This document shows positions 1 through 34,982 of a stretch of DNA of 34,982 bases, piece after piece. The notes beneath the pieces were generated by a model. It saw only the letters and a program-made list of their open reading frames with translations, searched no databases and had not been told where the DNA came from. This stretch comes from a bacterium (GTDB taxonomy: Bacteria > UBP6 > JAFGXH01), in assembly GCA_027064085.1 (NCBI GenBank), contig JAMOQH010000138.1, positions 1 through 34,982 on the forward strand, given 5' to 3'. How positions within the stretch are numbered: position 1 is the first letter of the stretch; every line of letters begins with the position of its first letter. The position numbers and the translations under genes are program-made.

Positions 1-236
1 TTTACACATCTTTTATGTATTTTATCACAAACTTCAGTCTCTTTATCACACATAGTGTCATTTGTGCAGTAATTTTCTATTCTTTCACATTCACCTGTAG
101 TTTTATTGCATGAATATGATTCCCCACACTCTTTATTTTTACATAAATCTTCGGTTTTAGGATTATTATTACTATCTGAACATGAAATAGCTATAAAAAC
201 TATAAAAATAATCAATAAATTGCATATTTTGAGCAT
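1..236 (-). CDS. Cysteine-rich lipoprotein, N-terminal part (gene runs off the window)
   Basis: Reading leftward from an ATG at 236-234 gives 78 codons open to the window edge. The protein begins MLKICNLL, has a short hydrophobic stretch and a lipobox ending IAISC, so Cys19 should be lipidated. After it come many cysteines in short spacings (CKNKEC, CNKTTGEC, CDKETEVC), as in the EGF-like and disulfide-rich lipoproteins elsewhere in this window. The CNKTTGEC segment resembles the EGF-type repeats of the lipoprotein at 31200-32870. The role is unknown; a cell-surface or periplasmic disulfide-stabilised protein is inferred. The C-terminus lies outside the window. Confidence 0.8.
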   Translation of the reverse strand, partial: MLKICNLLIIFIVFIAISCSDSNNNPKTEDLCKNKECGESYSCNKTTGECERIENYCTNDTMCDKETEVCDKIHKRCV

Positions 237-332
237 TCCAATCACCTTAAAAGTATAAGTTCAATAAATAAACATATTTTTTCCAAATAGACAATGAGTA
301 AGTGGAGTTAATTCTTAAAAATAAAAATTACC

Positions 333-2114
333 TTAAACAAGTTTTAAAAACTCATCTATTTCAGAAGTAACAATTCTTAAACTTGCACGCCAAAACTCAA
401 TATCATGTAAATCAATTCCCACAAATTTAACCGCATCATAAACTGAATTATTTCCAGTTCTTTTTAATAACTCATCATATTTTATTAAAAAATCTTCTTT
501 ATTTTGCTCGTATTGTGCATATAATCCTTTTGCAAACAAAAGCCCAAACGCATATGGATAATTATAAAAATTATAATCAACATCATAATAATGAGGCTTA
601 CATGCCCACATATAAGGGTGCAAAAATTCAGAATCTAGTCCATCTCTATATGCCTTTTTTTGAGCATCAAGCATCAATTTTTTAATTTCTTCAACAGATA
701 AAGCCCCTTCTTCTCTCTTTTTGAAAAATTCTGACTCAAACAAAAATCTACTGTAAATATCTATAATTACCTGAGCAGATTGCATAATAGAGCTTTCAAG
801 AATTGCAATTTTATCATCTTTTTTAGCATCTTTAAGAGCTGCATTAAAAACTATAGTTTCGCAAAAAATACTTGCAGTTTCAGCAAGAGGCATAGGGTAA
901 TCACTATTGATAACTGATACTTCGGTTAAAACTTCTCCATGATATCCATGTCCTAATTCATGAGCTAGTGTATCCATATCATTAAAAGAACCTTCAAAAT
1001 TAGATAAAATCCTGCTTTCTTTTATTGTATGAAGATTAGCACAAAATGCTCCTCCGAGCTTGCCTTCTTTAGGGAAAGGATCTATCCAATTATTATCAAA
1101 TGCCTTTTTGGCAAAATCTCCAAGCCTTTTAGAAAATCCATAAAATTGCTGTAAAATAAAATCCTTTGCTTCATCATAAGTAAATTCCATATTGCTGTTA
1201 CCAATAGGAGCAAACAAATTATAAAACTTTAATCCATTATTGTCACCAAGTAATTCTCCCTTTTTTCTAAAATATTTAACAAATTCAGGAATTGATTCTT
1301 CCATTGCCTTCAACATTGTATTTAATGTTTTTTCATCAACTCTAGCTTCCTTTAAACTCATATCAAGAGGTGATTTATATCCTCTTTTTTTGCTCATTGT
1401 AATGACTTCTCCCTTAATTGAGTTAAGAGCCATTGCCGATACTTCCTCTATATTTTTATATGAATCAATTTCTGCAATATAAGCTTTTTTTCTTACTTCA
1501 GTATCTTTGTCATAGGCAAGATTTCTAATTGATGAAAGAGGGAGTTTCTGACTTTCTCCATTTAATTCTATTTCTATCATTAAATTAGAACTCACCTTGT
1601 TTTGCAAAGTAGTAAATGCTGTTGAACCGGTTTGCTTTAATTTCGCATATAAAATTTCTTCTTCGTCGGTAAGCAAATATTGTGAATCAGATGCTAATTC
1701 CTTAATATGAAATTCGTGAATTTTAAAATAGTCATTGCTGTTAAGTATATCATCAAGATTTTTAACACTTGAAAGGTATTTTTGAAATTTTACTATTGGT
1801 TTTACCTTTTCTGAACTGTAGTCATCAATAATATTAACATATTTCAATGCCTCTGTATTATTGGTATCAGTTGTAACTGTTAATTCTGCAAAAGAATAGA
1901 TTTTTATAAGCAAATTATTTATATTTGTTGCAAAATCAAGATATAGTTTTATTATTTTTTCTGGGCTTTGCCCAGTTTTAATATTATCATTTAATGATTT
2001 ATCAAACCCCAAAATCATAGACTTAATAGAGTTTAAGTCGTTTTGAAATTCTTTACTATCAAAAGAGCTATAAAGAGCTGATAAGTCCCAACTAATAATA
2101 CTATTCTTATTCAT
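333..2114 (-). CDS. pepF: Oligoendopeptidase F (M3 family metallopeptidase)
   Basis: This 593-residue protein has the usual PepF length. It starts with the typical WDLSALY segment and carries the zinc-binding HELGH motif at residues 385-389, within a stretch reading DTLAHELGHGYHG. In the M3 family the two histidines bind zinc, the glutamate is catalytic, and a downstream glutamate (the LAETASIFCE region) supplies the third ligand. PepF proteins are cytosolic and hydrolyse short oligopeptides. No signal peptide is seen. The start is supported by a GGAG ribosome site seven bases upstream. The gene follows flgD by 89 bases on the same strand and is probably not functionally tied to the flagellar genes. 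Confidence 0.95.
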   Translation of the reverse strand: MNKNSIISWDLSALYSSFDSKEFQNDLNSIKSMILGFDKSLNDNIKTGQSPEKIIKLYLDFATNINNLLIKIYSFAELTVTTDTNNTEALKYVNIIDDYSSEKVKPIVKFQKYLSSVKNLDDILNSNDYFKIHEFHIKELASDSQYLLTDEEEILYAKLKQTGSTAFTTLQNKVSSNLMIEIELNGESQKLPLSSIRNLAYDKDTEVRKKAYIAEIDSYKNIEEVSAMALNSIKGEVITMSKKRGYKSPLDMSLKEARVDEKTLNTMLKAMEESIPEFVKYFRKKGELLGDNNGLKFYNLFAPIGNSNMEFTYDEAKDFILQQFYGFSKRLGDFAKKAFDNNWIDPFPKEGKLGGAFCANLHTIKESRILSNFEGSFNDMDTLAHELGHGYHGEVLTEVSVINSDYPMPLAETASIFCETIVFNAALKDAKKDDKIAILESSIMQSAQVIIDIYSRFLFESEFFKKREEGALSVEEIKKLMLDAQKKAYRDGLDSEFLHPYMWACKPHYYDVDYNFYNYPYAFGLLFAKGLYAQYEQNKEDFLIKYDELLKRTGNNSVYDAVKFVGIDLHDIEFWRASLRIVTSEIDEFLKLV

Positions 2115-2203
2115 TTAATACTCCGTAAAATAAAATCAGACTAAAATGTCAAATTTAATTTACAGTTTTTTATATGAGTTGTCAAATATGAAAACAAATG
2201 ATT

Positions 2204-2863
2204 TTATTCACTTATAGAAATAATATTACCTAATCCATAAGTTTCACCTGCAATAACTAACTCTGGGTAACCATTTTCATAAGTTATCCCCGTAATTTTA
2301 CCAGTCATTCTTGGAATTACCGGTATAGAGTTTCCATTATCATCAGTTGCAGTAATTTTAACTTTGTATCTACCATTGGGCATATCTAAGCCTTGTTCAT
2401 TTTGACCATTCCACATTAAAGTATTATCTCCCTGTTGAACAGATGATTGTTGTATGGTTTTTATTAATTGCCCATTTTCACTATATATTGAAATAGTAAC
2501 ATTCTCAGCATTTTGAGGAAGTTCATAATTGATTGTGGCTGTTCCTGAATCAAGATTTATTGTATCTCCTGCTAATACTGCGGTTTTACCTATGTAATTA
2601 ACCATACTTGTATTTGTTGCATTAGATTGTAATAAAGAGAGGTCATCAAGTCCACCATTCATATTTTCCATTTGTTCCAATGATGAGAATTGAGCTAAGT
2701 CGGCAATAAAAGATTCATCATCAGTTGGTTTGAGAGGGTCTTGATTTTGTAGTTTAGTGATTAATAATTTTAAAAACTCATCTTTTCCTAATTGGCTTTG
2801 GGCTGTAGTAAATGCTCCAGCTGTATTATTTGCACCAACTCCTTCTACACCTTGAAGAGCCAT
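2204..2863 (-). CDS. flgD: Flagellar hook assembly protein FlgD (hook cap)
   Basis: The 219-residue protein carries the conserved FlgD N-terminal block near residues 26-66: GKDEFLKLLITKLQNQDPLK followed by PTDDESFIADLAQFSSLEQM. The C-terminal part (from about residue 100) is beta-rich, with a FlgD Ig-like/tudor signature (IYSENGQLIKTI, WNGQNEQGLDMPNGRYKVKI). FlgD forms the temporary cap needed for hook polymerisation outside the outer membrane. The start has AGGAGG just upstream, in the eight bases separating it from fliK, so the two genes are surely co-transcribed and probably translationally linked. Family assignment is secure. Confidence 0.95.
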   Translation of the reverse strand: MALQGVEGVGANNTAGAFTTAQSQLGKDEFLKLLITKLQNQDPLKPTDDESFIADLAQFSSLEQMENMNGGLDDLSLLQSNATNTSMVNYIGKTAVLAGDTINLDSGTATINYELPQNAENVTISIYSENGQLIKTIQQSSVQQGDNTLMWNGQNEQGLDMPNGRYKVKITATDDNGNSIPVIPRMTGKITGITYENGYPELVIAGETYGLGNIISISE

Positions 2864-2871
2864 ATAACCTC

Positions 2872-3993
2872 CTAAACAATAACTTCAATAAGTCCTACAT
2901 AAGAACTTATCGTCTCGTTTTCTGAATAGTTAAATTTTTCTTCAATTTCTTGATATTTTTTTCGTTTTTGTTTGCTATTATTAGATTCTGATTCTGAGTT
3001 TGTATTTTTATCAAATGAAAATGATATGTCATTACTTGCTTTTTTGATTTCTGAAAATAGATTTTTAAGAGATGTTTGATTGTTATTTAATAGTTCTAAT
3101 GTTTCGTGTTTTTGTACTTTAATCTCCACCTTTGTACTTTTTTTAATCATTGATATATTAATTTCTAATTTACCCAAATGTTCAGGAGTTAATTTAAGAA
3201 CAACTTGTTTTCTGTTATTTTGGCTCATATATGTAATGGAGTCTTGTAATTGAGTTTTAATAGACTTCATTGTTTTATAATTGTTTGTTTGTGTTTGATT
3301 TATTGATTTATTGATTGCTTTTTGAGTAAAATTATTTTTATTTGATAATAAATTTAGATTTTCTTTAAAATTTAATTTTTCTTTTAAGGAATTATTGATA
3401 TGTTCATTGCTTTTCTTTTTATGTGCAGGTAATTTTATTTCATTTTTAAAAATGGAAGATTTAAGACTAGAATTCTCATTTCTTTCGTTTCTTTCATTTT
3501 TATCATTAAGGGGGTAAGTTTGTGATTTACCTTTATTTGTAGGTTTGGTATTTTTATTTTGAGAGAACTGCTTAGCAAAAATAATATTGGTAAATTCCTC
3601 TCCTTGAGCTTTGCTCAAAAATGAAGTGGGGGCAATAATGTTGACGGGTGCGGGAGTTGTTTCATTTTTTGTTTTTTTGGGTGAGAATATATTTATTTCT
3701 TTTTCACTTTTTATTTTTTTGTTTATTTCTTTCATTATTATAAATTGAAAATCTAGTTCTTTTACTACTTTAGTGTTTTTTTTATTTTTTTTATTTATTA
3801 TATTATGAGGCTCCATAATAGGATGAGGCTGTTTTATGATAGAAGGAGCTGTTGCCTTATCATGGGGATTTGCTGTTTTATTATGACCAACCTTATTAGG
3901 ATTACTCATCACCGCCTTATTGGGACGAGTCACCGCCTCGTCCCTACGGTGGTGGTGACTGTTTTTTTCAATTTTTAATGATGATATGTTCAT
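2872..3993 (-). CDS. fliK: Flagellar hook-length control protein FliK, with an in-frame palindromic insert
   Basis: A 373-residue, Lys/Asn-rich, low-complexity protein. The C-terminal third (about 240-330) matches the FliK/Flg_hook domain, with KQVVLKLTPEHLGKLEINI followed by a helix-rich segment. FliK measures hook length and switches export specificity; its N-terminal part is normally poorly conserved. Position directly before flgD supports the call. An AGGGG ribosome site precedes the ATG at 3993. Residues 18-24 (DEAVTRP) are encoded by a GC-rich palindrome at 3919-3947, and the next residues (NKAVMSNP, NKVGHNKT, NPHDKATAP) look like decayed repeats of the same unit. The insert keeps the frame open and falls in the variable N-terminus. 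The symbol rests on the C-terminal domain and context. Confidence 0.85.
   Translation of the reverse strand: MNISSLKIEKNSHHHRRDEAVTRPNKAVMSNPNKVGHNKTANPHDKATAPSIIKQPHPIMEPHNIINKKNKKNTKVVKELDFQFIIMKEINKKIKSEKEINIFSPKKTKNETTPAPVNIIAPTSFLSKAQGEEFTNIIFAKQFSQNKNTKPTNKGKSQTYPLNDKNERNERNENSSLKSSIFKNEIKLPAHKKKSNEHINNSLKEKLNFKENLNLLSNKNNFTQKAINKSINQTQTNNYKTMKSIKTQLQDSITYMSQNNRKQVVLKLTPEHLGKLEINISMIKKSTKVEIKVQKHETLELLNNNQTSLKNLFSEIKKASNDISFSFDKNTNSESESNNSKQKRKKYQEIEEKFNYSENETISSYVGLIEVIV
3919..3947. repeat. Palindromic element copy A, inside fliK
   Basis: Two 13-nt arms (3919-3931 and 3935-3947) surround a 3-nt loop. The inner eight bases GGGACGAG/CTCGTCCC pair perfectly and the right arm ends CCCTAC. 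On the fliK strand the core reads in frame as DEAVTRP. The element is GC-rich against a strongly AT-rich background. Decayed 21-24 nt relatives (CCTTATT-containing units) extend leftward to about 3850. It belongs to the same family as the copies at 11461-11552, 12000-12027, 18189-18214 and 18295-18315. Confidence 0.8.
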
Positions 3994-4072
3994 ATTTAAC
4001 CCCTTAATATATAAAAAATCGTCTTTATAGAGATAAACTTGAATATTAATTTTATTTTTTGTTGATTTTCCT

Positions 4073-4078
4073 TATAAT
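4073..4078 (+). promoter_or_regulatory. Putative -10 box for the CAP-domain gene
   Basis: A consensus TATAAT lies 43 bases before the ATG at 4122, in the gap between divergent fliK and the CAP gene. No good -35 hexamer is found at the right distance, so the assignment is tentative. Confidence 0.4.
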
Positions 4079-4121
4079 AGATACGACTAAGAGATGTAGT
4101 TGATTTTTTATGGAGGGGCTT

Positions 4122-5288
4122 ATGAGTAAATTAATTGTTTTTTTATTGTTGTTAGGGATGCCAAGTATTCTATTTACTGATGATATAAAATTAGGAACAC
4201 CTTTAAAGGTAGATTTCTATGATGAGTATTATGGTGAAGAAGAAACTGCCACTCAAGAAGGAGATTATAGTAATGTATATGCAAACTACGAAGAGAGATA
4301 TATACTTTATAATTTAAATTTGTATAGATTAGCTCCACAGCTTTTAAAAAATGAAGATACAAACACCGACCCTGATGTAAAAAAGTGTATTGATTGGGGT
4401 TACTGCTTTCAACCAACAAAACCTCTATATTGGAATCTCAATTTATCGAGAGCTGCAAGATATCATGATGATGATATGATTAAACACAATTGTTTTGCTC
4501 ATAATGACTGTGATGGAGGTGATATTTGGGCAAGAATACAAAGATATTATAGTTCAAGTGCTATGGGAGAAAATATTGCAGCGGGAAGTAAATATAATGA
4601 AGTTACTAAAAATTTTATAAATGAAAAGGGCGCTGCACCTGGAACTGTTGGGCATAGAGAAAATGTTTTCAGTCCTAGTTTTAATGAAGTAGGTTTAGGT
4701 TATTTGTTGGGTGGTTCTTACAGAATGTACACAACTCAAGATTTTGGGGCTTCTGCTAAGTTTACTGCTATACCAGCTGCTATTCACGAGCCTAAAAAAC
4801 CAAATAATGGTGCAACTGTTAAATTTAAGGCAATATATTATAGTAGTACTCAAAATAGTAATCCTAAAATCTATTTAGTTTTGAATAATAAAGAAATTGA
4901 AATGAAAAAAACTGTTTCAAGTCTTGATTGGAAATCAGATAATTATGTTGGAAAAGGTTCTGTTGTAACAAGAAATTGGTATTCTGCTGAATATACAGTC
5001 AATCATAAAATAACTGCAGAATGTAATAATTATTACATTAAAGTAAATGTAGATAATAAAGATTATTATTATCCTGATAATGGTTCATTGCTTGTAGGTC
5101 CTAATTGTGATGATAAATTATATGACTCTAAAAGATTTTCAGAAGCTAATAATGAGGGTAACAATAATTTAAATAATAATCCAGAAGATGAAGGATGTAG
5201 TTTTGGTAATAGTAGCAATAATTATATTTTTTATTTTATGTTTTTAGTAATTTTTTATCTTCGTAAGAAAACTATTAGAGAAAAATAA
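4122..5288 (+). CDS. Secreted CAP/SCP-domain protein with a MYXO-CTERM-like C-terminal anchor
   Basis: The start at 4122 (MSKLIVFLLLLG) is preferred over an ATG 12 bases upstream because GGAGGGG at 4112-4118 is its ribosome site. The 388-residue product has a hydrophobic N-terminal signal and a CAP (SCP/PR-1) domain around residues 50-215, visible as LNLYR, the helix LSRAARYHDDDM, CFAHNDCDGGDIWARI, GENIAAG, GHRENVFSPSFNEVGLGY and the final beta strand. The His/Glu pairs typical of the CAP cavity are present. A Ser/Asn/Pro-rich linker leads to GCS, a hydrophobic segment (YIFYFMFLVIFYL) and RKK at the extreme C-terminus, the layout of MYXO-CTERM sorting signals. Function of bacterial CAP proteins is poorly known. 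It converges on the lipoprotein at 5305 with 16 bases between. Confidence 0.85.
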   Translation: MSKLIVFLLLLGMPSILFTDDIKLGTPLKVDFYDEYYGEEETATQEGDYSNVYANYEERYILYNLNLYRLAPQLLKNEDTNTDPDVKKCIDWGYCFQPTKPLYWNLNLSRAARYHDDDMIKHNCFAHNDCDGGDIWARIQRYYSSSAMGENIAAGSKYNEVTKNFINEKGAAPGTVGHRENVFSPSFNEVGLGYLLGGSYRMYTTQDFGASAKFTAIPAAIHEPKKPNNGATVKFKAIYYSSTQNSNPKIYLVLNNKEIEMKKTVSSLDWKSDNYVGKGSVVTRNWYSAEYTVNHKITAECNNYYIKVNVDNKDYYYPDNGSLLVGPNCDDKLYDSKRFSEANNEGNNNLNNNPEDEGCSFGNSSNNYIFYFMFLVIFYLRKKTIREK

Positions 5289-5304
5289 AGTTTATGTATT
5301 TAAC

Positions 5305-6336
5305 TTATTTTAATTTTCCTTTTGCAGGTATTAATCCTAAAGCCATAACAATTTCTGGGATTTTCATTGCATCTTTCATTGTTAATCTAAAGCTTATTAC
5401 AAGAAATTCATTTTTTTCTTCAATTTTAACTGTATTAACCATATTTTTTATAATATTTATACCAGATGGGGTAACAATAGCTTTTAAATTTGTTAATTGT
5501 TTATCTAAATTTGGTTTAATTTGGTTTAATTGAGTATTTGCTAAACTTGCAAGTGATTTAACTCCATCTTTTGACGATTTCATAACAAGTGTAAAATCTA
5601 TGTTTTTATTATCAACCTTAATTCCAAAGCCTGCAGATTTTAAATTATCTGTAAATTCTTTAAGCATAAAAAATTGTGGTTTACTAAAAAAATTTTTTAT
5701 TTCAGAATCTGTTTTTTCATTAGAAACAAAAATTAAGTTTAATTGACTATTGTTCAATTTTGAAATTATTTCTTTAAAATCATTGTTTCTAGGTGTTGAT
5801 GCTAGATTTTTGGATTTACCTTTATTTAAAGATATTGCATTTTTAACAGAAATTAGTGTTCCACCTATTGTTTTATTACCTATAACTACAAAGCCTGTAT
5901 TATCATCATAAATATTAATATCTAATCCTTCAAATTTTTCTGTTTTAGGGGCTTTGGGCATTTTTTTTAGTTTAGATAAATTAATACCATCTAGTATTAT
6001 CGCTGCATTACTTAAAGGATTGTTTTTAAAATCTTTAATATTTATGAATGCGGATAAAGAATTTAATTCAGATAAGTCTAAACTATTACTTTCTTTTACT
6101 TTACTAAATAATTTTTTTAGCATAGGTTGAAATGCTTTAATATTAAATATGCTTTGAAAGTCAACGATTGCAAGAACTGTTGTTTCTGCAGGGAAATAGC
6201 TAAAGTCTAATGATTTAACTATGTTTTTTGAAGTTTTTTTAGATGAAAGGTTTTGGTTAGATTTATTTTTACAAGCTGTTGTAAAAATGGTTATTGCAAT
6301 TAATGCTATAAATAATAATTTAATTTTTTTATTCAT
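5305..6336 (-). CDS. Lipoprotein of unknown function, faintly DUF3352-like
   Basis: The 343-residue protein starts MNKKIKLLFIALIAITIF and has a lipobox TTAC, predicting a lipid-modified cysteine at about residue 22. The mature part has segments such as FPAETTVLAIVDFQSIF, FVVIGNKTIGGTLISV and ISLNKGKSKNLA. These recall proteins in which a protein-level score is tracked over repeated alpha/beta units (DUF3352-like); this resemblance is weak and from memory. No catalytic motif is recognised. It is downstream of the tRNA gene but separated from it by a terminator, and its own upstream region (6337-6412) is short. Function not assigned. Confidence 0.75.
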   Translation of the reverse strand: MNKKIKLLFIALIAITIFTTACKNKSNQNLSSKKTSKNIVKSLDFSYFPAETTVLAIVDFQSIFNIKAFQPMLKKLFSKVKESNSLDLSELNSLSAFINIKDFKNNPLSNAAIILDGINLSKLKKMPKAPKTEKFEGLDINIYDDNTGFVVIGNKTIGGTLISVKNAISLNKGKSKNLASTPRNNDFKEIISKLNNSQLNLIFVSNEKTDSEIKNFFSKPQFFMLKEFTDNLKSAGFGIKVDNKNIDFTLVMKSSKDGVKSLASLANTQLNQIKPNLDKQLTNLKAIVTPSGINIIKNMVNTVKIEEKNEFLVISFRLTMKDAMKIPEIVMALGLIPAKGKLK

Positions 6337-6412
6337 AATGCTCCTTAAAACTAGAAATCATGAAAATTTATATCATATTTACTATATAAAAACAAGAATG
6401 TTAAATTAAGGC

Positions 6413-6444
6413 AAAAAAAAAGGACTCAAAAGAGTCCTTTTTTT
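6413..6444. terminator. Bidirectional intrinsic terminator
   Basis: GGACTC (6422-6427) and GAGTCC (6432-6437) pair around an AAAA loop. An A run (6413-6421) and a T run (6438-6444) flank the stem, so it can stop transcription on both strands. It lies right at the 3' end of the tRNA on the minus strand. Confidence 0.85.
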
Positions 6445-6520
6445 GGTGGCTGGGGAGAGACTTGAACTCTCGACCTCACGGATATGAGCCGTGTGCTCTA
6501 ACCAACTGAGCCACCCAGCC
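6444..6520 (-). tRNA. tRNA-Met (anticodon CAU)
   Basis: The minus strand folds as a complete 77-nt cloverleaf. The acceptor arm is GGCTGGG (6520-6514) with CCCAGCC (6454-6448), followed by A and an encoded CCA. The D arm contains GGCTCAGTTGGTTAGAGC. The anticodon stem CACGG/CCGTG closes the loop CTCATAT, with CAT at 6486-6484. The T arm contains GTTCAAGTC. Overall sequence resembles elongator tRNA-Met; a CAU anticodon could also belong to the tRNA-Ile2 that receives lysidine. That alternative is less likely given the acceptor stem. The presence of tilS nearby does not decide this. Confidence 0.92.
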
Positions 6521-6531
6521 ACACAAAAGAA

Positions 6532-6560
6532 TATATACACAATTTAACTATAATTGTCAA
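6532..6560 (-). promoter_or_regulatory. Sigma-70-type promoter for tRNA-Met
   Basis: On the minus strand TTGACA (6560-6555), a 17-nt spacer and TATATA (6537-6532) stand just before the tRNA 5' end at 6520. Both hexamers and the spacing are near consensus. Confidence 0.75.
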
Positions 6561-6567
6561 TACTTTC

Positions 6568-6596
6568 TTGTAGAAAATTGAAAAAAATGTTATAAA
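6568..6596 (+). promoter_or_regulatory. Putative promoter for glgA
   Basis: TTGTAG (6568-6573), 17 nt, TATAAA (6591-6596). It predicts a transcript start near 6603, giving a leader of about 20 nt that includes the GGAG site at 6612. It is back to back with the tRNA promoter. Confidence 0.5.
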
Positions 6597-6621
6597 ATTC
6601 TGTTTTTACTTGGAGATAGTT

Positions 6622-8082
6622 ATGAAAATTGCATTTATTACCACAGAAGTTTTTCCTTATGCAAAAGTTGGTGGACTTGGAGATGTTTCATCTGCTCTTC
6701 CTTTAGCATTAAAATCCTTAAAAAAAGAAATTGATATTTTTATGCCTATGTATAAGGATATTGATAAAAAAGCTCATAAAATCAGAAAATACAATCACTG
6801 GAAACCTTTTGATATAAAAATCGGAGATAAAAGCTACAGTGTAGAGCTTTTCAGGGTTAAACTTGATAAAAAGGTTAATGTATTTTTTATATATAATGAA
6901 GAATTATACAATAGGAGTGGAATATATACTAATACAGAAGGCAAAGCATTTAAAGATAATCACATAAGAGATATTTTCTTTTCTAAGGCAAGTCTAGAAG
7001 TTATGAAAATTTTAAATTTAAACTATGATATTTTACATACAAATGATAGTCATACAGCTCTTATTGCACCATATATAAAATTAGTTTATAAAGATGAAGA
7101 AGTTTTTCAAAATACTAAAATTGTATTAACAATTCACAATATCGGAGCTGCATATCAAGGGATTTGTGAAGCAGTAGAAATAGAAAAAGCTGGGTTTTCT
7201 TATGATTTACATTATTTAGGTGGCCCTCTTGAATTTTATGGAAAGTTTAATTTCTTAAAGGCGGGTATCTATTATGCTGATTTAGTTACAACGGTTAGCC
7301 CTAAATATGCCATAGAAATACAAACGCCTCAATTTGGAGAAGGCTTAGATGGATTACTTAGAGAGATGAGTCATAAATTAGTTGGGATACTAAATGGAAT
7401 TGATACTAATATATGGAATCCTTCAAAAGATGATTTAATTAAGAAGAAATATAGTTTCAAAACTGTGAAAAAAGGAAAGTTAGCTAATAAAAAAGAATTA
7501 TTGAAGGAATTTTTCTTAAAAGATGGTAAAAAACCATTAATTTCAATGATTTCAAGGCTTACTGCACAAAAAGGTTTTGATTTATTGGAATCAGTTGCTG
7601 AAGATTTGGCAAAATTAGATATCAATTTGATAGTTTTAGGAACAGGTGAAAAAAATTATGAAATGATTTTGTCATCTTTAATGGAAAGATACCCTGAAAC
7701 ATTTTCTGTAAAATTAAAATATGATGATAAATTAGCTCATTTAATGGAAGCTGGTTCTGATATGTTTTTAATGCCTTCAAAATATGAGCCTTGTGGCTTA
7801 AATCAGTTATATTCATTGGCTTATGGAACTGTTCCTATAGTAAAGGGAGTAGGTGGACTAGAAGACAGTATTGTCTCATATCCCTCTGAGGATTCAACTG
7901 GATTTAAATTTTATAAACATGATTCTTTAGAAATGTTAGAGGCAATAAAAAAAGCAATTGATTTATATAAAAACAATACTGAGGAGTTTTTTAATTTAAG
8001 TAAAAGAGGAATGAAAATAAATAATAATTGGAAAAAATCTGCAAAAGAATATGTAAAACAATACACTGAATTAATAAAATAG
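6622..8082 (+). CDS. glgA: Glycogen synthase (ADP-glucose type, GT5)
   Basis: The start at ATG 6622 (MKIAFITTEVFPYAKVGGLG) is chosen over the in-frame TTG at 6610, because the GGAG overlapping that TTG is the ribosome site. The 486-residue product has normal GlgA length. It carries the N-terminal KVGGLGDV motif (residues 15-22) that binds ADP-glucose phosphates, the HTNDSHTAL segment, NGIDTNIWNP, and the C-terminal GT-B signature EPCGLNQLYSLAYGTVPIV with the GGLEDSI continuation. The family transfers glucose from ADP-glucose to alpha-1,4-glucan in the cytosol. This indicates glycogen storage. The downstream lipoprotein starts only 15 bases later and may share the transcript. No other glg genes are in the window. 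Confidence 0.96.
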   Translation: MKIAFITTEVFPYAKVGGLGDVSSALPLALKSLKKEIDIFMPMYKDIDKKAHKIRKYNHWKPFDIKIGDKSYSVELFRVKLDKKVNVFFIYNEELYNRSGIYTNTEGKAFKDNHIRDIFFSKASLEVMKILNLNYDILHTNDSHTALIAPYIKLVYKDEEVFQNTKIVLTIHNIGAAYQGICEAVEIEKAGFSYDLHYLGGPLEFYGKFNFLKAGIYYADLVTTVSPKYAIEIQTPQFGEGLDGLLREMSHKLVGILNGIDTNIWNPSKDDLIKKKYSFKTVKKGKLANKKELLKEFFLKDGKKPLISMISRLTAQKGFDLLESVAEDLAKLDINLIVLGTGEKNYEMILSSLMERYPETFSVKLKYDDKLAHLMEAGSDMFLMPSKYEPCGLNQLYSLAYGTVPIVKGVGGLEDSIVSYPSEDSTGFKFYKHDSLEMLEAIKKAIDLYKNNTEEFFNLSKRGMKINNNWKKSAKEYVKQYTELIK

Positions 8083-8097
8083 ATAAATAGATTAACT

Positions 8098-9582
8098 ATG
8101 CTCTTAAAATCATTGAAATTATTAATCATTTTGTTGATAACTTTGTTGATAACTCTGTTTTCGGCATGCAGAACATCAGTAAAAGATGATGATTGGATAA
8201 CTGGAGATGATGATAAAGACGCTGTAGATGCGAGAGAATTAGTTGGAGAAAAATCATCTTATAAATCACAGAGGTTTGAATCTAATACTGTAAGGGAAGG
8301 TGATTCCATTTCTTTTGAAAAACAAGATAAATCTTTAGAGTCTAAAAAGCCTATAAGCCTTATAGATGCTGGTAAAACTACCCCCCATCCTATTTGGGAG
8401 GAGAGCTCTAGGCAAACAAAGAATGTTCTTGTTGTTTTACCTCTAACTGGTGAGTTAGAAACTATAGGTAAAAAAATTAAAAATGCTATAGTTAAGGTAA
8501 ATCAAGAACTAGAAGAGCCTTTTAATTTAGCTTTTTTTGATACTCAAAGTAACATGTATGAAAAAAAAGGAGAATTATATGATTTTGTAATTAAAAATGA
8601 TATAAAATTTATTATTGGAGGTCTGCAAAGTCAAGATACTAAAGATATTGTGGAAGTTGCAGGAATTAAAAATATTCTAGTTTTTTCTTTATCTCCAAAT
8701 AGTAAACTTGCTCTTGAACACAAAAATTTATACATTCAATCTATTACTCCAGAAAACATAGCGTATTCAGTAGTAAAATATGCTATAGAAAAGAAACATT
8801 TCAGAAAATTTGCAATTTTTTATCCATATACTGAAATAGGAATGGAGTATTATTATTATTTTAAATATTATGTTGATTATATGGGTGCTGAAATTACCAA
8901 AGAGGTAATATTCAATCCCAAAGCAAATAACCTTGATAAGCCAATTTCAAAACTTGTTGAAAGAGATAATCCATATAAAAGACCAGATTTTCAAAAATAC
9001 TTAAGACATGCAAGAACAATTTCCAATCCATACCGAAAAAAACACTATCTTGAAATTTCAAAACTTAAATTAAAACCAATTTTTGATTATGATGCTATTT
9101 TCTTACCAATATCAGATAGAAAAATAAACTATATTATTCCAATACTTGCATCATGGGATTTACCTTTAAAAACCAATAATCAAAGATTAATGGAGCAGGT
9201 CTATCACAAATATTTAAACAAACACCAAAAATATGTTCAGGTTTTTGGTACTCCCTTTTGGTATAATGAAAATATATTTAATGATAATTCACCTTATATA
9301 AACGGTTCAATTTTTCCTTCTCCCTATAATATTGACTTAGAAAATGAAAGCAATCCGTTTGTTGTTCTTTTTAAAAACGAAATAATTGAAAAAAAATCGT
9401 TAATATACGAAGCCCTTATTTATGATATGGTTAACATTATGTATTATGTTTTTGAGAAAAAAGAAGATATTAAAACTTATGATGGCGTAATGGGGGCTTA
9501 TTTTTTATATAAAAATCAATTTTTTAAAGATTTTGGAATGGCAATTATTCATGAAAATAGAATTTACACCTATGCTGAATAA
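8098..9582 (+). CDS. Lipoprotein with type I periplasmic-binding fold (LppC/LpoA-like)
   Basis: The 494-residue protein has a long hydrophobic N-terminus (LLITLLITLF, encoded by a short tandem DNA repeat) and a lipobox FSAC with the cysteine at residue 24. An acidic, Ser-rich linker follows. From about residue 108 the segments NVLVVLPLTGELETIGKKI, FDTQSN, IKFIIGGLQSQDTKDIVE, NILVFSLSP and FRKFAIFYPYTEIGMEY fit a periplasmic-binding-protein type I fold, as in amino-acid receptors and LppC/LpoA penicillin-binding-protein activators. A membrane-anchored periplasmic location with a cell-wall role is possible, but the LpoA N-terminal TPR domain is absent. No clear ribosome site precedes the ATG at 8098. 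It converges on fliP with four bases between. Confidence 0.75.
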   Translation: MLLKSLKLLIILLITLLITLFSACRTSVKDDDWITGDDDKDAVDARELVGEKSSYKSQRFESNTVREGDSISFEKQDKSLESKKPISLIDAGKTTPHPIWEESSRQTKNVLVVLPLTGELETIGKKIKNAIVKVNQELEEPFNLAFFDTQSNMYEKKGELYDFVIKNDIKFIIGGLQSQDTKDIVEVAGIKNILVFSLSPNSKLALEHKNLYIQSITPENIAYSVVKYAIEKKHFRKFAIFYPYTEIGMEYYYYFKYYVDYMGAEITKEVIFNPKANNLDKPISKLVERDNPYKRPDFQKYLRHARTISNPYRKKHYLEISKLKLKPIFDYDAIFLPISDRKINYIIPILASWDLPLKTNNQRLMEQVYHKYLNKHQKYVQVFGTPFWYNENIFNDNSPYINGSIFPSPYNIDLENESNPFVVLFKNEIIEKKSLIYEALIYDMVNIMYYVFEKKEDIKTYDGVMGAYFLYKNQFFKDFGMAIIHENRIYTYAE

Positions 9583-9586
9583 ATTT

Positions 9587-10336
9587 TTATGCAAAACTTT
9601 TTAATAAAGAACCAATTATTAAATCCCAGCCATTAACCAAAACAAAGAGCATTAATTTTAATGGTAGTGAAATAATTGCAGGTGGTAACATCATCATACC
9701 CATAGACATTAAAATTGACGCAACTATTATATCCAAAACAATAAAAGGTATAAAAATCATAAACCCCATTTGAAAACCTCGTTTAATTTCTGAAGTTATA
9801 AAGGCGGGGATTATAATTCTTAAAGATAAGTCATTTAAATTCTGAGGCTTATCTTTTAAGCCAGAATGAGATAAAAATAATTTTAAATCTTCTTCATAAA
9901 CTTGTGCAAACATAAATTTTTTTAGAGGTTCAGATGCATTTTTTAAAAATACAGTTCTGTTTATCTTGCCATCAATATATGGTTGCAATGCAGTTGTATT
10001 TATCTGATTAAAAGTTGGACCCATTATAAAAAATGTTATAAATAGAGATAAACCAACAATAATTTGATTAGGAGGAAGAGATTGAGTTCCTAGTGCTTGT
10101 CTAGTAAAGGATAAAACAATTACAACTCTTGCAAATGATGTCATGGCTAGTATAATTGCAGGTGCAATAGTTAAAAGGGTTAATATAAGCAGTATTTTTA
10201 TTGTGGTAACACCTTCTCCTTGTGCAGGATTATCACTAAAACTAACTTTTACTCCACCTGGGATATTAAGCTGTGATTGTGCAAATGTATCAATGTTAGT
10301 AAATAAAAATAATCCTATGTATAAATACTTTTTCAT
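9587..10336 (-). CDS. fliP: Flagellar export gate protein FliP
   Basis: The 249-residue protein has a signal peptide ending near FAQSQ, then the FliP hydrophobic blocks TTIKILLILTLLTIAPAI and TSFARVVIVLSFTRQALG, SLPPNQIIVGLSLFITFFIM, and the C-terminal GFMIFIPFIVLDIIVAS and MSMGMMMLPPAIISLPLKLM. These are FliP hallmarks. FliP forms the core of the FliPQR export gate in the inner membrane. It starts one base after the end of fliO, so the two are translationally coupled. Usually fliQ and fliR follow; here the next gene lies on the opposite strand, so they must be elsewhere. Confidence 0.96.
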   Translation of the reverse strand: MKKYLYIGLFLFTNIDTFAQSQLNIPGGVKVSFSDNPAQGEGVTTIKILLILTLLTIAPAIILAMTSFARVVIVLSFTRQALGTQSLPPNQIIVGLSLFITFFIMGPTFNQINTTALQPYIDGKINRTVFLKNASEPLKKFMFAQVYEEDLKLFLSHSGLKDKPQNLNDLSLRIIIPAFITSEIKRGFQMGFMIFIPFIVLDIIVASILMSMGMMMLPPAIISLPLKLMLFVLVNGWDLIIGSLLKSFA

Positions 10337-10337
10337 A

Positions 10338-11390
10338 TTATAGCTTTTTGATATTTTTTAATTTTTTACTAAAATGTGTTACTACTTCAGGTTCTTCTTC
10401 TTGAATATATGGATTCTTTTTAGTTTTTTTCTGAAAGAAACTTCTTTCTAATTCATCGATTTCTTCATCTAATTCAGTTTTAAATTCTTTTTTATTTCTT
10501 TTTTTAGGTAAGTACTCTAATTCTTCATTTTCTTCAGTATGGTCATTTAATCCTGATAGTACTTGAACACCATTTTCCGATGTTGCTAGTAGCAACTTAT
10601 TGCCATTGGCTTCAACCATAATTAATTGTTTTTTATTTCCTAGTGATTTTGTTGATAAAATTTTAACACTTTCATTATTGGCAAGAGATAAATTTCCATT
10701 TCTTTTTTTAAGAAAGAATGCAATTGCTCCTAAAAATAATAAAATAATAAACATTATACTATTAAAAGAATTTGGAGCTGGAGATGCAATTAAAGGCTCT
10801 TTGTTGGCTTTTGGGGAAAGTGCTGATTTTATTTTTGCATTAGTTTTTAATTTCTCTTTAGAGCTAGTTAATGCTTTTTTGCCATTTATATTTATTGTTT
10901 TTTTGTTGTCGTCAATAGTGGTAATAGATTTTGCCATTTTTACAGGAAGAGCTTTTGTTTTATTATTATTTTTTTCTTGGAGATGAAATAAAAGCATATC
11001 TTTTTGAGATTTAAAGAGTTTTACTATTACTTTGTTTTTTTTTATTTGTATTTCATTTAGTTCTGGTTTAACAAGTTTTGCATTTTTAAATCTTATTCTG
11101 TAATCAACTCTATTTAAACTAGGAGAGTGAACGAGTGTTCTTAATATTCTTTTATCAGTAGTTTTAGGATAAGCTTGTTTTTTTACCATCATTGTATTTT
11201 GTAAAGTAATTATTATTAAATCTTTATTGTAGGATATGAATATATTTTTACTTTCTAGTGGGCTCTCTAATGTTAATATTGCATCAGATGATAAATCATT
11301 TTCTTTTAATGAGCTTTCAAGTACAGTATTAATTGGTTTTGCATATATTGTTGCAGTTATCAAGGTTAAAAATATAAAAAAGAATTTCAT
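10338..11390 (-). CDS. fliO: FliO-like flagellar assembly protein with an extended, possibly AMIN-type, N-terminus
   Basis: The 350-residue protein has a signal peptide (MKFFFIFLTLITATIYA), a beta-rich domain (about 20-135) that resembles AMIN domains, a Lys-rich linker, one membrane helix (FNSIMFIILLFLGAIAFFL, about 208-226) and, just after it, a FliO-type segment (SVKILSTKSLGNKKQLIMVE, then KLLLATSENGVQVL). A charged tail ends the protein. FliO is a chaperone for FliP assembly in the export gate; position directly before fliP supports this. Typical FliO is near 100-150 residues, so the periplasmic part is a large addition. A GGAGG site precedes the ATG at 11390. The FliO call is strong from context; the AMIN call is tentative. 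Confidence 0.8.
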   Translation of the reverse strand: MKFFFIFLTLITATIYAKPINTVLESSLKENDLSSDAILTLESPLESKNIFISYNKDLIIITLQNTMMVKKQAYPKTTDKRILRTLVHSPSLNRVDYRIRFKNAKLVKPELNEIQIKKNKVIVKLFKSQKDMLLFHLQEKNNNKTKALPVKMAKSITTIDDNKKTININGKKALTSSKEKLKTNAKIKSALSPKANKEPLIASPAPNSFNSIMFIILLFLGAIAFFLKKRNGNLSLANNESVKILSTKSLGNKKQLIMVEANGNKLLLATSENGVQVLSGLNDHTEENEELEYLPKKRNKKEFKTELDEEIDELERSFFQKKTKKNPYIQEEEPEVVTHFSKKLKNIKKL

Positions 11391-11460
11391 TGTGCCTCCT
11401 ATTACATCAAAGTATCCACTTGAAAGAATAGCAATTCATTTTCCATATTTTTTATATGCC

Positions 11461-11552
11461 CGTAGAGACAAGGCATTGCCCGTAGAGACAAGGCATTGCC
11501 CGTAGAGACAAGGCATTGCCTTGTCTTTACTTTGGCGTTGCCTTGTCTCTAC
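11461..11552. repeat. Intergenic array of palindromic element halves (copy D)
   Basis: Three exact 20-nt units run 11461-11480, 11481-11500 and 11501-11520, each beginning CGTAGAGAC. The last one continues into its complementary arm, giving a complete hairpin: arm 11502-11514, loop ATT 11515-11517, arm 11518-11530 with one G-U pair. A further right arm, GCCTTGTCTCTAC, lies at 11540-11552 after a shortened left arm (GGC). The whole array fills much of the 197-base tilS-fliO gap, so it could fold into several alternative hairpins or act as a partial terminator. It belongs to the same family as the coding copies, with the stem core GACAAG/CTTGTC. Confidence 0.85.
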
Positions 11553-11587
11553 GGGGTGTCTATATTTTGACTATATTATTATTTATA

Positions 11588-12859
11588 CTATTTTTTGTTA
11601 TGATTTGGATTATAATAATATCCCTTTTCTATAAACGGAATTGCAATAATTTCATTATTTAGGGATAATAAAGGCCATATTTTTCTTAAAAAGATTGGGA
11701 TTTTATGGTCTATAAATATATCCTTCAGTTTTATCTCTTTATTATTGTATTTCTTAAATTTATCTCCATTTGTAAAATTTATTAATTTAATATTTTCATT
11801 TATAAACAAATCATTTAGTTCACAATTTCTAAAAAAACTTATTTTTTCTTTTATTATTTCAAAAAGTTTTTTGGTTTCATCTATTGATAGTATGTTATTA
11901 TTATTTCTATAAATTGCAATATAATTTTTATCTGAATAGAAGTTAATCTCTTTTGTTATTTGAAGTTTTATAGGAGTTGTTGTGAGAGTCATCGCCTTTG
12001 TAGGACGAGTCATCGACTCGTCCGTACAGGCTAGGATTTCGGATATTTTATTGTATGATGTGCTGGTATTGAAAAATTTATATAATATTAAATGTATAAG
12101 CCTATTTTTTATATTATTAGGTAAAGAATTATGGAGATTAATATCAAAAAAAATAAAATCTTTAAAAATATGAAGGTTTTTATCTATAAAATTATTTAAA
12201 ATCCCATCAAAATATTCGTTATCTTTTTTAATTTGTTCCATTAAATTTATAATATGAGTATGTAAATCATAGTTTTCAATATTTAATCTAGGAAGAATTT
12301 CATTTCTTATTTTATTTCTTAAGTATATATTTTGGAAATTAGTTTCATCTTCTATATGTTCTAAATTATGCTTTACTATATAGTTTTTAATATCAGTAGT
12401 TGTAAAATCTAATAACGGCCGGATAATAATATCTCTGTTTTCAGATATTCCTGCTAGTCCACTCAATGAGGTGCCTCTGTATAGTCTTATAAAAAACTGT
12501 TCAATATTGTCACTTTTAGTGTGTGCTGTTGCAATTTTATTATAGTCGTTTTTTTCTGCAATTTGATATAGTGCTTTATATCTTTTTTCTCTTGCGATAG
12601 CTTCAATATTAGAATTTAGATTTTTTAAATTAAGTCTAGTTTCAAAATACTTTATTTTATACTTTTGTGCAATTTTTTTAGAAAATAATGCGTCTTTATA
12701 ACTAGCTTCTCTGATTTGATGGTTTATATGAGCTATTGCTATTTGTTTTTTGTTTACTATCTTTAATAATAAATCAAGTAATACAATAGAGTCTTTACCG
12801 CCTGAAAATGCTATAAGAATTTTATCAGAATCTTTTATAAAAGAAGTATTAAGTTGCAT
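11588..12859 (-). CDS. tilS: tRNA(Ile)-lysidine synthase TilS, with an in-frame palindromic insert
   Basis: The 423-residue protein has the PP-loop signature SGGKDS at residues 19-24 and further TilS motifs: AHINHQIR, ATAHTKSDNIEQFFIRLYRG and RPLLDFTTTDI. TilS modifies the CAU anticodon of tRNA-Ile2 to lysidine using ATP and is essential. The C-terminal domain (about 335-420) includes NFTNGDKFKK and KLKDIFIDHKIPIFLRKIWPL. Residues 280-286 (DESMTRP) come from the palindrome at 12000-12027 and are followed by a decayed second unit (TKAMTLT). The insert falls between the PP-loop/helical part and the C-terminal domain, where extra residues may be tolerated. The reading frame stays intact, so the gene is probably active. 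It starts 15 bases after the lipoprotein at 12875. Confidence 0.95.
   Translation of the reverse strand: MQLNTSFIKDSDKILIAFSGGKDSIVLLDLLLKIVNKKQIAIAHINHQIREASYKDALFSKKIAQKYKIKYFETRLNLKNLNSNIEAIAREKRYKALYQIAEKNDYNKIATAHTKSDNIEQFFIRLYRGTSLSGLAGISENRDIIIRPLLDFTTTDIKNYIVKHNLEHIEDETNFQNIYLRNKIRNEILPRLNIENYDLHTHIINLMEQIKKDNEYFDGILNNFIDKNLHIFKDFIFFDINLHNSLPNNIKNRLIHLILYKFFNTSTSYNKISEILACTDESMTRPTKAMTLTTTPIKLQITKEINFYSDKNYIAIYRNNNNILSIDETKKLFEIIKEKISFFRNCELNDLFINENIKLINFTNGDKFKKYNNKEIKLKDIFIDHKIPIFLRKIWPLLSLNNEIIAIPFIEKGYYYNPNHNKK
12000..12027. repeat. Palindromic element copy B, inside tilS
   Basis: GGACGAGTC (12003-12011) and GACTCGTCC (12015-12023) pair perfectly around the loop ATC. The outer bases GTA and GTAC are remnants of the family ends; the left arm has lost one base relative to the 13-nt form. 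On the tilS strand it encodes DESMTRP. A decayed partner unit (GAGTCATCG shared) lies at about 11985-11999. Confidence 0.82.
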
Positions 12860-12874
12860 TAAATTAATTATATT

Positions 12875-14449
12875 TTATTGATGGAATCCACCTGTAATAT
12901 CCCATATCTTTTTTATTGATGTTCTGTTTTCTCCATCAAAAGGGTATTCCGTGTTTTTTAAGCCAGGGTAAGTGTCTATGGTTACCCTTATTTTATATGC
13001 ATCTTCATCTGTATAGTCACTACACTTATCTGTGGCGTTTGCTACTTTTGCAATATATTTAAAACCTAAATCTTCATCTTTAACATCAAATTTAATTATT
13101 CTACCAGATTTATCCATTTCAAAACCGTATTTATTTCTGTTAAAATCTAATTCTCCATTTTCTTTATCAAAATCTCCTGATATATCTTTACCATTAATTT
13201 TGATGCTCATTTTTGATTCATTTTCATTTGTTGCTATAGGATTCATGTATTCATCCATTAAATAAAAATAAATTATTTGCTCACTATTACATCTCATTGC
13301 TGGCCCCCCTTGAACCCAATTGAAATATTCTCCTTGTTCTGTTTCAAATCTTGTAGTCGTTTCAGATTCATCAGGTGAACCAGTCAGTAATATTTTAAAT
13401 TGAGTCCAAACGGTAATGTCATCATTCCAAGATCCATCTTCACCATCATAAGCACTTGGATCACCAAAAGATTCTACATAAGGCTCATCATAAGAGCCAT
13501 TTAATAATCCTGTATCTCTTTTTCCATTATCATTTGCATCAATAAATGGTTCTCCTAAAAAAGTTCCTTTTACTTTTTCACCTGGGTCAAAGTCTCCATT
13601 TCTATTTGTATCTTCAAAACACTCTTCTCCATTTGCATAAGCAATAATTGTAACAAGGCTGTCTCGTGGATTCATCGTTTCACCACTAAGTCCACATCTG
13701 CATCTTTCTTCTGTTTCTGAGTCTTTAGGGCAGCTATTACAATCACCAGTTATGCCTAATGGCTCTACATCCATTGGTTTAACTGCTGGATCTGCGATAT
13801 AAAAATATTTATTAGTTGCAGGAGTATTTCCTGGAATTATAATCATTCTTCCGACTTCTGTTTCAAATTTTACATCTGGAACATCAACAGGGCTTAAATC
13901 TCTATTTAATGATTTAATAAAGCATTCAGTTGCAATATTATGATCGGTATATGCACCTAAGTTTTTGGCTAGGCAAGTTAATTCAAAATGACAAGCAGAA
14001 AGCTTTTTACCAGCAACTAAATTACCGAATTTAAGCTTTATTACTTTAGTAAGCTTACTTCCCTCTGCGCCCCTATCGTCAAATGTGATTCTTACTGTAA
14101 TGTTATCATTTCTAACTTTACCTGCATATAAATTTACTTTAGCTGTGTCACCGTCTGTTTTCGCGGTAATTTTTTGTACATCATCTTTGATACTGCTAAA
14201 AGAACCTGCATTTGTTTCAAATTCAACAGGAGTATCTGTCCACACTTCACCACCTGCACTTATTAATTTAGCATCTATTTCTATATAAGAAATACCATCT
14301 GCAGGAACTTCAGTTGAATCTGCTACTTGATTTCCTGTTGCTCCACCAACAAAAGCAATTGTTGATATTTTTATATCTGTATCGTCTCCACCACAAGAAA
14401 CTATAAAGAATATTGAAAATGCCAATATTAAAAATCCCAAAATTTTCAT
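12875..14449 (-). CDS. Lipoprotein with a Big-1-like domain and calcium-loop motifs
   Basis: The 524-residue protein begins MKILGFLILAFSIFFIVSC with Cys19 as the lipidation site. Residues about 40-140 (VPADGISYIEIDAKLISAGG, TPVEFETNAGSF, TAKTDGDTAKVNLYAG) match the bacterial Ig-like group 1 (invasin/intimin) pattern. Around residues 278-310 lie two calcium-loop-like segments, DTNRNGDFDPGE and DANDNGKRDTG, with a cysteine cluster before them (CNSCPKDSETEERCRCG). Such proteins are usually exposed surface lipoproteins; the binding partner is unknown. An AGGAG site precedes the ATG. It is first in a minus-strand run with tilS, and diverges from the bactofilin genes. Confidence 0.8.
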   Translation of the reverse strand: MKILGFLILAFSIFFIVSCGGDDTDIKISTIAFVGGATGNQVADSTEVPADGISYIEIDAKLISAGGEVWTDTPVEFETNAGSFSSIKDDVQKITAKTDGDTAKVNLYAGKVRNDNITVRITFDDRGAEGSKLTKVIKLKFGNLVAGKKLSACHFELTCLAKNLGAYTDHNIATECFIKSLNRDLSPVDVPDVKFETEVGRMIIIPGNTPATNKYFYIADPAVKPMDVEPLGITGDCNSCPKDSETEERCRCGLSGETMNPRDSLVTIIAYANGEECFEDTNRNGDFDPGEKVKGTFLGEPFIDANDNGKRDTGLLNGSYDEPYVESFGDPSAYDGEDGSWNDDITVWTQFKILLTGSPDESETTTRFETEQGEYFNWVQGGPAMRCNSEQIIYFYLMDEYMNPIATNENESKMSIKINGKDISGDFDKENGELDFNRNKYGFEMDKSGRIIKFDVKDEDLGFKYIAKVANATDKCSDYTDEDAYKIRVTIDTYPGLKNTEYPFDGENRTSIKKIWDITGGFHQ

Positions 14450-14552
14450 AAATAACTCCTAAAAAAATACATATTATAATAACATAAAAATAATAAATTT
14501 AAAAGTTTATCAGCTTTTTATTATTATTTTGTTTGATATTCTCTTCAAGTAC

Positions 14553-14581
14553 TTGCAATTAGATATTTTATATAGTATAAA
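14553..14581 (+). promoter_or_regulatory. Putative promoter of the bactofilin operon
   Basis: TTGCAA (14553-14558), 17-nt spacer, TATAAA (14576-14581), 27 bases before the first bactofilin ATG. Hexamers and spacing fit a housekeeping sigma factor. Confidence 0.6.
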
Positions 14582-14607
14582 ATAGAATGTTTTTTTATAG
14601 GTGAAGT

Positions 14608-14964
14608 ATGAAAAAAATGGCATTGACTTCAAAGTCTGAAGGATTTATAGGGCAAGGTATTGAAATTAAAGGAAGTTTAACTGGAGATGAAGCACTAGTA
14701 GTTGAAGGCAAGATAACGGGTGAAATCTCTCTTAATAACCATTTAACTGTTCAAGAATCAGCTGAAATAAAAGCAAATGTTGAAACAGTTGAGTTAACAA
14801 TTAATGGTACTCTAGAGGGAAAAGTTCAGGTTTCTGAATTAATTACAGTAAATTCTACTGCTCAGGTATCTGGAGAGTTATATTCTCCACGAATAATTAT
14901 AGAAGAAGGTGCTCGTTTTAATGGGCATGTTGAGATGGATTTTGAATTACCAGAAGGTATTTAA
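14608..14964 (+). CDS. Bactofilin, first of three
   Basis: The 118-residue protein consists almost wholly of a bactofilin (DUF583) beta-helix. Short repeats such as IEIKGSLTGDEALVVEGKITGEI, split by turns, and VELTINGTLEGKVQ, PRIIIEEGARFNGHVEMD are typical; the last is the conserved bactofilin ending. Bactofilins polymerise without nucleotides into membrane-linked filaments that position cell-wall enzymes or polar complexes. A weak GGTGA site precedes the ATG. Eleven bases separate it from the second bactofilin. It lacks long tails, as expected for a core-only paralogue. Confidence 0.92.
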   Translation: MKKMALTSKSEGFIGQGIEIKGSLTGDEALVVEGKITGEISLNNHLTVQESAEIKANVETVELTINGTLEGKVQVSELITVNSTAQVSGELYSPRIIIEEGARFNGHVEMDFELPEGI

Positions 14965-14975
14965 AGGGGTAATAT

Positions 14976-15293
14976 ATGAGTAATACTATAATTGGTCAAA
15001 CACTTGTAATTGATGGTGAAATTGTTGGAGATGAGTCTTTAACAATTCTAGGTACAGTAAAAGGTAGAATAGAATTAAATAATAAACTTCTTGTTGAAAA
15101 TGAAGGAAGCGTAGAAGCCGATATTATTGTTGACAATATTACTGTTAATGGTACCGTTACCGGTAATGTAGATGCAAGAGAAAAAATAGAAATAGAATCA
15201 ACTGGACAAATGATAGGAGATATTAGAACTCCTAAGCTAAGCATTAAAGAAGGGGCTATCTTTAAAGGTCAAATTGATATGGTTATGGAATAG
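14976..15293 (+). CDS. Bactofilin, second of three
   Basis: At 105 residues this is the shortest of the three and nearly tail-less. The beta-helix repeats are clear: LVIDGEIVGDESLTILGTVK, ITVNGTVTGNVDAREKIEIE, and the end PKLSIKEGAIFKGQIDM. An AAAGGGG site lies before the ATG. It is flanked by paralogues at 11-base spacing on both sides, so the three are one transcript and could co-polymerise. Confidence 0.92.
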   Translation: MSNTIIGQTLVIDGEIVGDESLTILGTVKGRIELNNKLLVENEGSVEADIIVDNITVNGTVTGNVDAREKIEIESTGQMIGDIRTPKLSIKEGAIFKGQIDMVME

Positions 15294-15304
15294 AGAGAGG
15301 AAAT

Positions 15305-15901
15305 ATGAGTGATGTTACTGTAATCGGCAATTCTATATTTATTAGTGGTAATATTGAAGGCAAAGAAGACTTAAGTGTTCAAGGAAAAATAGAGGGGAAT
15401 ATAACTCTTTCTAATACTTTATTTTTAGAAGAAAGTGGTGTTGTTAAAGCAGATGTTTCTGTTAAAAATGCTGTTATTTCAGGAATACTTGTTGGAAATA
15501 TTGAAGCAGAAGAAAGTATTGAAATTACTGAAATTGGTCAAATGGTTGGAGATATCATTGCTCCAAGAGTTGTGATTAGAGATGGTGCAAAATTTAGAGG
15601 TAATATAGATATGACTTCTTATGAAAATACCGTTCAGCCTATTAAAAAAGTAGAATCTTCATTCAAAAGACCTGTTTTAAAGCAGTCTAACTCTAAAACT
15701 GTTATTTCAAGAAGAACATTTACTTCAAATGCAGGTTCTGCAAGTAAAACAATTAAAAAGGATGAAGTGAATACTCCAGCACTTAACAATAAAATTGATA
15801 CTAAAGAATCTGAAAAGATTAAAAATGCGGTAAAAGAAACTGTTGAAGCCAAAAAAGATACTGAAAAAAAAAAAGAGTTAACAGAAAATCTAAAAAAGTA
15901 A
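15305..15901 (+). CDS. Bactofilin, third of three, with a long charged C-terminal tail
   Basis: The 198-residue protein has the same beta-helix in residues about 5-105 (IFISGNIEGKEDLSVQGKIE, VKNAVISGILVGNIEAEES, PRVVIRDGAKFRGNIDM). A Lys/Glu/Ser/Thr-rich tail of about 90 residues follows, ending in a run of lysines and glutamates likely to be disordered or coiled. Such tails usually carry partner-binding sites, so this member may link the filament to other proteins. GAGAGG precedes the ATG. A small lipoprotein follows at 15926. Confidence 0.92.
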   Translation: MSDVTVIGNSIFISGNIEGKEDLSVQGKIEGNITLSNTLFLEESGVVKADVSVKNAVISGILVGNIEAEESIEITEIGQMVGDIIAPRVVIRDGAKFRGNIDMTSYENTVQPIKKVESSFKRPVLKQSNSKTVISRRTFTSNAGSASKTIKKDEVNTPALNNKIDTKESEKIKNAVKETVEAKKDTEKKKELTENLKK

Positions 15902-15925
15902 CTAAAAAGAATAAAAAAAGGTAAT

Positions 15926-16485
15926 ATGATTAAAGTTTGGTTTATATTGAGTTTAGTTTTAATAATGTTTACATCTTGTAATACGATTTTTCATAAAAAG
16001 AACAATAATTATGATTTAATTCTAAACAAGTACTCAAAAGAAAGTTTTAAATATAAAGATTTATTTAATGGAAAAGTAACAGTTGAAGCTATTTTTATTT
16101 CTGATAGTATTAAAAAAGCACTAGAAAAAGATATTGAAAATAACAACTTAAGAGAAAATAACATTCCGTTTTCAATAAAAAATGATTATTTAACTTTTTT
16201 AGTTGCATTTTATTATTATGATTCCAAATTAAATAATCTTGATAAAAAAAATAGTATATGGGATATTACATTGATATTACAAGGTAATAAACACAAACCG
16301 AGTAAAATCACTAAACTTTCTAGAACTAATCACAAAATCTTCAAATATTATTTTAAGAATAACCAACGGTTTTCAACTATTTATTTGGTTGAATTTAATA
16401 TGTTGGAGTTAGATAATATACTTGGAGAGATGAAACTTGTATTTTCTTCAATTGAAGCAACTCTAAAACTTAGTTGGAGGTTATG

Positions 16486-16486
<1 letters not shown>
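15926..16486 (+). CDS. Small lipoprotein of unknown function
   Basis: The 186-residue protein begins [18 protein letters not shown], a lipoprotein signal with Cys18. The mature part is Lys/Asn/Tyr-rich without recognisable motifs; segments such as [34 protein letters not shown] and [12 protein letters not shown] suggest a beta-sandwich. It lies in the bactofilin transcript 24 bases after the third bactofilin, and its stop codon overlaps the mutase start (ATGATG). A partner role for the bactofilins at the envelope is possible but only inferred from position. Confidence 0.75.
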
Positions 16487-18115
<1,629 letters not shown>

Positions 18116-18138
<23 letters not shown>

Positions 18139-18871
18139 AAAAGAAGATAAGAAAAAAACAGGAAGAGCAAACAAATACAAAAAGCCTAGTAGGGATAAGT
18201 CGTTGACTTATCCCGATAAAGAGGTGACTTATCCCGATAAAGAGGTGACTTATCCCGATAAAGAGGTGACTTATCCTACTAAGGCTAGCGGCAAGGACGA
18301 GTCGGTGACTCGTCCTGTGAATAAAAAAAATAAAAAAGAAGAGTTAGTAAAAGATAAAACAAGTTTTGACCCATATTACAATAAACAATCTCGTAAATAT
18401 AAAATTACTTGTTTTGTGTGTAAAAAAGAAAAAATGGTTGCTGTTGAACCAATTGAGGGCGTTCCTGTTATTTGTGATGATTGTTTAGTAGAGCTTGAAG
18501 CTAGAAAACTACTAGATCAAGGTGGAGCACAAAAAACCAAAAAACTAAATTGTAAGTGGTGTGGAAAATCCTTTTATGCATTAAATGAATCGTATTTATT
18601 TTGTGATGAATGTTATGACCACTTTTCTCATACAATTAAAGCAAGAGGAAGAGGTTTTGTCTCTTATAAATGTAAAAATTGTGGTGCAGATGGTTGGATA
18701 CACCCAAAAGTCTTGGCAGAAAAGAAAAAAGAAAATGATATGCCTTTATGTAGAGCATGTATGAAAGAAGAAGAGCAAAAAGCTAAAAAAGAAAAGAGCA
18801 AAAGTAGAATCAATAAAGTTAAAAACAGAAAAAATACTTTGTCTACATCCAATAATCCAAAAGATAAATAG
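18116..18871 (+). CDS. Zinc-ribbon protein with a palindrome-derived tandem peptide at its N-terminus
   Basis: The start at 18116 ([14 protein letters not shown]) overlaps the mutase by 23 bases; an ATG at 18077 is possible but has no site. The 251-residue protein is very basic. Residues 27-67 are DKSLTYP, three DKEVTYP repeats, TKASGK and DESVTRP, all encoded by palindromic element DNA. The rest has three zinc-ribbon-like modules: C99/C102 with C120/C123, C146/C149 with C163/C166, and C186/C189 with C212/C215, all CxxC pairs. A nucleic-acid-associated role is suggested by the charge and ribbons, and by truA just downstream, but the function is unknown. The basic C-terminal tail adds to this. 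Confidence 0.8.
18189..18214. repeat. Palindromic element copy C1, inside the zinc-ribbon gene
   Basis: Left arm GTAGGGATAAGTC (18189-18201), loop GTT (18202-18204), right arm GACTTATCCC (18205-18214), ten perfect pairs. In the gene frame the core reads DKSLTYP. The family end TAC is missing here because a tandem unit follows at once, but ATCCTAC reappears at 18273-18279 after the last unit. Confidence 0.85.
18215..18277. repeat. Three 21-nt tandem units encoding DKEVTYP
   Basis: Units run 18215-18235, 18236-18256 and 18257-18277; the first two are identical and the third differs at its last base. Each 21-nt unit equals seven codons and gives DKEVTYP, and each looks like the right half of the neighbouring palindrome plus a changed left half. 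Confidence 0.9.
18295..18315. repeat. Palindromic element copy C2, inside the zinc-ribbon gene
   Basis: GGACGAGTC (18295-18303) and GACTCGTCC (18307-18315) pair perfectly around the loop GGT. It encodes KDESVTRP in frame. Its stem core GACGAG/CTCGTC is shared with the fliK and tilS copies rather than with copy C1 only 80 bases away. Confidence 0.85.
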
Positions 18872-18876
18872 GGAAA

Positions 18877-19617
18877 ATGAGAAATATTAAATTAACAATT
18901 TCTTACCATGGGAAATACTTTTCTGGTTGGCAGATTCAAAAAGATGTTATTACAATTCAAGAAGAAATTGAAAAGGCTTTATCAAAATTATTAAATGAAG
19001 ATATTAAAATCACTGGTTCAGGAAGAACCGATGCAGGGGTTCATGCAATTGCTCAAATTGCTAATTTTCATACTAAAAATGATAAAATACCTTTAGCGGC
19101 TTTTGTTTTGGGAATAAATAGGCTTTTAGCACAAGGAATTGCGATTTTAGATGCCCAAGAAATTGATTTTAACTTTAATTCGAGGAAAACAGCAAAGAAA
19201 AAAACTTATATTTATCAAATTTACAAAGGAAAAGTTATTTCTCCATTAGAAGAAGATTTCTATTATTTATTTAAGTATGAGCTTAATTTTGATAAAATGA
19301 AAAAAGCATCAAAGGCTTTTATTGGAGAACATGATTTTGCATCATTTGCAGCTGCTAAAAACAGTACTAAAACAACAGTAAGAACTATTTATGACATAAA
19401 ATGGACTAAAACTAATAATAAAATATTTTTTGAAATAACAGGCAATGGATTTTTGATGAAAATGGTTAGAAATATTATTGGAACTTTAATTGAAATTGGA
19501 AACAATAAAAAAAGTGTTGATTGTATTAATAATATTTTAGAATCAAAAAATAGAAGTTTTGCAGGGGCAACTGCACCTGCAAAAGGATTATTTTTAAAGG
19601 AGGTCTTTTATGATTAA
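18877..19617 (+). CDS. truA: tRNA pseudouridine(38-40) synthase TruA
   Basis: The 246-residue protein shows the TruA hallmarks: ISYHGKYFSGWQIQ at the N-terminus, the catalytic-aspartate motif GSGRTDAGVHAIAQ near residue 50, the KKKTYIYQI strand, HDFASFAAAKNSTKTTVRTI, and the C-terminal NGFLMKMVRNIIGTLIEIG. It isomerises uridines 38-40 in the anticodon arm of many tRNAs. It follows the zinc-ribbon gene by five bases, and its end overlaps the next gene by eight bases. Confidence 0.96.
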   Translation: MRNIKLTISYHGKYFSGWQIQKDVITIQEEIEKALSKLLNEDIKITGSGRTDAGVHAIAQIANFHTKNDKIPLAAFVLGINRLLAQGIAILDAQEIDFNFNSRKTAKKKTYIYQIYKGKVISPLEEDFYYLFKYELNFDKMKKASKAFIGEHDFASFAAAKNSTKTTVRTIYDIKWTKTNNKIFFEITGNGFLMKMVRNIIGTLIEIGNNKKSVDCINNILESKNRSFAGATAPAKGLFLKEVFYD

Positions 19618-20080
19618 CATATTTAGAGTTATTACTTATATTGTATTAATATCTTTTTTTTCATCGGTTATCTATAATGCTTTTTTATTTCCTAGAGGAA
19701 TTGCTTTATACAAATATTTATTTGGTTCCATTGATTCATATACTGAATTAGTGATTTACTATATTGTAAAGTCGTTGCCTGCAATTATTATGAATTTTTT
19801 CATTATCTTGGTTCTTAAAAATGTTTTAGATATTGCTAAATCATGGTTGATTTTACCTTTTTATATCGTTTTCTTTTTAATTTTTGAAACAATGTTTTTT
19901 TATTTTATAAATAGGGCGTATTTTATAGAAAATAACAATATTTATCATTACTTATTATCATTTTTGGTTTACTCTATTTCTTTGTGGGCTTTAAGTTTCC
20001 CTAGTTTTAGTAATTCTAGCTTAGAAAGTGGTTCAACTGGTGATTTAAATAATGGAAATAATGAAAAAACAGAGTTATAA
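19610..20080 (+). CDS. Integral membrane protein of unknown function
   Basis: The 156-residue protein has about four membrane helices: IFRVITYIVLISFFSSVIY, LVIYYIVKSLPAIIMNFFII, WLILPFYIVFFLIFETMFFY and YLLSFLVYSISLWALSF. A polar Ser/Asn-rich tail ends it. No family motif is recognised. The ATG at 19610 lies inside the end of truA with AAAGGAGG upstream, so coupled translation is likely; its own end overlaps the YigZ gene. Confidence 0.8.
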   Translation: MINIFRVITYIVLISFFSSVIYNAFLFPRGIALYKYLFGSIDSYTELVIYYIVKSLPAIIMNFFIILVLKNVLDIAKSWLILPFYIVFFLIFETMFFYFINRAYFIENNNIYHYLLSFLVYSISLWALSFPSFSNSSLESGSTGDLNNGNNEKTEL

Positions 20081-20669
20081 AACAATAGATAAAGTATTTA
20101 AATATGAAATAGAAAAAATTAAAGCTTCAAGATTTATTGGAGTCGCAATTCCTATTTTAACAGAAGAAGATGTTAAAATTGAATTAAATAAACTCAAAAA
20201 ACAATATTATGATGCCAGGCACCATTGTTATTCTTATATTTTAGGAAATAAAGAGCAAATTATTAAATATTCTGATGATGGAGAGCCTTCTAAAACAGCA
20301 GGATTACCAATTTATACAGTTTTAAATTCTTATGAAGTAACAAACATATTGGTAGTTGTTATCAGGTATTTTGGAGGAACGAAATTAGGAACGGGTGGAC
20401 TAGTAAAGGCTTATACAAAAGCTACTCAAGGATTATTGGAAAATATAAGTTTTATAGAAATTGAGATTAAGGATGTTATTATTATTAAATTTTCTTATGA
20501 GTTAACCAAGCAAGTTTATTATGTAGTTAATTTATATGAAGGAATTATCATAAATGAAATCTACGAAAATAATGTGACTTTTGAAATAAGTTTAAATATC
20601 TCTTATTTAGAACAATTCAAGAAAGATTTAATAGAAAAAACTTATGGGAAGGTTGAGTTTATTAAGTAA
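20052..20669 (+). CDS. yigZ: YigZ/IMPACT family protein
   Basis: The 205-residue protein has the IMPACT (UPF0029) N-terminal domain: SRFIGVAIP, ARHHCYSYILG, YSDDGEPSKTAGLPIYTVL and IRYFGGTKLGTGGLVKAYTKA. The remainder fits the smaller C-terminal alpha/beta domain of bacterial YigZ. Such proteins are cytosolic and linked to translation; the exact bacterial function is not settled. The start could be 20052 (GGTGA eight bases upstream) or 20061 (MKKQSYK). The gene overlaps the membrane protein by 29 bases if the first start is used. It converges on the cysteine-rich lipoprotein with one base between. Confidence 0.9.
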   Translation: MEIMKKQSYKTIDKVFKYEIEKIKASRFIGVAIPILTEEDVKIELNKLKKQYYDARHHCYSYILGNKEQIIKYSDDGEPSKTAGLPIYTVLNSYEVTNILVVVIRYFGGTKLGTGGLVKAYTKATQGLLENISFIEIEIKDVIIIKFSYELTKQVYYVVNLYEGIIINEIYENNVTFEISLNISYLEQFKKDLIEKTYGKVEFIK

Positions 20670-20670
20670 A

Positions 20671-22377
20671 TTAGAAATCACAAAAACCAATATCTTGTTG
20701 AATCATTTGTCCATTTTCTTCTTCAACTTCAATAGACTCAGTATTACATGAAGTGTAAGAGTTATCTGTACAGTTATAAGTTTTTTCAACTCCATTTACA
20801 CAATATTTTAAAGTATTGCCATCACATGAAGGATAACTATCACATGGGGTTGCAACTTCACTGTAAACACAACCCAAGAATAAAAAAGCTTCCATCATAT
20901 CTGGATCTTCCTTACATATAAAACCAGGGCCTGCTAATGCTTCACAATCAGTTTTAACAATTTTTCCTCTATTGCACTTTACTGAATATTGACCCTCACA
21001 ATGTTCTTCAAAGGTGTCTTCATTACAATCAGGAAGACTATCATTTGGCATACAAATTAGTTCGTCTTCACCATCTTCGTTTACGATTTGACAAGTTCTT
21101 CCTTCACCACATGAAAAAGTTTTTATTTTTCCCCATTCACACATTGTTACGGTACCATCTGCATTACATTTATCAACAAATGTATCGTCGTCACATTCTT
21201 CAACTCTCTCCGTAATACATTCATTTTCATCTGCATCACATGTAGTACCTTCTTGACATGTTTTTTTAATAACTTTTCCTTTCCAGCTACAACCAACAAG
21301 TTTATTGCCTTCACAGGTTACGGTATATTCATCAGAAGGAGTGCAACTGTCTTCTGTAATTTCGATGTTCATGCATGATGCAATATCTAAACATGTTGTA
21401 TTATTTTTTGTACAATTAATTGCATTTTGAAAATCTTCTTTGATTGTATCCATTGGAAATAATCCATAACCTTTTCCTAATAATGATTCGGAAAATATAT
21501 TAAGAATATTCATACTAAAATAAATGTTTTCATTAATATTTGTTATTTTATTGCCAAGGCCACAAGCATTAGTTATCATCATTGCTTCTTCAATTTCTTC
21601 AATGCTAGGGGTATCAGTTTTTACAACACATTTTGTTCCTGCTCCACTACCTGTACAAATTTCATTGTCTTCACATGGAGTAACAATTTCCATTCCGTTA
21701 CCAGGACATTCAATAATTGATTTTCCATCTTCGCTGCATTTATTATCCTTTTCATCACAAAGAGGTGCTTCGCAAGCCGCTATTTCGTCGTCTTCTATAC
21801 ACTTTTTTTCATTCTTACATTTTGTTAAAATCCAGTTTCCACTTGCATCACATGTTTCTAGATTTTCATCATCAAGGCATCTTGTACTATCTTTAATACA
21901 TGTTGTAGGTTCTTCACAGATAACATTATTGTTACCTGAATTTACACATAACATTAAGCCAGTACAGCTTAAGTCATATTTCCATTCTCCATTACTATCA
22001 CATTTTTCTATTTCTTTTTTATCGGAACTACATCTTAAATCATTTTCTGTACATTCAGGTGTATTATCTTCTACACATATTCCATTATCACATATTGGTT
22101 TCGTAGAATCTTTACAATCATTATTAATTGTACACTCAGGAGTATTATTCGCTATGCATTCATGAGTTTCTAAATTACATTTAGGCTTGCTAGTAACATC
22201 ATTGCAATCCTTGTTTTCATTGCACATTCCAGGGCTTAGTTCACATTTTTGCTCACTACTACAAGTTTCCCATGAGTTACATGCTGGGGTGCATGTTTTA
22301 TCAGTGTTTTCACTATCTCCACAACTAATTAGAAATATAGCTGAAATTGCTATAATTAGAAATAAAAACTTTTTCAT
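20671..22377 (-). CDS. Large cysteine-rich lipoprotein
   Basis: The ATG at 22377 is chosen over one nine codons upstream, since GGAGG sits six bases before it. The 568-residue protein starts MKKFLFLIIAISAIFLISC, with Cys19 lipidated. The mature chain is made of many short modules with four to six cysteines, such as CTENDLRCSSDKKEIEKC, DSNGEWKYDLSC, CIKDSTRCLDDENLETC and CDASGNWILTKC. These recur at about 45 residues and recall disulfide-rich repeats of Myxococcota-type surface proteins. A cysteine-poorer stretch interrupts them in the middle (TNACGLGNKITNINENIYFS). It is acidic, probably exposed to the periplasm or cell surface. Function unknown. Confidence 0.85.
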   Translation of the reverse strand: MKKFLFLIIAISAIFLISCGDSENTDKTCTPACNSWETCSSEQKCELSPGMCNENKDCNDVTSKPKCNLETHECIANNTPECTINNDCKDSTKPICDNGICVEDNTPECTENDLRCSSDKKEIEKCDSNGEWKYDLSCTGLMLCVNSGNNNVICEEPTTCIKDSTRCLDDENLETCDASGNWILTKCKNEKKCIEDDEIAACEAPLCDEKDNKCSEDGKSIIECPGNGMEIVTPCEDNEICTGSGAGTKCVVKTDTPSIEEIEEAMMITNACGLGNKITNINENIYFSMNILNIFSESLLGKGYGLFPMDTIKEDFQNAINCTKNNTTCLDIASCMNIEITEDSCTPSDEYTVTCEGNKLVGCSWKGKVIKKTCQEGTTCDADENECITERVEECDDDTFVDKCNADGTVTMCEWGKIKTFSCGEGRTCQIVNEDGEDELICMPNDSLPDCNEDTFEEHCEGQYSVKCNRGKIVKTDCEALAGPGFICKEDPDMMEAFLFLGCVYSEVATPCDSYPSCDGNTLKYCVNGVEKTYNCTDNSYTSCNTESIEVEEENGQMIQQDIGFCDF

Positions 22378-22688
22378 ATTTAACCTCCATTTAATCAAAA
22401 ACATTTAGACGGATATTATTTGGTTTTATTCAATAATAAAAATTCGGTAAGATGAAGCATGGGCTTTTAGGAGATTTTTATCCTTTGATTATTATTATCA
22501 TACGACGAATAAGAGATACAGATACATGGTCGTGCGTTTCTGTCTTATGATGCTGGGTTGGAATGGCAAAAATCCTTCAAAAAAATAAAAAAAATGATAT
22601 TTATTACTAAATTTAATACTAACTATTAGATATTTAAGTAGTATAATGAAAAAATAGAAATTAGAATTAAAATTATACTGATAATTCA

Positions 22689-22717
22689 TTGCTTTTATAA
22701 TAAATATTTGTTATATT
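22689..22717 (+). promoter_or_regulatory. Putative promoter for the pyruvate oxidoreductase gene
   Basis: TTGCTT (22689-22694), 17-nt spacer, TATATT (22712-22717). It would give a leader of about 50 bases before the ATG at 22775. Confidence 0.5.
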
Positions 22718-22733
22718 TCAGGGGTTCGTTTTA

Positions 22734-22754
22734 TGGCCTAAATAATTTGGGCTA
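22734..22754 (+). promoter_or_regulatory. Inverted repeat in the pyruvate oxidoreductase leader
   Basis: TGGCCTAAAT (22734-22743) pairs with ATTTGGGCTA (22745-22754) about a single central base, with eight of ten positions complementary. It stands just after the predicted transcript start and just before AGGAGG. It could be an operator or a leader hairpin. Confidence 0.35.
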
Positions 22755-22774
22755 AATTTTCTTAGGAGGAAATA

Positions 22775-25700
22775 ATGGCTAAAAACTATGTTACGATTGA
22801 TGGTAACTATGCCGCTTCTTATATTGCTTACGCATTTAGTGATGTTGCTGCAATATATCCTATTACACCTAGTTCTGATATGGGACAAAATGCTGATGCA
22901 TGGGCTGCAATAGACAAAAGAAACTTATTTGGTGAAAGAGTAAAAGTTGTTGAAATGCAATCAGAAGGTGGTGCAAGTGGTGCAGTACATGGTTCTTTAA
23001 CAGCTGGAGCCTTAACAACAACATTTACAGCTTCTCAAGGTTTATTATTAATGATACCTAATATGTATAAGATAGCTGGTGAAATGCTTCCATCTGTTTT
23101 TCATGTTTCTGCAAGAACTATAGCAACACATGCTTTATCTATTTTTAATGATCATAGTGATGTTATGAGTTGTAGAATGACCGGCTGGGCAATGACTGCT
23201 GCTTCTAGTGTTCAGGAAACTATGGATATGGCTGTTGTAGCTCATTTAGCTACCTTAGAAGCTAAACTTCCATTCTTAGCATTTTTTGATGGATTTAGAA
23301 CAAGTCATGAAATTCAAAAAGTAGAGCTTATTGAGCATGATGTATTAAAATCTTTAATGAATGAAGAGCACATTAGAGAATTTAGATCTAAAGCTTTAAA
23401 ACCTGAAAATCCCTATATTAAAGTTGGAGCTCAAAATCCTGATGTATTCTTTCAAGGAAGAGAAGCTGCAAATAAATATTACGATGCAATTCCTGCAATT
23501 GTAGAAAAAACAATGAAAAAGTTATCAGCAAAAACTGGTAGAAAATTAGATTTATTTGAATATTATGGTGCAGAAGACGCAGAAAAAGTAATTATCATTA
23601 TGGGTAGTGCTGCTGGTGCAGTAAAGGACGCTGTTGATTACATGCTTGAAAAAGGTGAAAAAGTTGGTTTAGTAAATGTACATTTGTATAGACCATTTTC
23701 AATAGACCATTTCTTAAAAGCTATGCCTAAAACAGTTAAAAAAATTGCTGTATTAGATAGAACAAAAGAACCTGGTGCAATTGGTGAACCATTATATATG
23801 GATGTAAGGTTGTCAATCACTAATCCAGATATTAAAATTTATGGTGGAAGATATGGTCTTTCATCTAAAGAGTTTACACCTTCACATGTTAAAGCGGTTT
23901 ATGATTTCTTAGATAGCAAAGATGTTCATCATAATTTTACAGTTGGTATTAATGATGATGTAACACATTTGTCTATTCCTGTTAATGAATTAATCAACAC
24001 AGATCCTGCTGAAATGACATCTTGTATGTTTTGGGGCCTTGGAAGTGATGGTACTGTTTCCGCTAATAAAAACTCAATTAAAATTATTGGTGATAACACT
24101 GATATGTTTGCACAAGGGTATTTTTCTTATGACTCTAAAAAATCAGGTGGAATTACAATTTCTCACTTAAGATTTGGTAAAGAAGAAATACGTTCACCAT
24201 ATTTAATACAAGAGCCTGATTTTGTTGCTTGTCATAATGCTTCTTATATAGGAAGATATGATATGCTTGATGGAATCAAAAAAGGTGGTACATTTTTATT
24301 AAATAGTCATTTTTCTGCAGACGAAGTATTTAATAATTTAACAGAAGATATGCAAAAGACTATTTTAGAAAAAGGTATTAAAGTTTATAATATTAATGCT
24401 AGTAAAATTGCAAAAGAATTAGGACTAAGAGGCAGAATTAATACAGTTATGCAAGCCGCTTTCTTTAAATTAGCTAATGTTATTCCTATTGATGATGCTG
24501 TTAAATACATGAAAGCTGCAATTGACAAAACCTTTAGAAAGAAAGGTGCAAAAGTTGTAGAAATGAATTGGAATGCTATTGATGCTTCTTTAGATGCTAT
24601 CGAAGAGGTAGTTATACCAAAAGCAATAAGTGTCTCTGCTCCAGAAATGGAAGTTTTAAGAGGTGAACACTATGTTGAGAATTGGATTAAAGATGTTGTT
24701 GAGCCAGTAGTAAGATTGAAAGGTGATGATATTCCTGTTTCTAAGATGACTCTTGATGGAACTATGCCTTTAAGTGTTACTAGAATGGAAAAAAGAAGAG
24801 TTGCTGAAGATGTAGTTAATTGGTTACCTGAAAACTGTATACAATGTAATCAATGTGTTGCTGCTTGTCCTCATGCTGCAATCAGAGCAAAACAAATTGG
24901 CCCAGATGATATGAAAAATGCTCCTGAAACATTTGAAACACTTGATATCAGAAAGTCAGATAATAAATATAAAATTCAGGTTTATACTGAAGATTGCACT
25001 GGTTGTGGTGTTTGTGTAACTGTTTGCCCTGGTAAAAAAGGTGTTAAAGCACTTGAATTCTCTCCACTTGAAACTGAAATTGAAGCTGGAGAAATAGAAA
25101 ATCAAGAATTCTTTGATTCATTACCAGATAATTTAGAAGGTGTAAACTTAAATACACTTAAAGGAAGTCAATTTGTAACTCCTTTATTTGAATTTAGTGG
25201 TGCATGTGCAGGTTGTGGTGAAACTCCATATATCAAGCTATTAACTCAAATGTTTGGTGATAGAATGATGATTGCTAATGCAACTGGCTGTTCTTCAATT
25301 TATGGTGGAACATTTCCTTCATCTCCTTATGCTAGAAATGAAGAGGGACATGGGCCAGCTTGGGCTAACTCTTTATTTGAAGATAATGCAGAGTATGGTA
25401 TGGGTATGCGTTTAGCTTTAGATTCTAACAGAAATTTACTTTTCAAAAATATTGAAAGAGTATTAAAAGCTGATGTAAGATCTGAATTAAAAACAGCTCT
25501 TACAAACTATTTACCAAAGAAAGAAAATACAGATGCTGAAGCTAAGCAATTAGTTAAAATAGTAAAAGCTGCTCTTCCTGTTGCATTACAAGAAGCTACT
25601 GGAGAAGCAAAAGAATTATTGCTAAAACTTGATGAACTCAAAGATTATATGATGCCTAAATCTATGTGGATTATTGGTGGTGATGGTTGGGCTTATGATA

Positions 25701-26323
25701 TTGGTTATGGTGGATTAGATCATGTAATTGCAAGTGGAGAGAATGTAAATATTCTCGTTGTGGATACAGAGGTTTACTCAAATACTGGTGGTCAGGCTTC
25801 TAAAGCTACTCCTATGGGTTCCGTTGCTAAATTTGCAGCAGATGGTAAGCCATTAGGTAAAAAAGATTTAGGGTTAATTGCAATGAGTTATGGTTATGTT
25901 TATGTTGCTCATGTTAATATGGGAGCGAGTCAAACTCAAGTATTAAAAGCTTTTAAAGAAGCTGAAGCTTATGATGGACCTTCAATTATTATTGCTTATT
26001 CTCCATGTATTGCTCATGGTTATAATATGGCACAAACTCCATTACATCAAAAAACTGCAACGGATATTGGATATTGGCCTATTTATAGATATAACCCTAT
26101 GCTTGCTGATGAAGGTAAAAATCCTCTTGTTATGGATACTAAAAAGCTTAAAGATGATAAATACAGAGAATATTTACTTTCTGAAACTCGTTATAAGACA
26201 TTATGTGATTCAAAGCCAGAACATGCTAAAAAATTATTTGAAGTTAATGAAAGACAAGCTACAGATAAGTTTAAGTATTTAATGGAATTATCTAAAATTT
26301 CTTATACAAAAGATGAAGAATAA
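22775..26323 (+). CDS. nifJ: Pyruvate:ferredoxin (flavodoxin) oxidoreductase, single-chain
   Basis: The 1182-residue protein has the full single-chain PFOR length. In order: the pyrimidine-binding N-terminal domain (GNYAASYIAYAFSD, AIYPITPSSDMGQNADAW), domain II with DRTKEPGAIGEPLYMDV, the gamma-type domain, two [4Fe-4S] motifs at C688/C691/C694/C698 and C741/C744/C747/C751, a third-cluster motif at C811/C814 (CAGCGE), and the thiamine-diphosphate site GDGWAYDIGYGGLDH with EVYSNTGGQASKATP. It splits pyruvate to acetyl-CoA and CO2, reducing ferredoxin or flavodoxin, in the cytosol. This implies anaerobic metabolism. AGGAGG precedes the ATG. The strong codon bias suggests high expression. Confidence 0.97.
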   Translation: MAKNYVTIDGNYAASYIAYAFSDVAAIYPITPSSDMGQNADAWAAIDKRNLFGERVKVVEMQSEGGASGAVHGSLTAGALTTTFTASQGLLLMIPNMYKIAGEMLPSVFHVSARTIATHALSIFNDHSDVMSCRMTGWAMTAASSVQETMDMAVVAHLATLEAKLPFLAFFDGFRTSHEIQKVELIEHDVLKSLMNEEHIREFRSKALKPENPYIKVGAQNPDVFFQGREAANKYYDAIPAIVEKTMKKLSAKTGRKLDLFEYYGAEDAEKVIIIMGSAAGAVKDAVDYMLEKGEKVGLVNVHLYRPFSIDHFLKAMPKTVKKIAVLDRTKEPGAIGEPLYMDVRLSITNPDIKIYGGRYGLSSKEFTPSHVKAVYDFLDSKDVHHNFTVGINDDVTHLSIPVNELINTDPAEMTSCMFWGLGSDGTVSANKNSIKIIGDNTDMFAQGYFSYDSKKSGGITISHLRFGKEEIRSPYLIQEPDFVACHNASYIGRYDMLDGIKKGGTFLLNSHFSADEVFNNLTEDMQKTILEKGIKVYNINASKIAKELGLRGRINTVMQAAFFKLANVIPIDDAVKYMKAAIDKTFRKKGAKVVEMNWNAIDASLDAIEEVVIPKAISVSAPEMEVLRGEHYVENWIKDVVEPVVRLKGDDIPVSKMTLDGTMPLSVTRMEKRRVAEDVVNWLPENCIQCNQCVAACPHAAIRAKQIGPDDMKNAPETFETLDIRKSDNKYKIQVYTEDCTGCGVCVTVCPGKKGVKALEFSPLETEIEAGEIENQEFFDSLPDNLEGVNLNTLKGSQFVTPLFEFSGACAGCGETPYIKLLTQMFGDRMMIANATGCSSIYGGTFPSSPYARNEEGHGPAWANSLFEDNAEYGMGMRLALDSNRNLLFKNIERVLKADVRSELKTALTNYLPKKENTDAEAKQLVKIVKAALPVALQEATGEAKELLLKLDELKDYMMPKSMWIIGGDGWAYDIGYGGLDHVIASGENVNILVVDTEVYSNTGGQASKATPMGSVAKFAADGKPLGKKDLGLIAMSYGYVYVAHVNMGASQTQVLKAFKEAEAYDGPSIIIAYSPCIAHGYNMAQTPLHQKTATDIGYWPIYRYNPMLADEGKNPLVMDTKKLKDDKYREYLLSETRYKTLCDSKPEHAKKLFEVNERQATDKFKYLMELSKISYTKDEE

Positions 26324-26351
26324 TTAACCAAATAAATTAGTTTAATTATTT

Positions 26352-26399
26352 AAAAGGGGAGTACTTCGGCTACGCTTAGTAACCGATGCTCCCCTTTTT
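26352..26399 (+). terminator. Terminator hairpin with a dispersed repeat in its loop
   Basis: AAAAGGGGAG (26352-26361) pairs with CTCCCCTTTT (26389-26398), followed by a short T run. It lies 28 bases after the pyruvate oxidoreductase stop. The 27-nt loop holds TACTTCGGCTACGCTTAG, also seen in opposite orientation at 26473-26493. Confidence 0.8.
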
Positions 26400-26459
26400 C
26401 CGTAAAGCCTAAGGTCTTTACTCTATAGTCGTTCAACCAAATTTGTTTGGCAAAGCCAA

Positions 26460-26503
26460 AGGGCAGATAAGCTTGCTGAGCGTAGTCGAAGTATATTTGC
26501 CCT
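26460..26503. repeat. Second hairpin carrying the same repeat in reverse
   Basis: AGGGCAGATA (26460-26469) pairs with TATTTGCCCT (26494-26503) with a single G-U. Its loop holds, on the minus strand, TACTTCGACTACGCTCAGC, nearly identical to the loop of the hairpin at 26352-26398. The stems differ completely while the loops agree. Confidence 0.75.
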
Positions 26504-26655
26504 CACTCAAATTTGTTTTCACTTAAAAATTTTTAAAGTAATACTAATCTCTATATTTATAAAATATAAATATTATGAGTGTATATAAAAAAATAAGAAA
26601 AAAGTATGAAAAAAACTCTAAAAGCACCAAAATAAAGGAAAAACAAATAAAATAC

Positions 26656-26684
26656 TTGACAATGATTTCCTTTATTTGTAGTAT
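26656..26684 (+). promoter_or_regulatory. Promoter for HU
   Basis: TTGACA (26656-26661), 17-nt spacer, TAGTAT (26679-26684). The -35 is exact consensus. Transcription should start near 26691, just before GGAGG at 26710. Confidence 0.75.
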
Positions 26685-26719
26685 TCATCATTATTTTAAG
26701 CTTATCATTGGAGGAAAAA

Positions 26720-27004
26720 ATGAAAAAGAACGATTTTATCAAAGAAGTACTAGCGAATCTACCTGAAGATTTAAAATTATCTCAAAAATCATTAAATGAA
26801 TTATTAGATATAACATTTGAAACTTTAACTGATGTTGTTGTTAAAGAAGAAAAATTTGCATATCCTGGTTTTGGAACATTTTCTTTAAAGAAAAGAGCTG
26901 CAAGAGATGGAATTAATCCTAAAAATAAAGAAAAGATTAAAATTAAGGCTTCTAAGTCTATAGGTTTTAAACCATCAACAAAATTAAAAGAAAAACTTAA
27001 CTAA
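26720..27004 (+). CDS. hup: HU/IHF family DNA-binding protein
   Basis: The 94-residue protein starts at ATG 26720, five bases after GGAGG; the in-frame TTG at 26708 is part of that site. It has the HU fold: N-terminal helices (MKKNDFIKEVLANLPEDL, SLNELLDITFETLTDVVVKE), the conserved turn FAYPGFGTFSLKKRAARDGI, the basic arm with NPKNKEKIKIKASK and the ending GFKPSTKLKEKL. The arm has the proline typical of DNA-bending members. It compacts and bends DNA in the nucleoid. It stands alone with its own promoter; a second promoter lies downstream. Confidence 0.94.
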   Translation: MKKNDFIKEVLANLPEDLKLSQKSLNELLDITFETLTDVVVKEEKFAYPGFGTFSLKKRAARDGINPKNKEKIKIKASKSIGFKPSTKLKEKLN

Positions 27005-27050
27005 AATATTAGTTTTATTAAAAAAAATCCTAAAAAAATATAATTTTTAC

Positions 27051-27078
27051 TTGCATTTACAATTTTAGTGTTTATACT
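27051..27078 (+). promoter_or_regulatory. Putative promoter for the thioredoxin-fold gene
   Basis: TTGCAT (27051-27056), 16-nt spacer, TATACT (27073-27078), 40 bases before the ATG at 27118. Confidence 0.6.
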
Positions 27079-27117
27079 GTTTTTTGTTGAATGTTTATTT
27101 ATTTAGTAGGAGATAAA

Positions 27118-28167
27118 ATGTCAAATATTCCAGAAAGATTAATCGATGACGAATCAAGAAAACACTTACAAGAGAGATTTCAAAATGAAATGAAAAATGA
27201 TGTAACAGTTGACTTATTTGTTGGTTCTGATAATGCAGATTATGTTGAATTTACTGAAAAAGTTTTAACAGAACTATCAGAAATAGATTCAAGAATAAAA
27301 GTTAATAAATTTGATATAAGTAGTGATGAAGCTAAAGCAAGAAACTTAGAAACTTCACCAAGTTTAACTATTGGGTGGGATAAAGGTTATAAAGTTGAGT
27401 ATTGGGGAGCACCTGCTGGTTATGAAACAGGTGGATTGATTGAGAGTTTATTATTTGTTTCAAATGAAGCATCAGGTTTATCACAATCTACTTTAGAGAC
27501 TTTAGATTATCTTGATAAAGAAGTTAAATTATATAGTTTCGTAACTCCAACTTGCCCTTATTGTCCACAATCTGCAGTTTTAAATCATAAACTTGCAATT
27601 GCCAAAAAAGGTTTAGTTAGATCTATTTGTGTTGAAGCAAATGAAAATATGGAACTTTCTCAAAAATTTGCTGTTTCTTCAGTTCCTCAGCAAAATATTA
27701 ATGATGATACAGAATCAACAACTGTTGGTGTTCAACCAGAATCATCATATATAGATCAGGTATTATCTTATGGTTCTACTAAGTATGAAGAACTTAAAAA
27801 AATTAAAGAAGAGAAAGAATTAAAAGCAGCTGAATTAGTAGATAATCCTGACTATCCTGTTCAATTAACTGATGCAACTTTTAATGCTGCAGTTAATAAA
27901 TACCCTTTTATTGTTGTTGATTGTTGGGCTGAGTGGTGTAGTCCTTGTAAAATGATTGCTCCGATAGTAGATGATTTATCAAAAGAAAAACAAGGTGAAA
28001 TTGTATTTGGTAAACTAGATACAGATCATAACCCTGCTATTTCAAATCAATTTGGAATCCGTTCAATACCTACTTTAATGGTATTTAAAAATGGTGAAAA
28101 AGTTGGACAAATTGTTGGTGCAAAACCAAAAGCAGCTTTATTAAAAGAGATAGAAGCGTTTAAGTAA
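27118..28167 (+). CDS. Three-domain thioredoxin-fold protein (PDO-like pair fused to thioredoxin)
   Basis: The ATG at 27118 has AGGAG six bases upstream and is preferred over a start 27 bases earlier. The 349-residue protein has three thioredoxin folds. Domain 1 (about 25-125) lacks a CxxC. Domain 2 (about 125-220) has TCPYCPQS and the cis-proline segment VSSVPQ. Together they resemble the glutaredoxin-like protein disulfide oxidoreductase (PDO/NrdH-type) layout. Domain 3 (about 245-349) is a thioredoxin with WCSPCK in place of the usual WCGPCK, and SIPTLMVFKNGEKVG. It has no signal peptide, so it should act in the cytosol. The OsmC gene follows ten bases later, suggesting a thiol-redox pair. 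Confidence 0.85.
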   Translation: MSNIPERLIDDESRKHLQERFQNEMKNDVTVDLFVGSDNADYVEFTEKVLTELSEIDSRIKVNKFDISSDEAKARNLETSPSLTIGWDKGYKVEYWGAPAGYETGGLIESLLFVSNEASGLSQSTLETLDYLDKEVKLYSFVTPTCPYCPQSAVLNHKLAIAKKGLVRSICVEANENMELSQKFAVSSVPQQNINDDTESTTVGVQPESSYIDQVLSYGSTKYEELKKIKEEKELKAAELVDNPDYPVQLTDATFNAAVNKYPFIVVDCWAEWCSPCKMIAPIVDDLSKEKQGEIVFGKLDTDHNPAISNQFGIRSIPTLMVFKNGEKVGQIVGAKPKAALLKEIEAFK

Positions 28168-28176
28168 GGGGTAATT

Positions 28177-28608
28177 ATGGCTGGAAAAAATATTAAAGTG
28201 GATGTTATTCTTGGACAAGGGATGTCATTAATGGGAAAGGCTGATTCTAATCACTGGGTTGCTATGGACGGACCAGCTGATTTCGGTGGTAGTAGTGCAG
28301 GAACAAGGCCTATAGAATTATTTTTAATGGGAGTTGTGGGTTGTACAAGTATGGATGTTATTTCTATTTTACAAAAGAAAAGAGTTCCATATACTGATTT
28401 TAAAGCTCAAGCAACAACTGAAAGAGAAGATAAGCATCCCAAAGTATTTAAATCAGTAAATATTCATTTTCAAATATTTGGAAATGGTATTAAAGAAAAG
28501 GATGTTGCAAGAGCGATTGAATTGTCATCTGAAAAATACTGTGCTGCTTCTGCAATGCTTAAAAAGTCACTTCCTGTTACAACTTCTTACGAGATAATAG
28601 AATCTTAA
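28177..28608 (+). CDS. OsmC family peroxide-detoxifying protein
   Basis: The 143-residue protein matches the OsmC/Ohr superfamily: GTRPIELFLMGVVGCTSMDVISIL with the first cysteine, and SSEKYCAASAMLKKSLPVTTSYEI with the second. These two cysteines reduce organic peroxides in Ohr and OsmC proteins. The pattern is closer to the YhfA-type subgroup than to Ohr. It directly follows the thioredoxin-fold gene (ten-base gap, AAGGGG site), which could supply reducing power. Its stop codon overlaps the stop of the convergent DUF5682-like gene. Confidence 0.9.
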   Translation: MAGKNIKVDVILGQGMSLMGKADSNHWVAMDGPADFGGSSAGTRPIELFLMGVVGCTSMDVISILQKKRVPYTDFKAQATTEREDKHPKVFKSVNIHFQIFGNGIKEKDVARAIELSSEKYCAASAMLKKSLPVTTSYEIIES

Positions 28609-31076
28609 ATTTTAATTAATTTACTTTTTTTAATAAACTTTAAAACTAATTTATCTAATTTTCTACCTATAATTTCGTCTTTAGCTGAGATGTTTTTATT
28701 TATATTATCTATGAAGTCATCTTCTATGTTAAGTATAGATGCTATATTTTTTGCAATTTTGCCTTGCTCTGTTGGAGAGAAAAAAGTAAAAACTTGCTTT
28801 AAATTTGGAATTATCTCTAAAAATTCATCTTCAGTAATTGTTGTAAAAAATTTATTTAATTCTTTGATAAATTCATTGTTGAGTATAAAAATTTCTCTTG
28901 ATACTAAAAATATTCCTTTTAAATATTTTGCAATGTTTTCTCCATTATTTACTCCATTAACAATCTGAATAAAATAAATTAGTATATCCTCCTCTGTAAA
29001 TAGCTTAGAATTATATAATATTCCATCTATAGATCCTAAGACTTGTATATTATCAAAAAGCTTTATTTTTAATGATGTTATAAGTTCTAAAAATTCTTCT
29101 AAAAATTCATTATTATCTACAATAATAGAATAAATGGTTTTTAAATCGCTAGAAAATTGATTTTCTTCTTCTGTGGCTAGCGTATCAATGAAATATAATA
29201 ATTTAATAATTTTATTAAAGGTATTTTCATATATTTCGTTAAATTTATGGTTGTTTTTGTTGTTTTCTACTTTCATAAAATTATGTAAAGATACAAAGCC
29301 TGTGGTTAAAGATGATAACAACATATCATTTTCTAGAATATTTTTTAATTCGATAAATTTTTCATTATGATTTAATTTTATTTCAAGTTTTAGCATATTA
29401 ATATATAAAGAAACTGCAGTTTTAAATAATCTTGTTTCTCTCCATAATTTTTCGAATTTATTTAAAATGGCTTCGTCTATTGTTGCTCCATATAAAGAAG
29501 CTTCTACTAGAGATTCATAAGTATTTACTTTAAGTGAATATTCCCATAATTCTGCTAAATAAGTATTGTTATCATTTAAAAAATTTCCTTTTCCTTCTGT
29601 TGAGGAATATACTTGTTCGTTGTTGCTATAGTTACCTAGTTGTTTATAATTTTTAACAATTAGATTAGCAAAATATATATTTAAAAACACAAGTTTATGC
29701 AAAAAGATAGATTTTTTCTTTTGTGAATCTGTTTTAGTAGGGTAAATGTCAATTCTTTTAATTTCATGGCTCTCTTCAAGCCTATTTTTTTGGAGATTAT
29801 CATGAAAATTCATTAAAATAGGGCTATCTTCTTTTGTATATGGATAATAACCTCTTTTTTGCCCCGTTAAAACCTTATTTAAAGAAATCATAATATGTTG
29901 AATATTGTCATCACCTTTTGCATAAGAAGTAATAATACTATCTATCATTTCTTTAGTTGTAACTGATTTTTTATTTCTTAAATATTTCAGTTCATTCATT
30001 ACTCTAATCGCTTCCATTTTATTTACAATTGTACCACTCTCTCCACCTTTTTTTAATTCTTTATGTAATTTATGCAAAAAACTAATTATCGTTTCTTCAT
30101 AAGGGGAGTTAAAATCACTGTTTTCTTTATTAAAATTTAATAATTTTTTTAATAGTTCGTTATGATATGTAGGAAATATAATTCCTGATTTATAGCCACT
30201 TCTTTCATCAATTCTATCATAAGAATATGGAATAATATAGTTATCAATAGTGCCTTTATCTTTTAACTTAAATTGAAGTTCTTTATGGTCTTGAATAAGT
30301 TTAATTAAAGATGGAGTATGAAAACCTCCAGTAACAACGAGTATTTTGTTATAATTTTTTGAATGTTCAATTATTTTAGAAACCATATAAATTTCTCTAG
30401 CAATATTTCCTTCATTTATCAGAGTTTCAATATCATATGTTTTTCTGGAATAGTAGCAAAATGAATAAAAGTCACTAATAAATTTATTTGGAGTTTTATC
30501 ATGATATGCAGTTTCAAAATAGTTTTCCCATAACTCATTAAAATTTTTAAGTCCTAGTTTTTGGGTAAGTAAATTAATATATTTAGAGTAAGCAATATAA
30601 TTATCATTAACGATTTTTTCATAATTTGTATAGTATTTTTTAAGGTTAATATAATGCAAATCAATAAATTCTGTTCTAATATTATTTTTAAGTCCTTCTT
30701 TCATTGCAATGTATTCAGGAGAAAATTCTGCAAATGGATAATAAACAGCATCCCTAATAATTTCCTTTTTCTTTTTGCCTGTTCCTTCGTCTTCATATTC
30801 AATTTCTTCATTTGAGATACTGTAAAAAGCAAGTGGCATCTTTACATTTTTAGTAAATAATTTTTCTTTAATACTATTGATATTAGAAGGTCCTTCTATT
30901 AAAATTATCTCTGGGGAATATTCTTTTATGAGTTTTGATAATTGAAATGATACAATAGGGCTATGATGTTTAACTGGAAAATATACGATTTTATCTTTTT
31001 TTAGATTTGGGATATAATTTTCATTTAAATTTGATATTGAATTTAGTATTTTTTTATTGTTTAGTATTTTCTCCAT
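28605..31076 (-). CDS. DUF5682-like protein (ChaN/EreA/TraB-type fold)
   Basis: The 823-residue protein has, near the N-terminus, YFPVKHHSPIVSFQLSKLI (His37, His38) and PEIILIEGPSNIN, then YPFAEFSPEYIAMKEGLK, RTEFIDLHY and ILVVTGGFHTPSLIKL (His253). This arrangement matches my recollection of DUF5682 proteins, whose N-terminal part belongs with the ChaN/EreA/TraB group of putative hydrolases. The remaining 500 residues are helical and Lys/Asn/Glu-rich. In other genomes DUF5682 genes usually sit with MoxR ATPase, VWA and SWIM-type genes; none is present here. No signal peptide. A weak AAGGA site precedes the ATG. Confidence 0.75.
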   Translation of the reverse strand: MEKILNNKKILNSISNLNENYIPNLKKDKIVYFPVKHHSPIVSFQLSKLIKEYSPEIILIEGPSNINSIKEKLFTKNVKMPLAFYSISNEEIEYEDEGTGKKKKEIIRDAVYYPFAEFSPEYIAMKEGLKNNIRTEFIDLHYINLKKYYTNYEKIVNDNYIAYSKYINLLTQKLGLKNFNELWENYFETAYHDKTPNKFISDFYSFCYYSRKTYDIETLINEGNIAREIYMVSKIIEHSKNYNKILVVTGGFHTPSLIKLIQDHKELQFKLKDKGTIDNYIIPYSYDRIDERSGYKSGIIFPTYHNELLKKLLNFNKENSDFNSPYEETIISFLHKLHKELKKGGESGTIVNKMEAIRVMNELKYLRNKKSVTTKEMIDSIITSYAKGDDNIQHIMISLNKVLTGQKRGYYPYTKEDSPILMNFHDNLQKNRLEESHEIKRIDIYPTKTDSQKKKSIFLHKLVFLNIYFANLIVKNYKQLGNYSNNEQVYSSTEGKGNFLNDNNTYLAELWEYSLKVNTYESLVEASLYGATIDEAILNKFEKLWRETRLFKTAVSLYINMLKLEIKLNHNEKFIELKNILENDMLLSSLTTGFVSLHNFMKVENNKNNHKFNEIYENTFNKIIKLLYFIDTLATEEENQFSSDLKTIYSIIVDNNEFLEEFLELITSLKIKLFDNIQVLGSIDGILYNSKLFTEEDILIYFIQIVNGVNNGENIAKYLKGIFLVSREIFILNNEFIKELNKFFTTITEDEFLEIIPNLKQVFTFFSPTEQGKIAKNIASILNIEDDFIDNINKNISAKDEIIGRKLDKLVLKFIKKSKLIKI

Positions 31077-31117
31077 TTTATTCCTTTTTATTGAAAATAA
31101 ACTTATACAATTCTTAT

Positions 31118-31144
31118 ATTATACAGAAAATATTGCTATTACAA
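31118..31144 (-). promoter_or_regulatory. Putative promoter for the DUF5682-like gene
   Basis: On the minus strand TTGTAA (31144-31139), a 15-nt spacer and an exact TATAAT (31123-31118) precede the ATG at 31076. The spacer is short, so this rests mainly on the -10. Confidence 0.5.
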
Positions 31145-31199
31145 GTTTATTTTTATAAAAATATGATTAGATTTTATTAGCTAGTTTTGATTTTAGTTT

Positions 31200-32870
31200 T
31201 TATTTTACACCAAAACTAACACATGCTCCATTGATACCTGCAGGATAATCTGCTTTAAAGGTGTGTATATCCATACAAGTTGCATTGCTATCATTTACAC
31301 ATGAGTTTGTTGATGTTGGGTCACATAATTCCATACATTTACCTTCAAAGCAGTTTAAACCTTGTTGGCATAATTTACTTGGAATAATATCGGCTTCTGG
31401 GGTATTATCATCTTGAGGATTTACACAGCCTGTTTGTCCATATCCAATAGTACCTGCAGGAATACACATTAATTTAGAAGTAATACTTCTAGTACACTTA
31501 TCTATCCCTTCACAACTATTTGCATCAGCTGTGTCGCACATATCTACAAAACACATCCCCGCACCACTTCCATCTCCAACACAAATAGGATCTGTTCCTT
31601 CATTACATGATGGATTATCTTTAATGCCTTCTGTAGTATTACAGAAATAAGGTAAATCCATACATAAACCAATATCTGTATTGTGAACGGCTCCATCTAT
31701 ATCTTTTAACGCTAAGCAACGCCCTTGATTACAAGTGTCATTTTGAAGGTCAGGGTCACATAGTTCTTGACAGTTCATGCTTCCTTCATCTCCAACACAA
31801 AATAATCCTTCTTCACAGGCATCGAGTTCATTTGTTTCAAAATTATTATCACATTCATTGCCTAAAGTTTGGTTTCCCTGAGCTTTACAAACTCTAGCAT
31901 TAATCATCATTTCACATTTAAAATGTTCCGGGCAGTTGTCTTCGCCATTTGCACATTCAGAGTCTGATTTAATACATATACCAGTATTTTGAGCATAATC
32001 ATTTAAGTAAGGAGCACAAACTCCATCTGTTCCACATGAATCATTAACATTCATATCACAAAATGCTCTACATTTAAATAAATGATTATTGAAAGAATCT
32101 ATACATATTGTTCCTGATACACATTCATTAGTTGCAGGGTTACATGATTCACCTTCTTGCAATGCTCCATCATTTTCTGTAATACATAAACCATTTTTAC
32201 ATAGTAGTATAGGTTCACCTGTTATTACAGGGCATGCTCCAGATGGATTATTAGCAGAACATTCATTATCAAGATAGCAAGTACCACCTGAACAACTATA
32301 ACCATGGTCACATGTAATATTGTTGCAGTCTTTATCTTCAATACATAATTTTACTTCACTTGAATAAAAATATCCATCTTTACATTCACATTCCCCTGCA
32401 TTACAAACTTCATTTGTACTGCAGTTAATATTGGCACAAGGATCTACAATACAGTTGCTTCCATCAGGCATAAAACCAGCATCACATTTACATTCACCTG
32501 TAGTCTTTTCACAAGTTGCATGATCTTGACATGTTACATCTTTACATTTGTCTTCATCTTCAGCGATACAAGTATAGCCATCAGCTATAAAACCGGTGTT
32601 ACATTTGCATTCACCTGTAGTCTTTTCACAAGTTGCATGATCTTGACATGTTTTATCTTTACACTTATCTTCTGATTCAGAAATACATTTATCACCATCT
32701 TTTATGAATCCAGTATCACATTTACATTCACCTGTTTCTTCTTGACATGTTGAATTCTTCGTACATGATTTCTCTTTACATTTATTATCTTTTTGACTTG
32801 AAACACTGTCTCCACCACAAGAAAACATAAATAGTCCCGTTATTAAAAATAAAATAGGTAAAATCCTCAT
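31200..32870 (-). CDS. EGF-repeat, cysteine-rich lipoprotein
   Basis: The 556-residue protein begins MRILPILFLITGLFMFSC, with lipidated Cys18. Three EGF-like modules follow with a 39-residue period, C31-I63, C70-I102 and C109-I141, each with six cysteines in the order CxxxxC, CxxxTGECxC, DGxxC. A shorter related module (NCSTNEVCNAGECECKDGY) comes next. The rest has wider-spaced cysteine modules with acidic linkers (CNPATNECVSGTIC, CDPDLQNDTCNQGRCL, CDPTSTNSCVNDSNATC). This suggests an exposed surface lipoprotein held by disulfides, possibly for adhesion; ligand unknown. It is a likely functional relative of the lipoproteins at 1-236 and 20671-22377. Confidence 0.87.
   Translation of the reverse strand: MRILPILFLITGLFMFSCGGDSVSSQKDNKCKEKSCTKNSTCQEETGECKCDTGFIKDGDKCISESEDKCKDKTCQDHATCEKTTGECKCNTGFIADGYTCIAEDEDKCKDVTCQDHATCEKTTGECKCDAGFMPDGSNCIVDPCANINCSTNEVCNAGECECKDGYFYSSEVKLCIEDKDCNNITCDHGYSCSGGTCYLDNECSANNPSGACPVITGEPILLCKNGLCITENDGALQEGESCNPATNECVSGTICIDSFNNHLFKCRAFCDMNVNDSCGTDGVCAPYLNDYAQNTGICIKSDSECANGEDNCPEHFKCEMMINARVCKAQGNQTLGNECDNNFETNELDACEEGLFCVGDEGSMNCQELCDPDLQNDTCNQGRCLALKDIDGAVHNTDIGLCMDLPYFCNTTEGIKDNPSCNEGTDPICVGDGSGAGMCFVDMCDTADANSCEGIDKCTRSITSKLMCIPAGTIGYGQTGCVNPQDDNTPEADIIPSKLCQQGLNCFEGKCMELCDPTSTNSCVNDSNATCMDIHTFKADYPAGINGACVSFGVK
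32491..32652 (-). repeat. 117-bp tandem duplication within the EGF modules
   Basis: A 45-base stretch starting CATTCACCTGTAGTC at 32491 recurs identically at 32608, exactly 117 bases (39 codons) away. It covers the Cys-rich core of EGF modules 2 and 3 and shows a recent module duplication. Confidence 0.85.
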
Positions 32871-32931
32871 AACTCCTCCGAAATAATTATTAGACTCAAG
32901 TATTTTAACAGATTTTGTTTTTTTTTCAAAA

Positions 32932-32953
32932 TTTATATGTGATTTATATGTGA
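32932..32953. repeat. Short 11-nt direct repeat
   Basis: ATTTATATGTG occurs twice in direct succession just beyond the 3' end of the TlpA-like gene. No role is evident. Confidence 0.6.
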
Positions 32954-32958
32954 TTTAG

Positions 32959-33543
32959 TTATTTTTTATTTATTTCTACTCTAACATGTTTTCTGATTTC
33001 GTCTAGAGAATGAACTCCAACAAATTTATGTTTAACTATACCATCTCTACCTATTAAAAATAAAGAAGGAAACCCTCTTACTCCATAGGAATTTTCAATT
33101 TTTCTTGTTCCAAGTAGCATTGGATAATTTACACCCATTTTACCCGCAAAATCATCTATTGCTGCAGGCCCTGGAGAGTTACCTGAAGAGTGAATACCAA
33201 TAAGTACAACACCTTCTTTCGAACATTTATTTACAAAAGATGATAATACAGGAATCATTCTTCTACAAGGAGGACACCATGTCCCCCAAAAGTCTACTAA
33301 AACAACCTTACCTTTATAATCAGATAATTTAACTGTATCACCAGTAGTATTTTTTAAGGCAAACTCTGGTGCTTTGAATTCCTTAAAGCTATTTGTTCTT
33401 TTAACAGGCTTTTTAACAGTTTTCTTTTTAACAATTTCTTTTTTAACTGTTGTTGCATTTTCTTTAATATTTTTAGTGTTTTTTTTACTATCACATGAAA
33501 TAAGTGATATTAGAATTATTAATATTGCACTGTACTTTAACAT
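32959..33543 (-). CDS. TlpA/ResA-type thioredoxin lipoprotein
   Basis: The ATG at 33543 has AGGAGG four bases upstream and is chosen over one 17 codons earlier. The 194-residue protein starts MLKYSAILIILISLISC with Cys17 and the next residue Asp, which in E. coli-type sorting favours the inner membrane. A Lys-rich linker leads to a thioredoxin domain: FKAPEFALKNTTGDTVKLSD, GKVVLVDFWGTWCPPCRRMI with the redox motif CPPC, and the cis-proline segment GFPSLFLIGRDG. It would reduce or handle disulfides in the periplasm, fitting a genome rich in cysteine-heavy exported proteins. It lies 88 bases before the EGF-repeat lipoprotein on the same strand. Confidence 0.9.
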   Translation of the reverse strand: MLKYSAILIILISLISCDSKKNTKNIKENATTVKKEIVKKKTVKKPVKRTNSFKEFKAPEFALKNTTGDTVKLSDYKGKVVLVDFWGTWCPPCRRMIPVLSSFVNKCSKEGVVLIGIHSSGNSPGPAAIDDFAGKMGVNYPMLLGTRKIENSYGVRGFPSLFLIGRDGIVKHKFVGVHSLDEIRKHVRVEINKK

Positions 33544-33613
33544 TAGTCCTCCTAAACAATAAGATAAGATAGCATATATATAAAAAATTATCAATATAAG
33601 ATGAATTTAAATT

Positions 33614-33642
33614 TTGATTAATTTTTAAAAATGCTATATTAT
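33614..33642 (+). promoter_or_regulatory. Putative promoter for the gene at 33669
   Basis: TTGATT (33614-33619), 17-nt spacer, TATTAT (33637-33642). In so AT-rich a region chance matches are likely. Confidence 0.4.
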
Positions 33643-33668
33643 ATTAATAGATGCTTTTGGGTGTAGTG

Positions 33669-34031
33669 ATGAACTATAAAGTAGAGTCTAATTTTAATTT
33701 TAATGATGCTGATAGTCTATTAGTTCTGAGAATTAATAAATGGGCTCAAAAATATAATTTTAAATTATTAGAAAACATTAAGGATAATAAGTTTATTTAT
33801 AAAAGGGGTAGTCATTTTAGAGCTTCTTGCTCTTTTGATGTTAGGTATGTTCCAACCATTGTTACAATAGAGTATTTAGAAAATAAAATTAATGTGAGTT
33901 TTTGGGTAAAAAGCCATTTTTATCATGCTATGCCAACTGATAACTCTAGAATTGATGAGCAATTGGAACTATTAATTGCTTATTTAAAAGGTTCATTTGA
34001 CGAAAATTTGGATTATGTTGTTAAAATATAG
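33669..34031 (+). CDS. Small protein of unknown function
   Basis: A 120-residue cytosolic protein (MNYKVESNFNFNDADSLL) with no recognised motif. The start at 33669 has GGGTG five bases upstream; an ATG at 33651 would lie almost at the predicted transcript start. The sequence alternates beta-type (FIYKRGSHF, VPTIVTIEYLENKINVSFWV) and helical segments (RIDEQLELLIAYL), suggesting a small alpha/beta fold. Only 31 bases separate it from the next gene, so the two are likely co-transcribed. Confidence 0.65.
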   Translation: MNYKVESNFNFNDADSLLVLRINKWAQKYNFKLLENIKDNKFIYKRGSHFRASCSFDVRYVPTIVTIEYLENKINVSFWVKSHFYHAMPTDNSRIDEQLELLIAYLKGSFDENLDYVVKI

Positions 34032-34062
34032 TATATAAGTATATTATATAAGAGGGTTTAAC

Positions 34063-34482
34063 ATGAAGGAAAGGAAAGTAATTTTTTTAAAATATTCTTT
34101 ATTAGAAGAGCTAGAATCGACTAATAAGGGTAATGTTTCTGCAGAACAAATTTTAACATTAATAAATAAAAAAAAATATAAACTTGAAGAAGCTGTTATT
34201 TTTAAGGAAAAATTAGATGGAGTTTCTAATAAAAATTTAGTTGGAACAATAATAACAATTTCTGAAGTGGAAACTCTAGGTTATGATTTATATATGGATA
34301 CGGTTATCGTTGGAGAATCTGCTTATAGGGTAGAAGAAGGATTCAAAGGGACTTTAATTGATGATTCTTCTATTTCAAAAGTAAAAAAGGAAAAATCTTT
34401 ACCTGAAAAGAATGAATTTGCTAAAAATGAGAAAACAAATGAGCAGTTACTTGCTGATTTAATGCTAGGTAATATATTCTGA
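34063..34482 (+). CDS. Small protein of unknown function
   Basis: A 139-residue soluble protein. The N-terminal part is helical (SLLEELESTN, SAEQILTLINKKKYKLEEA), the middle has beta strands (LVGTIITISEV, LYMDTVIVGESAYRVEE), and the C-terminus is Lys/Glu-rich with a helix ending LLADLMLGNIF. No family is recognised. It lies 31 bases after the gene at 33669 and ends one base from the convergent ferredoxin-like gene. Confidence 0.65.
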   Translation: MKERKVIFLKYSLLEELESTNKGNVSAEQILTLINKKKYKLEEAVIFKEKLDGVSNKNLVGTIITISEVETLGYDLYMDTVIVGESAYRVEEGFKGTLIDDSSISKVKKEKSLPEKNEFAKNEKTNEQLLADLMLGNIF

Positions 34483-34483
34483 T

Positions 34484-34729
34484 TTAATTTTTAGATAAGA
34501 TTTTTGGTAAGGCAACAATTCTTATTGAAGAATATATTTCCGTTTGACATGCTAAAACTTCTCTTGTAGAGTAGGCTCCAGTGTTCATTACCATAGAATA
34601 ACATTTTTTACACTGACCCTTTTTACAGAAATGTGATTGTTCTATATTTTTATTTATACTAAAAATAAAATCTAAGAGATTTTTACCATTTTTTACATTA
34701 TACACAGAATTTTTGTATTGGATTTGCAT
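34484..34729 (-). CDS. Small 2Fe-2S ferredoxin-like protein
   Basis: The 81-residue protein has a plant-type ferredoxin pattern: CKKGQCKKC, matching the C-x4-C-x2-C loop, and a fourth cysteine in VLACQTEI. The N-terminal MQIQYKNSVYNVKNGKNLLD fits the opening beta hairpin. Size is at the small end of the family. It is the gene directly downstream of secE on the same strand (18-base gap), where nusG is usual. Electron transfer is likely; the partner is unknown. Confidence 0.75.
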   Translation of the reverse strand: MQIQYKNSVYNVKNGKNLLDFIFSINKNIEQSHFCKKGQCKKCYSMVMNTGAYSTREVLACQTEIYSSIRIVALPKILSKN

Positions 34730-34747
34730 TAAATATTGAATAGATGT

Positions 34748-34982
34748 TTAGATAAGCCAAGTTGTTAATGCTGACCATACCATATCCATTAATGCCAACA
34801 TTATAGACAAAACAACAGATACAACCACTGTAACTAAGGTTGAGTTTTTAGTTTCTTCACCATTTGGCCAATCAACTTTAAATAATTCATCAGCAATCTC
34901 AAAACTAGCTGTATTATATTTTTTATTAGTCCACACGATTGCAGCAATAGATATTGAAATGATTGCTGAAATTAATGTTGAT
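34748..34982 (-). CDS. secE: Preprotein translocase subunit SecE (5' end outside the window)
   Basis: The C-terminal part carries the SecE signature: an amphipathic helix FEIADELFKVDWPNGEE, the conserved ELxKVxWP motif, then a membrane helix STLVTVVVSVVLSIMLALMD ending in the typical Asp. The frame stays open to the window edge. Upstream of a possible GTG at 34936 there is more coding sequence (STLISAIISISIAAIVW), another membrane helix, so the true start lies outside and the protein has at least two helices. SecE clamps SecY in the inner membrane translocon. The gene following on this strand encodes a 2Fe-2S protein rather than NusG. Confidence 0.88.
   Translation of the reverse strand, partial: STLISAIISISIAAIVWTNKKYNTASFEIADELFKVDWPNGEETKNSTLVTVVVSVVLSIMLALMDMVWSALTTWLI

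Follow-up and report, generated by a model that had tools for sequence, protein, structure and literature searches.

Among the closest described relatives of the protein analysed here are the PDOs, for which passages of PMC7465337 require a CXXC motif in each of two thioredoxin folds; the same passages find PDOs only in thermophiles and state that a PDO stands in for thioredoxin as the acceptor of electrons from thioredoxin reductase. The gene next to it belongs to the OsmC family. In Ohr, a section of PMC5962072 places the catalytic Glu51 ten residues ahead of the peroxidatic Cys61, and parts of PMC8945050 describe the disulfides of Ohr and OsmC as being reduced by lipoylated proteins and not by the thioredoxin or glutathione systems. 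According to those parts of PMC8945050, YhfA lacks the catalytic Arg and Glu and its role is uninvestigated; excerpts of PMC4069020 set YhfA apart as an exception among the thiol peroxidases of the Ohr/OsmC family.

Here we analyse a PDO-like/thioredoxin fusion gene and the OsmC gene that follows it. Both are located in a 34,982-nucleotide stretch of contig JAMOQH010000138.1 from a bacterium of the UBP6 lineage (the whole stretch is referred to below as the window). A preliminary description of this DNA had read the protein as a PDO-type module fused with its presumed reductase partner and, together with OsmC, as a self-contained peroxide-reduction pathway. No paper describing the fusion was found in a literature search (subscription papers and preprints lay outside its reach); the fusion is a conserved, little-known variation on familiar thioredoxin and PDO parts.

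A Fusion of Three Thioredoxin Folds

The reading frame of the fusion gene is open from the ATG at 27091, and its stop codon ends at 28167; an AGGAG sequence (27108–27112) precedes the ATG at 27118, which is likely the start codon (Table 1). The NCBIfam PDO profile TIGR02187 matches residues 11–217 of the product with 203.4 bits (cut-off 185), and the NCBIfam thioredoxin profile TIGR01068 matches residues 251–347 with 132.4 bits (cut-off 96.8). An AlphaFold2 model, built with a 22-row alignment as input, contains three thioredoxin folds (mean pLDDT 93.1, pTM 0.80). The protein has six cysteines (146, 149, 171, 269, 274 and 277) and two CXXC motifs, CPYC at 146–149 and CSPC at 274–277, and no cysteine is present in residues 1–125. 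In domain 3, WAEWCSPC and SIPT supply the WCXPC motif and the cis-proline of a thioredoxin. Profiles, model and cysteine map thus agree with the domain order read earlier from the letters of the sequence, i.e., an inactive thioredoxin fold, a CPYC domain and a thioredoxin with CSPC. Judging by eye from its N-terminus, the protein is probably cytoplasmic. Since full-length relatives with 66–67% identity occur in two genomes of the window's family, a fusion created by chance or by assembly is ruled out; 25 further members of the fusion family were found.

Table 1. Positions in the window of the fusion gene, its domains and the OsmC gene.
Feature	Position	Strand	Basis
PDO-like/thioredoxin fusion gene, 349 aa	27118..28167	+	ORF, start; TIGR02187 and TIGR01068 above cut-off; 25 other members
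Domain 1, thioredoxin fold without active site, about residues 8–118	27139..27471	+	predicted fold; no cysteine in 1–125
Domain 2, thioredoxin fold, CPYC at 27553–27564, about residues 119–220	27472..27777	+	model, motif table
Helical linker, about residues 221–245	27778..27852	+	helix 223–238 in AlphaFold2 model
Domain 3, thioredoxin, CSPC at 27937–27948, about residues 246–349	27853..28164	+	TIGR01068, model, motif table; 4xhm
OsmC-family gene, YhfA-like, 143 aa	28177..28608	+	PF02566; NF008009 best model; 1ml8, 1vla

Likeness to PDOs, AhpF and Thioredoxins

The solved PDO chains named for comparison were those of A. aeolicus (2ayt) and P. furiosus (1a8l). Residues 8–216 of the fusion align with 2ayt (Z 31.6, rmsd 3.4, 220 aligned). 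In contrast to a PDO, the fusion has no CXXC in domain 1 and carries an attached thioredoxin; CXXC in both folds is found in 0 of the 25 readable members, whose domain 1 site is cysteine-free. Because domain 1 is without CXXC, we use the label “PDO-derived” and not “a PDO”. When TIGR02187 was applied to other members, it scored 205.8 bits in L004 and 128.7 bits, under the cut-off of 185, in L019.

Domains 1–2 form a pair of thioredoxin folds, as at the N-terminus of AhpF, and align with two structures of that part of AhpF, 5h29 (Z 26.8, rmsd 1.9, 203 aligned) and 4o5q (Z 25.6). We take the first thioredoxin fold of AhpF to be inactive and the second active, which is the pattern seen in domains 1–2. 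The solved PDO chains outscore AhpF against the fusion (2ayt versus 5h29), and the fusion chain differs from AhpF in having a thioredoxin instead of the flavoprotein part: no Pyr_redox match was found in it with Pfam and NCBIfam profiles, and AhpF-type models stay far below cut-off (TIGR03143, 56.8 vs 687.65 bits; TIGR03140, 38.3 vs 502.9 bits).

Residues 241–349 match the fold of A. fulgidus thioredoxin 3 (4xhm; Z 21.4, rmsd 1.6, 109 aligned), and phmmer likewise finds this solved chain to be the closest one to domain 3 together with a portion of the linker (8.1e-33, residues 221–343, 50% identity). While 4xhm is a standalone thioredoxin, that of the fusion is attached; in many standalone relatives, too, the Pfam or phmmer match to thioredoxin starts within the linker. 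Two archaeal loci (L065 and L079) carry the same two components side by side and unfused, in the order Trx-PDO, with the PDO gene starting right at the end of the thioredoxin gene. The PDO of these loci keeps CEYC in its first fold, whereas domain 1 of the fusion does not.

Distribution of the Fusion and Conservation of Its Sites

Contigs were scanned by exact peptide patterns; of the 162 stretches confirmed, the best 80 were kept, and 22 of these carry the fusion (L001–L022). Genome searches added L084 (from a sample of 28 + 33 genomes) and L130 and L131 (from an 80-genome sample), which, with the window, brings the family to at least 26 members, one of them (L016) cut at its start. The groups named in the titles of fusion-bearing records are Deltaproteobacteria/Syntrophobacterales, Latescibacterota, Omnitrophota, Aminicenantes and Elusimicrobia. 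Titles of assemblies of this kind may be mistaken: L002 (the same as G002), titled Anaeromyxobacter, falls in the window's own family. Among 28 genomes from the phylum of the window, 3 have the full-length fusion, all three from its family; so does 1 of 33 more distant genomes, and other samples give 2/297, 3/193, 3/80 and 3/64 genomes. The samples of 297, 193 and 64 genomes added no member beyond those of the contig scan, and since the samples include the seed genomes, even these low rates lean high. The 297-genome sample held the thioredoxin part alone in 10 further genomes and the PDO part alone in 3. Sampling of genomes therefore leads us to reject the notion of a common architecture, and the earlier remark that the architecture is unusual holds: the fusion is a rare, patchily spread but conserved family in scattered uncultured bacteria.

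According to the motif table, the active-site stretch of domain 1 is free of cysteine in all 25 readable members, the CXXC of domain 2 is kept in 18 of 26, and the CXPC of domain 3 is kept in 26 of 26; the WAEWC.PC columns are invariant in 23 rows of the alignment. The eight members without the domain 2 motif (L013, L014, L015 and L017–L021) all belong to a single nine-member branch (100/99), in which the remaining protein, L008, has CSYC; two losses are required by the tree, and a single loss is possible. L019, one of the eight, is still modelled with three thioredoxin folds (pLDDT 90.3), and positions such as D10, F45, E52, A72, P81, P99, S115, P190, N195, S200 and G204 of domains 1–2 are invariant in all 22 rows of alignment A2. 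Because domain 1 is dead in every readable member, domain 2 has lost its motif in eight and CXPC is universal, the PDO half is decaying towards a scaffold; the thioredoxin is the steady redox site, and the PDO half is losing its chemistry and keeping its shape. This pattern, the principal finding of the analysis, goes against a PDO served by its own thioredoxin. What the preliminary description called a PDO-type module joined to its reductase is indeed a fusion, but the partner role assigned to the thioredoxin is weakened, since eight members have no PDO CXXC and PDO is, according to passages of PMC7465337, served by thioredoxin reductase.

On a thioredoxin tree of 97 rows and 119 columns, whose bootstrap had not settled, the fused and standalone states are separated by three changes, two of which are forced by starred branches, so the PDO half was gained or lost more than once. 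In this tree, standalone thioredoxins from Deltaproteobacteria/Syntrophales are nested next to members of the fusion family.

Genes Beside the Fusion

A gene for a pyridine-nucleotide-disulfide reductase is located directly upstream of the fusion in L004, L005 and L007 and directly downstream in L012, where a gene for an ArsR-type regulator is part of the same cluster (the reductases of L004 and L012 were identified by Pfam, those of L005 and L007 by gene cluster). Each coincides with the single TIGR01292 match (E ≤ 1e-40) of its genome, i.e., the only canonical thioredoxin reductase of the genome adjoins the fusion in at least 4 of the 26 members; the number is a minimum, the upstream region of L016 and most of that of L001 being cut off. 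Within the window, no reductase gene adjoins the fusion/OsmC pair.

An OsmC gene follows the fusion in five of 26 members (the window, L001, L002, L016 and L131): in 3/3 cases in the window's family and in 2/3 in another phylum, the latter assignment being made because the window's family is absent from the 80 genomes sampled. OsmC was not found beside the other 21 members (the contigs of L003 and L007 end within 350 bases downstream), and the idea of an OsmC neighbour common to all members was rejected. The adjacency needs two changes on the tree and appears to exceed chance expectation.

Other neighbours were recorded as well. A Mrp/NifH-type ATPase gene (MinD/Mrp-type, with ferredoxin domains) lies directly 3′ of the fusion in L017, L019, L020 and L021 (identified by Pfam in L017), hinting at iron-sulfur rather than peroxide work next to the branch with a dead domain 2. 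By Pfam, a NifX-type (PF02579) gene is found after the fusion in L010 and near it in L017, and an NADH:flavin oxidoreductase gene near the fusion in L010. The choice of ORFs was poor in the G+C-rich loci L133 and L134.

The Neighbouring OsmC Gene

The OsmC-family gene announced by the preliminary description does follow the fusion, after a gap of 9 bases and not ten. PF02566 matches it with 71.3 bits (cut-off 27.5), and it is the sole PF02566 match in the window genome. NF008009 is by far the best model but, at 115 bits, is under its cut-off of 138, which is why we call the gene YhfA-like. Among solved structures, the closest to its product are 1ml8 (3.9e-28) and 1vla (7.3e-27); we take 1ml8 and NF008009 to stand for YhfA and group 1vla likewise. 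Both cysteines of the family, Cys56 (28342–28344) and Cys122 (28540–28542), are present and invariant in the alignment, and both are conserved among the OsmC neighbours of fusion members. The protein thus shares the two cysteines with Ohr/OsmC, but Ile46 occupies the place of the Ohr glutamate, which in the four other OsmC neighbours is taken by Leu, Ile, Leu and Val. The alignment showing Ile46 covers the chain beyond the mobile loop, the part that carries the catalytic arginine in Ohr/OsmC peroxidases. A DUF5682 gene (28605–31076, minus strand, 221.6 bits) is convergent with OsmC and overlaps it by four bases in the region of its stop codon.

Other Redox Genes of the Window Genome

A canonical thioredoxin reductase (354 bits, over cut-off) is encoded on contig C164, and four standalone thioredoxins are encoded on contigs other than that of the window. 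On contig C84 (locus L116, 3846–5462), a gene resembling the flavoprotein part of AhpF (TIGR03140, 355.5 bits over model positions 204–512, cut-off 502.9) is directly followed by an ordinary PDO with CETC and CPHC (TIGR02187, 261 bits), so that the two make up an AhpF-like split pair. This two-CXXC PDO is present although passages of PMC7465337 limit PDOs to thermophiles. In other genomes (G097, G135 and G200, from the 297-genome sample), PDO-like matches lie inside frames of ~550 aa with one in-frame TGA each, which are possibly selenocysteine forms of a reductase-PDO fusion; part of PMC9312934 lists a selenoprotein under TIGR02187. Contig C95 encodes an AhpC-like peroxiredoxin (PF10417 over cut-off; TIGR03137 168.5 bits, under the cut-off of 272). 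Two lipoyl partners are encoded, GcvH scoring 132 bits and lipoamide dehydrogenase scoring 476 bits, each above its cut-off; a search of the window genome found no 2-oxoacid dehydrogenase E2. With GcvH and lipoamide dehydrogenase present, we rejected the idea that OsmC needs the fusion for want of lipoylated partners. Given the AhpF-like pair, the AhpC-like protein, GcvH and lipoamide dehydrogenase, peroxide could conceivably be handled by a conventional route, and OsmC be reached by a lipoyl route, with no part for the fusion in either. A second thioredoxin-like gene of the window (32959–33594, minus strand) is TlpA/ResA-like with a lipoprotein-like start, as judged by eye and from a weak match.

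Repeats in the Window

A near-palindromic 20-base element, GACGAGKCGRTGACTCGTCC, occurs in exactly three copies, at 3923–3942 (minus), 12003–12022 (minus) and 18296–18315 (plus); in shuffles of the 28.6% G+C window no such triple occurrence is expected. Each copy lies in frame inside one of three unrelated genes (FliK-like, TilS-like and a zinc-ribbon-like ORF, named by eye), so that the element looks like a mobile repeat inserting into coding frames. None of the 143 fetched loci, few of which are from this genome, contains an exact match. Next to the third copy, a perfect tandem array (18204–18276; 3.5 copies of a 21-base unit) codes for repeated TYPDKEV; another perfect array (11457–11520; 3.2 copies of a 20-base unit) lies between two genes.

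Discussion

With a rough probability of 0.5, we propose that the fusion is a disulfide reductase driven by thioredoxin reductase, in which the domain 3 thioredoxin is mounted on a PDO-derived (pseudo-PDO) scaffold. NADPH would reduce thioredoxin reductase, which would then reduce the CSPC of domain 3, and domain 3 would in turn reduce disulfides of client proteins. The CPYC of domain 2 would be a second, expendable site, relaying or resolving, and domains 1–2 would dock the reductase or the clients, a putative role suggested by the persistence of their modelled fold where active sites have been lost. Two facts speak against a reductase-driven protein: the C164 reductase gene is not beside the fusion, and the four standalone thioredoxins could be the main partner of that enzyme. 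In the 18 members with an intact domain 2, a relay role is possible. In two lineages, the YhfA-like OsmC is a possible, perhaps likely, client or partner of the fusion.

An obligatory relay of the AhpF kind, with electrons passing in-chain between the CPYC of domain 2 and the CSPC of domain 3, would agree with the alignment to 5h29 and with the domain 2 motif intact in 18 members; we consider it rather unlikely, because the eight members that lost this motif keep domain 3, so that the relay is not obligatory family-wide, and because PDO chains score above AhpF. Domains 1–2 might also be a passive relic, the protein being one more thioredoxin and OsmC being co-transcribed without direct contact. 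The progressive loss of PDO sites fits this, as does the nesting of standalone thioredoxins beside fusion members, which shows that gain or loss of the PDO half is possible (in a tree of few columns with an unsettled bootstrap), but the invariant columns of domains 1–2 (22 rows) and the confident L019 fold exceed what is expected of a relic, which makes this explanation unlikely.

A route from thioredoxin reductase through the fusion and OsmC to peroxide, the mechanism of the preliminary description, appears to us largely wrong or unproven, and we judge it improbable. The short gap, the recurrence of the adjacency in the two relatives from the window's family and in L016 and L131 of another phylum, and the conserved pair of OsmC cysteines argue for it. 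“Self-contained” hardly describes a pair that has no adjoining reductase in a genome with a separate AhpF-like pair and an AhpC-like peroxiredoxin. Moreover, the Ohr glutamate is replaced in all five OsmC neighbours, 21 members have no OsmC found beside them, and YhfA is, in the sections cited above, excepted from the thiol peroxidases (PMC4069020) and devoid of Arg and Glu (PMC8945050), which also assigns the reduction of Ohr/OsmC to lipoylated proteins; GcvH and lipoamide dehydrogenase are encoded in the genome, though no E2 was found. It is even more doubtful that the protein really acts on sulfur (persulfides or polysulfide) and not on peroxide. Several record titles (Zod, SulCav) suggest, by their names, sulfidic habitats, and a portion of PMC6981617 reports that the PDO of Thermococcus onnurineus is SurR-regulated and raised during growth on sulfur, but the same portion reports that the Palaeococcus homologue is not raised by sulfur.

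Finally, the fusion could be a pseudo-enzyme adaptor carrying a thioredoxin: the PDO sites would have died, one and then both, the folds would have stayed on as a platform for docking, and the thioredoxin would, in two phyla, have become dedicated to a YhfA-type OsmC. We hold this to be quite unlikely; if true, it would make YhfA thioredoxin-dependent, unlike the lipoyl-dependent Ohr and OsmC. The fusion/OsmC pairing offers a genomic clue to what YhfA-type OsmC proteins do, and the fusion family itself is a series provided by nature: a disulfide enzyme with two sites sheds them stepwise while its folds persist beside a thioredoxin.
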